DNA from: Butyrivibrio sp.
Lineage (GTDB): Bacteria > Bacillota > Clostridia > Lachnospirales > Lachnospiraceae
DNA: 64,000 nt
Assembly (NCBI RefSeq): GCF_017433805.1
Contig: NZ_JAFRGN010000011.1
Span: 62,001-126,000, forward strand
Direction of reading: 5' to 3'
Part shown: positions 1 to 64,000 of the stretch, in pieces
Layout of the letters: each line of letters begins with the position of its first letter
How positions within the stretch are numbered: position 1 is the stretch's first letter
Position numbers and translations under genes: made by a program
Notes under the pieces: model-generated
What the model saw: the letters and a program-made list of their open reading frames with translations, nothing else
What the model was told of the DNA's origin: nothing
Databases searched by the model: none

Positions 1-665
1 TTCTCAGGGAATGTTACGTTAACATCGCCTTCCTTACCAACTTCGAATCCAACGAGTTGCTCTTCGAATCCAGGAATGAATGCACCAGAACCGATTGTAA
101 GAGGATAATCTGTTCCCTTACCGCCCTGGAATGCAACTCCATCAACAAATCCTTCAAAATCAAGAGTTACGATATCACCGTTCTGAACTGCTCTATCTGT
201 AACATCTACTGTTCTAGCGTTTGTGTTGCGCTGCTTGTCGATCTCAGCATCAACATCTGCGTCTGTTACGTCTACGTCCATCTTAGGAACTTCTACGCCC
301 TTATATTTACCGAGCTTAACTGGTGGCTTAAGAGCTACTTCTGCTGTAAAGATGAAATCCTTACCAGCCTCAAGCTGCTCAACGTCGATCTTAGGTGAAG
401 ATACAACGCTCTCGCCGCACTCTTCAACTGCCTTAGGATATTCTGACTCGATGAGCTCGTTAGCTGCATCCTCATAGAATACTCCCTTACCATACATCTG
501 CTCGATCATCTTACGTGGAGCCTTACCCTTACGGAATCCAGGAAGCTGAATCTTGTTCTTATTCTTCTCATATGCGCTCTGCATAGCCTTCTCAAGCTGG
601 TCTGCAGAAACTGTGATTTTAAGCTTAGCCATGCTCTTCTCGAGCTTTTCTACTGTTACGCTCAT
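1..665 (-). CDS. tig: Trigger factor, N-terminal part (gene runs off the left edge)
   Basis: Ribosome-associated chaperone and prolyl isomerase. The 221 residues in view cover the ribosome-binding domain, with the signature-type stretch around GFRKGKAPRKM at about residues 42-52, and the start of the FKBP-like PPIase domain (NGDIVTLDFEGFVDG, then FIPGFEEQLVG). The rest of the PPIase domain and the C-terminal chaperone domain lie outside the window. The ATG at 663-665 is preceded by AGGAGG at good spacing. Firmicute trigger factors are usually about 430 residues, so roughly half is seen. Often followed by clpP/clpX, which cannot be checked here. Confidence 0.96.
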   Translation of the reverse strand, partial: MSVTVEKLEKSMAKLKITVSADQLEKAMQSAYEKNKNKIQLPGFRKGKAPRKMIEQMYGKGVFYEDAANELIESEYPKAVEECGESVVSSPKIDVEQLEAGKDFIFTAEVALKPPVKLGKYKGVEVPKMDVDVTDADVDAEIDKQRNTNARTVDVTDRAVQNGDIVTLDFEGFVDGVAFQGGKGTDYPLTIGSGAFIPGFEEQLVGFEVGKEGDVNVTFPE

Positions 666-696
666 GTTACTATTGTTTCCTCCTAAAAAATGTCTC

Positions 697-730
697 TGCC
701 CCATTTGGGCACAATCGCTTTCAGATTATA
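697..730 (-). promoter_or_regulatory. Extended -10 promoter and small leader hairpin of tig
   Basis: On the minus strand TGATATAAT gives an extended -10 box (TATAAT at 730-725). There is no good -35. Between it and the tig ribosome binding site is a short hairpin, TGCCC/GGGCA (697-711), in the leader. Promoter assignment rests on motif match only. Confidence 0.5.
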
Positions 731-777
731 TCACAGTGGTTTACAAATTACCACACTTTTTTATTATAAATGCATGT

Positions 778-1329
778 CTATTTTTCTTGAATTTTTTCAA
801 GACTCATCTGGGAGTTTGAATATCGCCTGTCTCCGGTTACATCCTCATAAAACCACTTGGCAGGATTATAATTACTGGCAGCTTCTTCTGACGGAAACTC
901 TACTTCTGCCAGAATTCGTCCTTCAAAAGGAGCCTTGAATACATCAAGCTCTATCTTTATTTCGCCTTTACTCACAGCCTCTTTTAACTTAATATCTTTA
1001 TCCATATACTCCTTGGAGAAAGCATCTTCGTTGATAGGTATAAGATATCTTCTCTTTCTTATCATGTTTCCATCTGCCTTAGCAGACATATGCTCGTAGC
1101 TTATCTGATCTAGTGGCATATTATACTCAACCTGTCCGATGCCATTATCATGGGTTTTATCATCAAAAGGAGTCCCTTTATAAGTCATATAGTAAATATC
1201 ATCCTCTCTCCTAACCCTGATAGCCGGATGAACATTAAGATACCCTTGTTCTATTTCATGATAAGGATAAGCTTCCAGATTAAATGGAATCTCTTTTACT
1301 GTATATTTCTTCTCTATTTCGATTCCCAT
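778..1329 (-). CDS. CYTH domain protein (triphosphate tunnel metalloenzyme)
   Basis: 183 residues. The N-terminus has the family hallmark ExExK (MGIEIEKKY), followed by basic and acidic strands typical of the CYTH tunnel fold (GYLNVHPAIRVRRED, YYMTYKG, IKIELDVF, ILAEVEFPSEE). Known members hydrolyse triphosphate or thiamine triphosphate, or act as class IV adenylate cyclases; which applies cannot be told from sequence. I chose the start at 1329 because AAGGGA lies 7 bases upstream and because it puts ExExK at the very N-terminus as in the family; an in-frame ATG at 1350 would add seven residues. It lies upstream of tig on the same strand with a 112-base gap. Confidence 0.88.
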   Translation of the reverse strand: MGIEIEKKYTVKEIPFNLEAYPYHEIEQGYLNVHPAIRVRREDDIYYMTYKGTPFDDKTHDNGIGQVEYNMPLDQISYEHMSAKADGNMIRKRRYLIPINEDAFSKEYMDKDIKLKEAVSKGEIKIELDVFKAPFEGRILAEVEFPSEEAASNYNPAKWFYEDVTGDRRYSNSQMSLEKIQEK

Positions 1330-1473
1330 ATTATATCCCTTCCATTGCATGATTATGTTTTTATGATCACCATATCACTATACACTATTTTTCTATGTTT
1401 AAACCATGCTTTCAGGTAATCTCTGTGGTAAAATTGTTGTAAAAATTTATATTTCATGCAAAGGGGAAAGACT

Positions 1474-2025
1474 ATGGCAAATACGGCGATTTTTTTAGCA
1501 GATGGATTTGAAGAAATAGAAGCTCTCACTGTTGTTGATCTTCTCAGAAGAGCTGGCATTACAATAACTACAGTATCAATCATGGGAAGGAAAGAGGTTA
1601 CTGGTTCCCACGACATTACCGTTATAGCTGATGCTCTTATTGATGAGATAAATTTTGATGATCTTCACATGCTTATTCTCCCAGGAGGAATGCCAGGAAC
1701 TACAAATCTTGGTGCATGCAAAGAGCTTACTGACAAGATTCTGGAATTCAACGAGCAGGGCAAGATGCTCTGTGCAATATGTGCCGCCCCAACAGTTTTC
1801 GGAAAATTAGGAATATTAAAGGGCATAAAGGCCTGCTGCTATCCAGGCTATGAGGTTGATCTTACAGGTGCAGATGTACAGACATCACCTGTTACAGTCG
1901 ATGGTCACTTTATCACAAGCCGTGGAATGGGAACTGCTATAGAGTTCGGACTTGCCATCATCTGTCATTTCATGGATGGAAATGCCGCTAATAACATGGC
2001 ATCTAAAATCGTATATAAAAGCTAA
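1474..2025 (+). CDS. DJ-1/PfpI family protein
   Basis: 183 residues of the class I glutamine amidotransferase-like fold. Visible family motifs: the N-terminal FLADGFEEIEA with the conserved Glu, the PGGMPG loop, and the nucleophile elbow LCAICAAP containing the reactive Cys, followed by PGYEVD and the TSRGMGTAIEFGLAI segment. This is the bacterial YajL/ThiJ-like type (4-methyl-5-thiazole monophosphate biosynthesis annotations are common but functionally misleading). Likely roles are glyoxalase/deglycase-like or oxidative stress functions; I do not assign a reaction. Start chosen at 1474 because AGGGGA sits 8 bases upstream. A weak extended -10 (TGGTAAAAT) lies near 1430. Confidence 0.9.
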   Translation: MANTAIFLADGFEEIEALTVVDLLRRAGITITTVSIMGRKEVTGSHDITVIADALIDEINFDDLHMLILPGGMPGTTNLGACKELTDKILEFNEQGKMLCAICAAPTVFGKLGILKGIKACCYPGYEVDLTGADVQTSPVTVDGHFITSRGMGTAIEFGLAIICHFMDGNAANNMASKIVYKS

Positions 2026-2036
2026 ATCCAGACAGT

Positions 2037-2077
2037 TTGCCCTATGAACACAAATCATATATAATTACGATTTGTGT
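2037..2077 (+). promoter_or_regulatory. Promoter of the flippase gene with an overlapping dyad
   Basis: TTGCCC (2037-2042), a 17-base spacer and TATAAT (2060-2065) form a good sigma-70 promoter. A perfect 9-bp inverted repeat, ACACAAATC (2048-2056) and GATTTGTGT (2069-2077), straddles the -10 box. As RNA it lacks a U-tract, so an operator is more likely than a terminator for the upstream gene; that reading is inference. Confidence 0.55.
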
Positions 2078-2113
2078 ATAAAAAAGTTTAAAAGTTATTG
2101 TTAAGGGGATTTC

Positions 2114-3664
2114 ATGAAATTAAACAGAACAAAAAATGCTGTTAGAAACTCATTCTACGGCGGAATCAATTTTGTCTATACTACCATTGCGCCTTTCATT
2201 ATGCGTACTCTTATGCTGTATTATCTAGGCGTAGAATATACCGGACTAAACGGTCTTTTTGCATCTATTCTGCAAGTGCTGAATCTTACGGAACTTGGTG
2301 TTGGAAGCGCCATGAATTATAGCATGTACAGAGCTATAGCTGATGATGATGAAGCCAGAATCTGTGCTCTTATGAAACTGTACAGAAAATATTACAGAAT
2401 TATTGGTTCCGTAATAGCTATTATTGGTCTCATAATTCTTCCATTTGTTCCCAAGCTTATAAAAGGAAGCGTACCAGAGGATTTAAATGTATTCATTCTA
2501 TATCTTTTGAATTTATCCACTACTGTATTAAGTTATTTCCTTTTTGCCTATAGAAACTGTCTTGTAGCATCTTTCCAGAGGAATGACATTAACAGTAAAG
2601 TAACAATGAGTGTAAATACTGTTACATACATTTTGCAGGCAATCGTGCTTGTTTGCTTCAGAAACTACTATATTTACCTCATTTTATCGCTACTTTCTCA
2701 GTTATTCATAAATGTTTGCACAGCATATATTACCACCAAGATGTTTCCTAAATATCACCCTGTCGGCGAACTCTCAAAAGAAAACATTTCAGCCATCAAT
2801 CGCAGAGTAAAAGATGTATTCACAGCAAAATTTTCCACAGTTGTAATGAATTCATCTGATCCGATTATTATTTCATCATTTTTGGGATTAACAGCTTTAG
2901 CAATGTACCAAAACTATTACTATATCGTTCATGCTTTAGCGGCTCTAGTGTCAGTTTTACTAACTTCTGTAATGGCTGGTTTCGGCAATAGCCTTCTTAC
3001 AGAAACTGCCGAAAAAAACATTAAAGACCTCAAAAAATTCACTATGCTAATAATGTGGCTCTCTTCTGTGTTTGTTGTTGGCATTTTATCATGTATACAG
3101 CCAGTCATGGATATTTGGGTAGGTCCTGACTTAAAATTTAGTTTCGGCATAGTCATTTGCTTCTGCATTTACTTTTATACAAGTGTAACTTTAAGACTTT
3201 TCAACATGTATAAGGATGCTGCCGGAATTTGGACCTATGACAAATATAGGCCAATGGTAGCTGCAGGAACAAATCTTACGCTCAATTTACTATCTGTAAA
3301 ATTTTTGGGTATTTACGGAATCATCTTATCCACTGTAGTAGCGCAGTTATTTGTATCCATTCCTTGGATACTTAGGAACCTCTTTACATACGTATTTGAT
3401 TCAAAGGCATTGGGAAGCTATGCCAAAAGGATACTTTTCTATTTTGCAGATACCACAATAATATGTTTAATATCATGGCTAGTATGCAACAGTATAGTTC
3501 TTTCTCCATGGTTAACATTTTTAACAAGAGGTGTTATGTGCGTTATCATTTCAAACGTGCTTTTATTTATAACCTATAGGATGCTTCCAGAATATGCAGA
3601 TTGCAAAGAACTGTTTTTAAAACTCATTAGCAAAGGAAGAATGAAACTTAAAAAGAAGGCATAA
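2114..3664 (+). CDS. Polysaccharide flippase (Wzx/MOP superfamily)
   Basis: 516 residues, about 12-14 hydrophobic membrane segments spread along the whole chain, beginning with KNAVRNSFYGGINFVYTTIAPFIMRTL. The N-terminal pattern RTLMLYYLGVEYTGLNGLF is typical of the oligosaccharide flippases (polysaccharide biosynthesis protein family) of Firmicutes. It would move lipid-linked repeat units across the membrane for the EPS locus that follows on the opposite strand. Preceded by its own promoter and an AGGGGA site; it converges on the operon at 3712 with a shared terminator. No Wzx is present elsewhere in the EPS operon, which supports the assignment. Confidence 0.88.
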   Translation: MKLNRTKNAVRNSFYGGINFVYTTIAPFIMRTLMLYYLGVEYTGLNGLFASILQVLNLTELGVGSAMNYSMYRAIADDDEARICALMKLYRKYYRIIGSVIAIIGLIILPFVPKLIKGSVPEDLNVFILYLLNLSTTVLSYFLFAYRNCLVASFQRNDINSKVTMSVNTVTYILQAIVLVCFRNYYIYLILSLLSQLFINVCTAYITTKMFPKYHPVGELSKENISAINRRVKDVFTAKFSTVVMNSSDPIIISSFLGLTALAMYQNYYYIVHALAALVSVLLTSVMAGFGNSLLTETAEKNIKDLKKFTMLIMWLSSVFVVGILSCIQPVMDIWVGPDLKFSFGIVICFCIYFYTSVTLRLFNMYKDAAGIWTYDKYRPMVAAGTNLTLNLLSVKFLGIYGIILSTVVAQLFVSIPWILRNLFTYVFDSKALGSYAKRILFYFADTTIICLISWLVCNSIVLSPWLTFLTRGVMCVIISNVLLFITYRMLPEYADCKELFLKLISKGRMKLKKKA

Positions 3665-3667
3665 ATA

Positions 3668-3710
3668 AAAAACTCATTAGTCCGTATCATTTACAGACTA
3701 ATGAGTTTTT
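3668..3710. terminator. Bidirectional rho-independent terminator
   Basis: Perfect 15-bp stem, AAAAACTCATTAGTC (3668-3682) with GACTAATGAGTTTTT (3696-3710), 13-base loop, and T-rich flanks on both strands. It separates the convergent flippase and EPS operon. Confidence 0.92.
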
Positions 3711-3711
3711 A

Positions 3712-4434
3712 TTATTTCTGGAAAATAGATTTTACTCTCTCGTAGCTCTCTACATCACCGATATCATATCTCTTACCAGGCATTACAAAAGCGTGCATAG
3801 TCTTCTGAGAGCTCAGCCAAGCTGCAAAGCTTCCTGGCGCATCATATCCGCATCCGGCATCTAACGCTCTCTGAATAAGCTGTAAATCTTCAGCCTTGTA
3901 GAAATAGAATGGAGGCACAGCGTGGTTGCCTTTTGGCTCCATTGGCTTTTCTTCATAGGAAGTAATCTTGCCATTATCATCCATTGTTATAACTGCAGTC
4001 TTTCTGAGAGCTTCAAGTCTATCCTCTGGATGACACATTACGCAGGATGTGTCTTTAGACTGCGCAAACTCCACAAATTTAGTGAGTGAAAAATCAAGGA
4101 GGTTATCACCTGCCATTACGATGCTGTCATCCTTAATGCCAGCCTTTTCTACAGCAAGCTGTATGTCCTTAACTGCGCCAAGTCTTGTCTCGTTACTAAC
4201 AGTTCCATCATCTATGATAGTAATGTTTCCACTTCTACCTTTAGCCCAGTCTTCAAAAATCTGAGCAAATTTATGATTGGATACAACTATAAATTCATCA
4301 ATCATTGGCTCAATATCATCAATAAGCCAGTCTAAAATAGCCTTATCTCCTACCTTTAACAAAGGCTTAGGGAAATTCTCTGTAAGAGGATATAATCTTG
4401 TCGCATATCCTGCTGCTAAAATAATACACTTCAT
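3712..4434 (-). CDS. Sugar-phosphate nucleotidyltransferase (RmlA-like)
   Basis: 240 residues with the nucleotidyltransferase signature IILAAGYATRLYPLT and FPKPLLKVG at the N-terminus, a GDNLLDF metal/nucleotide motif near residue 110, and the later EEKP segment. It transfers a nucleotidyl group to a sugar-1-phosphate. It is the last gene of the EPS operon and its start overlaps the stop of the upstream GHMP kinase by four bases (ATGA), which implies translational coupling. Since the kinase makes a sugar-1-phosphate, the pair very probably forms a two-step activation route; the actual sugar is discussed with the kinase. Confidence 0.88.
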   Translation of the reverse strand: MKCIILAAGYATRLYPLTENFPKPLLKVGDKAILDWLIDDIEPMIDEFIVVSNHKFAQIFEDWAKGRSGNITIIDDGTVSNETRLGAVKDIQLAVEKAGIKDDSIVMAGDNLLDFSLTKFVEFAQSKDTSCVMCHPEDRLEALRKTAVITMDDNGKITSYEEKPMEPKGNHAVPPFYFYKAEDLQLIQRALDAGCGYDAPGSFAAWLSSQKTMHAFVMPGKRYDIGDVESYERVKSIFQK

Positions 4435-5603
4435 AAGTTTACTCCATCTGAAATATTACAAATATATGATGAATACTTGCCTTCAAGGTTTGGATACTCC
4501 TTGAGGTAAAGTTCACCTACATGTCTTGTGATCTCTTCTGCCTTATCAGGCTCAATAATAGCCATACAGCAGCCTTTAAATCCAGCGCCGCTAAATCTTC
4601 CGCCATAAATACCATCAGTACCAGTCATGATATCATACAGGGAAATAAGCTCAGGACATCCGCATTCATAGTTTACAACTGAGCTCTTTCCACTTGCAAA
4701 AACAAGATTTCCATACTCGTCAAGATTGCCATTCTTCCATGCTTTAGCTCCAGCTTCTGCTCTTTCTATCTCTGTAAAGAAATGCTCAGCTCGCTTATAA
4801 AATTTCTCTGGAAGTCTGTCCTTGTAAGTGTCAAACACTTCTCTTGGAACATCTCTAAGCCTTGTGTCCGCAAACTTACCATACGGAAGTCCCGCATAGG
4901 ATAAAAGACTGTATGCAGCCGCCTTACACTCATCCTGGCGAAGGTTGTAATCACTGTTAGCAAGAGATCTCTCAAGACCACTAAAGAATATAGCTATCTT
5001 GAAGGGCTTCATATTCTCATTTGTCTGAATCAGCTCATAACTATCATCCGCGCAATCCAGATACAGAAGATGATTCTTTTTGCAGAGCACTTCACAGGAC
5101 TGGTCCAGTTTGCCACAGTTAACACCTACATACTTATTCTCCGCAGCCTTGGCCATCATGATAGCTTCCCACTGATCAAGAGAAATATTATTAACCTTTG
5201 CAAGAGCTGACAAAAAAGCAATAATTACTGCTGCAGAAGAGCTAAGTCCTCCGATAGGAAGCGATCCTTCAATAACAGCTGATAAACCCATTCTAAGCGG
5301 ATATTTCTCAGAAAGTTCCTTGGCTGCGCCTCTAAGATGATCGGCCCAGTCGCCTACTTTCTCATCAGGAATAGACATTACATGGAACTGTGCTCTTTTA
5401 GGAAAGTCCACAGACTGAACTTCTATGACACCGTTCATCTTTGCTGAATAAGCAATGTGAATACCCTTGTCTATAGCAAATCCATTGATCTTACCATACT
5501 GATGATCAATGTGTGCTCCAAGCGGAGATATTCTGTATGGGCAAAAAGCTATGCCCTCTGGATCTTTGTGATAAAACTGGTTGTAAACCTCAATACATTT
5601 CAT
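4431..5603 (-). CDS. GHMP kinase, galacturonokinase-like
   Basis: 390 residues with all three GHMP motifs: the sugar-binding N-terminus YRISPLGAHIDHQYG (residues 23-37), the ATP loop LPIGGLSSSAAV (about 115-126), and GGRFSGAGFKGCCMA near the C-terminus. Classical galactokinases have GEHTDYN in motif 1; here the sequence is GAHIDHQ. From memory the plant galacturonic acid kinase (Arabidopsis GalAK) has the same PLGAHIDHQ and GARFSGAGFRGCC motifs, as well as similar NLRxxEC and KRAEH segments, so phosphorylation of a hexuronic acid at C1 is more likely than of galactose. This is recall, not an alignment. Together with the next gene it could make a UDP-uronate for EPS. Confidence 0.82.
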   Translation of the reverse strand: MKCIEVYNQFYHKDPEGIAFCPYRISPLGAHIDHQYGKINGFAIDKGIHIAYSAKMNGVIEVQSVDFPKRAQFHVMSIPDEKVGDWADHLRGAAKELSEKYPLRMGLSAVIEGSLPIGGLSSSAAVIIAFLSALAKVNNISLDQWEAIMMAKAAENKYVGVNCGKLDQSCEVLCKKNHLLYLDCADDSYELIQTNENMKPFKIAIFFSGLERSLANSDYNLRQDECKAAAYSLLSYAGLPYGKFADTRLRDVPREVFDTYKDRLPEKFYKRAEHFFTEIERAEAGAKAWKNGNLDEYGNLVFASGKSSVVNYECGCPELISLYDIMTGTDGIYGGRFSGAGFKGCCMAIIEPDKAEEITRHVGELYLKEYPNLEGKYSSYICNISDGVNL

Positions 5604-5625
5604 GGTATAAGTATTCCTTAAATCT

Positions 5626-6801
5626 TTATATTTTTCCTTTAACTATTCTCTTAATAGTTCCCAGGAATATGGTCATTTTTCTATTGGCAGATACCCCTTC
5701 TGCCTGATGTGATACATTTCTTAAAGACTTCATACTATATGCAGGAGCAGGCTTGAGCATTACCTTAAGTGCCAAGCATTTCTCAAGCATAGTAGCCTTT
5801 CTCTCATACTGGAACTGCTGGATTTTCTTGAAGTTATCTATTTCTGAGCTAAAATCATCAGCTGTAATATAACCAGCCTGAACCGCCTTATTAAGCAATT
5901 CCTCTCCAATACTGGATCTGGTAAATATAATATTCCTGCCATCTCCCTCTGTAAAATCAGGAGTTCCATCAGCCTTAGAATACCAGGCATCTCCACAGGA
6001 TATATCAGCTGGCTCACCCGTTCCATTCATACAGAACTTGCAGGATTTACGAATATCTCTGCCAAGGATCTTACCCCATGAATCATTATAGGTCATCTGA
6101 GTTTTAGTTCCATTATTATTGATAGCTGTAGCAAAACCAGGCCAGCCATCACCTCTGTACCTAAGATCAGCACATTCCTCAGGCTTACATTTAAGCTCTC
6201 CAAGTAGCTTCATCTGTGCATTCTCGCTAGGGGCACCAGCACAGAAAAAAGAAATTGTGCAAAGAAATCTTGATGCAAACTCAGGATCTATCTTGAAGTA
6301 ATTGATGAGTGCAAGAACGTCACAAGGCTTACCAATGTAGATATATTTTTTGCCTTCTTCTGTAAGGTCAAAAATGTCCGCAAGTGGCATGGACTGTGAA
6401 TATCTGGAACCACATCTATCGATAACCTCTTTGGCTGTGGTGCTGCAGTAAGTCCTGGTTCTCCATGGCTTATCCATATCCTTACCAGTATGAATAACTC
6501 CATCTATAAGCTTCTCATCAAGCAAATATGAAGCAAGCGCTGTAATAACGCCTCCGCTGGATGCCATGTGTCTTACCTGCGGATCATTAGAATATCCTAC
6601 ATATACATTCTCGTATGAGCCCCATTCAGGCTGTACTTCATATGCCGAACCAGAAATTGGACAGACCTTATCGAGAAATTCAATATTGTCTTCCTTTAAA
6701 ACCGGCTGCAAAAGTCCTTTATTAAATTGAAGCTCAGCACGGCCCTTGCCTTGGCAAAGACCGCATGCTGAGCAATACTCGGTGAATCTATTACTACTCA
6801 T
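5626..6801 (-). CDS. FrhB-like protein (coenzyme F420 hydrogenase/dehydrogenase beta subunit family)
   Basis: 391 residues. N-terminal ferredoxin-like cysteines (YCSACGLCQGKG and KVCPISG), then the FrhB_N/FrhB_C type core (SSGGVITALASYLL; GKPCDVLAL; YRGDGWPGF) and a second cysteine set, SCKFCMNGTG and ISCGDAWYS. These proteins carry flavin and iron-sulfur clusters. Family members inside polysaccharide loci are common in gut Firmicutes and Bacteroidetes, but their reaction there is not established; a redox modification of a glycan precursor is a guess. It lies 3 bases downstream of the pyruvyl transferase gene. Confidence 0.86.
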   Translation of the reverse strand: MSSNRFTEYCSACGLCQGKGRAELQFNKGLLQPVLKEDNIEFLDKVCPISGSAYEVQPEWGSYENVYVGYSNDPQVRHMASSGGVITALASYLLDEKLIDGVIHTGKDMDKPWRTRTYCSTTAKEVIDRCGSRYSQSMPLADIFDLTEEGKKYIYIGKPCDVLALINYFKIDPEFASRFLCTISFFCAGAPSENAQMKLLGELKCKPEECADLRYRGDGWPGFATAINNNGTKTQMTYNDSWGKILGRDIRKSCKFCMNGTGEPADISCGDAWYSKADGTPDFTEGDGRNIIFTRSSIGEELLNKAVQAGYITADDFSSEIDNFKKIQQFQYERKATMLEKCLALKVMLKPAPAYSMKSLRNVSHQAEGVSANRKMTIFLGTIKRIVKGKI

Positions 6802-6804
6802 AAA

Positions 6805-7971
6805 TCAAATCGCCTTAAATATATCAATAAGATCTTCCTGAAATGCCTGTAACTTGTCCTGTACATGTCGTTGAGAACTATCTGCTGCCGCCTGAAGTTT
6901 TTTATAATCCAAAACCCATTCAAGTGTCTGATTTACAGCACTTTCCGTATCAAGCGTTTTAACATCAAGAACATAATCATAACCTATATTTTCATATAGT
7001 CCCATAAATTTTCTGCTATATGCCACTGGAATAGTGGCGCATCCTGTAGATACACCAGCCACAGTAGCATGCATTCTGGCTGCAATAAGAACATCCATTG
7101 CTGAAATATAATCTTTTGCATCTATAGGGCTATTGATTTCCCCAACAACATGAGAATCCGGGAACAACTCATGTAGCTTTTTGCATACACCATAGTCATT
7201 CTCGCTTCCATTTTCACTTCCGCCTCCCACATGAGGTATCAGATAAACCTCATATCTTGAGTCACTTGTAAGTTTGGATATTACATTTTTACAATACTCC
7301 TGATAGTCTATCGATAAATCAAACTGATTATTGCCAGTATATCCACCTTTCCACAGGAGACCAGATGGATTAAAGGCAACTTTTATTTTTCCGTTTTGTT
7401 CAAGTTCCTTAGTCTTATATGGAAGTCCAAATGCCACGTCAGTAACAACGCTTACATGTTTGGAGCACATATTTTCCAAAACATTGGCTGACTGCATATC
7501 TCTTGAATATACTTTAAAAGCCCTTTTTATAATCTTGGTAGCCCATGCCTGAGACCATGTACTTTTATATGGTCCATATGTCTGTGGCCCTAAAATGAAT
7601 CTATCGTTATATTTTTCTGCAGCTTCTTTAAGCAGATTGGTTTTAATATATCTCCCAGCCCCATAGATATCAGAAAAACTATCTCCAAGTGTAAAATCAA
7701 AGATAATATCAGCATTTTTGAAATTTTGCTTTAATTTTGTCCAAAAGGATAATTGCTTAGGATGAACCCTTATTACTTCATACTTGCGTACAATATCGTT
7801 GCATTCATACTTTTTATCCGAATAACCTACAGCTGTTAAACTTAAAGTTACACCCAACTTCATGCCGATTTGTTCAAGTATGTTTATAAATGATAATGTC
7901 AATGCCACACATCCCAGGTTTCCATTATCAATTTCAAGTCCAATAACCGACACATTGTACTCTTTTTTCAT
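6805..7971 (-). CDS. Polysaccharide pyruvyl transferase family protein
   Basis: 388 residues of the PF04230 type: a Rossmann-like N-terminus (VSVIGLEIDNGNLGCVALT), the middle GPQTYGPY segment, and the C-terminal donor-binding part with AARMHATVAGVSTGCATIPVAYSRK, whose RMH and GCATIP pattern is characteristic. Members transfer a pyruvyl group from PEP to a sugar, adding acidic ketals to surface glycans. Its pairing with the FrhB-like gene just downstream recurs in EPS loci. Confidence 0.9.
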   Translation of the reverse strand: MKKEYNVSVIGLEIDNGNLGCVALTLSFINILEQIGMKLGVTLSLTAVGYSDKKYECNDIVRKYEVIRVHPKQLSFWTKLKQNFKNADIIFDFTLGDSFSDIYGAGRYIKTNLLKEAAEKYNDRFILGPQTYGPYKSTWSQAWATKIIKRAFKVYSRDMQSANVLENMCSKHVSVVTDVAFGLPYKTKELEQNGKIKVAFNPSGLLWKGGYTGNNQFDLSIDYQEYCKNVISKLTSDSRYEVYLIPHVGGGSENGSENDYGVCKKLHELFPDSHVVGEINSPIDAKDYISAMDVLIAARMHATVAGVSTGCATIPVAYSRKFMGLYENIGYDYVLDVKTLDTESAVNQTLEWVLDYKKLQAAADSSQRHVQDKLQAFQEDLIDIFKAI

Positions 7972-7979
7972 TAATTACT

Positions 7980-8996
7980 TCACTCCCCAAGTGATGTTTT
8001 AATCCCGTCAGCATATATCAGCATTCGCTCATCATGCACTTCATTTCTATCGTAAAGTTCGAACTGATCCCACTTTCTCTTGATATAGTCTGGACGGCTT
8101 ACATTCCCACGCTCAAATTTTGCCCTACAATCTTCTTCTGACTTGCCATAATAATGATTAACTCTAATATAGTCATATGTATTATTTGGATAGTCATTCC
8201 ATGGCGAATTAATCTCAATACCTTTCTCATTAAGCTGCTTAATCTGCCTATTTCTAAGATATGCAAAATGTGGGCTCGTAATACAGCCCTTAATGAGTCT
8301 TGGATTACATATAAATTTGAGAAGTCTGTTAGTCGTTGAATCATATTCAGCTCTATTCAGGTAATTCTCAATAACCAACCCCTCTGGCCTGATCTTATGC
8401 CCAGAAGATCCAAACACAAGCCAGTTCATAGACAAGACCGCCATCCCAGGAAAATGAGAAAATCTATCATCGAGTACCTCTACCAGGCTTTTACTGCTAT
8501 CCGTAGGAACTACAAATTCATCAAGATCAATAAAACCAACATATTTACTATTTTTTTTACACTTTTTAAGGCCTGCATAGTACATATCTAATTGCTTTCC
8601 TTTTCCTGGAAAAAACTGATATTCTACTATTCCCTGATCAATGTATTTCTGCAGGCGAAGCCTGGTATCATCTGTACTACCATTATCAAATATATAGAAC
8701 TTATCCACGCCTACGATTCTATGGTATTCTATCCACTCCTCTATATAGCGGGATTCATTGTAAACACAAGCAACAAATGCTAACTTGTTCTCAAACTTTC
8801 TATCTACAAAAGTTTTAAGTTCAATATTCACTAGTATTCTATCAATAGTATTCTCATACAAATAATTCAATAGTCCAACCAACACTAGCAATGGTGCAAG
8901 AATCACATATAATACTTTCCTTATATTCCGATTATCTACTTTTCTAAGAATATCAAAATATAATTGATAATCGTATTTTCTAATTAATTCATTCAT
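7980..8996 (-). CDS. Family 92-like glycosyltransferase with N-terminal membrane anchor
   Basis: 338 residues. A single hydrophobic helix at about residues 29-48 (VLYVILAPLLVLVGLLNYLY) precedes a GT92/DUF23 catalytic domain: FVACVYNESRYIEEWIEYH, then FYIFDNGSTDDT and GFIDLDEFVVP, the last containing the DxD-like DLDE metal site. The family often transfers galactose, but the donor here is unknown. The anchor places it at the inner face of the membrane, fitting a role in building the lipid-linked EPS repeat unit. Confidence 0.85.
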   Translation of the reverse strand: MNELIRKYDYQLYFDILRKVDNRNIRKVLYVILAPLLVLVGLLNYLYENTIDRILVNIELKTFVDRKFENKLAFVACVYNESRYIEEWIEYHRIVGVDKFYIFDNGSTDDTRLRLQKYIDQGIVEYQFFPGKGKQLDMYYAGLKKCKKNSKYVGFIDLDEFVVPTDSSKSLVEVLDDRFSHFPGMAVLSMNWLVFGSSGHKIRPEGLVIENYLNRAEYDSTTNRLLKFICNPRLIKGCITSPHFAYLRNRQIKQLNEKGIEINSPWNDYPNNTYDYIRVNHYYGKSEEDCRAKFERGNVSRPDYIKRKWDQFELYDRNEVHDERMLIYADGIKTSLGE

Positions 8997-9015
8997 TAAG
9001 CCTCACCATCAGCTT

Positions 9016-11223
9016 TCAATTCCCAGCGGGTGTTTCTTCAGGTAACTGTTCATTTCCTGCTTCGTCAAGTAACTGTTCATTTTCTGTTTCTTCAACATTA
9101 TTCTCGACTTCTTCGTGCACATGTTTTCCAGGTACATCCCCCTTTAAACCTATATATTCTTCTGTGTACCCCAAAAAATAATTAAGTCGTTTGTTGAAAT
9201 AACCGACTATTCTTTTAGCTTCAACGTTAAAATAGTCATCATCAGATGCCAAAAATCTCTTTCGAGTCGCTCTTACTCCATAATATATTTTTTCACTAAC
9301 ATCATTCATAACCGCTTCAGCGTTCTGCTGATTCAGGTTACTTTCTATCAACCTGTCCATAGTACTCAGATAGTCTTCACAAAATGAATCATTTTTCAAA
9401 AGTGAATTAAAGAATTCATTATCTTTTATACCAAAAGTAAGATATGTATTAATAATTTCGTCAGAATACTTTCCCTTTGTATATGGGTCCAAAAAGCTAT
9501 TAGAGTTGCCTAATGTACTTGTAACGTCATTAATAGCCCATCTCCATCTTCCGTCACTATATCCAGAACCATTACTGCTGGCAGTTTTCCAAATGCACGC
9601 ATAATTGTCCCTTCCCATAGCAGTGTTTCCAATAAATATATTGGCACTCATAAACTCGATATAATTATCGATATCCATCATTTTCTTGAGGGCCTGATAA
9701 TTCTCATTTACTGAGAAATCCGTGCTTATTACATAATTATAAAAATCAATATATTCCTGTGGTGCCTTATATGGTGTTGTGACAGCAATTACATCTTCTG
9801 TTAATCCTAGCTTTTCTTTAAAGAAGTTAGCATCATAATTAGATTCAAGTGTATATAATCCCCAATACTCACCATTTATAAACACGATGCAAGGTTTATA
9901 ATACTTGTTTACAATTGATGTTCCTTCCAAAAGTCCATCAACAAAATAATTACGTATTTTTGTCTCATTATCCCATCCGCCAGATAACAGCTTAAGAGTA
10001 TTAGATGATTTATTTAAATATGTATTCAAAGACGTTCCTACCGGGTATTCACCTTTAGCACTGATAATAAATGATTTCTGCGCCTCTCCACGTCTTTCAT
10101 CATTATAAATTCCTAAAGAAACATTTGAAGAATATGTAACATCCTTGGTGCTCTCATAATATTCCAGTTGAGCAGTTGTCTTTTTTCCATTTAGATAATT
10201 TCCCAAAGAACCATTTTTTTGAACCCAACCTTCATAATAGCTCTTACCCGGAACATATATTCCATGATCAAATCCGAACATTTCTTCCGGATCAACTTCT
10301 ATGGAAATAATAGAAAAGCCTTCATAATTATTATCTGAATTATACCCAATAAAATATGGAACTGTCTTTTTATATACAATATTGCCTTCTGTATCAACAG
10401 CTATAGCTTTAACAACCACACCCATATCTATTGTTTTGGGAGATGACCCTGAATCTACATATCTATATCCATTTCCGTCACTTACAGCATATACATAATC
10501 AGATCCACTTGGCCTTGATATAGTTATCTGTGATGTATACTCAGTGGATTCCACTGTTGGCTCACGACCATCTACAGTGTAATAAATCTTACAGTTCTCT
10601 GGCGCAAACATTTCAAGCATAAAGCTATCACTGTAAAAACCTGCAGGAACAGAAAAAGTCAAATCTTCCCTTTCAGCAAAAGAACATCCATTATTGCTTT
10701 TTCCAATAGTGGATGTAATATAGCCAGCTTCAAAGCTGGCATCAGTAAGACAGCCATAACTTGAGCCACTAACGACAGTATCAAAGCTAACAGCTCTTAC
10801 CAGATCATTTTGACTGTTAGATATGGTAACCACATTACTATCTCTGTTAAAATCTAAATTTGTTTCAATAGTATATAACTCTCCCTCATCCAGCATTGAA
10901 CCATTTGGAATTACTATTTCTTCGCCATTAGCTTTTACTATATATCCGCTTAAATCAACACTTTCTTTGGATGCATTATAAAGCTCTATAACACCTTCAC
11001 TGCTTATTTCATTTATTACTAGTCCCGCAGCCATTTCCTGAAAAACATCTTTTTTTTCTGTATTCTCAGTATCAATCCCACTCTCAACAAGCTCTTCCTG
11101 ACTAGTTTTTTCCTGCTTTCTCGTAACCTTAATAGTCACAGCAAGAACCACTATGGCAAGTATAGCTATTATTGCCACAATAAAATCTCTTTTTTTGAAT
11201 TCATCAAAAATATTCTTTTTCAT
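9016..11223 (-). CDS. Membrane-anchored CotH kinase family protein with lamin-tail and chitobiase-type domains
   Basis: 735 residues. Membrane anchor at about 14-31; lamin-tail-like beta domain at about 66-165 (LVINEISSEGVIELYN, VDLSGYIV); chitobiase C-terminal-like domain at about 190-275 (CKIYYTVDGREPTVES); then the CotH kinase domain to about residue 690 (PCIVFINGEYWGLYTLESN; RWRWAINDVTSTLG; FLDPYTKGKYS). The C-terminus is acidic and contains two copies of NEQL.. encoded by an 18-base direct repeat with 27-base period (9042-9059 and 9069-9086). CotH proteins are atypical protein kinases first known from spore coats; here the setting is an EPS operon, so a surface or polymer-linked role is more likely. 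Its start overlaps the vanZ-like stop (ATGA). Confidence 0.88.
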   Translation of the reverse strand: MKKNIFDEFKKRDFIVAIIAILAIVVLAVTIKVTRKQEKTSQEELVESGIDTENTEKKDVFQEMAAGLVINEISSEGVIELYNASKESVDLSGYIVKANGEEIVIPNGSMLDEGELYTIETNLDFNRDSNVVTISNSQNDLVRAVSFDTVVSGSSYGCLTDASFEAGYITSTIGKSNNGCSFAEREDLTFSVPAGFYSDSFMLEMFAPENCKIYYTVDGREPTVESTEYTSQITISRPSGSDYVYAVSDGNGYRYVDSGSSPKTIDMGVVVKAIAVDTEGNIVYKKTVPYFIGYNSDNNYEGFSIISIEVDPEEMFGFDHGIYVPGKSYYEGWVQKNGSLGNYLNGKKTTAQLEYYESTKDVTYSSNVSLGIYNDERRGEAQKSFIISAKGEYPVGTSLNTYLNKSSNTLKLLSGGWDNETKIRNYFVDGLLEGTSIVNKYYKPCIVFINGEYWGLYTLESNYDANFFKEKLGLTEDVIAVTTPYKAPQEYIDFYNYVISTDFSVNENYQALKKMMDIDNYIEFMSANIFIGNTAMGRDNYACIWKTASSNGSGYSDGRWRWAINDVTSTLGNSNSFLDPYTKGKYSDEIINTYLTFGIKDNEFFNSLLKNDSFCEDYLSTMDRLIESNLNQQNAEAVMNDVSEKIYYGVRATRKRFLASDDDYFNVEAKRIVGYFNKRLNYFLGYTEEYIGLKGDVPGKHVHEEVENNVEETENEQLLDEAGNEQLPEETPAGN

Positions 11224-11813
11224 TTTCTCCCCTTTCTGTTACTTCTGCTAGAAGATACAGAACAAATAAAGATATAAATCAGGCATCCAATAAAGCCACC
11301 GCTTACATTTGTCAGAAGATCTGTCACTTCCGATGCCCCTGTTCTAGTTAAAAACTGTATTGTCTCTATAGATAAGCTTGTCAAAAAACTATAAACAATC
11401 GTCATTACAATTCTTCGAACATTACCATTCATTGCCCATGCAAGCAAAAAGCCCCATGGAATAAAAAACACTACATTCAAAAAACTGTATACTACCTGTT
11501 TAGCGTCTATACTTCCATCCCATCGTCTTAATCCCAAATAGATTCGTGTATTTATTCCAACTCGTTCTGTACCAATCCTTCTGTAAAAAGCGATTTGGAA
11601 AATAAAACAAGCATAAACAGCCATAAGCACAAATGCCTGTTTTTTATTATCAGATATCTTCCCCCCCAATAATCTTTCATACATTTGAATCAATATGAAG
11701 ATTGCAGCAACAGCTATAATACTCATCTTAACGAATAGCGCAATGGATATTCCATCCATCTGTTGCCTGACTATGTACATAAAGTAATCAAAATCTATAC
11801 TAAGCTCTCTCAT
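11220..11813 (-). CDS. VanZ-like family membrane protein
   Basis: 197 residues, about five hydrophobic segments, with the VanZ core NVVFFIPWGFLLAW, then SIETIQFLTRTGASEVTDLLTNVSGGFIGCLI, where the ExxQ and DxxxN residues are the family signature. VanZ itself gives low-level teicoplanin resistance, but most relatives are of unknown role and sit in cell-surface gene clusters. It is coupled by overlaps with the polymerase-like gene upstream (14 bases) and the CotH gene downstream (4 bases). Confidence 0.87.
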   Translation of the reverse strand: MRELSIDFDYFMYIVRQQMDGISIALFVKMSIIAVAAIFILIQMYERLLGGKISDNKKQAFVLMAVYACFIFQIAFYRRIGTERVGINTRIYLGLRRWDGSIDAKQVVYSFLNVVFFIPWGFLLAWAMNGNVRRIVMTIVYSFLTSLSIETIQFLTRTGASEVTDLLTNVSGGFIGCLIYIFICSVSSSRSNRKGRK

Positions 11814-13164
11814 ATACTTTTTGTCTTAAATACATACTCTTTTTACGTTTATCATGAATAGTAAATTTTTCAATATCATAGCATACAAATAAGGCATACA
11901 TCAGGTATAAGAACTTCAATGTTCCTAATGAATCTACATAATACAATCCCCATGCATAACCTATTGAAAGAATAAGAAACGCCTTTGAAAATCCGTCTTT
12001 TTCTTTAATAACCCTGACAAGCATCATGATCATAGGAACAATCATGAAAAAAATATATGAAAACATACCAGGATAAGCATACATAACATATTCTACAATG
12101 TAGTAATTATCCAAAGATCCAATAACTATACCCTTGTCAGTCTTAATAGTAAGTCCTTGAGCTCTGCCCCTTCCAACCAAAGGATTAAGCCATTTAACTT
12201 TAAATACATACCACAAAGCATCTCTATATTCCGAACTCTGCTGAGTAATAGCCGTCGCACCAAATTGCACTGCATATTCCGTCCCAAATAACTCATCGAT
12301 AATATTTGCTATCTGAAGAAGGAAGTAATTACCTACACTTGTCCCAGAAAACGCTGCTAGGAATACGCCAAATCCCATCAGGAACACTACTCCTATCAGG
12401 ATTGTTTTCTTCATCTCATACTTACTCGAAAGAATAAATAGCAAGCCTACTTCCAAGAAGAAAACAGCCAAAGAAGATCTTGATCCTGAAAAAACAATAT
12501 TTGTAAACAATAATATTAAAAGTACTGGTCTACGAAACAAATATATTTTATTGGTTTTTAGATCCAAAGCAGATAGTGGAATACCTATATCAAGAATCAT
12601 TCCATATGCTATCGAATGAGGAGCTGGTCCCATAATCCTGTACTGTCCAGATCTTACAAAGCTTCCCCCTACCAGTGCTCCATCTAATGTTCTTAAAAGT
12701 TTAAAAAGTGATTCCCCTCTTGCATACTCTATTAACCCCTGAATTGCCATAATATAATAGCACACCAGAATTATTGAAATTGTTTTCTCTATTCCAATCG
12801 ACTCTCTAATGGCATATATGGTAATAAAAAATATCACTATTTCTATAAATGGGTTCAAAAAAGTCTTTAAATCTGTCCTAAACACCATTGTATAAAAAGT
12901 CACAAATATGTATGGGACAAGTATCCAAAATGCATAGTTATATATAGTTGTATTAACAAAACCATATAATCTGTCCTTATTAGCCACGATCATAACTACC
13001 ATGATAATCAGCATGATCCTGATCATAGTAAGATCAAAACCAGGCACAGGTATTCCAAAGTACGGTGGCATAATAATTGTTACAAAAACAAGCACTGCTG
13101 TAAAAACAGAAAACACTTGCTGTTCTTTATTGATCAAATATTTACTATTAGTTACGTTTTCCAT
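11800..13164 (-). CDS. O-antigen ligase/Wzy-like polysaccharide polymerase
   Basis: 454 residues, about 11-12 membrane segments, with a long extracytoplasmic loop near residues 290-360 that contains NPLVGRGRAQGL, resembling the Wzy_C/O-antigen ligase loop (GxGxG). In a Wzx/Wzy-type locus such a protein polymerises repeat units on the outer face of the membrane. The flippase, the chain-length regulator and this gene complete the export set, which supports polymerase over ligase. Placement in the operon is tight: 8 bases after the GT2 stop. Confidence 0.82.
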   Translation of the reverse strand: MENVTNSKYLINKEQQVFSVFTAVLVFVTIIMPPYFGIPVPGFDLTMIRIMLIIMVVMIVANKDRLYGFVNTTIYNYAFWILVPYIFVTFYTMVFRTDLKTFLNPFIEIVIFFITIYAIRESIGIEKTISIILVCYYIMAIQGLIEYARGESLFKLLRTLDGALVGGSFVRSGQYRIMGPAPHSIAYGMILDIGIPLSALDLKTNKIYLFRRPVLLILLFTNIVFSGSRSSLAVFFLEVGLLFILSSKYEMKKTILIGVVFLMGFGVFLAAFSGTSVGNYFLLQIANIIDELFGTEYAVQFGATAITQQSSEYRDALWYVFKVKWLNPLVGRGRAQGLTIKTDKGIVIGSLDNYYIVEYVMYAYPGMFSYIFFMIVPMIMMLVRVIKEKDGFSKAFLILSIGYAWGLYYVDSLGTLKFLYLMYALFVCYDIEKFTIHDKRKKSMYLRQKVYERA

Positions 13165-13172
13165 AAATACCT

Positions 13173-14099
13173 TTATTGTTTGATTGCCATATATAGCTCA
13201 ACTGGTAAAGCCCTTTTTTTGTGAAAGCAATCCATATACTTTAAAACAAGAGGAAATACATTAAAATATTTCCTGTTTTGCATCAGTCCTATCCTAAGTC
13301 TTGTCGCCTCTATATTCTTTTCAAGAAGTTCTTTTTGTTTTTTATCCTCACCGATATCTAGCGAATACTTAAGTGTAGCTTCATGGCTCTTTACAAGATT
13401 CTCCAAAAACTGAATTCTTTTCTTTACATCACGCATCTTATGTAAAGAAACATTTCCAGCATGAACTCTTCTCTTTAGGGACTTGTAATGATAAAAATAT
13501 AAGCCTCCTTTGACCAACGCAAGTTTCCATACAAATTCATCATGTGCCCAGCCATCAAACCAATACTCTTCTATCGAATCCCAAAAAGACTTTCTAACGC
13601 ACATCGTGCATCCCTGGCACCCTATGAAAATATTTCCAGCATTAAAAGCCAGAGGCTCAATAGAATCATCATTTTTAAAGGTAGCTAATTCCCAGGCAGG
13701 AACTTCAAGTGCCCCTTCTCCAACTGTAAAGGGTTCAAATTCAGAACCCAAAACCAGGATTTGGTCATTATTATCCATCTGCTGTATTATTCTATCCACT
13801 CTATCAGGCATCCATATATCATCCTGATCGCAGAAAAGAATATATTCACCATGTGCTCTACGTGCGCCATGATAAAAATTAGCCCCGTATCCACGGTTTA
13901 CTTCATTAACGAATACATTCCAGCCTTCCAAATTATAATTACGAATATAATTATTTATTGTAGATACTGTGTCATCTGATGACCTGTCATCACAGATGAT
14001 CACCTCATCTACCTGTCTGGTCTGCACCCTTATGGATTCCAGCTGTTCAATTATTGTATCTGCACCATTATACGTGCATACTACTACAGAAGTTTTCAT
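13173..14099 (-). CDS. Family 2 glycosyltransferase (rhamnosyltransferase-like)
   Basis: 308 residues, GT-A fold: SVVVCTYNGADTIIEQLESIRVQT at the N-terminus opens the domain; VIICDDRSSDDT and the DQDDIWMPDRV motif follow, the last matching the WbbL/RfbF group where FCDQDD carries the metal-binding aspartates. A catalytic-loop DEFVW lies near residue 190. It adds one sugar of the EPS unit, possibly rhamnose. Its start shares a base with the stop of the upstream chain-length/kinase gene. Confidence 0.9.
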   Translation of the reverse strand: MKTSVVVCTYNGADTIIEQLESIRVQTRQVDEVIICDDRSSDDTVSTINNYIRNYNLEGWNVFVNEVNRGYGANFYHGARRAHGEYILFCDQDDIWMPDRVDRIIQQMDNNDQILVLGSEFEPFTVGEGALEVPAWELATFKNDDSIEPLAFNAGNIFIGCQGCTMCVRKSFWDSIEEYWFDGWAHDEFVWKLALVKGGLYFYHYKSLKRRVHAGNVSLHKMRDVKKRIQFLENLVKSHEATLKYSLDIGEDKKQKELLEKNIEATRLRIGLMQNRKYFNVFPLVLKYMDCFHKKRALPVELYMAIKQ

Positions 14100-15484
14100 T
14101 ACGCTTGTTTATTCTCTTTGTAATTTCTAAAATTGTAGTCCTTAGATTTAATTGAAATTCCGTTGTAAATAATGCCATAAATATCTGCATTATGTTCTTC
14201 AAGCTTACGTACTATCATCTTTGTTCTAACAAATTTTGTCATACCTTCTCTGATAACAATGACATAACGAGCAGCCAATTGAGTCATAGAAAGAGCTTCT
14301 GAATAGATTCCCAATGTAGACATATCAACGACTAATACATCATATTTTTCTTTCATTTCGAGAATAAAATCATACCATCTCTGAGTAGATAATAATTCTG
14401 ATCTATCCTTAATATTTTCACTTGCATACATAATGTCAAAGTTATCATCGCTTCTGACAAATGTAGGTTTAGCATTCTTATCTGACAGATAATCTGCTAA
14501 TCCCTTCTTCTCTTTATTTGGGAAGATTGTTCTCAACTTACTATTTCTCATATCTGCATCGATCAAAAGAACCTTTTTGCCTACCATAGACAGAGACTTT
14601 GCCATGTTATATGCATTTATTGATTTACCTTCAAGATTGTCAGCACTGGTAACAACATATACCGGACATTTTTCGCTGCTTCTACTCCATAAAAGGTTAG
14701 ATCGAATATCGTTGTAAGCCTCCTTAACAATAAAAGAACTATCTTCTTTCAGCACTATCCCTTCATAGTCACTCTCATTTTTACCCTTTGCAATAAAAGG
14801 AACTGTGCCCAAAATAGGGATATTGAATATATCATTTACTTCATAGACTCTTTTAATAGTAGTATCAAAAATAGCCATTAAAAGGAAAACTATAAAAGAT
14901 AGTATAAATCCAATAGCAAATCCCACTATTATTATCTGTGTCATCCCCAATGAAGAATCTGGCTCAGTAGGCAGAACAGCCGCATCAAGGACTCTGAATC
15001 CACCAGCTTTTACGACTGCAGGGATCAGTGTTGGTGCCAGTTCGCTTATAACATTAATAACAGCAAACGCATTAGCTGGATTAGCATCATAAACATATAC
15101 ATTAAAAATAGCAGTGTCATTTACAGCTCTGGTACCGATACTCCTCTGCAATCTTTCTACTGTATACCCTTCAAGCCCTAACTCATCAACAACAGCTGAC
15201 AAGAATGTTGAACTCTTTAATACCTGTACGTATGAGGTAATCAGCCTGTTTGCCTGTGAAATCTCAGTTGTTGTCTGATTTACTCCCATATCATTGATAT
15301 TATTAGGGTTTGAATAAACATAGAAAGAAACGCCAGCTCGATAAGTAGTATAAGAAAATCTATTTCCAAAAGCCGCACATAATAATGCTGCCAAAACACC
15401 TGCGATAATCATATACTGTAGTTTTTTTCTTAGTGCTGTGAATATTTTTTCCACATGAAAATTTTCCAAAATAGTGTTTAACAT
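14099..15484 (-). CDS. Fused chain-length determinant and BY-kinase-like ATPase (Wzc-like)
   Basis: 461 residues. Wzz-type N-terminal half: membrane helices at about 26-42 and 188-210 flank an extracytoplasmic domain. The C-terminal half is a CpsD/CapB-like ATPase: Walker A region TSADNLEGKSINAYN, A' motif VLLIDADMRNSKL, and Walker B-like VLVVDMSTLG. The usual PGxGKS and IDTPP are degenerate, and the tail (DYNFRNYKENKQA) has just two tyrosines rather than a cluster. Firmicutes usually encode the two halves separately; fusion is the proteobacterial arrangement. The protein probably controls EPS chain length; kinase activity is uncertain. Confidence 0.87.
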   Translation of the reverse strand: MLNTILENFHVEKIFTALRKKLQYMIIAGVLAALLCAAFGNRFSYTTYRAGVSFYVYSNPNNINDMGVNQTTTEISQANRLITSYVQVLKSSTFLSAVVDELGLEGYTVERLQRSIGTRAVNDTAIFNVYVYDANPANAFAVINVISELAPTLIPAVVKAGGFRVLDAAVLPTEPDSSLGMTQIIIVGFAIGFILSFIVFLLMAIFDTTIKRVYEVNDIFNIPILGTVPFIAKGKNESDYEGIVLKEDSSFIVKEAYNDIRSNLLWSRSSEKCPVYVVTSADNLEGKSINAYNMAKSLSMVGKKVLLIDADMRNSKLRTIFPNKEKKGLADYLSDKNAKPTFVRSDDNFDIMYASENIKDRSELLSTQRWYDFILEMKEKYDVLVVDMSTLGIYSEALSMTQLAARYVIVIREGMTKFVRTKMIVRKLEEHNADIYGIIYNGISIKSKDYNFRNYKENKQA

Positions 15485-15496
15485 AACAAAACTCCT

Positions 15497-16570
15497 TTAT
15501 ACCTTCATCTTTCTTTTGATTAGATTGTTTATATTTATTCTCAAATAGTATGCTAATGAACACATACAAACAGAGCATACAACATATAATAAATTAACTG
15601 GCAGACAAGTCCCCCTAAGGACTGGCCCCTCCTGCATTCTTTCCAGACTTTGACCTGTAAATACAATAATAAAATACTCTACACTTTTAAATCCGATAAA
15701 ATGGAGAGCCATTATGTCAAGCGAAGCTTTTCCTAGAAAAGATAGTATCCCGCTTTTTTCAACAATAGCAATCTTAGATATTGCAAATACTCCAAGAATT
15801 CCCAATAAATTTCCAGGCAAATCCATACATCCGCTATATTTTCCTATTCCTCCTTTGAAGAAATATGTAGTGGCCAATATAGCTCCAGTGCCTAAGACAA
15901 TAGTTAATACTTTATATCTATCTATAAACTCATCTATTTTATATTCTCTTACAATCACTCCCATAAAGAAAAAAGAAGTGTTAACAAATATTTTACGCAA
16001 ATTATATACATTGGGGAGTATCTTGGCCTTTCCCACAAAATACATTGCCATAACTATAATAAATAAAACTATATACCTTAGTCTCTTATCATGTATTAAT
16101 TTGAAAGTGGCAAATTCTATTACGATAAATAGACATGACATAATAAGGAGTGCTCTCAAAAACCAAATTGGTCCACCAAGATCGGTCTCCATATGCATTA
16201 TAAACATGAGAAAAAAATGGCTGATATAATCCTTGATATCATACATTGCTTCCTGCGAAAAATGGATTAAAGAAAACAAATTATGAAACAACCAAAAAAA
16301 CAAGCTAAAACCAACGAACGGAATGTAATATGATTTAAACTTTTTGATAATACCCTTCACCGGATTTAAAGCATACTTATGATTATATAAATAACCATTT
16401 ATGAAAAAGAAAGACGGAACAGCTAAATAAGCAATAAAATTGATTATTCCAGCATAATTAGAATCAGCATTAGTGTCTGCATTCATGAGAGAATGCATCA
16501 CAACAACCATAAGAATTGCTATCCCCTTCATAGCATCTATATATTTCATTCTTGATACATTATTTCCCAT
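15497..16570 (-). CDS. Acyltransferase family 3 membrane protein
   Basis: 357 residues, about 10 membrane helices. The N-terminus KYIDAMKGIAILMVVVMHSL carries the conserved His of acyltransferase 3 proteins, and the short loop FFINGYLYNHK follows. Members acetylate or succinylate sugars of surface glycans using cytosolic acyl-CoA. First gene of the EPS operon. I chose the ATG at 16570; a TTG six codons upstream is possible. Upstream on this strand is an extended -10-like TGCTAAAAT near 16660 and a TATAGT near 16615, neither with a convincing -35. Confidence 0.88.
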   Translation of the reverse strand: MGNNVSRMKYIDAMKGIAILMVVVMHSLMNADTNADSNYAGIINFIAYLAVPSFFFINGYLYNHKYALNPVKGIIKKFKSYYIPFVGFSLFFWLFHNLFSLIHFSQEAMYDIKDYISHFFLMFIMHMETDLGGPIWFLRALLIMSCLFIVIEFATFKLIHDKRLRYIVLFIIVMAMYFVGKAKILPNVYNLRKIFVNTSFFFMGVIVREYKIDEFIDRYKVLTIVLGTGAILATTYFFKGGIGKYSGCMDLPGNLLGILGVFAISKIAIVEKSGILSFLGKASLDIMALHFIGFKSVEYFIIVFTGQSLERMQEGPVLRGTCLPVNLLYVVCSVCMCSLAYYLRININNLIKRKMKV

Positions 16571-16730
16571 TGTCCCCAACTCCAACAAAAAAATACAAAT
16601 ATCAGTTTCATACTATATCATATGCGCGCAAAAAATAAAACCCGCGCAATTCTGACCCCAATCGTATAAACACGATATTTTAGCACATTATCAATCATAT
16701 TTCCCATCATAATCGGAACTCAAATTACTC

Positions 16731-16759
16731 TTTACGAGTTACTTTCCTTTGAATATAAT
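16731..16759 (+). promoter_or_regulatory. Promoter of the ATP-grasp gene
   Basis: TTTACG (16731-16736), a 17-base spacer and TATAAT (16754-16759) sit 33 bases upstream of the start codon, with GGGGG close to the ATG. A good sigma-70 match; it fires away from the EPS operon. Confidence 0.65.
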
Positions 16760-16792
16760 AAAAAACTGAAATATTCAAACGCGGGGGAAAAA

Positions 16793-17707
16793 ATGTCAAG
16801 AAAAGATACTCTTATCAAATTATTAACTGATGCAGACTTTCGTTGGGTTTATCTTGGACGCAAAGGTCTCTTTAATTATATGTCCGACGAAGAATATCTC
16901 AGAAAAAAATACAATCATCAGATTCACAAAGAGCTTGATCTCAATAATCCCAAGACTTTTAACGAAAAAATGCAGTGGCTCAAGCTCCATAACCGAAATC
17001 CTGAATATCCACAAATGGTTGACAAAGCCACAGTCAAAGACTATATAGCTGAAAGAATTGGTTCTGATTATATAATTCCAACACTTGGTATATATGACAG
17101 ATATGAAGACATTGATTTTGATAAGCTACCTGACCAGTTCGTAATCAAATGTACTCATGACAGTGCCAGTACATTTGTCTGTTCTGATAAAAAAACGTTT
17201 GACTTTAAGAAAGCCAAGAAAAAAATTAAACGTTCTTTAAAAACTAACTATGCAATGTTAGGAAGAGAATGGCCTTACTACTCCGTTAAGCCAAGAATAA
17301 TTATCGAAAAATTCATGGTAGACGAAAGCGGAACAGAACTTAAGGACTACAAATTTTTCTGCTTTAATGGAAATGTTAAATGCTTTAGTGTCGATTTCAA
17401 CCGTTTTACTAATCACAGGGCCAATTATTATACTCCAGATTTTGAACTAATGACGCTTGGCAAAAAGCTTTGCCCACCAGATCCTAATCAAAAAATCGAA
17501 AAGCCTCAGCATTTGGATGAAATGATTCGTATAGCGGAACAGCTTTCGGCAAATATACCATTTCTCAGAGTGGATTTGTATAACATAAATGGTCATATTT
17601 ATTTTGGTGAACTAACTCTATTTCCAGCATCTGGTTTTAGTCCATTTGTTACTGATGAATGGGATAGAACCATGGGCGATTGGTTGGAACTACCATCTAA
17701 ATCATAA
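16793..17707 (+). CDS. TupA-like ATP-grasp protein (polysaccharide-associated)
   Basis: 304 residues of the ATPgrasp_TupA family. Visible features: the N-terminal LNNPKTFNEKMQWLKL segment typical of the family, VIKCTHDSASTFVC with the ATP-grasp lysine, IIIEKFM, ELKDYKFFCFNG, and the metal-binding FLRVDLYNINGHIYFGELTLFPASG. Members are found in surface glycan loci; TupA was described from teichuronopeptide synthesis in Bacillus, suggesting ligation of an amino acid or similar group onto a polymer. Divergently transcribed from the EPS operon, 222 bases away, and closed by its own terminator. Confidence 0.88.
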   Translation: MSRKDTLIKLLTDADFRWVYLGRKGLFNYMSDEEYLRKKYNHQIHKELDLNNPKTFNEKMQWLKLHNRNPEYPQMVDKATVKDYIAERIGSDYIIPTLGIYDRYEDIDFDKLPDQFVIKCTHDSASTFVCSDKKTFDFKKAKKKIKRSLKTNYAMLGREWPYYSVKPRIIIEKFMVDESGTELKDYKFFCFNGNVKCFSVDFNRFTNHRANYYTPDFELMTLGKKLCPPDPNQKIEKPQHLDEMIRIAEQLSANIPFLRVDLYNINGHIYFGELTLFPASGFSPFVTDEWDRTMGDWLELPSKS

Positions 17708-17719
17708 GATACTTTTAAT

Positions 17720-17751
17720 AAAACTCCGTGGACATATATCCACGGAGTTTT
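17720..17751. terminator. Bidirectional terminator
   Basis: Perfect 13-bp stem AAAACTCCGTGGA (17720-17732) and TCCACGGAGTTTT (17739-17751) with a 6-base loop, between the convergent ATP-grasp and protease genes. Confidence 0.92.
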
Positions 17752-17764
17752 ATAATTTGATATT

Positions 17765-20700
17765 TTAGTTTTCTTTTTCCCATTGAGCATAGAGCGTATA
17801 TCGATAGCCCTTATTGGGAGCATAATTTATAATTGTTTCTTTATCAGTATAGCTTGTTCCAGATTCAGAAACACTTGGCGTTTGTACTGTATTCCAGCCT
17901 ACAAATCTATATCCCTTTCGTTCAAACTTATTTGCACTCAATGTAACCGGCGTTCCAGATTCATGAACCTCCGTCGCCATTGAACCAGATGTACTACCAT
18001 TTCCTTTATAAGTAATATAGTAACTATATGGTTCCCATTTTGCTATGAGATTGAAATCACCATAAGTTCTGGATTTTATTTCAGCTATTTGAGTTTGAAA
18101 GGTATCATCGGTAAACCATCCTGCAAATCTGTAGCCTAATCTTACTGGTTTAGGAATCGCCTTAACTGATCCATACACATAAGTATCCTTCTCTGCAACG
18201 CCTTCTGGTAAGTTACCACCATTTGGATTATAGTTTATATAAAATTCAGATCGCCATACTGCATAAAGAATAACTTTATTCGACTCATCGCAATATAGCA
18301 TAATGTTATCATCAACAACTTCTTTATTCTGATAATCTACAATTCCCGCATCTGCATTTTCTTTGCTAAGAGCCCATCCCATGAAAACACATCCCTTTTT
18401 GAGATATCTATTGTTGTTCAGCTCCTTACATTCACCGATGCCATATTCTTCATCAGCTATACTACCGCCCGTAGAACCATTTCCATCGAAAAATACTATT
18501 ACTTTTTGCGGTTTGGACTGTAGTTTAGGATATATATTAAAGTATATATAAAAGGATCTAAGATAATTGCCTTTTCCAGTTACAGCAATCCTTGGAAGAG
18601 ATGATAAATCATCTCCTGTATAGATTTCTGTATTGTTGTAATATTTTATGGAATAATCCACATTCTTTTCCAGAACTTTGCTATAATTACCGGAAGTAAA
18701 TGTGATCTGTGGTTCCGGGAAAACTCCACCATCTACATATTCAAAAGAATAAATTCCGTTTTCATCTGGTTTACTACCATCTTCAAAAGAAACAGATAAA
18801 CACGGCGTTTCTAAATCTGCATCCCTACTAAAATTATATGATCTTACCCAATAAGTCCTGGTAATCGTTCCTGTATAATCCCCTATTCCAGTAAAGGTTA
18901 CTGTCTTAGTTCCGATATTAGTAATATCATCATCATAGGTAGCTATGTAGTCTATTCCCTCGGTAAGGTATACCTTCCCCTTTTCTGACATCGTATAGAA
19001 TTTTAAATATACCTGCTTTAATTCCGATCCATTATATTCAAAAGATTCCCTGAAATTGATCATCGAAACATTATTTATATCTATTTTACGCACACCACCC
19101 ATTGCCTCAACTTCAGCGTTTTGAGTATACGCCTTAATAGAAAAGTTACCACAAGGGAATACATTTGTAAGATCTTTCCATCTACCGCCTGAATAGATAA
19201 AGCTTTGCCCAGGCTCAGCAGTTACACTACCATAAGAATAGTTATGCTCTACACCTATTCCAGCGTTAGCGCCATTTTTCTGCATTGTTATAACTACAGA
19301 GAAGGTAGTATCAGGTGCCATTGGAACTTCATCATACAGCTCAATAGTGTACATTCCAGCATAGCTTGTAGTTCCGCTGACAGTGACATCTTCTACAAGC
19401 GTTCCACTTACTGGGTTTGTTGGATCCTTAAGATCAATATAAACTTCTATTGTGTAATTAACATTTGATGAAACAGTATAGAACGAAACAGCTCTTAATA
19501 TCTCACCATTCTCTCCACCCTTTGCATGAGTTGTAAAAACATTAGCCGCTTTTGTCAGATTAACTGCTCCATGTGAAAGGCCTCCATCATACTGATAGTT
19601 ATTATCATAATTATCAGAAGGCGCAAATTCAGCGGCGTATGCGTAATTACCTAATCCGCTCTCGTAGTAAGACATCCAGAAATATCCAGCAAAAGTATAG
19701 TCATCATCAGTGCCAGTTCCATCTTTCCAGCTGTTTCTTACAAGAAACGCTCCATCTCCTGGAGCCTCAGTTGCAAAATTACTGGCAGGAAAATTATCAT
19801 CCCATCCAACAACTACTACAGCATGATTTACAGTTTGAGGCTTATTAGGATTGTAATAAGCGTTTGTTGAGATTTTATAGATTTTATCTTTAGTCGCAGC
19901 ACTTATAGAATTATAGGCGTAATACTCAATTGCTACAGCGCCGCAATTAACTATGAGCTTTTTAATATTTGAGTGCATACCTGATGCTATTGCATCCACA
20001 TCATGTTCGATCGGCTCCTCAAACATATTTACAATATGTGCATCACTTGCATAAGCCAGCGAACTATCAAGTCCTGTACTGTTGGCCACAGAGCCAAGAG
20101 AATATTCTGCAGTAGATTCATCTGCAACGCCCATCCATCTTGCAAATGTATTAAGCCCCCATTCTGCCTTACCACCGAAATTCAGGACATTTGAAGGGCC
20201 TTTGCTAATCACATCCCCTGCAGTTCCGCCAAGAGGATCAGTTTCCGTATTATAAGCAAAATATGCAAGATGCAGCTCAGACATATCTGGATCAGACATA
20301 TAGCCATTCTTCATCAGATTAATCTCTGCTAAAGCCGTGGCTGCGAATGACCAACATGTACCATATGGATTTTGACATCTAAGTGGGGGTAAATCAGGAG
20401 TAATATACTCGGCTGCCAGAGGGGCAGCTCTGAATAATCGTCTCTGACCAACCGAAACGCTCTCTATCTCAGCGGCGGGTTCTTCATCAATAACTCCACC
20501 AATTGGATATTCTGTATAGAAATCTTCCGGTAGATCATCTTCCTCTTTAGGTATTACTTCATCAGATAACTCTTCATTAGTTGATTCTTCCTCTATAGGC
20601 TCTTCTTCTATAAATTCATCATCAACAATTACCTTATCAGTAACATCGTCGTCAGAATCTAATTCCTTGTCTTCATAGTCCTCAGTTGTTTCTGCTTCAT

Positions 20701-20857
20701 CTTCGATGTCAAATAAAATTTCTTCATCATCTATCACCGAAGATAAATCACTAGAAATTTCTGACGATGTGTCGGCAGCTTTAGCGGGAGTCTGAAGGCT
20801 TCCAAAAGTAACGGTTCCTACAAGTAAAAAAGCAAGTGTCCTACTAACTAGTTTCAT
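17765..20857 (-). CDS. Secreted papain-like (C1) protease with lectin-like domain and InlB-type repeats
   Basis: 1030 residues. Signal peptide about 1-27; a very acidic, Asp/Glu-rich stretch about 30-135; papain-like domain about 150-405 with Gln162, Cys168 (PYGTCWSFAA), His345 (VNHAVVVVGWDD) and Asn375 (FLVRNSWKDG), so the catalytic set is complete; a lectin-like beta domain about 420-570 (GAVNLTKAANVF onward); an Ig-like/MBG-like part about 600-800; and three InlB B-repeats about 805-1030, each ending in a GW or AxW pattern (GYRFAGWFTD, LYAQWEKEN). No LPXTG anchor. Likely an extracellular protease or adhesin held by its repeats. It stands alone between terminator and promoter. Confidence 0.92.
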   Translation of the reverse strand: MKLVSRTLAFLLVGTVTFGSLQTPAKAADTSSEISSDLSSVIDDEEILFDIEDEAETTEDYEDKELDSDDDVTDKVIVDDEFIEEEPIEEESTNEELSDEVIPKEEDDLPEDFYTEYPIGGVIDEEPAAEIESVSVGQRRLFRAAPLAAEYITPDLPPLRCQNPYGTCWSFAATALAEINLMKNGYMSDPDMSELHLAYFAYNTETDPLGGTAGDVISKGPSNVLNFGGKAEWGLNTFARWMGVADESTAEYSLGSVANSTGLDSSLAYASDAHIVNMFEEPIEHDVDAIASGMHSNIKKLIVNCGAVAIEYYAYNSISAATKDKIYKISTNAYYNPNKPQTVNHAVVVVGWDDNFPASNFATEAPGDGAFLVRNSWKDGTGTDDDYTFAGYFWMSYYESGLGNYAYAAEFAPSDNYDNNYQYDGGLSHGAVNLTKAANVFTTHAKGGENGEILRAVSFYTVSSNVNYTIEVYIDLKDPTNPVSGTLVEDVTVSGTTSYAGMYTIELYDEVPMAPDTTFSVVITMQKNGANAGIGVEHNYSYGSVTAEPGQSFIYSGGRWKDLTNVFPCGNFSIKAYTQNAEVEAMGGVRKIDINNVSMINFRESFEYNGSELKQVYLKFYTMSEKGKVYLTEGIDYIATYDDDITNIGTKTVTFTGIGDYTGTITRTYWVRSYNFSRDADLETPCLSVSFEDGSKPDENGIYSFEYVDGGVFPEPQITFTSGNYSKVLEKNVDYSIKYYNNTEIYTGDDLSSLPRIAVTGKGNYLRSFYIYFNIYPKLQSKPQKVIVFFDGNGSTGGSIADEEYGIGECKELNNNRYLKKGCVFMGWALSKENADAGIVDYQNKEVVDDNIMLYCDESNKVILYAVWRSEFYINYNPNGGNLPEGVAEKDTYVYGSVKAIPKPVRLGYRFAGWFTDDTFQTQIAEIKSRTYGDFNLIAKWEPYSYYITYKGNGSTSGSMATEVHESGTPVTLSANKFERKGYRFVGWNTVQTPSVSESGTSYTDKETIINYAPNKGYRYTLYAQWEKEN

Positions 20858-20863
20858 CTAAAA

Positions 20864-20936
20864 ATAAGCCCTCCAATCTGATGTAATATCATAATTATAT
20901 CTACATATTTTGGTTCAAAACAATCGAAGGGCTATT
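20864..20936 (-). promoter_or_regulatory. Protease promoter and an inverted repeat that includes the ribosome binding site
   Basis: On the minus strand TTGTTT (20923-20918), an 18-base spacer and TATAAT (20899-20894) form a likely promoter. The GGAGGGCT ribosome binding site (20874-20867) is complementary to AGCCCTTC at 20933-20926. Because the outer arm is upstream of the proposed -35, a sequestering RNA hairpin would need an upstream start; otherwise it is a DNA dyad. Confidence 0.45.
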
Positions 20937-20988
20937 AAATTAATAATAATTTTATGAATTTTCAGACAATTACTTTATCAAATTAACG

Positions 20989-22017
20989 TTATATTTTCCT
21001 GGTAGACTCAGCCTCTATAAGCTCTCCAGGGAAAATCAGATGCTTATGTCCTCTCTTTTCCTCGATGAGATCAAAGATAAGTCTCATTGTCTCCTCGGAA
21101 ATATCAGCAAGAGGCTGACGTATAGTTGTAAGTCTTGGAATACAGAAATCAGCTATATCCTGACCGTCAAATCCCGCAACAGAAACATCCTCAGGAACTC
21201 TTATGCCAGCATCAGCAAGCGCTCTGAGCGCGCCTACGGCAAGTACATCAGAGATACAGAAAATAGCTGTAAATTCTGCACCTGAATCAATCAAAGACTT
21301 GGTAGTCTCATATCCGTTCTGCATGGCATAAATCCTACGGTCAACGTATTTGACCAGCTTCTCATCTATATCTATTCCATGCTTCCTAAGGGCGTCACAG
21401 TATCCATCATAACGAAGTCTTACTACAGATGGCTGATCATTACCTTCAGTTAAGATAGCAATCTTCTTGTGTCCAAGGCCAATCAGATATTCAACCATTT
21501 TGCGGCTCTCTACAGCATCATCGACAGATACAGTAGAATAAGCATTTCTTCCAAGATTATCGGAAATATCAGAGCCTATTGTAGCAAAGATTACAGGAAC
21601 ATTGAGCTGTCTAAGCTTATCAGCATCATGCTTGGAACTACCACCAAGGAAAATAATGCCGCGAAGCCTCTTCTCCTTTTCAAGCTCAAGCGCCACATTA
21701 ACCTCATTCTCATAGGCCTCTACATGTCTCAGAACCAGTGCATATCCTTTTTTCTCTGTCTCCTGTTCAATCTTCTCTATGATAGGAGTAAAGAAAGGGT
21801 TCGTGATACCCTTGACCATAACGCCAATACACTTGGCATCTGTCCTCTTAAGGTTACGGGCACTGTTATTAGGGATGTATCCTGTCTCCTTGATCACATC
21901 CATTATGCGCTGCTTAGTTTCTGGATTTATATCTGAATGATTATTGATTGCTCTTGATACGGTACTAACCCCGACGCCGCATCTCTTGGCAATCTCTCTG
22001 ATTGTTATCTCTGCCAT
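20989..22017 (-). CDS. LacI family transcriptional regulator (adjacent to malQ)
   Basis: 342 residues. N-terminal helix-turn-helix ITIREIAKRCGVGVSTVSRAINNHSDI with the hinge RNLKR, then the periplasmic-binding-like sugar domain (IGVMVKGITNPFFTPII; VIFATIGSD; FTAIFCISDVLAVGALRALAD; VSVAGFDGQDIADFCIPRLTTI). Start set at 22017, because it puts the HTH at the N-terminus and has AAGGGA seven bases upstream; an in-frame ATG at 22071 is unlikely. Lying 79 bases downstream of malQ, it is the natural candidate to bind the palindromes in front of malQ; effector unknown, probably a maltodextrin or glucose derivative. Confidence 0.92.
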   Translation of the reverse strand: MAEITIREIAKRCGVGVSTVSRAINNHSDINPETKQRIMDVIKETGYIPNNSARNLKRTDAKCIGVMVKGITNPFFTPIIEKIEQETEKKGYALVLRHVEAYENEVNVALELEKEKRLRGIIFLGGSSKHDADKLRQLNVPVIFATIGSDISDNLGRNAYSTVSVDDAVESRKMVEYLIGLGHKKIAILTEGNDQPSVVRLRYDGYCDALRKHGIDIDEKLVKYVDRRIYAMQNGYETTKSLIDSGAEFTAIFCISDVLAVGALRALADAGIRVPEDVSVAGFDGQDIADFCIPRLTTIRQPLADISEETMRLIFDLIEEKRGHKHLIFPGELIEAESTRKI

Positions 22018-22042
22018 AGCTATATCCCTTTTATCCAAAATA

Positions 22043-22078
22043 AGTTTCCATGTATGTTTTTCATCATACATGGAAACT
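22043..22078. terminator. Perfect 14-bp stem-loop between malQ and lacI
   Basis: AGTTTCCATGTATG (22043-22056) and CATACATGGAAACT (22065-22078), 8-base loop. On the minus strand it is followed by TTATTTTGG, a weak U-tract, so it may terminate or attenuate malQ transcription before lacI; it could also be an operator. Confidence 0.6.
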
Positions 22079-22096
22079 CTTTAATAATATCAGATA

Positions 22097-23617
22097 TTAT
22101 CTTAATCTACCATAAATTCTGGCGTAATCATGCATTTTATTGCATAGCTCTTCTGTAAGAGCATCCTTCTTCATTCTCCATACCCAGTTACCGCCAAGAG
22201 TTGATGGTGTATTGATTCTGGCATACATATCAAGCTCCAGATAATCCTGCATAGGAATAATAGCAGTATCTGAAACTGAAGCAAAAGCGGATCTTATACA
22301 CTCCCACACAGCATCCTTGGCATAGTGAATGCCGAGATACTCTTTACAGAACTTCTTGTCTGCCTTAGGAAGATGGTTGTACCACCCTCTTGTAGTCTCA
22401 TTATCATGTGTTCCAGTATATACGATACAATTCTTGGTATAGTTGTGAGGAAGGTAGTCACTCTCTTCTCTTGAATCAAATGCAAACTGTAATATCTTCA
22501 TTCCAGGATAACCAGTTCTCTTAACGAGCTTAATTACTGAAGGTGTCAGATATCCGAGGTCCTCAGCAATAACCTTCTTTTCACCAAGCTCTTTTTTCAT
22601 AGTATCAAAGAGATCAAAACCTGGTCCCTTTCTCCACTCACCAATCTCAGCAGTAGGATTGCCATATGGTATTGCATAATACTCATCGAATCCTCTGAAG
22701 TGATCAATTCTTACTACATCATAGAGCTTGTAGCAATGTCCGATTCTCTTCATCCACCACTTATAACCAGTTTTCTTGTGATAATCCCATCTGTAAAGAG
22801 GATTTCCCCAGAGCTGGCCTGTTGCAGAGAATGCATCTGGAGGGCATCCTGCCACATCGATAGGTGTATTCTTTTTATCCAGCTGGAACAGCTCAGGATT
22901 AGCCCATGTATCTGCGCTATCAAAGGCAACATAAATCGGAATATCTCCAATAATCTCTATTCCCTTGCTGTTGGCGTATGCCTTAAGCTTAGTCCACTGC
23001 TTTAAGAAAACAAACTGAAGGAATGAGTAAAATTCAACTTCATCTGCATACTTGACAAGTGCAGCCTTCATAGCAGCGCTCTTACGGAGCCTTAGATCCT
23101 CTTCCCAGGTATTCCAGCTTCTTCCACCATTAGCATTTTTGAGCGCCATAAAAAGAGAATAATCCTGCAGCCAGTCGTTGTCAGGGCTCTTCTTGAAAGC
23201 CTCAAACTCTTTTTTTAGCTCATTGGCATTTTTAGCCTTATCAAAATTCTCAAAAGCCTTCTGAAGAAGCTTATATCTTGACTTGTACATTCTCTCGTAG
23301 TCAATATACTCTTCTGATCCACCAAAGTCATATTTGTCAGCTTCTTCCTTTGCCAAAAAGCCTTCTGAAATAAGCTCTGTTATATCTATAAAATATGGAT
23401 TTCCAGCAAATGTTGAGAAAGACTGATATGGTGAATCTCCATAGCTTGTAGGTCCAAGCGGCAAAATCTGCCAATAGCTCTGTCCTGCCTTCTCCAAAAA
23501 GTCAACAAACTCATAGGCTTCCTTTGAAAAAGCTCCTATGCCATATTCAGATGATAATGAAAAAATAGGAAGCAGAACGCCACATGCTCTTGTCTGTTTC
23601 TTTTTACTATTTGCCAT
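22097..23617 (-). CDS. malQ: 4-alpha-glucanotransferase (amylomaltase, GH77)
   Basis: 506 residues, standard for bacterial amylomaltase. Motifs: RACGVLLPIFSLSSEYGIG at the start; YWQILPLGPTSYGDSPYQSFS; IIGDIPIYVAFDSADTW; VVRIDHFRGFDEYYAIP with the catalytic Asp nucleophile; KKVIAEDLGYLTPSV with the catalytic Glu; and VYTGTHDNETTRGW. Transfers 1,4-alpha-glucan chains in glycogen and maltodextrin use. Start at 23617 chosen because AGAGG sits seven bases upstream. Controlled by the promoter and dyads at 23663-23703 and probably by the LacI protein downstream. Confidence 0.96.
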   Translation of the reverse strand: MANSKKKQTRACGVLLPIFSLSSEYGIGAFSKEAYEFVDFLEKAGQSYWQILPLGPTSYGDSPYQSFSTFAGNPYFIDITELISEGFLAKEEADKYDFGGSEEYIDYERMYKSRYKLLQKAFENFDKAKNANELKKEFEAFKKSPDNDWLQDYSLFMALKNANGGRSWNTWEEDLRLRKSAAMKAALVKYADEVEFYSFLQFVFLKQWTKLKAYANSKGIEIIGDIPIYVAFDSADTWANPELFQLDKKNTPIDVAGCPPDAFSATGQLWGNPLYRWDYHKKTGYKWWMKRIGHCYKLYDVVRIDHFRGFDEYYAIPYGNPTAEIGEWRKGPGFDLFDTMKKELGEKKVIAEDLGYLTPSVIKLVKRTGYPGMKILQFAFDSREESDYLPHNYTKNCIVYTGTHDNETTRGWYNHLPKADKKFCKEYLGIHYAKDAVWECIRSAFASVSDTAIIPMQDYLELDMYARINTPSTLGGNWVWRMKKDALTEELCNKMHDYARIYGRLR

Positions 23618-23662
23618 CTCTTTTCCTCTCATTCTATACAAACACAATTGTAACTATTACTT

Positions 23663-23703
23663 ATTATAATATTTCCGGAAATTTGTGTCCGTTACCGGTA
23701 ACG
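23663..23703 (-). promoter_or_regulatory. malQ promoter with two palindromic operators
   Basis: Minus strand: -35-like CGGACA (23691-23686), a 17-base spacer, TATAAT (23668-23663). A perfect 14-bp palindrome CGTTACCGGTAACG (23690-23703) overlaps the -35, and a second perfect palindrome ATTTCCGGAAAT (23671-23682) fills the spacer. The first is LacI-family-like with a central CpG dyad. Binding by the neighbouring regulator is inference. Confidence 0.68.
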
Positions 23704-23768
23704 TTTCCATAACTATACTTTACCACTCTTAATAGCCCATCGCAACAACTATTTTGGACAAAAAATAT

Positions 23769-23796
23769 ACAGGAGGAAACTCATAAATCTCCTCCT
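23769..23796 (-). terminator. Terminator of the TetR-PfkB operon
   Basis: Minus strand stem CAGGAGGA/TCCTCCTG (arms 23796-23789 and 23776-23769), 12-base loop, followed by TATATTTTTTG. It lies just after the PfkB stop. Confidence 0.75.
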
Positions 23797-23812
23797 GCAT
23801 ACAGTTTTAATC

Positions 23813-24751
23813 TTATGAGTTTGCCTCGAACTCGCTCTTTTTGATTCCCCAGATAAGATTTCTCCACTGTTCAAGCTGATCCGTTGTCATGAAGCCATTA
23901 GAAGTTCCCATGTATCCAATCTTGTAGGAAGCAAACAGCAAAGCGTTCTTGATAGCATTAACACTATCACCAGTTTCCATATAATAGTGAAGGAAGCAGG
24001 CAAATAAAGCATTACCTGCACCGATCGTATTTACAACTTCATTAGTCTTGACTGTCTTATAGTGAACACGCAGATTCTGAGTCTTATCAAAGAGAATAAG
24101 TCCTTCACTTCCCTGTCCTAAGATAATGATCTCTGTTCCATATGTACCAGACATTCTGTCGATAAAATCATATGGATCTTCTGCAAGGGTGTCATCACTA
24201 AAATACAGTACTTTGGCTGGCTCAAGGAAATCTGTATTGTATTTTTCTTTTTCAGGCTTATAGCTTCTGATATTAACAGCAATAGGTTTATTTCTGGCTG
24301 CCGCCTCTTTAGCAAAAGGTCTGCAGAAGTTTGCATTTGCAAGAACCATCATGTCGCATTCTTCAGCGATAGGTGCAACCATCGACATATCATATACATT
24401 GTCTCTAAGATCCTTGATATCCTCGAAAATCTGCTGTTTGCGATTCTGATCATAGAGCACAACCTCTGTAGGAGTTTCTTTCATCTGAGGAACAATATAC
24501 TGCGTTGAAAGAGTTATCTTTCTGTCCGGAGGATTGATCATTCCCATATCCTGGTTCCTGCCAACAATCGACATGAATGTGACCTCATCGCCAAGCCATT
24601 CAAGCGCAAGGGATTCATTGTAAGCATCACCGCCCATGGCTGTAAATATCGAGTCATTGGCACTGGTAAGTGGCGAATAGCTGACCGGAATCTTATCAAC
24701 TCTGACAATTGTCTCGATCTGCGTAACTCCTGCTACTAAGAACTTGCTCAT
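23813..24751 (-). CDS. PfkB family carbohydrate kinase with Asn in place of the catalytic GAGD aspartate
   Basis: 312 residues. PfkB-like N-terminus FLVAGVTQIETIVRVDKIP, sugar-binding MGGDAYNESLALEWLGDEV, and the C-terminal anion-hole motif NTIGAGNALFACF. In ribokinase-type enzymes this reads DTxGAGD, with Asp as catalytic base; here codon GGT-AAT gives GAGN. Substrate unknown. Start chosen at 24751 with AGGAGG six bases upstream; an in-frame ATG at 24781 would overlap the TetR stop. Likely co-transcribed with tetR and terminated at 23769-23796. Confidence 0.84.
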   Translation of the reverse strand: MSKFLVAGVTQIETIVRVDKIPVSYSPLTSANDSIFTAMGGDAYNESLALEWLGDEVTFMSIVGRNQDMGMINPPDRKITLSTQYIVPQMKETPTEVVLYDQNRKQQIFEDIKDLRDNVYDMSMVAPIAEECDMMVLANANFCRPFAKEAAARNKPIAVNIRSYKPEKEKYNTDFLEPAKVLYFSDDTLAEDPYDFIDRMSGTYGTEIIILGQGSEGLILFDKTQNLRVHYKTVKTNEVVNTIGAGNALFACFLHYYMETGDSVNAIKNALLFASYKIGYMGTSNGFMTTDQLEQWRNLIWGIKKSEFEANS

Positions 24752-24777
24752 GTTTTGCCTCCTTGTTGTAACATTTG

Positions 24778-25383
24778 TCATTCCTTAACAGAGATTCTTT
24801 TGATCATATCAATATATTCTAAAGCTTCCTGCATAAATATATCGGCTCTGAAATTATCACTTTTAATATTCTTCTCTAAAAGTCCATCTACAGTGTAGTC
24901 CAGTACATCCCCAATCTTCTTGTAATCTACTCCGTCTGCAAATATCGTTATATCAGCCCTCTCGCGAAGCGCTTCCATAATTCTGTGGTATTTCTCTCTT
25001 CTTTCGCTGATCACACCAACAGCTTCCATATAATCCTCTTCATCAGCTTTATTTAGAAAAGGGAATATGTATGGATACTGAGCCATCGCTGCTACCTTGG
25101 CCGACAGTATCTGGTTATACAATTCAAAATAACCTGTCTCGTTCTTTTCTACGTTACCTGTAAGCTCCAGCGTCACAAACCTTGTAGCATAGTCATACAA
25201 AAAAGCGTACACACCGATCTTACTTCCGAAATAATGAAAAAGCAGTCCCTTACTGATTCCCGCAGTTTTTACGATCTCATCTGTACTGGCATGATAATAA
25301 CCATACTGAGAAAAGACCTTAAGCGCTGCATTTATCATTCTGTCCTGCTTCTCTTTTTTTAGATCCCAAAATTTTTCATTCAT
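24778..25383 (-). CDS. TetR/AcrR family transcriptional regulator
   Basis: 201 residues. N-terminal HTH: MINAALKVFSQYGYYHASTDEIVKTAGISKGLLFHYFGSKIGVY, with the classic KGLLFHYFGSK recognition helix region. The C-terminal ligand domain is not recognisable to a substrate. It is transcribed into the PfkB kinase gene, whose start lies 26 bases downstream, so it probably autoregulates that operon. Confidence 0.9.
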   Translation of the reverse strand: MNEKFWDLKKEKQDRMINAALKVFSQYGYYHASTDEIVKTAGISKGLLFHYFGSKIGVYAFLYDYATRFVTLELTGNVEKNETGYFELYNQILSAKVAAMAQYPYIFPFLNKADEEDYMEAVGVISERREKYHRIMEALRERADITIFADGVDYKKIGDVLDYTVDGLLEKNIKSDNFRADIFMQEALEYIDMIKRISVKE

Positions 25384-25432
25384 CTTCGTGTCCGCCTATA
25401 ATGCCGCAAATTGACCATACCAGTCTATAAAT

Positions 25433-25461
25433 AATATAGCATTTTTGAATAGTCACTTCAA
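25433..25461 (-). promoter_or_regulatory. Promoter of the TetR-PfkB operon
   Basis: Minus strand TTGAAG (25461-25456), 17-base spacer ending TGC, TATATT (25438-25433): a strong match with extended -10. Confidence 0.65.
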
Positions 25462-25560
25462 ACGATTTACCGTTATTTATCAAATTTTAATCAATAATGC
25501 TTTTATTTGTGATTAAATTGTATTAAAATTAGTTTATCGTTTGATAGGAGGGGCTTTCAC

Positions 25561-25875
25561 ATGTCCAAAAATAACAGCTTTGGTAAATTTCTTGTATTTT
25601 GTGCTGCCGTAGGAGCTGCTGCAGCTGGAGTATATTATTATCTTTCCAAGAAAGATGCAGCAATCGCAGACGATTTCGATGATGATGACTACGAGGATTT
25701 CGATGATTTCGAAGATGATGAAGACTACGCTTCAGAGATCAAGTTTGGTCGCAAGTATGTAGACATCAGTCCTTCAGATGATTCCAAGGAATCTGCAGAA
25801 GAACTTGATGAAGCAGACGACAGCGAAGATGAAACTCCAGAGAAGTCAGAAGAATTCTTTGACGACGAGAAATAA
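25561..25875 (+). CDS. Small acidic membrane-anchored protein, function unknown
   Basis: 104 residues. A short polar start, one hydrophobic helix at about 8-26 (GKFLVFCAAVGAAAAGVYYYL), and a tail that is more than half Asp, Glu and Ser with stretches such as DFDDDDYEDFDDFEDDED. Preceded by a strong AGGAGG site and followed by a terminator, so it is surely expressed. Similar small proteins with a single helix and an acidic tail are common in Lachnospiraceae; no function is known to me. Monocistronic. Confidence 0.8.
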   Translation: MSKNNSFGKFLVFCAAVGAAAAGVYYYLSKKDAAIADDFDDDDYEDFDDFEDDEDYASEIKFGRKYVDISPSDDSKESAEELDEADDSEDETPEKSEEFFDDEK

Positions 25876-25888
25876 CTAATATAATCAA

Positions 25889-25914
25889 AACCCCGCATCT
25901 TACGATGCGGGGTT
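25889..25914. terminator. Terminator between convergent genes
   Basis: AACCCCGCATC (25889-25899), TTAC loop, GATGCGGGGTT (25904-25914), followed by AATTTTTATT. GC-rich stem of 11 bp. Confidence 0.93.
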
Positions 25915-25929
25915 AATTTTTATTCAGTA

Positions 25930-26793
25930 TTATTCCGGGCTCTCGCCCTTCTTTTCAGCAATCAGATCCTTAAGGAATCTTGCCTTATCTTTGATACGGC
26001 TGTTAGCAACTCTGGAAGTCAGAAGCTCTGAAACCATCTTGCTGGCGATATCATACTGCTCAGTTTCTACCGCAAGAGCAGCGATCAGATAATCAAGAGT
26101 AGATGAATCCATTCCCGCAATAGGGAATTCCTCGGACTGTCTGGCCATTACAAAACCATTAAGAGCATTGGACAACAGCTCTTTTTCCTGAGCATCATTG
26201 TCAGCTTTCTTCTGTTCGTAAGTATCCTCGTTAGGATCAAGACGCTGGGTTTCTCCTCTGATTACCCAGGCGGTCTTAAGACAGATATATGCCTTCTCAC
26301 TATTCTTGGCCCCTTTAACTACCGCGTTAGCCAATGCCAGCTGATAAAGACTTCTGGCATACTCATAGCTGTAAGTAGGCTCTTTATATTCTATCTTTCT
26401 GTAATTCATACAGACTTTGACTCTGATATCATCAATCTGACGCTTATTAAGAGTAGCGAAGTATCTGCCAAGGGCAGCATATCCACAATCCGGGCAGGCT
26501 ATGACATCGTATTTATTCTGGTCAAGCTCATCATAATCAGGACGAAGATCAATGTCTACATTCTTCATCCTAACCTTACCGGTTCTGACGGTCTTAGTCT
26601 CAAACTCCTTCTCACAAACAGGACATTTATACTTTTTAGCAAAAAGATAATCCTCTTCGTTCACAAGCTGTAGTTTAGGCTTGGGCGCATCCTTCTTAAC
26701 AGCGGCTTCCTTTTCTTTAGGATCCTCAAAAAGATTTCCCCCACCAATGTTTCCAAGTCCGAGTTTTTCAAGTCCAGAAAAAATACCAGCCAT
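25930..26793 (-). CDS. DUF2225 family protein
   Basis: 287 residues. Contains two CxxC pairs, YKCPVCEKEF and IACPDCGYAA, which suit one zinc site, and a helical TPR-like C-terminal half (YARSLYQLALANAVVKGAKNSEKAYICLKTAWVIRGE). This is the DUF2225 pattern found widely in Firmicutes, without a proven function. It is 40 bases downstream of glnS on the same strand and may be co-transcribed. Confidence 0.86.
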   Translation of the reverse strand: MAGIFSGLEKLGLGNIGGGNLFEDPKEKEAAVKKDAPKPKLQLVNEEDYLFAKKYKCPVCEKEFETKTVRTGKVRMKNVDIDLRPDYDELDQNKYDVIACPDCGYAALGRYFATLNKRQIDDIRVKVCMNYRKIEYKEPTYSYEYARSLYQLALANAVVKGAKNSEKAYICLKTAWVIRGETQRLDPNEDTYEQKKADNDAQEKELLSNALNGFVMARQSEEFPIAGMDSSTLDYLIAALAVETEQYDIASKMVSELLTSRVANSRIKDKARFLKDLIAEKKGESPE

Positions 26794-26833
26794 AACATAA
26801 CCTCTCTTTAAGCGAAATATAGTTTGGGTGACA

Positions 26834-28540
26834 TCACTTCTTAGGTACTACAAATGAGCTCTTAAGTGAAACTATTCTGTTGAATACAGGTGCGCCAGGC
26901 TTGGAATCCTTGCTGTCTACGCTAAAGAAACCATTTCTAACGAACTGGAACTTGTCGTATGCTACTGCATTGCCAAGTTCAGGCTCAAGCTTAGCGTCCT
27001 TAATAACCTTGATAGAGTTAGGGTTGAGGTTAAGTGAACCATCCTCGTTGTAAACACCCTTTTCTTCATCAATAATATTCTCGTAGAGACGAACCTCTGC
27101 TGTAACTGCATCCTGAGCAGCAACCCAGTGGATTGTTCCCTTGACCTTTCTGCCGTCAGCGCTGTCGCCGCCCTTAGTCTCAGGATCATATGTGCAGTGG
27201 ATCTCAGTCACTAATCCGTTCTCGTCCTTAACAAAGCTTGTACATGTTACAAAGTAAGCATTCATAAGTCTTACTTCGTTGCCAGGGAACATACGGAAGT
27301 ACTTCTTAGGAGGCTCCTCCATGAAGTCTTCTCTCTCAATGTAAAGCTCTCTTCCAAATGGAACCTTACGTGTTCCCATCTCAGGAACTTCCTTGTTATT
27401 CTCAATCTCAAGGTACTCTGTCTGTCCCTCTGGATAGTTGTCGATAATAAGCTTAACAGGATCAAGGATTGCAAGCATTCTCTTAGCCTTAAGCTTAAGA
27501 TCTTCTCTGATGCAGTACTCAAGCATTGCATACTCTGCTGTAGAGTTAGCCTTACTGATACCACACATATCAACGAACATCTTGATAGACTCTGGTGTAA
27601 ATCCTCTCCTACGAAGAGAAGCGATAGTTACAAGTCTAGGATCATCCCATCCATCAACAATTCCATCTTCTACAAGTCTCTTGATATATCTCTTACCTGT
27701 TACAACGTTGTTGAGGTAGAGCTTAGCAAACTCAATCTGTCTAGGAGGATTCTGATACTCACACTCGTTCTTGACCCAGTCATAAAGAGGTCTGTGATCC
27801 TCGAACTCAAGTGTGCAGAGTGAATGTGTAATTCCCTCAATAGCATCCTCGATAGGATGAGCAAAATCATACATAGGATAGATGCACCACTTATCGCCTG
27901 TTCTGGCATGTGTCATGTGTGCAACTCTGTAAATGATAGGATCTCTCATATTGATATTAGGAGATGCCATATCAATCTTGGCACGAAGAGTAACGCTACC
28001 GTCCTCAAACTTGCCATTCTTCATATCTTCAAAGAGCTTAAGATTCTCTTCTACGCTTCTGTTTCTGTTAGGATCTTCCTTACCAGGTTCTGTGAGTGTT
28101 CCTCTATACTCACGCATCTCATCAGCTGAAAGCTCTGATACATAAGCCTTACCTTTCTTGATGAGCTTAACAGCATCCTCATACATCTCATCAAAGTAAT
28201 CTGATGCATGGAAGAGACGATCCTCATAATCTGCACCAAGCCACTTAACGTCCTCGATGATTGAGTCCATGAATTCGGCCTTCTCCTTGGTAGGATTAGT
28301 GTCGTCGAATCTCATATTGAACTTGCCGCCATATTCCTGAGCCATACCATAGTTAAGAAGAATACTCTTGGCATGACCTATATGTAAAAATCCATTAGGT
28401 TCAGGAGGGAAACGAGTATGTACGTGGTCGTAAACTCCCTCTGCAAGATCTTTGTCAATTGCCTGCTCGATGAAATGTCTGGAAGGAGTGTTATCACCCT
28501 CAGCATTCTCATTTACATTCTTAATTACTTCATCTGCCAT
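26834..28540 (-). CDS. glnS: Glutaminyl-tRNA synthetase
   Basis: 568 residues, normal length. Class I signature [18 protein letters not shown] (HIGH), then [22 protein letters not shown] and the [17 protein letters not shown] segment. The KMSKS-equivalent reads [12 protein letters not shown] instead of the common VMSKRKL. C-terminal anticodon-binding beta barrels follow ([19 protein letters not shown]). Presence of GlnRS implies direct charging of tRNA-Gln. The upstream ribosome binding site is weak. Confidence 0.96.
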
Positions 28541-28616
28541 TACTTAATAAAACCAACCTTCTAAATAGTTTGTATGATATGTCCGAATAAAGTCGTGACA
28601 CAATATCTTATCATAC

Positions 28617-28625
28617 ATTATACCA
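28617..28625 (-). promoter_or_regulatory. Extended -10 element for glnS
   Basis: Minus strand TGGTATAAT, a perfect extended -10, 77 bases upstream of glnS; no clear -35. The 128-base gap shows no T-box. Confidence 0.5.
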
Positions 28626-28668
28626 TAATTACAACGAACATCGCTAATCTGTTCCTTGCCACAAACCA

Positions 28669-31398
28669 TCAGTTGTTGTAGACATATTTTTCTTCAAAGG
28701 CAGCTCTTCTGAGAGGTTTATCATAGTAGTAGCCCTGAATGTACTTAACTCCCATATCTTTGAGAGCTTCAATCTGTTCTTTGGTCTCAATACCTTCAAC
28801 GCAGATCTCAGCACCTATAGTCTCGCCCAGCTGAGCCATCATTCTGACAAAGGCCTGTGAATAGTCGTCTGTCGCTATATCTTTTACGAAGTCCTTGTCC
28901 ACCTTGATGATATCAAAAGGAAGCGCTCTGATACTGCTAAGGGCAGAATAGCCTGTTCCAAAGTCATCAAGCGCAAGGCGCACTCCCAGATCCTTGATAT
29001 CAAGAAGTGTCTGCTTGGTTCTTGCAAGATCATTGATAGCAAGTCTTTCAGTGAGCTCCAGAACCAGATTCTCAGGCTTTAGATTATTATCCTCGATACA
29101 CTTTTTGATTATATCCACAATATCCGTCTGCATTATCTGAACAACAGACAGATTTACGCTGACAGAGAAATCTCCAATTCCTGATTCATTCCACTGTCTG
29201 CAGCATTCGCATGCTTTCTGAAGTACATGATTACCAATTGGATTGATAAGCCCAAGGTACTCTGCAAGTGGCACAAACTCATCTGGATTAAGGAAGCCCA
29301 ATTTACTGCTATTCCATCTTACCAGTGCCTCTGCACCTATGTGTTTAACCTTCTTCTTGCCTTTTGAGCCCTTTTCATTGGTAATTATTGGCTGGAAGTA
29401 TACTTCAAACTCCTCGCAGCTCTTACCTATAGCATCAAACATGTTCTTTTCAAGGTCAAGCCTGTGAATAGAGGATGAATCAATATTGTCTGAGTACTCT
29501 GCAATCCTGTTTTTACCGGATTTCTTGGCCTCATACATGGCAACGTCAGACTTTCTGATAAGCTCAGAAACATTGTCACCATTTTCCGGGAACCTTACTA
29601 GTCCCATACTCATAGTGCAGTAATAGTCTGTATCCTTGAGATACCACGGAGTAGCAAAGGCATCTTTTATCTCTTCTACTATCTTGTCCATGCGATGATA
29701 GCTGTCAGGTGGAACGATGATAACGAACTCATCACCGCCCATTCTGTAACAGGAATCGCTTATTCCCTCGATCCTGCTCATGGCCTTTGAAATATCCTGC
29801 AAAAGAACATCGCCGTACTGATGGCCCAGGCTATCATTAATATGCTTAAAGTCATCCAGATCCAGATACATCAAAGCTCCGGTCCTGCCTGTAGTTCTGG
29901 CTTCATCCACATACTTGGCAAGATCCTTTTCACAGCACATTCTGTTATAAAGACCTGTCAGGAAGTCAGTATATGCCTGCTGCTCAATTCTCTTTTGATA
30001 CAGCTTTTTCTCTGTAATGTCGTAAATAGCGCACAGCGAAACAGGCCTTCCGTCTACCCACTTGATTCTGGTGTAGTAGACGTCATACCACTTTGATCTG
30101 GCCTTATGGTTAACCTCATAGTTTCCGCTATGGCTTCTGGACGGTATATTAGACTCAAAAATCTCTGTCAGCTTATTCTCTGCAAGTTCTTTCGTGAAGT
30201 TCTTTTTAAAGCTTCTATTGGCGAACAGAAGCACTCCTGTGCCTATATCTCTTACATATATCGAACTTCCCACGTTATCAAGAACCGCTTCCAATGAGGC
30301 AAAAGAGCTGGCTAGTGAGTTAGTCTGTATTCTCTTGGTAATGATACTCTGCAGAATCCTGATAGTATCATTGATAAACTTAACATCATCAATAGACCAG
30401 ATACGATTCTCACGGTTCTCAGTAATACAAGCATAGAATCTCGGAGCACCGTTAATAACGATCGGCATGGATACAAGTGCCTTTATTCCAAGCATATCCA
30501 GCTGCTCGCGTTCGCCGGCATTCATCTGGGTATCACTTGAAATAACTATGGCTTTTTCTGTTCCAAGGAACCAGCATACCTCCTGGTCTGTTGTCTCAGT
30601 GAACATCTTGGTGCTACCCTGAGCTGTCCACTGAACCACAATATCCATAAGTGTATTGTGATGAATCCTACATGTAAAGCCATTACTGATCTGCAAATAG
30701 CCACAAAGCTTGGTCAAAACATCAACCATGATAGACTCGATGCCCTCATCACTATCAAGGAGAGATACGATCTCAGTCATTGTCTCAGCTCTGTGGAATG
30801 AGGTAGTCATCTCAAGTTCCTGAATCTTTGATGCCTCACTCTTTGCAACAGCCTGATTTCTTGACGTCTCGATAGAAATAAAGACATTTAAAGATGCCCT
30901 GAGGAGATCTAAAACTCTATAAAATTTGTCTTCGGAAATCTGATAGCCAAAAGAATCTATTGGCGGGACATGGAAAAACTCTGGCTCATATTCTGCGTCA
31001 GTAAATACGCCGCAGACGATCCAGACAGCAGATGTCTTTTTTCCACTCTTAACAGCAACAGCAGCGAGCCTGAGGTTAGGTATCTCTGTTATCTCAACAG
31101 CCTGATCCTCCAGCTCGCTCTCTGATACTCTTTTGAAAATATTGTGAATACGAATATCTGTTACATATTTCTTGATTACTTCTATTTCGTGGGGATTGCC
31201 GGAAAACTCACTAAGTGGCATACCTTTTGCATCAAGGCACATAGCATACACACCTGACATCTCACAGAATTTGTCCTGCCAGGATTGCATGTTTGCCAGC
31301 CTATTAAGCGCATCATTACCAGGGCCTCTTTTTTCTTCTACTAAAGAGCCCATTTCTGTGGTATTTTCTAATTCCACTTTGGTAAATGTCTCCTGCAT
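28669..31398 (-). CDS. GAF-PAS-GGDEF-EAL cyclic-di-GMP signalling protein
   Basis: 909 residues. N-terminal sensor-like domain about 35-140 (resembles a PocR-type ligand domain but lacks its cysteines), GAF about 215-355, PAS about 365-465 (VLDNVGSSIYVRDIGTG), GGDEF about 475-625 with intact YRMGGDEFVI at 552-561, EAL about 640-905 with GAEALVRW, LELTE, LDDFGTGYSAL, KVDKDF and CVEGIET, so both cyclase and phosphodiesterase sites look intact. No RxxD inhibitory site five residues before GGDEF. No membrane helix. A GGGGGG site lies just before the start. Expected role: c-di-GMP turnover, which commonly controls motility and EPS. Confidence 0.93.
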   Translation of the reverse strand: MQETFTKVELENTTEMGSLVEEKRGPGNDALNRLANMQSWQDKFCEMSGVYAMCLDAKGMPLSEFSGNPHEIEVIKKYVTDIRIHNIFKRVSESELEDQAVEITEIPNLRLAAVAVKSGKKTSAVWIVCGVFTDAEYEPEFFHVPPIDSFGYQISEDKFYRVLDLLRASLNVFISIETSRNQAVAKSEASKIQELEMTTSFHRAETMTEIVSLLDSDEGIESIMVDVLTKLCGYLQISNGFTCRIHHNTLMDIVVQWTAQGSTKMFTETTDQEVCWFLGTEKAIVISSDTQMNAGEREQLDMLGIKALVSMPIVINGAPRFYACITENRENRIWSIDDVKFINDTIRILQSIITKRIQTNSLASSFASLEAVLDNVGSSIYVRDIGTGVLLFANRSFKKNFTKELAENKLTEIFESNIPSRSHSGNYEVNHKARSKWYDVYYTRIKWVDGRPVSLCAIYDITEKKLYQKRIEQQAYTDFLTGLYNRMCCEKDLAKYVDEARTTGRTGALMYLDLDDFKHINDSLGHQYGDVLLQDISKAMSRIEGISDSCYRMGGDEFVIIVPPDSYHRMDKIVEEIKDAFATPWYLKDTDYYCTMSMGLVRFPENGDNVSELIRKSDVAMYEAKKSGKNRIAEYSDNIDSSSIHRLDLEKNMFDAIGKSCEEFEVYFQPIITNEKGSKGKKKVKHIGAEALVRWNSSKLGFLNPDEFVPLAEYLGLINPIGNHVLQKACECCRQWNESGIGDFSVSVNLSVVQIMQTDIVDIIKKCIEDNNLKPENLVLELTERLAINDLARTKQTLLDIKDLGVRLALDDFGTGYSALSSIRALPFDIIKVDKDFVKDIATDDYSQAFVRMMAQLGETIGAEICVEGIETKEQIEALKDMGVKYIQGYYYDKPLRRAAFEEKYVYNN

Positions 31399-31443
31399 TG
31401 TCCCCCCTCAAGGAAAATGTAGTTAGATCATTAGTTAATATTA

Positions 31444-32904
<1,461 letters not shown>

Positions 32905-32998
32905 CTACTCCCATTCTTACAAATCAAAATATTTTATTATCAATGTATCCCCATACATTATAAGTTTATTTCTATTTATGTATTTATATAAGAATAAC

Positions 32999-33511
32999 TT
33001 AGTCTACAAAAACTTTTCTCGGTGCTACGTTCTTAACAGCGTCCACAAACTCTCTTGTGGGCTCAAGAATTATTTTTTCTTTGCCGTCATAATATATTGT
33101 ATAAGTTGGATCTGGCTGAGGATTCTTCTCTCTAGCTGAAAAATCCAATACCTTGTAAGTCTTGTTCTTGTACTCATCAAGGTGATATGAACGGGATGGA
33201 GCCATAGCTTCGATTCTGCCCACATCATACTTGCCAATGTTCTTACGTCTCTGCTTGTTGAGGACCTTATCAACTGTGATCTCTCTGTCGCAGTACTGAT
33301 ACTCAAATTCAATGCTGGCATTAAGTGAAGCGAAATAATAACCTGCACCAAACGCAATTGCAAGAATCATTCCAACAATACCTGTGCCCATGAAAAATGA
33401 AGTTAAAAAGGAAATAACTGCGAGTGTAAGCGACACTCCCTTAAGAACAACTAAGAGTGGAGACGCTTTACTAGAGACAAGACATTCTACATAACTGTTA
33501 TCACTAACCAT
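32999..33511 (-). CDS. Membrane protein of DUF6106 type
   Basis: 170 residues. Two adjacent hydrophobic segments at about 17-60 (LLVVLKGVSLTLAVISFLTS; GIVGMILAIAFGAGYYF), then a cytosolic beta-rich region (FEYQYCDREITVDKVLNKQRRKNIGKYD; TYTIYYDGKEKIILEPTREF). The pattern recalls DUF6106, a Firmicute family of unknown function; name from memory. The start is ambiguous: AGGAGG is 12 bases before the ATG at 33511 but only 3 before a TTG at 33520. Confidence 0.75.
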   Translation of the reverse strand: MVSDNSYVECLVSSKASPLLVVLKGVSLTLAVISFLTSFFMGTGIVGMILAIAFGAGYYFASLNASIEFEYQYCDREITVDKVLNKQRRKNIGKYDVGRIEAMAPSRSYHLDEYKNKTYKVLDFSAREKNPQPDPTYTIYYDGKEKIILEPTREFVDAVKNVAPRKVFVD

Positions 33512-33567
33512 TTGTAACAATAGCCTCCTGTAATTCCGGCCAATAAAGAATAGCCATTTTATCGACT

Positions 33568-33596
33568 ATCTTATATTACTTTGCCTAATCTTTCAA
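33568..33596 (-). promoter_or_regulatory. Promoter of the DUF6106-type gene
   Basis: Minus strand TTGAAA (33596-33591), 17-base spacer, TAAGAT (33573-33568). Confidence 0.5.
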
Positions 33597-33637
33597 GGTA
33601 TTTTTTGTACGTCACACTTTTTTCAAAAAATTGATAA

Positions 33638-33666
33638 TTGACACTTTTCTTCTTTATTTCTATTAT
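33638..33666 (+). promoter_or_regulatory. Strong sigma-70 promoter
   Basis: Consensus TTGACA (33638-33643), exact 17-base spacer, TATTAT (33661-33666); drives the gene at 33771 with a leader of about 100 bases. The rest of the 250-base gap is AT-rich with no other feature seen. Confidence 0.72.
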
Positions 33667-33770
33667 TGTTTTTATTATGTTTTGGTCATAAAAAGCCTAA
33701 TACCATTATATATGTTTTATTGACAAAATAATATTATTTTTCTGTTAACTATTACAAGGAGAATTTACTT

Positions 33771-34574
33771 ATGTCAGTACATGAAGAAATTAGAGAACAG
33801 CAAAAGAAATTAAAAGGGCAGGGCTTCAAGGCTCACCTGGAATACTTTTGGGAATATTATAAGATTCACACTCTTGTAGCTATTTTTATAATCATTCTTT
33901 TATCAATGCTTATCCACGACATCAGAAATAACAAGCCGTATGGATTCTATGCTGAAATGCTAAACGCCGGAATGTCCAGCGCAGAGGACACCCTTGAACA
34001 GGGCTTTGCTGAATATGGACAGATTGATACCAGTAAGTACAGCTGCTTTATTGATACATCTGCCAGCTTCGATCTGAGCATCATCTCGGAGACCACAATA
34101 GCTACCAGCCAGAAGATCATGGCCAACATCGCAGGCGGAGACCTTGATATCCTTACTGCCAACAGCGATATTTTCACTTACTATGCTAATCAGCAGGTTT
34201 TCAATGACCTCAGAGATATTCTTACAGCTGAACAGCTTGCTAAATACGAGGACCTATTTGTTTATATCGATCAGTCCTATATTGATTACCTTAATTCAGA
34301 AGCATATCAGACTTATGTCAGCACCGGCGAATTTGATTCTTCTAATAAATACGCTGTCATGGCAGACGCATACAACAAGAACTTCACAACACCAAATACA
34401 GATCCATCCAAGATGGAAAACCCTGTTCCTGTTGGTATAAGACTTGACGGTTCTGCTAAACTCGCAGAGTCAGGTGCCTACACAATGACCAATACAATTC
34501 CTGTTGCAGGAGTTGTAGTAAACACAAAAAGACCTGAGCTAGCTGTAGCATTCCTGGAGTATCTGCTAAACTAA
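33771..34574 (+). CDS. Membrane-anchored protein with solute-binding-like external domain, unknown function
   Basis: 267 residues. Charged cytosolic start, one helix at about 35-53 (TLVAIFIIILLSMLIHD), and an external domain with features of a small extracellular binding protein: GGDLDILTANSDIFTYYANQQVFNDL, a tyrosine-rich middle, and PVAGVVVNTKRPELAVAFLEYLL at the end, which resembles the closing helix of family 1 binding proteins. It lacks a lipobox. Common in Lachnospiraceae as a hypothetical protein. Strong promoter and AGGAG site. It converges on lysC with the long palindrome between them. Confidence 0.78.
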   Translation: MSVHEEIREQQKKLKGQGFKAHLEYFWEYYKIHTLVAIFIIILLSMLIHDIRNNKPYGFYAEMLNAGMSSAEDTLEQGFAEYGQIDTSKYSCFIDTSASFDLSIISETTIATSQKIMANIAGGDLDILTANSDIFTYYANQQVFNDLRDILTAEQLAKYEDLFVYIDQSYIDYLNSEAYQTYVSTGEFDSSNKYAVMADAYNKNFTTPNTDPSKMENPVPVGIRLDGSAKLAESGAYTMTNTIPVAGVVVNTKRPELAVAFLEYLLN

Positions 34575-34620
34575 GTCAAACCATCAAAACTACTTTTCAT
34601 TGTAAGCAGAAGCTGTCATA

Positions 34621-34836
34621 TAATTAGATGCTGGACAAGTCTGCATAAATGTGCAGTTCTCGGACGAGGAGATGTTTTTCATAGTAAAAAAAGAAGAACT
34701 ACCTTTCTGTATTGGGGCAACATGTTTGAGGTGCTTTGCACCGAGTTTTGCCCCAGGAAAGGTATTTCTTCTTTTTTGTTATAGAAAAACACGACACAGA
34801 CGAAAACAAGCATTTATGCAGACTCGTCTAGTAATT
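34621..34836. repeat. 216-bp imperfect palindrome (MITE-like or very long hairpin)
   Basis: Almost the whole gap between the convergent genes folds into one hairpin. Ends: TAATTA on both sides, then AGTCTGCATAAATG (34639-34652) against CATTTATGCAGACT (34811-34824). Middle: AAAAAAGAAGAA/TTCTTCTTTTTT, TACCTTTC/GAAAGGTA, GGGGCAA/TTGCCCC. Tip: GGTGC-TTT-GCACC (34731-34743). Aligning the arms by eye gives roughly three quarters identity with small gaps. No ORF. It could be a non-autonomous transposon (terminal inverted repeats, TAATTA as target duplication), or a structured RNA ending both transcripts. Confidence 0.78.
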
Positions 34837-34841
34837 ATCTT

Positions 34842-36161
34842 TTAAATCTGTGTAGTTACGAAAATGTCGTAGATGGCACGAATAGCCTTCTCGAAGTCAC
34901 GTGTCTCAACACCGATGATGATGTTAAGCTCTGATGATCCCTGATCGATCATACGAACGTTGACACTGGCATGTGCAAGTGCTGAGAAGATTCTTCCAGC
35001 AGTACCACGTGTAGACTTCATTCCACGACCTACAACTGCGATAAGTGCGAGATCTGACTCGATCTCCAGCATATCTGGATGTGCTAGTCTGTGAATCTCT
35101 GATACTACAGCCTGCTCTTTTTCTATGAATTCATCCTGCTGAACGAATACTGTCATAGTATCGATTCCAGAAGGAACATGCTCGATTGAAATATTCTGAT
35201 CCTCAAATGCCTGCAGAACCTTACGAACAAAGCCAACCTCTGAGTTCATCTGATCCTTGAGGACGTTTACGCAGCAGAAGCCTTTTTTACCAGCAATACC
35301 CGTGATAACATACTTGGACTTCTTGGCTGTAGACTCAACGATCCATGTGCCAGGATCCTCTGGCTTGTTGGTATTTCTGATATTGATCGGGATACCTTCC
35401 TTACGAACAGGGAAAATAGCATCCTCATGAAGAACTCCAGCGCCAATGTATGCAAGCTCTCTAAGCTCAGTATATGTGATAGTCTCGATGTGTGGTGGCT
35501 TGTCGATGATACGAGGATCTGTTACAAGGAAGCCAGAAACGTCTGTCCAGTTCTCGTAAACATCTGCCTTGATAGCTCTTGATACGATAGATCCTGTAAT
35601 GTCAGAGCCACCTCTTGAGAAGGTCTTAACGCTTCCATCTGGATAAGCACCATAGAAACCAGGTACAACAGCCTTAGGTGTCTTCTCAAGCTTCTTGGCC
35701 ATAAGCTTATTGGTCTTCTCGCCGTCAAATTCACCGTTTTTATCAAAAGCTACTACTGTAGCTGCATCAACAAACTCATAACCCAAATACGCAGCCATAA
35801 TGATACCATTTAAGTACTCTCCACGGCTTGCAGCGTAATCTTTTCCTGCCTTGTCCTTGAAGTTCTTCTCAATTATCTTGAACTCATCAGCAAGGCTGAG
35901 CTTAAGTCCAAGTCCCTTGATGATCTCATCGTAGCGGGCCTTGATATCAGCGAGCTGCTTTTTGAAATCCTTGTCTGCCTCAGCAAGAGCATAGGTCTTA
36001 TACAGCATATCTGTAACCTTAGTGTCCTTGGAATTTCTTTTACCAGGAGCAGAAGGAACAACATATACTCTGTCTGGGTCAGCCTTGATGATCTCTCCAA
36101 CCTTCTTGAACTGCTCTGCACTTGCAAGAGAACTGCCACCGAATTTAACTACCTTTTTCAT
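34842..36161 (-). CDS. lysC: Aspartate kinase
   Basis: 439 residues. Opens with VVKFGGSSLASAEQFKKVG, has the FSRGGSDITGSIVSRAIKADVYENWTDV catalytic region, and two C-terminal ACT domains (FVRKVLQAFEDQNISIEHVPSGIDTM; ALAHASVNVRMIDQGSSELNIIIGV). Phosphorylates aspartate, the first step to threonine, methionine and lysine. Placed directly after hom (53-base gap, no lysine riboswitch), so feedback probably follows the threonine branch. Start taken at 36161 by family alignment; a GTG four codons upstream is possible. The long palindrome starts six bases past the stop. Confidence 0.95.
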   Translation of the reverse strand: MKKVVKFGGSSLASAEQFKKVGEIIKADPDRVYVVPSAPGKRNSKDTKVTDMLYKTYALAEADKDFKKQLADIKARYDEIIKGLGLKLSLADEFKIIEKNFKDKAGKDYAASRGEYLNGIIMAAYLGYEFVDAATVVAFDKNGEFDGEKTNKLMAKKLEKTPKAVVPGFYGAYPDGSVKTFSRGGSDITGSIVSRAIKADVYENWTDVSGFLVTDPRIIDKPPHIETITYTELRELAYIGAGVLHEDAIFPVRKEGIPINIRNTNKPEDPGTWIVESTAKKSKYVITGIAGKKGFCCVNVLKDQMNSEVGFVRKVLQAFEDQNISIEHVPSGIDTMTVFVQQDEFIEKEQAVVSEIHRLAHPDMLEIESDLALIAVVGRGMKSTRGTAGRIFSALAHASVNVRMIDQGSSELNIIIGVETRDFEKAIRAIYDIFVTTQI

Positions 36162-36214
36162 AATAATACTCACTCTCTTTTCATTTTTTCATATAGATAA
36201 TTGATATTCGCTAA

Positions 36215-37423
36215 TTAATACAATCTGATGTAGCCCTTAACGCTGTCCATTTTCCAGAGCTTTTCCTCGAAGTCTTTCTCTGAAATAGACTCTGTCACAA
36301 AAGCAAATTCTCCAGGAATGCTGTTTCTCTTAACAACCTCAACATCATTTCCAAATACCTCTTTTGCCTGATCCTCAAGATCCTCAGAAACTCTTACGAA
36401 GAAGTTCCTTACAGCATTATCCTTAGGTGAAAGAACTGCCTTCTCAGCCTTCATGTTGACTTCAATATGTTTGCCCTTATGCTTAACGATGTCAATAACA
36501 TCGGCTACTACTGCGCTTGCTGTGGCATTCTTACCAGCGCCCTTACCATAGAACATTACGTCGCCCAGCATATTTCCATGAACGTCGATTGCATTGAATA
36601 CGCCGTTTACGCTGGCAAGTGGATTCTCATATGGCACAAGGAATGGTGCAACGATGGTAAAAAAGCCATTCTCATTTTTCTTACACATTGCAAGAAGTTT
36701 GATTGACATGTTGAGTGCTCTTGCATATTCAAAATCATGGATGTTGATCTTGGAAATTCCTTCAGTATAGATATCCTCATACTGAACGTGCTTGCCACTC
36801 ATAAGGCTGGCAAGGATAGCGATCTTACGGCATGCATCATAGCCTTCTACGTCAGCCTCTGGATTTCTCTCTGCATAACCCTTTTCCTGAGCCTGTTTGA
36901 GGACTGTCTCGAATGCAGCGCCCTCTTTATCCATCTTGGTGAGGATGTAGTTGGTTGTTCCATTGAGGATACCTGTGATAGCATCAACCTTCTCGTGCTT
37001 GAGTGAATCATTGAGAGAACGAAGAACAGGAATTCCTCCGCCAACACTAGCCTCGAACAGATAGCTTACATTGTTTTTCTTGGCGAGCTCAACAAGCTCT
37101 GGTCCATGCGCAGCAACAAGCTCTTTATTGGAAGTGCAGACACTCTTGCCTGCCTCGAGAGCTCTTTTCTCAAATGTAAGAGCAGGCTCAATGCCGCCCA
37201 TTGTCTCGCAGATAACTTCAACCTCAGGGTCATTCAAGATAATATCAATATCATGCACTACCTGTGCTTCATGCTTATCGCCAGGAAAATCACGAAGGTC
37301 AAGAATATACTTGAGCTCCAACGCTTCTCCAGCGCTCTTTGCAACCTCAGCAGCGTTAGTGTCGAGAACCTCAACCACTCCGCTTCCTACTGTACCATAT
37401 CCCAAAACTGCTACCTTTGCCAT
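36215..37423 (-). CDS. hom: Homoserine dehydrogenase
   Basis: 402 residues. NAD(P)-binding VAVLGYGTVGSGVVEVL at the start, SNKELVAAHG, GILNGTTNYILTKM and the AEADVEGYDACRKIAILA-type segment (here NPEADVEGYDAC), then a C-terminal ACT domain (FFVRVSEDLEDQAKEVF). Reduces aspartate semialdehyde to homoserine. Start at 37423, five bases after GGAGG. Second gene of the ACT-hom-lysC operon. Confidence 0.96.
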   Translation of the reverse strand: MAKVAVLGYGTVGSGVVEVLDTNAAEVAKSAGEALELKYILDLRDFPGDKHEAQVVHDIDIILNDPEVEVICETMGGIEPALTFEKRALEAGKSVCTSNKELVAAHGPELVELAKKNNVSYLFEASVGGGIPVLRSLNDSLKHEKVDAITGILNGTTNYILTKMDKEGAAFETVLKQAQEKGYAERNPEADVEGYDACRKIAILASLMSGKHVQYEDIYTEGISKINIHDFEYARALNMSIKLLAMCKKNENGFFTIVAPFLVPYENPLASVNGVFNAIDVHGNMLGDVMFYGKGAGKNATASAVVADVIDIVKHKGKHIEVNMKAEKAVLSPKDNAVRNFFVRVSEDLEDQAKEVFGNDVEVVKRNSIPGEFAFVTESISEKDFEEKLWKMDSVKGYIRLY

Positions 37424-37444
37424 GTTGTCCTCCATTGCTCCTTT

Positions 37445-37900
37445 TTATGTCAACGTCGCACTGCGTCCCGTAATATGAACCTTGTGCACGCCTTCTGCAT
37501 TCTCCATCTTGGAGATCATTTCCATAATATCTCTTGTAGTTGGTAAAACCTGAATAGTAATAGAAAGTGAAGCTACACCATTAAGCGGAATCGACTGATG
37601 GATCGTCAGAATGTTCGCTCCAAATTCAGCAATGAGGTTCAGCACGTATGATAAAAGTCCTACCTCATCATTCATCTGAAACGTAAGCGTCAGTGTAGTT
37701 CCCTGTAGACTATCATGAAATTCGTATATATCTTCCTTATATTTATAAAAAGAGCTGCGACTGATTCCAAGCTTAGCTGCCGCCTCAGCAGCTGTCTTGA
37801 CCTTGCCAGATTCAAGGAGCTTTTTGGCCTCTACAACCTTAAGAAGCACTTCTGGCACAGCCTGTCTTTTTATAACATAGTAACCTGTATCCTGCTGCAT
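37445..37900 (-). CDS. ACT domain protein, PheB/UPF0735 family
   Basis: 151 residues. N-terminal helical part with an HTH-like TAAEAAAKLGISRSSFYKYKEDIY (about 37-60), then one ACT domain (about 72-147: TLTFQMNDEVGLLSYVLNLIAEFGANILTIHQSI). In Bacillus the homologue lies by pheA and is called PheB, without a clear function. Its place in front of hom and lysC suggests amino-acid-responsive regulation of the operon. AGGAG is unusually far (about 12 bases) from the ATG. Confidence 0.9.
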   Translation of the reverse strand: MQQDTGYYVIKRQAVPEVLLKVVEAKKLLESGKVKTAAEAAAKLGISRSSFYKYKEDIYEFHDSLQGTTLTLTFQMNDEVGLLSYVLNLIAEFGANILTIHQSIPLNGVASLSITIQVLPTTRDIMEMISKMENAEGVHKVHITGRSATLT

Positions 37901-37921
37901 TTTCGGATAACTCTCCTCAGA

Positions 37922-38050
37922 TTTTATACACTATCAGTGCATAAAATACGTAATTTTCTATCACAAACGAACTTGTCCATCTCTCGCATACACATGTATG
38001 CAATATGCGTATTTTGTATTTCTATCACGGACATCTGTGTGCGATACAAA
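37922..38050 (-). promoter_or_regulatory. Structured leader of the pheB-hom-lysC operon
   Basis: About 145 bases of untranslated leader. Just before the ribosome binding site is a hairpin (37922-37946; arms TTTTAT.CACT/AGTG.ATAAAA). Its outer arm overlaps an 8-base stretch (37943-37950) complementary to 38008-38015, so the two pairings exclude each other. A further hairpin GCATAC/GTATGC lies at 37986-38001, and GTGATAGAAA occurs twice (38028-38019, 37964-37955). Suggests an RNA switch or attenuator; no known class recognised. Confidence 0.45.
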
Positions 38051-38051
38051 G

Positions 38052-38080
38052 AGTTTAGCACAGTAAAGTTATAAAGGCAA
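38052..38080 (-). promoter_or_regulatory. Promoter of the pheB-hom-lysC operon
   Basis: Minus strand TTGCCT (38080-38075), 17-base spacer ending TGC, TAAACT (38057-38052): extended -10 type. Confidence 0.65.
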
Positions 38081-38715
38081 TCATTATTATTACCAATATA
38101 TACGCGTCCTATACATTATTTTTGTATATAATGACTATTCTACTAGAAAGTTCAACTAAACAAGTATGATTCATCATCTGTCTCAGGTGTTCTTTAGTAT
38201 GTAAACGTTTATATGTCTATGTTTTGACCATTTATAGAGTCTTTTTACGTCTTGCTTTCAAATATTTGTTTCGCAGCAGTAGCATATTTTTTTCGTTACC
38301 GCTATAAGTAAAAAATCTCATTTCAAGCAGTAAGGAATCATCTTGAAAATTTGATTATAATCAAGAATATCCTGATGAAATCATCAAAATTACTACTGAA
38401 ATATAGAAAACATTTTTATAGACGTAGGCACACTAATATTTTAGGCCACTTTTTGATTCTTCATTACTAATATAATCATAAAAATCAGATATAAGCCGTA
38501 AAGAAAAAAATTGACTACGTTCTATTTTCAAGAATGCGAATATTAGCAGTAAAGAGTTAGCGTTATTAAACATATTTATTGTCGATGCAGCAACTCATTC
38601 TCGGTTGCCCCCACTTATCACTAATACATCAGTATTCCCGCACTTATTCTTAGCAAAAGTCCGTAGTTCCCCACCAAAAAACGGGAGCGTAATTATATAA
38701 ATTAACGACATGCGA

Positions 38716-38930
38716 AAACCACGACATCGGGGAATGCCGTGGTTTCCATAACGCTTATAAAAGGAAAGAGTAACCTTTATCCTGGAGGTATGGCCAAGGA
38801 TAAAGAAAGGAGGATATCAAATTCCCGTGTATCCTGGTGATACTCATTTATGTACACAGGGTACATACTAGATGTACCCTGCTTGTTTATTCCTTATATA
38901 AATATGCAATTCATGTGATATACGAATTGC
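38716..38930. ncRNA. Array of consecutive stem-loops, possible structured RNA
   Basis: Within 215 bases: AAACCACG.CAT/ATG.CGTGGTTT (38716-38745); CTTTATCCTGG/CC.AGGATAAAG (38775-38805); GTATC/GATAC (38829-38843); a perfect CAGGGTACAT/ATGTACCCTG with loop ACTAG (38857-38881) followed by CTTGTTTATT, terminator-like on the plus strand; GCAATTC/GAATTGC (38906-38930). TATCCTGG recurs at 38779 and 38830. An AAAGGAGG at 38806-38813 sits between stems 2 and 3. Strand and function unknown; no known RNA family recognised. Confidence 0.35.
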
Positions 38931-39017
38931 TCCATGACTAATGTCATTCTCGCAATTCTACATATATTCGGAAATCGCCTTTCGGCTTTTTTCCTCATAT
39001 ATGTTCGGTCATTTCAT

Positions 39018-39053
39018 AAACTTGGCGCTAAGTGCAAGCCCTGCACCAAGTTT
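39018..39053 (-). terminator. Stem-loop after the sugar-binding protein gene
   Basis: Minus strand AAACTTGGTGC paired with GCGCCAAGTTT (one G-U), just past the stop at 39072. No U-tract follows, so it may be an RNA-stabilising 3' hairpin rather than a classic terminator. Confidence 0.5.
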
Positions 39054-39071
39054 ACTTATTCCCTATATCAA

Positions 39072-40637
39072 TTACTTAGAAGCCTTCCATGTGTTGTACT
39101 GGTTCTGGAACTCAGCAAGAACGTCCTGATATCCAGCGCCGTCAAGAGCTGCCTGATAAGCTTCGATTGTAGACTCAACGTCTGCAGAAGCAACACCACC
39201 GTTCTCAAGAGCGAATCCGTACTCACCAGCTACGTTTGCACATGCTGTGTACTGAGCCTCTACAGGAGACTTGTCGAATCTGAATCCAGCTGCTGAAGAT
39301 GTGTTAGCACCACCGTTGAATGCATCATAGAGATCAGCCTTGTTAGCTGGCTCGTTTGAAAGTGGAGTAACGATAGTAGCGTTAGCTGACTCCCACATTG
39401 AGTGGTTGTACTTATCTGAGTTCTGCTCAACCTGATGGTTAGCATCGTATGTGAAGTCCTCACCCTCGATACCGAATGTATACATATCAGCGAGTGTTGA
39501 ATCTGTGTAAAGAAGTCCAAGGAAATCTACACAAGCCTGAGCCTGCTCAGGTGTTGAGTTTGCTGTTACGCAGTAGCAAGAACCAAGAGCTGATGTTGAA
39601 TGAGCCCATCTGCTTGTTGCAGGCTGCATTACAACTTCCTGACCATAACGAGCGTTAGCTTCGTCGTTAACTGGGATATCTGTCCACCATGTTACAGCCC
39701 AATCCTGTGTCTGAGTTGTCTGGTCGTTAGTTGTCTTTGTAGCGTCATCCTCTGATACATAGCCTTTTTCAGCCCAATCAGCCATAAGCTTAGCGAACTC
39801 AAGGTATTCAGGTGTAAGGATTGTATCTACAACTTCATCTGTCTTACGATCAACTGCTACGAAGTTTGCACCAGCATCAGCTGTGAAGAAATCAAAGCTG
39901 TCGATGTACCATCTGTAGAACATAGCTGTCTTCTGTGTAAGGAAAGGATACTTAAGTCCATCAGCCTTAGCATCTGCGAGCATTGGCTCGAGGTCTGCAA
40001 GCTTCTTAACTGATGTGATGTCCCAACCATGAGCGTCAACAACGTCCTTACGGAACATGAAGTCATAACCTTCTACATTGTCCTTGTATACAGGTACGAA
40101 GTAAATCTTGCCATCATACTTTGCTGCTTCCCACTGTCCTTCAGCCATTGAGCCATAAAGAGGTGTGCCTGGAAGAAGATCTGTAAGATCGTAAACAGCC
40201 TTAGCTGGATAAAGATCGTTTGTTCCGATTGTGCCTTCCCAAGATGCTGTCCAAAGAAGGTTGATCTCGTTGTTTGCAAGAGCAAGGTTAGCCTTCTCTG
40301 TGTACTCACCAGAACCGATATCTGTAAGTTTGATCTTTACATTGATCTTGTCAGCGATGTAAGCGTTGATTGCATCTTCAACCTTCTGAACCTGAGCTGA
40401 ATCAGGGTTAGCAACGTTGAATGAGCATCTGTAGAGGCTGATCTCTGTAGCATCTCCGCTTGCAGCTGGTGCCTCTGTAGCAGCTGCTGTGTCTGTGTTT
40501 GTGTCTGCTGCAGGTGTCTCTGTAGCAGTTGTGTCTGCAGGAGTCTCAGTTGTAGCTGGTGTTGAGCTTCCGCAGCCGGCAAGCAATGAAAGTGTCATTG
40601 CTGATACCATGAGCATTGATATAACTTTTTTCTTCAT
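39072..40637 (-). CDS. Extracellular sugar-binding lipoprotein of an ABC transporter (LplA/YtcQ-like)
   Basis: 521 residues. Lipoprotein signal MKKKVISMLMVSAMTLSLLAGC with lipobox LLAGC, then a Thr/Ala/Glu-rich linker of about 40 residues, then a large family 1-type binding domain (EISLYRCSFNVANPDSAQVQ; VEGYDFMFRKDVVDAHGWD; WAVTWWTDIPVNDEANARYG). Size and gene neighbours fit the LplA group, which binds oligosaccharides. Last gene of the LacI-permease-permease operon; a stem-loop in the gap before it may raise its expression over the permeases. Confidence 0.92.
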   Translation of the reverse strand: MKKKVISMLMVSAMTLSLLAGCGSSTPATTETPADTTATETPAADTNTDTAAATEAPAASGDATEISLYRCSFNVANPDSAQVQKVEDAINAYIADKINVKIKLTDIGSGEYTEKANLALANNEINLLWTASWEGTIGTNDLYPAKAVYDLTDLLPGTPLYGSMAEGQWEAAKYDGKIYFVPVYKDNVEGYDFMFRKDVVDAHGWDITSVKKLADLEPMLADAKADGLKYPFLTQKTAMFYRWYIDSFDFFTADAGANFVAVDRKTDEVVDTILTPEYLEFAKLMADWAEKGYVSEDDATKTTNDQTTQTQDWAVTWWTDIPVNDEANARYGQEVVMQPATSRWAHSTSALGSCYCVTANSTPEQAQACVDFLGLLYTDSTLADMYTFGIEGEDFTYDANHQVEQNSDKYNHSMWESANATIVTPLSNEPANKADLYDAFNGGANTSSAAGFRFDKSPVEAQYTACANVAGEYGFALENGGVASADVESTIEAYQAALDGAGYQDVLAEFQNQYNTWKASK

Positions 40638-40670
40638 ATTTACCTCCCTTTATGATTGGTTAGTGTTTTT

Positions 40671-40697
40671 ATATTCAATCCCCCACGGGATGAATAT
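40671..40697 (-). other. Stem-loop between permease and binding-protein genes
   Basis: ATATTCA.TCCC paired with GGGA.TGAATAT (minus strand reading ATATTCATCCC, loop GTGG, GGGATTGAATAT). Typical position for a processing or stabilising hairpin that uncouples binding-protein levels from permease levels. Function inferred. Confidence 0.6.
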
Positions 40698-40742
40698 TCG
40701 TTAGGTTGATAGGTTTGGTAAAACTAAAAATAACAAGTTCTC

Positions 40743-41678
40743 TTAGCCCTTTACTGATCCAACAGTAAGACCTTTGATGAAGTACTTCTGGAAGAATGGA
40801 TATACTACCATAATAGGTCCAATAACTACCAGAACTGTTGCCATTGTTGATGAGTACTGTGGAATAGTACCACCCATGGCCGCTCTTGCAGATGCAGGAA
40901 CGTTTGCGTTGTTAAGAAGGAACTCAATACTCTTCTGGATATTGATGAGCAGGAGCTGCAAAGGCTTCTTGGCATCTGAATCAATATAAAGAAGTGCATT
41001 CTGCCAGTCATTCCAGTAAGCTGTAGCCATCATGAAACCTACGGCTGCAAGTGAAGGCTTAAGAAGTGGAAGTGTGATCTGGAAGAAGGTTCTGTACTCA
41101 CCAGCTCCGTCAATCTTGGCAGCTTCCATAAGCTCTCCAGGAATACTGTTAGCTATATATGTTCTAAGAATAATTACGTTCATAGTAGATACGCAAAGTG
41201 GAAGGATCAGGAGCCACAAGCTATCTTTTAATCCGTAGTAACTTGTGAATACGATATATCCTGAAAGTGTTCCTCCGTTGAACAGCATAGGAATCAGCAG
41301 ATAGATTGATAAAAATCTTGAAAGTCTGAAATCCTTACGGCTGATTGAATATGCGAACATACTCATGAACAAAAGTCCCATAAATGTTCCGGCTACTGTA
41401 ACAAAGATAGTTACAAGGTAAGACTGAGCAAGCTGCTTACCATATTTTAGAACTGCTGACATACCAGCCAGTGACCAGTCCTTGGGCCAGAATCTAAATC
41501 CGTTTACTGCGATACTCTTTTCATCTGTAAACGCAGCTACAAAAGTAAGTTCTACAGGAAGGAATGCAAACAATGTACATGCAAGAAGTATGATTGCCAG
41601 GATAACCTGTCCTACTGTAACCTTCTCCTCTTTAGAAGGAGCTATATCAAGTTTGTTATCTCTTTTTAACTTAGCCAT
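40743..41678 (-). CDS. Sugar ABC transporter permease (YtcP/LplC-like, CUT1)
   Basis: 311 residues, six membrane segments. The permease EAA loop is ELMEAAKIDGAGEYRTFFQITLPLLKPSLAAV, very typical of CUT1 inner-membrane partners. The C-terminus ends in QKYFIKGLTVGSVKG, the YtcP-type ending. Start at 41678, six bases after AGGGG. Partner of the permease encoded 24 bases upstream; the ATPase (MsmK-like) is not in the window. Confidence 0.94.
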   Translation of the reverse strand: MAKLKRDNKLDIAPSKEEKVTVGQVILAIILLACTLFAFLPVELTFVAAFTDEKSIAVNGFRFWPKDWSLAGMSAVLKYGKQLAQSYLVTIFVTVAGTFMGLLFMSMFAYSISRKDFRLSRFLSIYLLIPMLFNGGTLSGYIVFTSYYGLKDSLWLLILPLCVSTMNVIILRTYIANSIPGELMEAAKIDGAGEYRTFFQITLPLLKPSLAAVGFMMATAYWNDWQNALLYIDSDAKKPLQLLLINIQKSIEFLLNNANVPASARAAMGGTIPQYSSTMATVLVVIGPIMVVYPFFQKYFIKGLTVGSVKG

Positions 41679-41702
41679 CTCTTTCCCCTTTCTGGTCAAT
41701 AA

Positions 41703-42608
41703 TTAGAACAAAGCGTTCTCTGGTGCGATCTTGCGGACTGTTGTATTAGCAAACAACATCAGCAAGAGTCCTACAATTGACTGGAAGAAGGACGTTGCGG
41801 CTACAAATCCGAAGTTCGAACTACTAAAGATAGCATTCAGAACGTAGGAGTCGATAACCTGAGTTGTTGAATAGAGCATACCGTTGTTACGTGTTACCTG
41901 ATAGAAAAGACCTGTATCAGAGTGCATTACTGAACCAACTGAGAGAAGAAGCATTACTGTTACCATTGGAATAAGTGATGGAATAGTAATATGGAGGATC
42001 TTCTGCCATGAGTTCGCACCATCGATATCTGCTGCCTCGTACAGCTCTGAATCAATACCAGCAAGTACTGACATATAAAGAACTGAGCCGTATCCGGTAT
42101 CCTTCCAGATCTTAACTACAAGTAAGATGTATGGCCACAGCTTAGCCTGTGAATAGAATCTTGTTGTTGTGCCAAGCATGTGATTGATGATACCTGTGTC
42201 TGAACTAATGAATGCATATACGATGAACTGAACAGCTGCATAAGAAATGAAAACTGGAATGATCATCAGTGTCTGCATTGTCTTGGCCATTTTCTTGAAC
42301 ACCAGCTTATCGATCATGATCGCAAGTGTTACATTGAGGAATGTACCAACGATTGTGAACAGCAAGTAGTATAAAATTGTGTTCTTGGTGATTGAAATGA
42401 ATGTTGCCTTTGAAGCCAACAGGAACTTGAAGTTGTCAAGTCCGTTCCATGGGCTCTTCCAAATACCATCAACATAGTTGAAGTTCTTGAAAGCCATTAC
42501 CAAGCCGGCCATAGGCACGTACATGATAAAGAACAAAATTAGGAAAACAGGCAGCGCCATAATTACATGAGCTCTGTGCTTCCAGGTGTTTTTTAAGAAA
42601 TCTTTCAT
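41703..42608 (-). CDS. Sugar ABC transporter permease (LplB-like, CUT1)
   Basis: 301 residues, six membrane segments; starts with the LplB-type KHRAHVIMALPVFLILFFIMYVPMAGLVMAFKNF. EAA loop: ELYEAADIDGANSWQKILHITIPSLIPMV. C-terminal NTTVRKIAPENALF. Forms the channel with the downstream permease for the oligosaccharide bound by the lipoprotein; AGGGAG upstream. Confidence 0.94.
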   Translation of the reverse strand: MKDFLKNTWKHRAHVIMALPVFLILFFIMYVPMAGLVMAFKNFNYVDGIWKSPWNGLDNFKFLLASKATFISITKNTILYYLLFTIVGTFLNVTLAIMIDKLVFKKMAKTMQTLMIIPVFISYAAVQFIVYAFISSDTGIINHMLGTTTRFYSQAKLWPYILLVVKIWKDTGYGSVLYMSVLAGIDSELYEAADIDGANSWQKILHITIPSLIPMVTVMLLLSVGSVMHSDTGLFYQVTRNNGMLYSTTQVIDSYVLNAIFSSSNFGFVAATSFFQSIVGLLLMLFANTTVRKIAPENALF

Positions 42609-42631
42609 ACCTCTACTCTCCCTTTTAATTA

Positions 42632-43657
42632 CTAGCTTATGCGAGCTACCGACTCTCCCCTCTCAATATTCCCTTTTACTACAACCTGTTCTACGATTGT
42701 CCCCTTGGGATTATTGATAAGATCTATCAGCTTAGAAGCTGCTACGGAGCCGATCTGTTCAGTATCCTGTACCATTGTTGTCAGTATAGGGCTGATCTTT
42801 CTCGCAAGCTCAATTCCGTCATAGCCTACAACCGAGACATCTTCCGGAATTCGAAGACCTCTTTTTCTAATAGCATTTATTCCGCCAAACGCAGCAAAAT
42901 CATCTGGGTAAAAAATACATGTTGGCGGTTCTTTTAAATCAAGAAGCTTAATAGTTGCTTCGTAAGCTGCATCTGTATCTCTGTATGGAACTGCAGGAAC
43001 ATACTCATCTGGGATATCTACTCCCAAATCCTGAAGAGTCTTGTAAAAGCTTGATAATCTGCTCTTTGTTACTGAAGATTCCATTCCTGACTCTTTGCCA
43101 TGGATGTAAGCGATTTTCCTGTGACCCTGCTCATATACATAAGTAGCAAGTTCATTTATTCCATTGACATTGTCAGACATGATAGCCGTTCTGTTATAAA
43201 ACAGATGGTCAATTGTGACCACCGGGATTTCACTCTTAATAAGTTCATCTACCTGAGGATCTGAAAAATCCACACAGGCTATAACAATTCCATCAAAGCC
43301 TCTGTAAATTGCATGTGATAAATAGGACATGTTGTTAAGTCTCTTATTACCACTGTTGATGAATGTTATATCGTAGCCATTTTCCTCTGCTGTTCTCTTG
43401 AAACTGTCCAGCACATGATTGAAATAGTCATGTGTAAGTCCGCTGTTTGCTTCATCTACAAAGAGGACTCCTATATTATTTGTTCTATTTGTCTTAAGAG
43501 CCTGTGCTGCTGCGTTTGGTCTGTATCCAAGCTTATCAGCCACCTCTCTTACATGTTTCTTGGTCTCCTGGCTGATATCGCTATGATCGTTAAGTGCCTT
43601 GGATACTGTAGCAACCGATACCCCACAAGCCTTTGAAATGTCTTTTAGTGATACCAT
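42632..43657 (-). CDS. LacI family regulator of the cellobiose phosphorylase/transport locus
   Basis: 341 residues. HTH VSLKDISKACGVSVATVSKALNDHSDIS, hinge AAAQALKTN, and a sugar-binding domain (IGVLFVDEANSGLTHDYFNHV; CIFYPDDFAAFGGINAIRKRG; VSVVGYDGIELARKISPILTTM). First gene of the transport operon and divergent from the GH94 gene. Operator-like copies of CGAAAACG(T/A)TT lie just downstream of both promoters, implying autoregulation and repression of the phosphorylase, released by a sugar ligand. Ribosome binding site is weak. Confidence 0.93.
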   Translation of the reverse strand: MVSLKDISKACGVSVATVSKALNDHSDISQETKKHVREVADKLGYRPNAAAQALKTNRTNNIGVLFVDEANSGLTHDYFNHVLDSFKRTAEENGYDITFINSGNKRLNNMSYLSHAIYRGFDGIVIACVDFSDPQVDELIKSEIPVVTIDHLFYNRTAIMSDNVNGINELATYVYEQGHRKIAYIHGKESGMESSVTKSRLSSFYKTLQDLGVDIPDEYVPAVPYRDTDAAYEATIKLLDLKEPPTCIFYPDDFAAFGGINAIRKRGLRIPEDVSVVGYDGIELARKISPILTTMVQDTEQIGSVAASKLIDLINNPKGTIVEQVVVKGNIERGESVARIS

Positions 43658-43687
43658 TCTGTTTACCGTTTGCTTTTCAAAATCTAC

Positions 43688-43702
43688 TAAATCGTTTTCG
43701 TA
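43688..43702 (-). promoter_or_regulatory. Operator 1, immediately after the lacI promoter
   Basis: Minus strand TACGAAAACGATTTA, matching 13 of 15 bases of the pair at 43850 and 44011. It lies 6 bases downstream of the lacI -10 box, so it covers the transcription start. Confidence 0.6.
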
Positions 43703-43707
43703 GTTTC

Positions 43708-43736
43708 AATGTACAACATTATTACCCCAAAATCAA
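43708..43736 (-). promoter_or_regulatory. Promoter of the lacI-permease-binding protein operon
   Basis: Minus strand TTGATT (43736-43731), 17-base spacer, TACATT (43713-43708). Confidence 0.65.
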
Positions 43737-43849
43737 TATCTTTTTATATTTTTTTGTGCATGTTTTATACTTTTGGTACTTTTTTATAAAATCTTTGTCG
43801 GTTTTTCATTCATTTTTATAAATTCCTCTTAATAATTCTAAACAAATTA

Positions 43850-43864
43850 TTAAACGTTTTCGGA
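43850..43864. promoter_or_regulatory. Operator 2, between the divergent promoters
   Basis: TTAAACGTTTTCGGA, the exact reverse complement of the site at 44011-44025. It lies about 105 bases upstream of the GH94 -35, well placed to form a repression loop with that site. Confidence 0.6.
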
Positions 43865-43889
43865 GCATTTTCGTAACCCCTTACATTCC

Positions 43890-43918
43890 GTTTCCATGAT
43901 ACCGGTTTCATAGGAAAC
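43890..43918. promoter_or_regulatory. Large dyad upstream of the GH94 promoter
   Basis: Nested dyad: GTTTCC (43890-43895) with GGAAAC (43913-43918) around ATGATACCGGTTTCAT (43896-43911), which is palindromic at 14 of 16 positions. The central ACCGGT matches the core of the malQ operator at 23690-23703, so a second LacI-type regulator may act here. Confidence 0.5.
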
Positions 43919-43969
43919 TATTGTCTTAAAGCCAGTGTTTATGCGCTTTTAAACTTTATTTTTTTCTTG

Positions 43970-43998
43970 TTGCAATATATGGATTTAGCATATATAAT
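43970..43998 (+). promoter_or_regulatory. Promoter of the cellobiose phosphorylase gene
   Basis: TTGCAA (43970-43975), 17-base spacer, TATAAT (43993-43998). Predicted start near 44005, with Operator 3 just after it. Confidence 0.72.
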
Positions 43999-44010
43999 GT
44001 CACTAGAAAT

Positions 44011-44025
44011 TCCGAAAACGTTTAA
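44011..44025 (+). promoter_or_regulatory. Operator 3, immediately after the GH94 promoter
   Basis: TCCGAAAACGTTTAA, exact inverted copy of Operator 2, placed at +6 to +20 of the predicted transcript, a classic roadblock position. Confidence 0.66.
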
Positions 44026-44056
44026 GTTTATTTATAATCAAATGGGAGGTTTAATA

Positions 44057-46435
44057 ATGAAATACGGTTTCTTTGATGATGCAGCCTTAGAGTATGTCAT
44101 CACCACACCCAAAACTCCATTGCCATGGATCAACTACCTCGGCAACAAAGAGTTCTTTTCACTGATATCTAACACATGCGGTGGATACACATTCTATAAG
44201 GATGCGAAACTGCTCCGCCTCACCAGATATCGTTACAACAATGTTCCATATGATAACAACGGTAAGTATTTCTATATTAAGGACAATACTGATTCCGCTA
44301 ATACTGTTGTATGGAATCCAGGCTGGCAGCCTGTTAAGACTGCACTTGATAAATATGAGTGCCGTCATGGTCTTGGCTACAGCACATTTACATCTACCAA
44401 GAATAATGTAGAAGCCAAGGTTCTCACTTTTGTACCTATGAACGATAACTGTGAGATTTCCAAGGTAACTATTACCAATAATAAAGAAACCGCTGCTAAG
44501 CTTTCTCTTTTCTCATATGTAGAATGGTGTCTCTGGAATGCAGATGATGATATGAAGAACTTCCAGAGAAACTTAAGCACAGGTGAAGTAGAAGTTACAG
44601 ATAATGGCTCTACAATCTACCACAAGACTGAGTACAGAGAGAGACGTAATCACTATGCTATTTACAGCGTTAACACAGCTGTTGATGGTTTTGATACCAG
44701 CAGAGATGCTTTCCTTGGCGCTTACAACGGACCAGATAGTCCTGACGTAGTTGCAGAGGGCAAGTGCACAAACTCTGTGGCAAGTGGATGGTCTCCAATC
44801 GCTTCTCAGCAGATCAATCTTGAGCTTGCTGCTGGCGAGTCCAAGACATTCATCTTCGTTCTTGGTTATATCGAGAACCCAGAGGATGACAAGTGGGAGG
44901 CTCCAGGCGTAGTTAACAAGAAGCCTGCTCTTAAGATGCTCGAAGCATACAAGACAGAGGCTGCTGTTGATGCTGCTCTTGTAGAACTCAAGAACTACTG
45001 GAAAGAGCTCCTTTCCAATTACCATATTTCTTCTTCTAACGAGAAGGTTGATCGTATGGTCAACATCTGGAACCAGTATCAGTGTATGGTTACATTCAAC
45101 ATGTCACGTTCTGCTTCCTACTACGAGTCAGGTATCGGCCGTGGAATGGGCTTTAGAGATTCCTGCCAGGATCTTCTTGGTTTCGTTCACCTGATTCCAG
45201 ACAGAGCAAGACAGCGTATCATTGATATCGCTTCTACTCAGTTCCAGGATGGTAGCGCATACCACCAGTATCAGCCACTTACCAAGAAGGGTAACTCCGA
45301 CATCGGTTCTGGCTTCAATGATGATCCATTATGGCTCATCGCTGGTACAAGTGCTTATGTAAGAGAGACAGGCGACCTTTCTATCTTAAAAGAAATGGTT
45401 CCTTTCGATAACGATATGAGTGTAGCTAAGACTCTTATGGGTCACCTTAAGTGCTCATTTGATTTCACAGCTACTCACAAGGGTCCTCATGGACTTCCTC
45501 TTATCGGACGTGCTGACTGGAATGACTGTCTGAACCTTAACTGCTTCTCAGAGCACCCAGGCGAATCCTTCCAGACCTTTGGTCCTTCAGAAGGTCCTGT
45601 AGCTGAATCAGTATTCATCGCTGGTATGTTTGTTAAGTACGGTGAGGAGTACGCTCAGCTTGCAGAGCTCCTTGGAGACGATGCTGAAGCTAAGAGAGCA
45701 CGTGAAGAGATTGCCAAGGTTTACGAGGCAGCTATCACAGCTGGTTGGGACGGTGAATGGTTCGTTCGTGCTTATGACGCATATTCCAACAAGGTTGGTT
45801 CAAAAGAGTGTGAGGAAGGCCAGATCTTCATCGAGCCTCAGGGCTTCTGCGTACTTGCAGGCATCGGTGTTAAGGAAGGTCTTGCAGAGAAAGCACTTAA
45901 GAGTGTTGAAGAGAGACTTGATACCAAGTATGGCGTAATGATCCTTCAGCCTGCATACACCAAGTATCACCTTGAACTCGGTGAGGTTTCTTCTTATCCA
46001 CCAGGATACAAGGAGAACGCAGGTATCTTCTGCCACAACAATCCTTGGGTATCAATTGCTGAGACAGTTCTTGGTCACGGCGACAGAGCTTTCGAGATCT
46101 ATAGAAAAACATGTCCTGCTTACATCGAGGACATCAGTGAGATTCACTGCACAGAGCCATATGTATATTCACAGATGGTTGCAGGTAGAGACGCTAAGTT
46201 CTTTGGACAGGGCAAGAACAGCTGGCTCACAGGTACAGCTGCATGGACCTTTGTTAATATCTCCCAGTACATCCTGGGTGTATATCCTACACACAACGGT
46301 CTTTCAATCAATCCTTGTGTTCCTGCTGACTTTGGCGATTTCGAGATCACAAGAAAATACAGAGATGCTGTATATCACATCAGTGTTAAACAGAACGGTA
46401 CTCAGAAGGGTATCAAGAAGCTCACAGTAAACTGA
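44057..46435 (+). CDS. Cellobiose phosphorylase (GH94), ended early by an in-frame TGA
   Basis: 792 residues to the first stop. Phosphorolyses cellobiose to glucose-1-phosphate and glucose. Family landmarks: start [79 protein letters not shown] with the general acid as the second Asp (residue 490), and [22 protein letters not shown] is seven bases before the ATG; upstream in-frame ATGs lie within the operator and are rejected. After the stop the same frame continues for 24 codons with a normal-looking GH94 tail (see 46433-46510). The gene is probably still active but may lack its last strand. Cellobiose is preferred by similarity; cellodextrin cannot be excluded. Confidence 0.94.
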
Positions 46436-46510
46436 ACAGAGGTTTCAGGCAACGTTATTCCTTACGAGTCAGGTGTAAAAGAGTACACTGTTGTTGCTGA
46501 AATGGGCTGA
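46433..46510 (+). other. In-frame continuation of the GH94 gene after TGA
   Basis: TGA at 46433-46435 is followed in frame by 24 codons reading TEVSGNVIPYESGVKEY then TVVAEMG and a second TGA at 46508-46510. From memory GH94 enzymes end with a similar LTVNGKxxxGNxIPxxxxG..VxVxMG tail. The TGA stands where the family has Gly in VNG, one base from GGA. So it is a recent nonsense change, a sequencing error, or a readthrough site. Confidence 0.75.
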
Positions 46511-46515
46511 TAACG

Positions 46516-46563
46516 GTTAATGTCGCAAATGTGCCGACGGGGTGCATACGCCTGCGAATTAAC
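46516..46563 (+). other. Stem-loop downstream of the GH94 gene
   Basis: GTTAAT.TCGCA (46516-46527) pairs with TGCGAATTAAC (46553-46563), an 11-bp stem with one bulge around a G-rich 25-base loop. No U-tract. Perhaps 3' end protection. Confidence 0.45.
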
Positions 46564-46584
46564 ATATTATGAGGGGTGGAAAAA

Positions 46585-46614
46585 GAGCCATGGAATAATC
46601 AAATTCCATGGCTC
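46585..46614. terminator. Bidirectional terminator (GH94 gene / cobalamin operon)
   Basis: Perfect 12-bp stem GAGCCATGGAAT (46585-46596) and ATTCCATGGCTC (46603-46614). Minus strand side ends in CTTTTTCC, plus strand in GCTTTTCG. Confidence 0.9.
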
Positions 46615-46622
46615 GCTTTTCG

Positions 46623-47165
46623 TTATATATTTGTTTTAAAAGTCAATTTCATAGCCTCACTGATCGGCTTATACAGAACCAGCATTATGACAAAATTTCC
46701 TGCGCAGTGGATAAAATCAAAGGGAAGCCCTGCTATCCACCAGGTAACTGCTGCCCTGATCCCTGCTGCAAATCCCCCCGTACTGGCTCCTATCACAAAA
46801 TAAGGAATGGAACACAGTGCTCCAAAACACAGTCCAAAGATTCCAGAAATAACAGCCCACAAAACTGCCGAGGTATTTTTCCTAAACAGCCATGCTATCA
46901 GTACCAGCAGTGGCCATGCATACAGATACATAATCCACCATAGATGCACTCCATAGACCGCACCTTCTATCAGAATGAATACTGGCACAACTGCAACAAC
47001 CTTCCAGCCAAAATAAAGAGTGAACATTATCATCCAGAAGCTTGTCAGCTCGATATTTGGAAAACTGCTAAGAGCAAACTTAGAAGCCTCTATCACAGCT
47101 ACCATAATGCCAATCTGCGCTATATCTTTAATTGAAAAGATCTGTTTATTACTGAGCTTTTTCAT
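46623..47165 (-). CDS. ECF transporter S component, predicted corrinoid or cobalamin precursor uptake
   Basis: 180 residues, about six membrane segments (IGIMVAVIEASKFALSSFP; FWMIMFTLYFGWKVVAVVPVF; WPLLVLIAWLF; GIFGLCFGALCSIPYFVIG). Length and the small-residue-rich first helix fit S components of energy-coupling factor transporters. The ATG at 47165 overlaps the DUF4430 gene by 17 bases. At the end of a cobalamin operon and coupled to a DUF4430 protein, uptake of a corrinoid or lower ligand is likely; the shared EcfAAT module is not in the window. Confidence 0.82.
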   Translation of the reverse strand: MKKLSNKQIFSIKDIAQIGIMVAVIEASKFALSSFPNIELTSFWMIMFTLYFGWKVVAVVPVFILIEGAVYGVHLWWIMYLYAWPLLVLIAWLFRKNTSAVLWAVISGIFGLCFGALCSIPYFVIGASTGGFAAGIRAAVTWWIAGLPFDFIHCAGNFVIMLVLYKPISEAMKLTFKTNI

Positions 47166-47568
47166 ATGTCCAAGTATATGTATCACCATCTGTAACTGGC
47201 TGAGAATCTACGCCATACTGACCATACTCACCATTTACATAGAGTGCCCAGTAAGCGCCATCTTCTGCATAAAGAGCTCTCTCATCGTTCACATACTCAA
47301 CCATCATTCCATACTCACTGTCTGTTCCTGAATATGAGAACTGCTCATTATCAGCAGCAAGCTCATCCATTGCCTGTTTGAGGAACTCAGCATCTGTTGA
47401 AAGTTCGTAATCAGCTGTCTCTCCGTTACTTCCTGTAACTTCGATAGTGATGTTCTTGCCACCCTTACTTGTCTGTGGCTTGTTTACGAAGAATACTACT
47501 GCAAAGATAGCGATAAGTGCTACCAGAACAGCTACTCCGATAATAATAGGTTTCTTGTTGTTTTTCAT
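47149..47568 (-). CDS. DUF4430 domain protein, membrane anchored (transcobalamin-like domain)
   Basis: 139 residues. One N-terminal helix (about 8-27: IIIGVAVLVALIAIFAVVFF), then a DUF4430 domain with the typical ending AYWALYVNGEYGQYGVDSQPVTDGDTYTWTY. This domain is related to the beta domain of transcobalamin/intrinsic factor (established for the Pfam family). Coupled to the ECF S gene, it could present corrinoid to the transporter on the outer face. Good AGGAG site. The 56-base gap upstream shows no B12 riboswitch. Confidence 0.87.
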   Translation of the reverse strand: MKNNKKPIIIGVAVLVALIAIFAVVFFVNKPQTSKGGKNITIEVTGSNGETADYELSTDAEFLKQAMDELAADNEQFSYSGTDSEYGMMVEYVNDERALYAEDGAYWALYVNGEYGQYGVDSQPVTDGDTYTWTYEKAQ

Positions 47569-47624
47569 AACTATTCTCCTCTCGTTTATATACTAAACAC
47601 TTTTCGTGTTGTAGCCTTTTTTGT

Positions 47625-48722
47625 TTACTCCATGAATATAGTACGTAGTGCCTTAATCAAGCTCTCATTCTCGCCGTGACTTTTGATAGCAACTCTGTAA
47701 AAGCCTTTCTCAAGCCCCTCATAGTTTGAGCAATCTCTTATAAGTATACCCTTCTGCAATAATAACTCATAAAGGTCATACTTACTATATATTAAAAGAT
47801 AATTCGAATCGGAAGAGAACACTTTTATGCCAAGTTTCGCTAGCTCCTCAGACAGATATCCTCTCTCTTTTCTGATAACTTCTCTCGATGCATCTATAAA
47901 TTCATCAGTACATTCATTTGCACAGGCCACTCCTGCTGCCAATGCAAACGCAGACATATTCCATTCAGGAAGAAACCTCCTTAGTTCAGTAATATTCTGA
48001 CTCTGAGACAAAAGATATCCTGCCCTTACCCCGGGAATTGAAAAGAGTTTTGTGTAAGCATCAGCCACATAAAGCCTTGAATAATCGCATATATAATCTC
48101 TTGCCGAAGCACTTTCCACTGAATCTGAAAGAGAATAAAAACATTCATCCACAATAAGCGCCGTATCAGTATCCTTGCATTTAGCAATTATTCTCTCAAG
48201 CACATCCCTCTTAATGCACTTCCCCGTAGGGTTGTTGGGGTTAGCAAGGATTACGGCATCAATGTCATCAGTAATTCTGTCAGCAAACTCAGATTCTAAT
48301 TCAAACTCATTCTCAGTTCTAAGCTCATAACTTACAATCTCGCACTCATCAAGCATCTTAAGAGCATGAACATATCCATAAAAGCTTGGAACAGGTAAAA
48401 GAACTCTCTTCGGAGCGATCATTCTTACAACAGCTGCAAGCAACTCTGATGCACCGTTTCCACCAATGACCATTTCCGGCGCAAAAGATCTGCCATCTCG
48501 CATCACTCTTCTGTTAAAAGAATCAGCAACTGCACTTCTAAATTCTCTCTGGTCAATATCAGGATACTTATCCACATGGGAAATCGCGTCTTTCAAAGCC
48601 TTGGTTACCGTTTCCGGACATGGCATCGGATTAAGATTTACAGAGAAATCATATTCAATTTTCTTATCATAAACCTCGCCGCCATGAATCATTTCTATAA
48701 ACTCACATTTCCATAATTTCAC
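47625..48722 (-). CDS. cobD: Threonine-phosphate decarboxylase-like aminotransferase (CobD)
   Basis: 365 residues; fold type I PLP enzyme. IHGGEVYDKKIEYDFSVNLNP is the characteristic CobD opening (HGG...DFSxNxNP), then NPNNPTGK, LIVDECFYSL, and the lysine region ADAYTKLFSIPGVRAGYLL. CobD makes aminopropanol phosphate for the nucleotide loop; HisC-like alternatives are disfavoured by the N-terminus and the cobalamin operon. No strong ribosome binding site; the start may be the ATG at 48692 (MIHGGE) rather than GTG 48722. Confidence 0.9.
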   Translation of the reverse strand: MKLWKCEFIEMIHGGEVYDKKIEYDFSVNLNPMPCPETVTKALKDAISHVDKYPDIDQREFRSAVADSFNRRVMRDGRSFAPEMVIGGNGASELLAAVVRMIAPKRVLLPVPSFYGYVHALKMLDECEIVSYELRTENEFELESEFADRITDDIDAVILANPNNPTGKCIKRDVLERIIAKCKDTDTALIVDECFYSLSDSVESASARDYICDYSRLYVADAYTKLFSIPGVRAGYLLSQSQNITELRRFLPEWNMSAFALAAGVACANECTDEFIDASREVIRKERGYLSEELAKLGIKVFSSDSNYLLIYSKYDLYELLLQKGILIRDCSNYEGLEKGFYRVAIKSHGENESLIKALRTIFME

Positions 48723-48762
48723 ACATTTGCACTGAATACTTATTCGAATATAGCAGCATCCA

Positions 48763-49758
48763 TTAAATCATCAATATGATGGCCACCCCTATCAGCAGCA
48801 GAAACGTCATACATAGATAGGCCGTTCCATACATCAGTTTATTAGCTCTTTTTATATCCTCAACTTCTACTGCTCTGGTCTCATCTCCTATATAAGGCTT
48901 ACTGACAAGCTTGCCAAAATAGCTGGCATCTCCAGCAAGTCTTACTCCAAGAGCACCAGCGCAGGCACTCTCTGTCTGTGCAGAATTAGGACTCTTGTGA
49001 TTGTATCTGTCTCTTTTCCAAATAGCAAATGCTCTTGCCCCGGAAAACTCTTTTCCGCAGCAATAAGCTGCAAGTATCATGAATAGTGCGCTTATCCTCG
49101 AAGGAAGATAATTAAATATATCATCAAGCTTCGCTGCAGCTTTTCCAAAATATTCATATCTGTCGTTGTGATACCCAACCATGGAATCCATTGTATTAAC
49201 AGCCTTGTAGAAAAGTCCCAGAACCGGCCCACCTATAAAGGTATATATAAGAGGAGCTATTACGCCGTCAGAAGCATTCTCTGCAACTGTTTCTACTGCT
49301 GCCTTGGCAACTCCAGTCTCATCAAGGCACTGTGTGTCTCGTCCAACAATCATGGAAACTGCAAATCTTGCATCCTCAATAGTCCCTGTCCTTAGCGCAT
49401 CATAGACCTTCATACTCTCATCCTTGAGACTCTTGGCTGCCAGAATATAGCAGGTAAGCACTGCTTCTAAGGCTATACCTGCAATCTGATGAATCCTGTA
49501 GGCCACAAGCACTACAGCGAGCGTCACCAAAAGCGTAGCCAGTAGTACTATCACACACATCAGTACACCTTTATAAAACTCGGCAACACCATTCCTTTCA
49601 TCAGGCGCTTTCTCTTTATCTTTAGGCCCCATAAGTTTTCTATCAAGAAAACCTATAAGACTTCCTATAAGCCTGATGGGATGTGGCACATTATAGGGAT
49701 CCCCAATTATCTGATCCAGCACAAAGCCCAGCAAAAAAGCTATCAAATGATTAAACAT
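48763..49758 (-). CDS. cbiB: Adenosylcobinamide-phosphate synthase (CbiB)
   Basis: 331 residues. Membrane protein with the family motifs GDPYNVPHPIRLIGSLIGFLDRKL at the N-terminus, SMIVGRDTQCLDETGVAKAAVETVAENASDGVIAPL in the middle, and YKAVNTMDSMVGYHNDRYEYFGKAAAKLDD. Attaches aminopropanol (phosphate) to adenosylcobyrate. Follows cobS by 26 bases and precedes the cobD-like gene, whose product is its substrate. Confidence 0.96.
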   Translation of the reverse strand: MFNHLIAFLLGFVLDQIIGDPYNVPHPIRLIGSLIGFLDRKLMGPKDKEKAPDERNGVAEFYKGVLMCVIVLLATLLVTLAVVLVAYRIHQIAGIALEAVLTCYILAAKSLKDESMKVYDALRTGTIEDARFAVSMIVGRDTQCLDETGVAKAAVETVAENASDGVIAPLIYTFIGGPVLGLFYKAVNTMDSMVGYHNDRYEYFGKAAAKLDDIFNYLPSRISALFMILAAYCCGKEFSGARAFAIWKRDRYNHKSPNSAQTESACAGALGVRLAGDASYFGKLVSKPYIGDETRAVEVEDIKRANKLMYGTAYLCMTFLLLIGVAIILMI

Positions 49759-49784
49759 CTAAATCCAAAATCCTCTTACAAATA

Positions 49785-50576
49785 TCACAACAAAATATAT
49801 GCGTACTCACAAAGTACCATTACTATCAGATACACAAGCTCTCCCTGGCAGACATAAAAGCCGGCAGTATCGCCTGTCACTCCACCAAATCGCTTGTCAC
49901 AAAGTCTTCCATAATACCAGGTATAAAGTAAAACCGCAGCAATGCATACAATTCCTGCTACCGGTCTGATAACTACAGTGTACACAACTCCAGCCACAAG
50001 AAAACCATACAATATAGCCAAAGTGCCTTTTCCAGAATCCCTGGTCTCGTTATTAAGCATTCCGTCCTTTTTGGCTTTTTTCATCTGAAGACATGTTATA
50101 CCGCACATAGCCCTGACTATCACGAAGCACGCAGCAAAAAACTTAATGGCCCACATGTCCATGTCATCCATGTAATATAACGGCAATGCCAAAAGCGCCG
50201 CAAGATATATAAGTCCATACCTCGCAAGTCCAATAACCGCAAAAGCCCCAATATGCGGATCCTTCATTATCTCGAGACTCTTTTCCGGTCCCTGATAAGA
50301 TGATAGTGCGTCGTTAACATCCATGTAACCATCAAGATGAAAGCCGCCGGTTACAATGATCGGAACAACAGCAAGAAGTGGCACCATCACTATCCTTGAT
50401 ACTTCCAGAAAACCGCCACAGACCATAACAAGAATCTCTATAAGCCCTATTACAAGGCCCACAAGAGGCAAAAAAGCTATGGCCTTTTTGTAGTCATCAT
50501 CCTCCCATTCGAAAATGGGCATTGGTATTCTTGAATACATCGAAAATGCAATTGCAATACGTTTTAGTATCTTCAT
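49785..50576 (-). CDS. cobS: Adenosylcobinamide-GDP ribazoletransferase (cobalamin synthase)
   Basis: 263 residues, about 6-7 membrane helices. Motifs: FSMYSRIPMP, FLPLVGLVIG, VTGGFHLDGYMDVNDALSSYQGPEKSLEIMKDPHIGAFAV (with the HLDG.xD motif), and FGGVTGDTAGFYVC. Joins GDP-cobinamide with alpha-ribazole (phosphate) in the last step. ATG at 50576; a TTG two codons upstream is possible. Confidence 0.96.
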   Translation of the reverse strand: MKILKRIAIAFSMYSRIPMPIFEWEDDDYKKAIAFLPLVGLVIGLIEILVMVCGGFLEVSRIVMVPLLAVVPIIVTGGFHLDGYMDVNDALSSYQGPEKSLEIMKDPHIGAFAVIGLARYGLIYLAALLALPLYYMDDMDMWAIKFFAACFVIVRAMCGITCLQMKKAKKDGMLNNETRDSGKGTLAILYGFLVAGVVYTVVIRPVAGIVCIAAVLLYTWYYGRLCDKRFGGVTGDTAGFYVCQGELVYLIVMVLCEYAYILL

Positions 50577-50604
50577 GAGCAAAATTCCCCATTACATATT
50601 TTCA

Positions 50605-51135
50605 TCATTTGGTCCTGGTCCAATTACCATCCACAAATTCATAAGTCTCATCCGACAGTTTTTTTAACCTGCCATTCACCAGGTCCATAGCTCTTACATA
50701 GTTTCTGGTATCTTCGTCGTAGCCCTCATCATCTTTGGCAAAAGAATTAGATACTATCACCACATTTCTGGCAGCCTCACACAGCCTACTCATATCACCA
50801 GCGATGTGCTCCACCAGCTCATTTTCGCCATACTTAACATCCCCGTGCATCTCGTTTCCAACAAGATTCGACATGCACTCCACAAGACATGTAGCCTCTG
50901 AAAGGTCATTGATCCCAGAGAGCATTTTCCCAAGATTTACGGGACATTCTATAGTCTCAAAGCCTTTTCCTTCTCTCATTGCCCTGTGCTTTTGAATGCG
51001 CCTCTTTCCCTCTTCTCCAAAGGGAATCATAGTGGCGATATAGTATTTCTTTTCCCCTTGTGAGAGCTCCATAGCCCTATCTTCAGCCATCTGAGATTTG
51101 CCGCTGTCAGGGACACCAATGATAAGAACTACCAT
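50605..51135 (-). CDS. cobU: Adenosylcobinamide kinase/guanylyltransferase
   Basis: 176 residues. P-loop GVPDSGKSQMAEDRA, HRAMREGKGFETIECP (the guanylylated His region, HxxxR), and VSNSF. In the common enzyme the P-loop is GGxRSGKS, so GVPDSGKS is a mild variant. Start shares its first base with the cobT stop. Confidence 0.92.
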   Translation of the reverse strand: MVVLIIGVPDSGKSQMAEDRAMELSQGEKKYYIATMIPFGEEGKRRIQKHRAMREGKGFETIECPVNLGKMLSGINDLSEATCLVECMSNLVGNEMHGDVKYGENELVEHIAGDMSRLCEAARNVVIVSNSFAKDDEGYDEDTRNYVRAMDLVNGRLKKLSDETYEFVDGNWTRTK

Positions 51136-52217
51136 TACTTAAACCTCTTATATTCTTCTATCTCATAATCAGAAAAGCTGGCACCGTGAAGATAGAAATC
51201 CATCACTGTATCCAAAAGCGGAACCAGCATCACCGCACCTGTTCCTTCTCCAAGCGCCATATTACCATTTATGAATGGCTCGAGTCCAAGTGCATTAAGT
51301 GCTGCCTCATTTCCTTTTTCTCTGCCCTTATGAGAAGGTATCATGTATTGCCTGGCCCCAGGCACCATAATTTCTGCCAAAAGAGCTGCAGTGGAACTGA
51401 TGACACCGTCTATGATAACAGGCATATGGTTCATAGCTGCTCCGATAAAGAGTCCTGTCATTCCGGCAATATCAAGGCCTCCTACCGTTCTCAAAATATG
51501 AAAAGCTCTTTCTTTTGGGTCATCGATGTCATTAAACTTGTAGATATCAAGAGCCTTTCTGATGACTTCTCTTTTCCTTGCAAGTCCCTCATCACTAAGG
51601 CCTGCTCCTCTTCCAACAAATTCCTGAGTATCTCCATTCAAAATAGCTGTCAGAACCGCTGCTGCTGTTGTAGTATTGCCAATACCCATCTCACCGCACG
51701 CTAAGATATTCGTTTCATTCTCTGCCAGATCTTTTACAATTTCTATTCCATGATTTATGGCTCTCAGAGTTTCCTCTTCGGTCATGGCAGGTTCCTTTAA
51801 GAAATTCCTGGTTCCCTTTGAAACCTTACAATTCAGGACACCTGCAATTTCTTCCTCATCATCGATTCCGATATCCACCGGAAGGACTTCCACTCCTGCT
51901 GCCCTTCCAAGGCTGCAGGCAGAACTTATTCTTTTACCAAGAGCTGTTGCCACCGCCTTGGTGATTTCCTTGCCACTCTGGGATACTCCCTCTTCGACGA
52001 TCCCATTGTCTGAGCACATGACAACCAGTATTCTCTTGTGGAGTCTTGGCATGACCTGCCCTTTTATTGCAGCAATGCGGCAGATAAGCGTCTCAAAATC
52101 CCCAAGTCCGTCAATAGGCTTGGACAGTCCATCCCAGTTCTGTTTAACCTTCTGGTAAACTTCCATATCAACTTCATCAGGCACCATGGAAAACAGCGCC
52201 ATCTTATTATCTATCAT
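51135..52217 (-). CDS. cobT: Nicotinate-nucleotide--dimethylbenzimidazole phosphoribosyltransferase
   Basis: 360 residues. Motifs: SDNGIVEEGVSQSGKEIT, ACGEMGIGNTTTAAAVL, GAAMNHMPVIIDGVISSTAALLA, and MALGEGTGAVMLVPLLD, the last containing the catalytic Glu in GEGTGA. Activates the lower ligand base to alpha-ribazole phosphate. Immediately before cobU. Confidence 0.97.
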   Translation of the reverse strand: MIDNKMALFSMVPDEVDMEVYQKVKQNWDGLSKPIDGLGDFETLICRIAAIKGQVMPRLHKRILVVMCSDNGIVEEGVSQSGKEITKAVATALGKRISSACSLGRAAGVEVLPVDIGIDDEEEIAGVLNCKVSKGTRNFLKEPAMTEEETLRAINHGIEIVKDLAENETNILACGEMGIGNTTTAAAVLTAILNGDTQEFVGRGAGLSDEGLARKREVIRKALDIYKFNDIDDPKERAFHILRTVGGLDIAGMTGLFIGAAMNHMPVIIDGVISSTAALLAEIMVPGARQYMIPSHKGREKGNEAALNALGLEPFINGNMALGEGTGAVMLVPLLDTVMDFYLHGASFSDYEIEEYKRFK

Positions 52218-52228
52218 TCTAATTCCTC

Positions 52229-53608
52229 TTAACCTCTAATAAATCGCTGTGCAAACTCCGGATCAGACGGATAATACAAATGTGCAAAGCCTGCAAATAT
52301 ATTACCTGCGCACTGATATCCTTCCCAGAAACGTTTTCCCGAAGGCTTATTCATCCTGCAGACCTGTCCATTCTCTGAAGTGTCATAGTAGTGAAACTCA
52401 TGTCCCCTGATGCACTCCCCAAGCGGAAGATACGGATTATCCTCATTAGCAGTCACATTCACATATCCAAAGTGACCAAGTTTTCCAGTCATATGCGACT
52501 TACCTTCCAAAACTCCCGCCATTTCATAGGTGTTTCCTTCAGTATCCGTCAGTTCTTTTTGCAGATAAAGAAATCCGCCGCACTCAGCAAGGATTGGCAT
52601 TCCATTCGATGCAGCCTTTCTGATGCTCTCAATCATTGTCTTATTCTCTGAAAGCTCTCTTGCAAACAGTTCCGGGTATCCACCACCTATCAGGAGCCTA
52701 TCCACCTCTGGAATCCCACTGTCATGTATTGGTGAAAAGAACTTAAGCTCTGCTCCCATCTCCTGCAATAATTCCAGATTGTCCTCGTAGTAAAAACAGA
52801 AGGCTTCATCAAGGGCAACACCTACTGTAATCTTGTCCCTAGTGCATTTTTCATCGGTAGCAAGGCATCCTGCTTTTGACAGATTCTCCAGCGTAACCTC
52901 CTCTGCCCTGGAAGCAATCTCCATCAGCTTCTCCAGCTTCAGATTCTCTGCAAGTTTCTCCGCAACTTCATCTATCTTTTGCAGGATATCCGGAATCTCA
53001 TCAGGCATCACAAGCCCAAGATGTCTTGAAGTAAAAATGTCGCCTTCAACCTTTGGAAGGAAACCTATTACAGGAAGCCCCAGCTCTTTTTCTATCTCTG
53101 CAGAAATCTCCCTGGCAATCATTGGAGAGATGTTATTTAGGATCACACCCCTGATCACTACCGGATTTCCATATTCGGCATAGCCCTTTATCATTGGAAT
53201 AATTGACCTGCTCATGCCCTTACAGTTAACAACGAGAACTGCCGGCGTCTCTGTCTGAAGGCACAGGTCATAGGAGGAACCTTCCATGCTCGTAGCTCCC
53301 ATGCCATCATAAAATCCCATAACGCCTTCTATAACAGCAATATCACTTCCATCTGAGCCCGCCACCAGGCTTCGCTTTACCCCCTCTGTTCCAGCCAGAA
53401 AGAGATCAAGGTTTCTGGAAGGCACATTTAATACCTTTTTGTGGAACATTGGATCTATATAGTCAGGTCCGCACTTAAAGGCTGCAACCTTATTACCTCT
53501 TTTCTTGAGCAGGTGCATCAGGGCGCAGGTAATAAGTGTCTTGCCACTTCCACTGCAAGGCGCACATATCAGCACTCTTGGAATTTTCTTAGTGTTATTA
53601 TCCGCCAT
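52229..53608 (-). CDS. cbiA: Cobyrinate a,c-diamide synthase
   Basis: 459 residues. P-loop-type N-terminal synthetase APCSGSGKTLITCALMHLL, FKCGPDYIDPMFH, VEGVMGFYDG, and a C-terminal glutamine amidotransferase with GGGYPELFA and the nucleophile ILAECGGFLYL, then FHYYD. Amidates the a and c side chains with glutamine. Starts 3 bases after the CobK-CbiE-CbiT gene. Confidence 0.97.
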   Translation of the reverse strand: MADNNTKKIPRVLICAPCSGSGKTLITCALMHLLKKRGNKVAAFKCGPDYIDPMFHKKVLNVPSRNLDLFLAGTEGVKRSLVAGSDGSDIAVIEGVMGFYDGMGATSMEGSSYDLCLQTETPAVLVVNCKGMSRSIIPMIKGYAEYGNPVVIRGVILNNISPMIAREISAEIEKELGLPVIGFLPKVEGDIFTSRHLGLVMPDEIPDILQKIDEVAEKLAENLKLEKLMEIASRAEEVTLENLSKAGCLATDEKCTRDKITVGVALDEAFCFYYEDNLELLQEMGAELKFFSPIHDSGIPEVDRLLIGGGYPELFARELSENKTMIESIRKAASNGMPILAECGGFLYLQKELTDTEGNTYEMAGVLEGKSHMTGKLGHFGYVNVTANEDNPYLPLGECIRGHEFHYYDTSENGQVCRMNKPSGKRFWEGYQCAGNIFAGFAHLYYPSDPEFAQRFIRG

Positions 53609-53611
53609 TAC

Positions 53612-55708
53612 TCACCCGCCAAAAGATACGATGAACACTGGATTTATAGCATCTGCCAAATGGTAGCTGCCCTTTTTGTTATATCTTGTTACAGAAACCT
53701 GAGTAACCTCTGCATCTCCAAGTCCCATAGCCTTAACAAGCTCTGTTACTTCAGAAAGTGTCTCAAGTGTTACGCAGTTTAGCACAACCCTCACCTTAGG
53801 GTTTATCCTTACCACTGTCTCGATTATCCCCTTTAACTTCCTGCCACTTCCGCCAATAAAGACGTGGCTTGGAATTACACCATCACTCAGAGTATCAGGT
53901 GCTTCCCCAGAAATTATGGTCATATTTGAAAGTCCATATTTATCACGGTTTTTTTCAAGAAGCTCGATGGCATCTGCCTCTTTTTCATAGGAATAGACTT
54001 CTATTTCAGGATGTAAAAGAGCTGTTTCAAGGGATATAGAACCTGTACCAGCTCCAATATCAAAAAATACCGAGTCCGGTGTAAGCTCAAGTCTCCTGAT
54101 GGTCAGTGCTCTGATCTCTTCCTTGGTCATAGGGACATTGCCCCTTATGATCTCATCATCCCTAAGGGTTTGAACTGCCTTTGACTTATTCGCCTTAGCA
54201 TTTTCTATATATAGAAGCACCTTGGCACCGTCTTTTATAGCCTCGTCGCCGCTAATTTCGATCACTTTTTCTGTATCAGAGCCAAGATCACATCCGGCTA
54301 TTATCCTGATTTCTTTCTCTATTGCACAGATCTCACTGCATATCCTCTTGGCATCCGCAGCATCAGAAGGAAGGACTATAAGCTTCTCGTATCGCCTTAC
54401 ATAACCTGAAACATTGCATTCTCTGCCATGAGCACTGATCACACGAACATCTTCAAGCCTTAGGCCAAGCCTGTTTGCCAAAAGAGCTGCCGAAGATATT
54501 CCAGACATCTTAATAACCTTATATCCAGCCTCTTTAAACCTGTCAGCTGCTTTGTTTGCACCACTTGAAAGAGACACATCCCCAGAGTAGACAACTACTG
54601 GGCTAACATATTCTCTATGTTCCTTTAGATATTCTATTATCCTTCCGGCATCATAAAATGGATGAAGACTAGCCGTTACCCCTGTCACTCTGTTTACCAC
54701 GGACTCAGCTCCAAAGATAATATCTGCTGCCTGTAACGCTCTTTCTACTTCCAGTGTTCTATAGTTTTTATTTCCAGGACCAATTCCCGCAAGGACAACC
54801 ACCGGCTCTTTTTTTGTACCAGCCGCCGTAAATTCGATCACTTCTGCATTATCCTGATTTAGGCAAATATCTGTTTCACTGACAGCATCAGCCTTCAGAT
54901 GGTAGTCACTGACAAGTTTCTCCAACACCTGCCTCATTCCAAGATGATTTGTTTCATCTACAAGTCTTTCAGGATTTCTTACAACAACCGCCTTTATGTC
55001 GCATTCACCTGCTGCCTCAAGCTTCTCGTAGTAACCTCCGTTCCTGCCGCTCTCTTTTGTCAGTATTACTTTTGCACTACACTCATTTATGAGAGCCTTG
55101 TTCATTTCTGTAGAAAAAGGTCCCTGCATGGCAATAATATGCTTACCCGTAATACCAGCCTTCTCGCAAAGACTGATGCTCTCTACACTTGGAAGAACTC
55201 TTACATAGATTCTCTCAATATCACTTATCTTGGAAACAATCTCCGCAAGGTCCTTACTTCCAGTCATAAGCAGGATATTTCCCTCGATTTTATCCAGCGT
55301 TTCTCCTGCCTCAGCCATATTACCAACATATACAATGTCATCAGCACTTTTTTCTGTAACATCACTCCCAGTAGCACCTGCAAATCTGTCATCACCGGTA
55401 TCTCTGGACAATCTCAGATACTCAACCCCAGCCTCTTTACAGGCCATCTTAATATCCTCTGAAGCTTTGATAGCAAATGGATGTGTGGCATCAACTACCA
55501 CAAGGTATTCGTCGCTTTTCAAAAGCTTCACAATCTGAGCACTGGAAAGACGGCCCGTGCGGATACTACATTCTCCGCTGCCAGCCTCGATTCTTTTACC
55601 ATATTCTGTTGCCACACTTACTTCATGAGGAACTCCGGACTCTCGCAGGATATCTGCCAAGACACGCCCTTCTGTAGTCCCTCCAAAGATAAGAACTTTA
55701 TCTCTCAC
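53612..55708 (-). CDS. Trifunctional CobK/CbiJ-CbiE-CbiT fusion
   Basis: 698 residues in three domains. 1-265: precorrin-6A reductase type (KVLIFGGTTEGRVLADILRESG; VVDATHPFAIKASE; LLMTGSKDL). 303-505: CbiE, cobalt-precorrin-7 C5-methyltransferase (VVVLAGIGPGNKNYRTLEV). 522-698: CbiT, C15-methyltransferase/decarboxylase (VFFDIGAGTGSISLETALL, VFIGGSGRKLKGI). CbiE-CbiT fusions (CobL) are common; adding the reductase in front is rarer. The order of domains follows the pathway order of reduction, then methylation at C5 and C15. Overlaps cbiH by 11 bases. Confidence 0.94.
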   Translation of the reverse strand: MRDKVLIFGGTTEGRVLADILRESGVPHEVSVATEYGKRIEAGSGECSIRTGRLSSAQIVKLLKSDEYLVVVDATHPFAIKASEDIKMACKEAGVEYLRLSRDTGDDRFAGATGSDVTEKSADDIVYVGNMAEAGETLDKIEGNILLMTGSKDLAEIVSKISDIERIYVRVLPSVESISLCEKAGITGKHIIAMQGPFSTEMNKALINECSAKVILTKESGRNGGYYEKLEAAGECDIKAVVVRNPERLVDETNHLGMRQVLEKLVSDYHLKADAVSETDICLNQDNAEVIEFTAAGTKKEPVVVLAGIGPGNKNYRTLEVERALQAADIIFGAESVVNRVTGVTASLHPFYDAGRIIEYLKEHREYVSPVVVYSGDVSLSSGANKAADRFKEAGYKVIKMSGISSAALLANRLGLRLEDVRVISAHGRECNVSGYVRRYEKLIVLPSDAADAKRICSEICAIEKEIRIIAGCDLGSDTEKVIEISGDEAIKDGAKVLLYIENAKANKSKAVQTLRDDEIIRGNVPMTKEEIRALTIRRLELTPDSVFFDIGAGTGSISLETALLHPEIEVYSYEKEADAIELLEKNRDKYGLSNMTIISGEAPDTLSDGVIPSHVFIGGSGRKLKGIIETVVRINPKVRVVLNCVTLETLSEVTELVKAMGLGDAEVTQVSVTRYNKKGSYHLADAINPVFIVSFGG

Positions 55709-56432
55709 TCTTGTATCCTCTTGGTGTTACCATATGTCCATCTATTACTGTAGTACTGGAGTTACCTATAAACACAGTACAGAACATGTCAGCCTGCGCG
55801 GTAAGTAAATCCTCCAGTGTCATTACTCTGTAGCCTTCACCTTCTCTTGCAATATTGCTGGCAATACCACATATCCTGCTGCCATCTATTGTTTCAAGCA
55901 GCACTTCTGCAGCTCTTTTAAGATAACCGCTTCTACTCTTGCTCTCTGGGTTATAGAGAACTATCACCATATCAGCTGCCGCTGCTGCGCGAAGTCTCTT
56001 TTCAATAGTCTCTATTGGGGTTAACCTGTCGCTTAAGCTGATAAGACAGAAATCATGAATAAGAGGTGCTCCAAGAAGTGCACCACCACTTATTGCTGCT
56101 GTCACTCCTGGAATAACCTCAACTTCTACGCCATTAAATTCCTTCTCAAGCTCAAAAGCAAGTCCTGCAAGGCCGTATACTCCCGCATCTCCGCTGCAGA
56201 CAAGAGCTACTGTTTCTCCTCCTGCTGACTTTTCAAGAGCCATTCGCACTCTCTTTTCCTCACCCATCATTGGTGTACTAAGGTACTCCTTGTCTGGAAA
56301 ATGAGGTCTTACAAGATCGCAGTACACAGTGTAACCAGCGATCACAGTGCTCTCTTCCATAGCCTTCACGGCTCTTATTGTCATATTCTCATAGCTTCCA
56401 GGGCCGATTCCGACCACATAAAGTTTTCCCAT
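55698..56432 (-). CDS. cbiH: Cobalt-precorrin-3 (precorrin-3B) C17-methyltransferase
   Basis: 244 residues, SAM-dependent tetrapyrrole methylase: KLYVVGIGPGSYENMTIRAVKAM, VIAGYTVY, CSGDAGVYGLAGLAFEL, VIPGVTAAISGGALLGAPLIHDFCLISLSD. Ring contraction step. 1 base after cbiG. Confidence 0.95.
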   Translation of the reverse strand: MGKLYVVGIGPGSYENMTIRAVKAMEESTVIAGYTVYCDLVRPHFPDKEYLSTPMMGEEKRVRMALEKSAGGETVALVCSGDAGVYGLAGLAFELEKEFNGVEVEVIPGVTAAISGGALLGAPLIHDFCLISLSDRLTPIETIEKRLRAAAAADMVIVLYNPESKSRSGYLKRAAEVLLETIDGSRICGIASNIAREGEGYRVMTLEDLLTAQADMFCTVFIGNSSTTVIDGHMVTPRGYKSER

Positions 56433-56433
56433 T

Positions 56434-57447
56434 TTATTTCCTCAAATCTATTATTCCTGCAGAAAAGGTGATTCCATCCTTGGCTTTTTTTCTGGATAGA
56501 AAACTCTTAGCACCATAAGCTGCAACTGCTCTCTCACATACGTTATCGCTGCCAGTAACCTTTTTCACATAGTCAGAAGCTGTAAAATCCCCTTCCTGAG
56601 CCATAAGCGTGTCACTGCCAAAGGTAGCGAACTCACATCCAAGTTCTTTACACAATTCCACAAGTCCCGCTTCAGCTTTTTTGATATCCGCGGAAGCGAT
56701 AGCTCTTACTGCCCTTGCATCAATGCCTAACTCATCAAGCTTCTGCAAAAGAACTGTCTTTAACTCACTACAACTCTTTCCCTTTCTGCATCCCATTCCC
56801 ACTACAATGCATTTGGGAATAAGGTAAAGAGCCGACTCCTCTATGGTCGCAGGCGAAATGATAAGCTTAGCCTCGCCCTTAGAAGTTCTTTTTATATTGC
56901 CTGGAATGCCCGAAAGCCCCAGATATTCTTCAAACCTTTCATCGATATAATAGGAACTCTCGCCAGTCCTTAACAGCTCTGCCGTGTAGTTCTTGGCCTT
57001 CTTCATATCTGATATAACAAGGTCATTCTGAGCAGCATAAACATCTACTGCAAACTCCCCCTCAACGTCAGTTGCTGTAGTTTGAACACATACAGCCCCT
57101 GTCAAAAGAGCTATCTCTTTTCCTGCATCAACAGCACCACCAAGGTGCCCTGACAGGATTGGGATAACGTACTCACCCTTTTCATCCATGACAAGCACAG
57201 CTGGATCCGTTGTCTTATCTTTAATAAATGGAGCTATTGTCCTGACAGCAATTCCGCAGGCTCCGATGAACACAAGGACATTTCCCTTTGCAAATTTATC
57301 CCTGCACCAGTCACGTAGCGAAGCTACAGATCCACTCTCTGCCACCTCTCCGCTCACAGAAAGAGCAAGGAAAAGCTTTTTCATCAGTTCTTTTCCCTTG
57401 TCTGTAAAACATATTATTTTGTATTTACCAATACTTACCTGCTCCAT
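56434..57447 (-). CDS. cbiG: Cobalt-precorrin-5A hydrolase
   Basis: 337 residues: N-terminal and middle CbiG domains (LVFIGACGIAVRTIAPFIKDKTTDPAVLVMDEKGEYVIPILSGHLGGA) and the C-terminal CobE-like domain (VVGMGCRKGKSCSELKTVLLQKL; AIASADIKKAEAGLVELCKELG). Opens the delta-lactone and releases acetaldehyde in the anaerobic pathway. Overlaps the ATPase gene by 13 bases; a marker of early cobalt insertion. Confidence 0.95.
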   Translation of the reverse strand: MEQVSIGKYKIICFTDKGKELMKKLFLALSVSGEVAESGSVASLRDWCRDKFAKGNVLVFIGACGIAVRTIAPFIKDKTTDPAVLVMDEKGEYVIPILSGHLGGAVDAGKEIALLTGAVCVQTTATDVEGEFAVDVYAAQNDLVISDMKKAKNYTAELLRTGESSYYIDERFEEYLGLSGIPGNIKRTSKGEAKLIISPATIEESALYLIPKCIVVGMGCRKGKSCSELKTVLLQKLDELGIDARAVRAIASADIKKAEAGLVELCKELGCEFATFGSDTLMAQEGDFTASDYVKKVTGSDNVCERAVAAYGAKSFLSRKKAKDGITFSAGIIDLRK

Positions 57448-58193
57448 AGGGTTAATGTCCCCTCAATTTTCTGATACATAGCATCATCAAGACCATACAG
57501 TTCCTGAATCATTGAATTTTCTATAACTTCCGCGGGAGTCTTCACAAGCACATGGCCGTCATCGTAGACGAGAAGCAGCCTGTCTGCAACTCCAAGTGCC
57601 AGCTCTATCTCGTGAAGAGACATGATGACAGTTACTTCTGATGCTGCCATCTGTCTTACAACCTCCATAAGCTCAAGTCTGTGCTTGATATCCATGTATG
57701 AGGTTGGTTCATCCATCACCAGAACTCGCGGCGATTGACATATCGCTCTTGCTATAAGTGTCCTCTGCTTCTGGCCATCACTAAGAGACTCATAGGAAGT
57801 ATCTGCAAGCTTATCCACCTTCATGGTCTCCATGGACCTGTGAGCAATCTCTTCATCTTCCCTGCCATATCTTCCAAAACCGCCTGAAAAAGGGAGCCTT
57901 CCTGACATGACAATATCCTTACAGGTCATAAGCTGAGGCCTGATGCGTTCAGTGGTGACTATAGAGAGCTCTTTTGCTATTTCCTTGGCAGATAGCTGTG
58001 ATAAATCTCTTTTTCCAAGAAAAATATTTCCGCCCTTTATCCCAAGGGTTCCGTTTATGCTCTTTAAAAGAGTGGATTTTCCACCACCGTTTGGTCCTAT
58101 GAGGCAGATTATCTCGCCTTTTTGTATGTCGATACTGGCGTCTCTTACTACGACTCTTTGGCCATAGCCCGCTGAAACCTTCTCAAGCTTCAT
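57435..58193 (-). CDS. ABC transporter ATPase, FecE/BtuD type
   Basis: 252 residues: Walker A LIGPNGGGKSTLLKSI, signature SLSDGQKQRTLIARAI, Walker B VLVMDEPTSYMD and the switch HEIELA. With the permease and the binding protein at 63267 it forms a BtuCDF/FhuBCD-like importer, likely for corrinoids or another cobalamin precursor. The signature SDGQ deviates from LSGGQ by one residue. Confidence 0.93.
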   Translation of the reverse strand: MKLEKVSAGYGQRVVVRDASIDIQKGEIICLIGPNGGGKSTLLKSINGTLGIKGGNIFLGKRDLSQLSAKEIAKELSIVTTERIRPQLMTCKDIVMSGRLPFSGGFGRYGREDEEIAHRSMETMKVDKLADTSYESLSDGQKQRTLIARAICQSPRVLVMDEPTSYMDIKHRLELMEVVRQMAASEVTVIMSLHEIELALGVADRLLLVYDDGHVLVKTPAEVIENSMIQELYGLDDAMYQKIEGTLTLWSR

Positions 58194-59205
58194 TTCTACT
58201 ATGTCTCCTGATAATCATGTATATAACGATGGGTGCGCCAAATAGCGACGTCACCGCAGATATATTAAGCTCTGTTGGTGCAAACATCTGCCTTGCCAGT
58301 AGGTCACTGAACAGGCAGAATACTGATCCTGCAAGAAACGATGCAGGAATCAGCACTATTGGCTTGGAGGTTACAAGAAGCTCTCTCATAAGAAATGGTA
58401 CTGCAATTCCGATAAAAGAAATCGGGCCGACAAAAGCTGTTACGCATGCGGACAGTACGCTTGATAAGAGTATTACCGCCATTCTCGATGCCTTAACATT
58501 TATTCCAACGCTCCTTGCGTAGGTTTCAGATAGTCTCAGCGCATCCAGTGGCTTACTAAGAAGCATCACAAGGATCACTGAAACACCTACTATCACAAAG
58601 CCGTATCTTACACTTCCCATATCAATTCCAGAAAAGCTTCCCTGAGACCAGCTATGGAGATTGACGATATCAGAATCATCTGCAAAGGCTATGAGAAAGT
58701 CTGTAACAGCACTGCAGATATATCCCACCATAATGCCTGCTGCCAATAGAACCGCCATATTCTGTACTACTCTCGAAATCAGTATTATAAAAAAAGTAGT
58801 GATGATCGCTCCAATAAAAGCCGCAAGTACGAGAAGCAGGCTTGAGCTGCGCCCCGTGCTTCCTACAATAAATATGAGTGCCAGTGCAACCATCATCTTG
58901 GCTCCTGAGGAAATTCCCAAAATATAAGGGCCAGCTATAGGATTTGAAAAGTATGTCTGTAAAAGAAATCCTGAAACAGCAAGGCCACCGCCTAAAACAA
59001 ATGCCATCAGCGCTCTTGGAAGTCTTATATCCATGACGATAGTGCTACTCGCCAGATCGCCGCTTCGCCCAAACACAATACCTAGCACCTGAGCTGGGGA
59101 TATATCAACATTTCCGATGCATACGTTAAGTGTGAAAGCCAGAAGCGACAGTATGACCAGCGCTGTAAATATCACTATTCTTCTAATCTTTCTAGTTTCT
59201 TCCAT
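58183..59205 (-). CDS. ABC transporter permease, FecCD/BtuC type
   Basis: 340 residues, about nine or ten membrane segments. Family motifs include RLPRALMAFVLGGGLAVSGFLLQTYFSNPIAGPYILGISSGA and GPISFIGIAVPFLMRELLV with the ATPase-coupling region. Overlaps cbiF and the ATPase gene, so the importer is embedded in the cobalamin operon. Confidence 0.94.
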   Translation of the reverse strand: MEETRKIRRIVIFTALVILSLLAFTLNVCIGNVDISPAQVLGIVFGRSGDLASSTIVMDIRLPRALMAFVLGGGLAVSGFLLQTYFSNPIAGPYILGISSGAKMMVALALIFIVGSTGRSSSLLLVLAAFIGAIITTFFIILISRVVQNMAVLLAAGIMVGYICSAVTDFLIAFADDSDIVNLHSWSQGSFSGIDMGSVRYGFVIVGVSVILVMLLSKPLDALRLSETYARSVGINVKASRMAVILLSSVLSACVTAFVGPISFIGIAVPFLMRELLVTSKPIVLIPASFLAGSVFCLFSDLLARQMFAPTELNISAVTSLFGAPIVIYMIIRRHSRNEA

Positions 59206-59969
59206 TACTTATCCCCATGGGCTTTTCGGTATTCTGTCTCAAAATCCTTGTCATATAGCTTGGATTTCTCGTAATTTCCAGCCTCGACCACATCTCCAAC
59301 AATAATAAGAGCTGTTTTACTAATACCCTCTTTTTCAGCCATTTGAGCTGCATCCCTAAGGGTACAGACTATTTTCTTCTCATCAGGCCAGGTTGCCTTA
59401 TACACGATGGCGCAAGGCGTCTCTGCTGGTCTTCCAGCTTCCATAAGCTTATTTGCAAGTCCCTCTATATTTCCTGCTGACAGGAAGAAAACCATGGTTG
59501 AGTCATGGCTTGCCAGCGCCTCAACTGATTCTTTTTCCGGAACCTTGGTTCTTCCTTCCATTCTTGTTATGATCACGCTCTGGCTGACTCCAGGAAGTGT
59601 ATATTCCAAATTAAGAGCTGCTGCCGCTCCGCAAAAAGAGCTGACTCCAGGCGTGTCATCAAATTCTATGCCAAGACGGTTAAGCTCATCCATCTGCTCC
59701 CTGATGGCGCCATAAATACTTGGATCTCCCGTGTGAAGTCTCACAACAGTCTTCCCTTCCGCATCGGCCTTTTTCATAATATCTATAACTTCATCCAGAT
59801 TAAGATAGGCGCTGTTATGTATCTCGCACCCCTCTTTTGCATACTGTAGTAACTCTGGATTAACCAAAGATCCTGCATATATCAGAACGTCGCACTTTTC
59901 TATAAGATCACGCCCTCTGATTGTGATAAGATCAGGAGCCCCCGGCCCCGCTCCAACAAAATGTACCAT
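59205..59969 (-). CDS. cbiF: Cobalt-precorrin-4 (precorrin-4) C11-methyltransferase
   Basis: 254 residues: MVHFVGAGPGAPDLITIRGRDL, DVLIYAGSLVNPELL, HTGDPSIYGAIREQMDEL, DTPGVSSFCGAAAALNLEYTLPGVSQSVIITR. All typical of CbiF/CobM. 1 base after cbiD. Confidence 0.96.
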   Translation of the reverse strand: MVHFVGAGPGAPDLITIRGRDLIEKCDVLIYAGSLVNPELLQYAKEGCEIHNSAYLNLDEVIDIMKKADAEGKTVVRLHTGDPSIYGAIREQMDELNRLGIEFDDTPGVSSFCGAAAALNLEYTLPGVSQSVIITRMEGRTKVPEKESVEALASHDSTMVFFLSAGNIEGLANKLMEAGRPAETPCAIVYKATWPDEKKIVCTLRDAAQMAEKEGISKTALIIVGDVVEAGNYEKSKLYDKDFETEYRKAHGDK

Positions 59970-59970
59970 T

Positions 59971-61116
59971 TTATATACCTCTCAAAAACTCTTCAGCTCC
60001 TGTTGTAGTCACAAGCTTAGTGTAGTCATTGGAAAAGACAACAGTTTCCACTGTCAATTCTCCATCGCCCCACTCTTCCATGTAACTCTTGATCCTGACA
60101 GCAAGCTCATCAAAAACCCTATCTTTATAGCCCGCTTCCGTTATCAGCCTTACAGCCTCATCAGTCATTACACATTCCATGAGTTTAGTGCATAACTCAC
60201 CAACATCGCTTTCACTAGCTGCAGCCCATCTCACAAGTTCGCACAGAATTTCCATTCTGTGATCACCGTAAGCTGAATGAGTATTTTTTATTCCGCCTGC
60301 AACCTTAACAAGCTTGCCTAGGTGTCCGCAAAAGAGCATCTTCTTAAAGCCAGCTTTCTTTGCAAGCCTTACAGTTTCATATACAAAATTAGAACACATG
60401 ATAGCTTTTTTCTCATCAAAGCCATATTCAACCTGAAGGAACTTAAGTCCATAGTTACCTGGAGCTACCAGTAGCACCTCTGCACCTTCTGCCGCTCTGA
60501 CACTTATCTCAGTCTTAATGGTGGCAACAATTGCTTCATCACTCATAGGCTCAACAATTCCCGTTGTACCAAGAATTGATATACCACCCACGATTCCAAG
60601 CTTTGGATTAAAGGTTTTGGTCGCAACCTCTTTTCCTTCCGGCGCACTTATTACTACTCTTACACTCTTATCTTCCATTCCGTGATCACGTAGAACTTCT
60701 ATAATATTCTCCCTGATCATCTTTCTCGGAACAGAATTGATGGCAGCCTCTCCAACCGGCTGGTCAAGCCCTGGCTTGGTAACCCGTCCGATACCTTCGC
60801 CGCCATCTATCTCTACTCCATTCCCATCCTCACTACAAGAAACCTCAGCATATATCCTCATTCCACTGGTCACATCAGGATCATCTCCGCCATCCTTAAT
60901 AACAGCGCAGCTCACTGATGTATCTGACCTTTTTATATCTATAAGCTCTGCCAGAAAAGTAGGTCCCTTCGGAGTGACTATACTGACAGAGAAGATATCT
61001 TTTTTATCAAGGAGCATCACAAGTGCGGCTTTCGCAGCTGCAGCCGCGCAGCTTCCAGTCGTAAATCCGCATCTTAACTTCTGACCACCTTTTTCTATAT
61101 AAATGTTATTGTCCAT
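59971..61116 (-). CDS. cbiD: Cobalt-precorrin-5B C1-methyltransferase
   Basis: 381 residues. LRCGFTTGSCAAAAAKAAL at the N-terminus, VIKDGGDDPDVTSGM, GGEGIGRVTKPGL, AINSVPRKMI, and ISILGTTGIVEPMSDEA, all CbiD landmarks. A specific marker of the anaerobic pathway. Confidence 0.97.
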   Translation of the reverse strand: MDNNIYIEKGGQKLRCGFTTGSCAAAAAKAALVMLLDKKDIFSVSIVTPKGPTFLAELIDIKRSDTSVSCAVIKDGGDDPDVTSGMRIYAEVSCSEDGNGVEIDGGEGIGRVTKPGLDQPVGEAAINSVPRKMIRENIIEVLRDHGMEDKSVRVVISAPEGKEVATKTFNPKLGIVGGISILGTTGIVEPMSDEAIVATIKTEISVRAAEGAEVLLVAPGNYGLKFLQVEYGFDEKKAIMCSNFVYETVRLAKKAGFKKMLFCGHLGKLVKVAGGIKNTHSAYGDHRMEILCELVRWAAASESDVGELCTKLMECVMTDEAVRLITEAGYKDRVFDELAVRIKSYMEEWGDGELTVETVVFSNDYTKLVTTTGAEEFLRGI

Positions 61117-61119
61117 AGC

Positions 61120-61749
61120 TTACATGTTTACCAAAAGAGAATTGCAGATAGCCGCTGCAACGCCGCTTCCGCCCTTTCGTCCCACATTTACTATATAGGG
61201 AACATCCATTTCCATAATGAGCTTCTTGGCTTCCACCACATTTACAAAGCCAACAGGAACACCAATGATAAGTTCTGGCTTATAGCCTGTCTCATCATAT
61301 AACTCACGAAGCCTTATAAGAGCTGTCGGTGCGTTTCCAACAGCAAAGATCAAAGGTTTATCTATTGTCTTTGTAGCGACTTCCATACTCACATAGGCTC
61401 TTGTAACCTTCTGCTCGCTAGCAAGTCTTGCCACTTCGCTATCAGCCATAAAGCAGTGAGCTTCTCCTCCAAATTTCTGGAGTATGGCTTTTTTAATGCC
61501 TGCCAGTGCCATGTTGGTATCGGTTACTATATGTGCTCCCCTTCTGATGGCATCCTTGGCTTTATCTATAGCTCCATCAGAAAATGCAAGGGTATCAGCA
61601 TATTCAAAATCCGCCGTGGTGTGAATAACTCTGACAACGGTTGGTTCCACATCCGCTGGCACAACCTTACCCATTTCTGATAGTTCCTGTCTTATGATCC
61701 TGAAGCTCTCACCCTCTATTTCTGATGGCAATATGCGCTTAATTTCCAT
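61120..61749 (-). CDS. cbiC: Cobalt-precorrin-8 (precorrin-8X) methylmutase
   Basis: 209 residues: RVIHTTADFEYADTLAFSDGAIDKAKDAIRRGAHIVTDTNMALAGI contains the catalytic His; PLIFAVGNAPTALIRLREL and IGVPVGFVNVVEAKKLIM follow. Moves the C11 methyl to C12. Start at 61749 with AGGAG close upstream; 10 bases after cbiP. Confidence 0.96.
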   Translation of the reverse strand: MEIKRILPSEIEGESFRIIRQELSEMGKVVPADVEPTVVRVIHTTADFEYADTLAFSDGAIDKAKDAIRRGAHIVTDTNMALAGIKKAILQKFGGEAHCFMADSEVARLASEQKVTRAYVSMEVATKTIDKPLIFAVGNAPTALIRLRELYDETGYKPELIIGVPVGFVNVVEAKKLIMEMDVPYIVNVGRKGGSGVAAAICNSLLVNM

Positions 61750-61759
61750 ATTTCTCCTA

Positions 61760-63232
61760 TCACAGGCCAATAGCCTTATAAATAAGCTTCCAGTCAAGGT
61801 TCTCCCTTAAGGTGTCTGCCAGCTTATTTAATTCTCTTTCCTGAACATCACTCTTACTTTCAAGCTCAAAGCTATGTGCACTTATTCCTTTTCTCTCAGT
61901 GATGATCTGCAAAATCCTCTCTGCAAAATCCTTGTTGTCAAAAATTCCATGGACATAGGATCCCAGAATATTGTCTTTTGTAACAACATATCTGCTGCTA
62001 TGGTCGTCATGGCGTACACTCTTTCCCATGTGAATCTCGTAGCCCTTGATACTACAACCATTTAGAGAAGCATATATTCCATCCGCTCCCTCGATAGTTC
62101 CTGCTACCTGCTTAAGAGTCTTCTCACTTCCAAATGAAGTGCTGACATGAAGAAGTCCAAGTCCTTCTTCGCTTCCCTTTTTCTCAGCTCCGACCTCGTC
62201 ATCAATAGTCATACCCAGCATCTGAAAACCGCCGCAGATTCCTATTACCATGGCTCCGGCACTTCCACGCCCCTGTATTTCCTTATAAAGGCCTGTCTCC
62301 TTAAGCCACTTCACATCACCCATTGTATTCTTGGTTCCTGGGATAATGATAAGGTCAGCTTCTCTTAGCGCTTCTCTGGAATCCGTAAAGATAACCTCAA
62401 CGCCTTCAGCCTTATCAAACACCGTAAAGTCCGTGTAATTACTGATGTACGGAAGACGGATCACTGCTATCTTAACAATACTGCCAGCATCAAAGCCGGA
62501 CTTTAGCTTAAGCTTATCAGAAACGCTGTCCTCCTCATCAAGCTGAAGTTTCACATATGGTACAACTCCCGCAAAAGGAATGTCACAATATGCCTTGAAC
62601 ATATCAAGACCAGGTTCCAAAAGAGATACGTCACCCCTGAACTTATTGATGATAAGTCCCTTAATCCTGTCTCGCTCATTTTGAGGCATCAGACTTACTG
62701 TTCCAAGGAGCTGCGCAAAAACGCCGCCGGGATCTATATTTCCAGCAAGTAATACCGGTGCATCAAGAAGCTCTGCCAGACCCATATTTACTATGTCGTT
62801 TTCCCTAAGGTTTATCTCAACAGGACTTCCGGCCCCTTCAATTACTATTACATCAGACTCATCAGCCAGTCGCTCATAAGATCTGAGAATATCAGGTATA
62901 AAATCCTTCTTGATCTTAAAGTAATCTGCAGCCCTCATGTTGCTCACAGGCTCCCCGCCTACGATAACCTGAGAAGTAGTATCTCCCATAGGTTTAAGGA
63001 GTATCGGGTTCATATCCGCATTTGGCTCAAGGTATGACGCAAAGGCCTGCAACGCCTGGGCTCTTCCTATCTCTTTTCCCTCGATCGTCACGTAGGAATT
63101 AAGTGCCATATTCTGAGATTTAAAGGGCGCAACCCTGTATCCATCCTGACTTAAGGCCCTGAGTATTCCCGCCGTCAAAATGCTCTTTCCGGCTCCGGAC
63201 ATGGTGCCCTGTATCATGAGATTTTTAGCCAA
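61760..63232 (-). CDS. cbiP: Cobyric acid synthase
   Basis: 490 residues: LMIQGTMSGAGKSILTAGILRAL, PFKSQNMALNSYVT, EGAGSPVEINL, and the C-terminal amidotransferase with MVIGICGGFQMLG (nucleophile Cys) and GYEIHMGKS. Adds the four remaining amides at b, d, e and g. Located 34 bases downstream of the binding-protein gene. Confidence 0.97.
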   Translation of the reverse strand: MAKNLMIQGTMSGAGKSILTAGILRALSQDGYRVAPFKSQNMALNSYVTIEGKEIGRAQALQAFASYLEPNADMNPILLKPMGDTTSQVIVGGEPVSNMRAADYFKIKKDFIPDILRSYERLADESDVIVIEGAGSPVEINLRENDIVNMGLAELLDAPVLLAGNIDPGGVFAQLLGTVSLMPQNERDRIKGLIINKFRGDVSLLEPGLDMFKAYCDIPFAGVVPYVKLQLDEEDSVSDKLKLKSGFDAGSIVKIAVIRLPYISNYTDFTVFDKAEGVEVIFTDSREALREADLIIIPGTKNTMGDVKWLKETGLYKEIQGRGSAGAMVIGICGGFQMLGMTIDDEVGAEKKGSEEGLGLLHVSTSFGSEKTLKQVAGTIEGADGIYASLNGCSIKGYEIHMGKSVRHDDHSSRYVVTKDNILGSYVHGIFDNKDFAERILQIITERKGISAHSFELESKSDVQERELNKLADTLRENLDWKLIYKAIGL

Positions 63233-63266
63233 ATCAAGTCTCCTTGTTTCTATCTGATAAATGCAG

Positions 63267-64000
63267 TTAATTAAGTCCGTGGAAAAAGAGTGTCTCTTTT
63301 TCCTCTCTGCTAATAACTGCGTTTAAGTTCTCTATTATTGTTCCTGTCTTGTTGGCAAACTGATAAAGAGATTTATCTGTATACCAGACTTTCCCATTTT
63401 GAACAGCTGATAAACTTCCAAAGAGCTTATCTATAGCCAAGAGCTCATCAAGAGTTTGCGGTGCATCCTGTATAGTTCCGTTGTAGATAAGGATGTCCGC
63501 ATCAAGAGCGTAGGCATAGAACGCCTCGATGCTTATCGTCATCTGCGTTGATGAACTGTCACTATCAGTTTCTTCTGGTGAAAGATATATTCCGCCTGCC
63601 TCAGTTATCATCTTGGCCAGGTAGTCGTTACTTTTCCTTGTTACTATCTGGTGGTTTGAATTAACTGCAAATATGGCAACCTTCTTTTCTTGCAGGTTAC
63701 CGGTATCTATAGCGTCCACAAGGCTCTTTTGTTGGTCAAAAAAGCTACCGGCCTGCTTCTCTCTATCCGTAAGAATTCCATATATCTTAATCCACTCAAG
63801 TCTTCCGAGCGGCTCATTTTCATAACTAGACCTGTCTATAAAAACAGGTATTCCTAAATCTTCAAGCCTCTCAAGCACCTTGGGAGAATGAAGTATCATC
63901 ATATTTTCTATAGCAAGATGAATGTCTTTATCAACCATCATCTCGTAGTCCGGCGCACTGTACTTGCCGCCATATATAAGTGTTCCCTGATCCATAGCTT
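63267..64000 (-). CDS. BtuF/FecB-type ABC substrate-binding protein, N-terminal part outside the window
   Basis: C-terminal 244 residues or so of a periplasmic-binding-protein-like (PF01497) domain: YSAPDYEMMVDKDIHLAIENMMILHSPKVLERLEDLGIPVFIDRSSYENEPLGRLEWIKIYG, then YLAKMITEAGGIYL and LSAVQNGKVWYTDKSLYQFAN. The frame is open to the right edge; an ATG at 63995 is internal to the fold, so the true start with its lipoprotein signal must lie further right. Partner of the permease and ATPase four genes downstream. Confidence 0.9.
   Translation of the reverse strand, partial: AMDQGTLIYGGKYSAPDYEMMVDKDIHLAIENMMILHSPKVLERLEDLGIPVFIDRSSYENEPLGRLEWIKIYGILTDREKQAGSFFDQQKSLVDAIDTGNLQEKKVAIFAVNSNHQIVTRKSNDYLAKMITEAGGIYLSPEETDSDSSSTQMTISIEAFYAYALDADILIYNGTIQDAPQTLDELLAIDKLFGSLSAVQNGKVWYTDKSLYQFANKTGTIIENLNAVISREEKETLFFHGLN

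Follow-up and report, generated by a model that had tools for sequence, protein, structure and literature searches.

The described gene with which the locus reported here is best compared is Cbp94A (Bpr_I2447), a cellobiose phosphorylase of Butyrivibrio proteoclasticus B316, which we take to be probably the orthologue found in G063, the closest relative of the genome under study (G000). The G063 protein is 98% identical to ours, and its gene has the same LacI regulator and ABC transporter neighbours. The two genes differ at their 3' ends: the G063 gene is intact, encodes 817 residues and has GGA as codon 793, whereas the gene of G000 stops after residue 792. Cbp94A of B316 appears in an LC-MS/MS table excerpted from PMC5217386, and an excerpt of PMC6344614 describes cbp94A of strain MB2003 as raised in monoculture on pectin; cellobiose phosphorylase is thus in use in related strains (PMC5217386; PMC6344614). 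An excerpt of PMC5716241 lists the MB2003 gene with 814 residues.

The window, that is the whole stretch of DNA that we analysed, comprises 64,000 nucleotides within contig C4 of the G000 draft. The solved proteins nearest to its phosphorylase are themselves cellobiose phosphorylases, matched over nearly the whole length, among them 3qde, 8ho7, 3rrs and 2cqs, which we believe to come from Clostridium thermocellum, Cellulomonas and Cellvibrio. All five solved cellobiose phosphorylases among the alignments listed carry a glycine at the place of the stop and the stretch that follows it, whereas the window protein as written has neither.

A cellobiose phosphorylase gene with an in-frame TGA

The gene spans positions 44057 to 46435 on the forward strand and encodes 792 residues as written, with a ribosome-binding site (GGGAGG, 44044-44049) placed 7 bases ahead of the ATG at 44057. 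Both GH94 domains score over their cut-offs (PF17167, 557.1 bits against 27; PF06165, 302.9 bits against 23), and the motif RADWND (R485, A486, D487, W488, N489 and D490), whose Asp is presumably the catalytic Asp of GH94, does not vary among 38 aligned proteins, one of which is the window's. By its domains and motif, the gene is an ordinary, cbp94A-like GH94 cellobiose phosphorylase with predicted activity. The nearest named matches of its protein, from Butyrivibrio sp. INlla14 (96%) and AE2015 (92%), mark the genome as Butyrivibrio-like, and it is the sole cellobiose phosphorylase match in G000.

Four genes on the reverse strand precede it. A LacI-family regulator (42632-43657; PF00356 and PF13377; 97% identical in G063) is divergent from the phosphorylase gene and is followed by two ABC transporter permeases, probably for sugars (41703-42608 and 40743-41699; PF00528 in both; each 97% identical in G063), and by a probable solute-binding protein of the same transporter (39072-40637; 96% identical in G063), in which only PF12010/DUF3502 was matched and whose role is suggested by its neighbours. 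This order, with the phosphorylase divergent from the regulator and the three transporter genes, is the same in G063. Just past the end of the transporter genes, on the same strand, lies a Clostridiales-1 RNA (Rfam RF01699, 94.9 bits; 38916-39070).

The original prediction, made from the letters of the window, held that a TGA cuts a conserved tail off this enzyme through a single base change in an otherwise intact gene. The sequence bears out the arrangement: the TGA at 46433-46435 (from C4:108433) is in frame with the ATG and is followed by 24 codons in the same frame (46436-46507), which read TEVSGNVIPYESGVKEYTVVAEMG and run up to a second TGA (46508-46510), where the gene normally ends by comparison with relatives. 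The first of these codons, directly after the stop, is ACA (Thr794, 46436-46438), where the two closest full-length relatives compared have AAA or AAG (Lys). As written, the window protein thus lacks the complete C-terminus of its clade. The rest of the gene and its collinear neighbours show no other damage. When about 35 collinear window genes were compared with G063 by eye, no other interior stop was seen, the remaining flagged stops being in shadow ORFs; a region of generally poor quality is therefore not supported.

Conservation of the tail and age of the stop

We surveyed the 3' end at 152 loci, the window's own included, of which 150 are complete there and 127 of those distinct. In each of the 126 distinct relatives, the position of the stop is a glycine, and 23-35 residues are counted from that glycine on. 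The tail is accordingly the normal end of these GH94 proteins, as had been proposed, and no relative surveyed lacks it. The same residue, Gly793, is invariant in the 37 other aligned proteins (38 if the window's TGA is read as Gly). In the genus search (79 genomes of related species, own included; 74 with a match), none of the 70 other orthologues spanning the site, as counted from the listing, has a stop inside, and our own genome has the one TGA. Since G063 has GGA at this codon, a one-base change (G to T) explains the stop, as originally suggested. TGA 46433 thus replaces an invariant Gly codon through one base, and does so in this genome alone.

One locus was left out of the tail survey, L148 (L148:451-2850) of G054, a member of another family of the same order, whose gene breaks further upstream. 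In this GH94 cellobiose phosphorylase, too, a TGA interrupts the frame, at codon 714 as read; judged by eye, it takes the position of an almost invariant Cys, and the sequence beyond it is divergent.

We then considered how long the tail has been under selection. The window gene and that of G063 are 89% identical as DNA. Over codons 1 to 792 the two carry 228 synonymous and 13 amino-acid differences, and over the last 26 codons, beginning with the stop, they show 8 synonymous changes, one missense change (Lys794 to Thr) and the stop itself; codon 794 is Lys (AAA/AAG) in close relatives, and Thr is also present there in more distant ones. Because the tail holds 8 synonymous changes against one missense change and the stop, it was under purifying selection for nearly all of the divergence from G063, until very recently. 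The stop would then have to be of very recent date, an artefact or a codon that is read through. That recombination replaced the tail is not supported, as its synonymous rate resembles that of the body (8/26 versus 228/792 codons).

If the base is real, the enzyme of 792 residues would lack the end of its C-terminal jelly-roll domain and would probably be unstable or weakly active, a prediction from the sequence together with the domain layout in an excerpt of PMC10572201. A genuine and very recent nonsense mutation (Gly793, GGA to TGA), separate from the other stops of the assembly and removing the last 25 residues, would probably impair the enzyme in this way. One base is enough to produce it from the state of the closest relative, and pseudogenes are normal in the genus, with 17, 49 and 54 in three genomes in an excerpt of PMC5716241. 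The same excerpted source describes three Butyrivibrio strains that grow well on cellobiose, however, and the gene lost here would be the genome's only match for this enzyme. The absence of further damage in the gene and around it also counts against a real loss, as do stops in the same assembly, described below, where function should not truly have been lost, although genes that are probably dispensable (those of a P-type ATPase and a binding protein) hold stops here as well. Overall, we regard a genuine mutation as doubtful, ranking it after sequence error and ahead of nonsense suppression.

In-frame stops elsewhere in the assembly

The G000 assembly otherwise looks sound (3.45 Mb in 74 contigs, one of 447 kb; 98.15% complete, 0.16% contamination). 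In about 960 kb of it we found six in-frame stops, of all three kinds: TGA in the phosphorylase and in one GlmS, TAG in EF-G and in EngB, and TAA in a lipoprotein as well as in a P-type ATPase. EF-G and EngB are normally essential in bacteria. The new point beyond the single TGA is this context of in-frame stops in normally essential genes of the same assembly.

The first comparison set 164 kb of contig C4 against the collinear region of G063, with 81 G063 genes. Four of these have a stop in the G000 DNA, one of them ahead of the likely start; the interior ones are in the phosphorylase, EF-G and EngB. A wider comparison, of 564 kb of G000 with 640 kb of G063 (335 genes, 117,795 residues), flagged 21 stops. 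Four were judged interior to real genes, namely those three and that of the P-type ATPase, and the other 17 were set aside by eye because they precede a probable start, fall within the closing residues or sit in small shadow ORFs. In the reverse comparison (329 genes), 21 stops were likewise flagged in G063, and none was judged interior to a real gene. Frameshift-like cases numbered zero in G000 (335 genes by homology) and three in G063, where the ORFs concerned are 63 to 109 residues long. Scanning another 398 kb of G000 for coding potential added two convincing stops (GlmS and the lipoprotein), and a more permissive scan of contigs C6, C34 and C64 found no further convincing one.

The EF-G gene (L200:2189-4303, minus strand) has its TAG at Tyr493 (C4:4827), and 20 of 20 residues on each side of it are identical to G063. 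The genus search listed 52 orthologous matches of at least 74% identity (50 near full length and two partial), and an internal stop was present in two of them, those of G000 and G018. In the latter, an incomplete genome, a TAG stands where G063 has Gln56 (L311; G018:C230). The C-terminal fragment of EF-G in G000 corresponds to domain IV and the C-terminal domain, and a product of 492 residues should be non-functional, judging from its sequence. A truncation of EF-G after residue 492 should kill the cell, so some of the stops in G000 cannot be literal. A second EF-G-like gene, 38% identical and present in G000 and many other members of the genus, offers a small escape from this lethality.

In the gene of the GTPase EngB (L246:1501-2097), TAG replaces Tyr174 (C4:58019) just ahead of SALSKEG, and 18/20 and 19/20 of the flanking residues are identical to G063. 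Six other genomes have a stop in the matched stretch; in G096 it falls at residue 197 of a total of 200, and the remaining five matches are at most 69% identical.

The third case concerns one of two GlmS genes (L349:4621-6496, minus strand), whose open frame is broken by a TGA at codon 531 (position 4906; C64:4906). This site is Gly in 28 of the 29 relatives examined and Asn in one, and the codon ahead of it is CCT, as against GAC, GAT or AAT in the eight relatives shown; such clustered changes are not well explained by single random errors. The second copy, 42-44% identical, is open up to the end of contig C63. The GlmS search also returned a TGA in G012, in a second, 68% identical match.

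The two TAA stops are in contig C6, both in minus-strand genes. One lies near the N-terminus of the P-type ATPase (C6:256746, in L285), where G063 has Val, and the other inside a lipoprotein that looks sugar-binding (C6:351658, in L336).

With in-frame stops elsewhere, in EF-G and EngB among others, we place less trust in the base at 46433. The original prediction had offered a fresh mutation or an error: one of the two is indeed likely, and they are not separable at this site by the site itself, the stops elsewhere being what lowers confidence in the base.

Sequence error or altered reading of stop codons

The likeliest explanation in our view, held with evenly balanced confidence, is that TGA 46433 is a base-level error of the draft assembly with the same cause as the other stops, and not a working truncation or a recoding signal. 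Base-level consensus errors would be the source of the in-frame stops in EF-G, EngB and the others, and the same cause would apply at 46433. This explanation leads because the EF-G and EngB stops should not be literal truncations and because an error needs no new biology. Errors are expected to put stops into genes whose loss a cell should not survive and which are free of them in most relatives, as is the situation in EF-G and EngB. Against it, the assembly otherwise looks good, missense changes are not in excess, and a second EF-G-like gene and a second GlmS are present. Taking sequence error and a trivial recent mutation together, one or the other probably accounts for the stop, rather than a new mechanism.

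We examined whether random errors agree with the numbers of other changes. Random substitutions in these codons should give 17.4 missense changes per nonsense change. Across 39 genes and 16,434 codon sites common to G000, G063, G068 and G014, only G000 has stops, three in all; its ratio of private missense to synonymous changes is 156/824 (0.19), and the ratios of the others are 182/1084 (0.17), 188/938 (0.20) and 588/1437 (0.41). If the three stops were random errors at the local rate, more missense changes would be expected than are seen (P ~0.004, on the assumption that 85% of missense errors fall at conserved sites and are visible). At the lower rate of the 335 genes, the extra missense changes would be invisible, yet three stops in the 39-gene set would then have P ~0.02. 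Both P values come from small tests made after the data were seen. At 1289 codons invariant in relatives (510 in the phosphorylase, 625 in EF-G and 154 in EngB, genes chosen for their stops), G000 has no private amino-acid change other than the three stops, so that these genes show no decay. Where all other sequences agree, the private bases of G000 number one in the phosphorylase (the stop; 1177 columns), none in EF-G (1505) and none in EngB (333), a result that tells us little. Both TAG stops replace Tyr and both TGA stops replace Gly, which is not expected of random errors (n = four). Like the usual nonsense mutations and errors of draft genomes, the phosphorylase stop is a private, unconserved one-base change; G000 differs from that pattern in the placing of TAG on Tyr and TGA on Gly and in showing no excess of missense changes.

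Since these weak statistics count against purely random errors, we keep nonsense suppression as a second way of accounting for all the stops together, an unlikely one. Suppressor tRNAs, reading for example UGA as Gly and UAG as Tyr, would make stops nearly silent and let them accumulate without missense changes. The pairing of TAG with Tyr and of TGA with Gly favours this a little, and the two TAA stops fit neither suppressor. The conserved residues flanking the EF-G and EngB stops (20/20 on both sides; 18/20 and 19/20), the coding constraint kept in the phosphorylase tail and the normal missense level are also consistent with suppression, for which the evidence amounts to only six events. It would also be unusual for a single strain to carry two suppressors.

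The stop-codon reading machinery of G000 bears on this directly. RF2 scores over its cut-off, and a second release factor gene, RF1 by sequence, is open and 96% identical to its match in G063. No UCA, CUA or UUA anticodon was found when the loci of the 40 tRNA places were scanned with ARAGORN, or in the other DNA examined. The list holds no tRNA for Ala, Ile or Asp and is thus incomplete, so a suppressor tRNA could have been missed. TGA closes many ordinary open frames, and TGA and TAG still close frames of good coding score, which, with both release factor genes open, rules out a complete change of code.

In genetic code 25, UGA is read as Gly in Gracilibacteria and SR1. G000 resembles these in having TGA at the Gly of relatives in the phosphorylase and in one GlmS copy; it differs in having RF2, many frames ended by TGA and no cognate tRNA found. 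That a free-living rumen Butyrivibrio would naturally read UAG as Tyr and UGA as Gly, in an early codon reassignment with both release factors kept, seems to us decidedly improbable. Our literature search found no paper on stop codon readthrough in Lachnospiraceae, nonsense suppression in Butyrivibrio or premature stops in assemblies, and the main text of a screen of genetic codes (PMC8629427) does not name Butyrivibrio or Lachnospir.

The original prediction had also allowed for programmed readthrough at TGA 46433, to which selenocysteine insertion may be added. The tail is in frame and conserved, in favour of either process, yet the same stop occurs in none of the 70 other orthologues of the genus and the residue replaced is Gly, not Cys. 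In the draft assembly, the best match to tRNA-Sec (RF01852) falls under the gathering score and sits on a tRNA-Ser gene, and no match to SelB (TIGR00475) exceeds the cut-off. The genome has RF2, and none of the 40 tRNA places gave a UCA anticodon. We reject both processes as highly improbable, on the grounds that the stop is private to one genome and that neither tRNA-Sec nor SelB passes.

Returning to sequence error as the favoured explanation, the single stop in the phosphorylase carries little weight, and the strain should not be described as defective in cellobiose phosphorylase on the strength of this draft. The stops in EF-G and EngB matter more. If they are not real, the assembly needs correction. 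If they are real, the strain must suppress stop codons and would offer one of the few living examples of a codon reassignment under way. Under suppression, the phosphorylase stop would be nearly silent and the in-frame stops in EF-G and EngB tolerated.

One tRNA of G000 deserves separate mention. The sole tRNA-Trp(CCA) found (L181:435-507) has the lowest score of the 40 tRNA matches, and the two top pairs of its anticodon stem are mismatched in the Rfam alignment. Its pattern was absent from the viral contigs (searched with two exact patterns), plasmids and other loci searched. It recalls tRNAs with shortened anticodon stems, which an excerpt of PMC13092985 reports to promote UGA readthrough.
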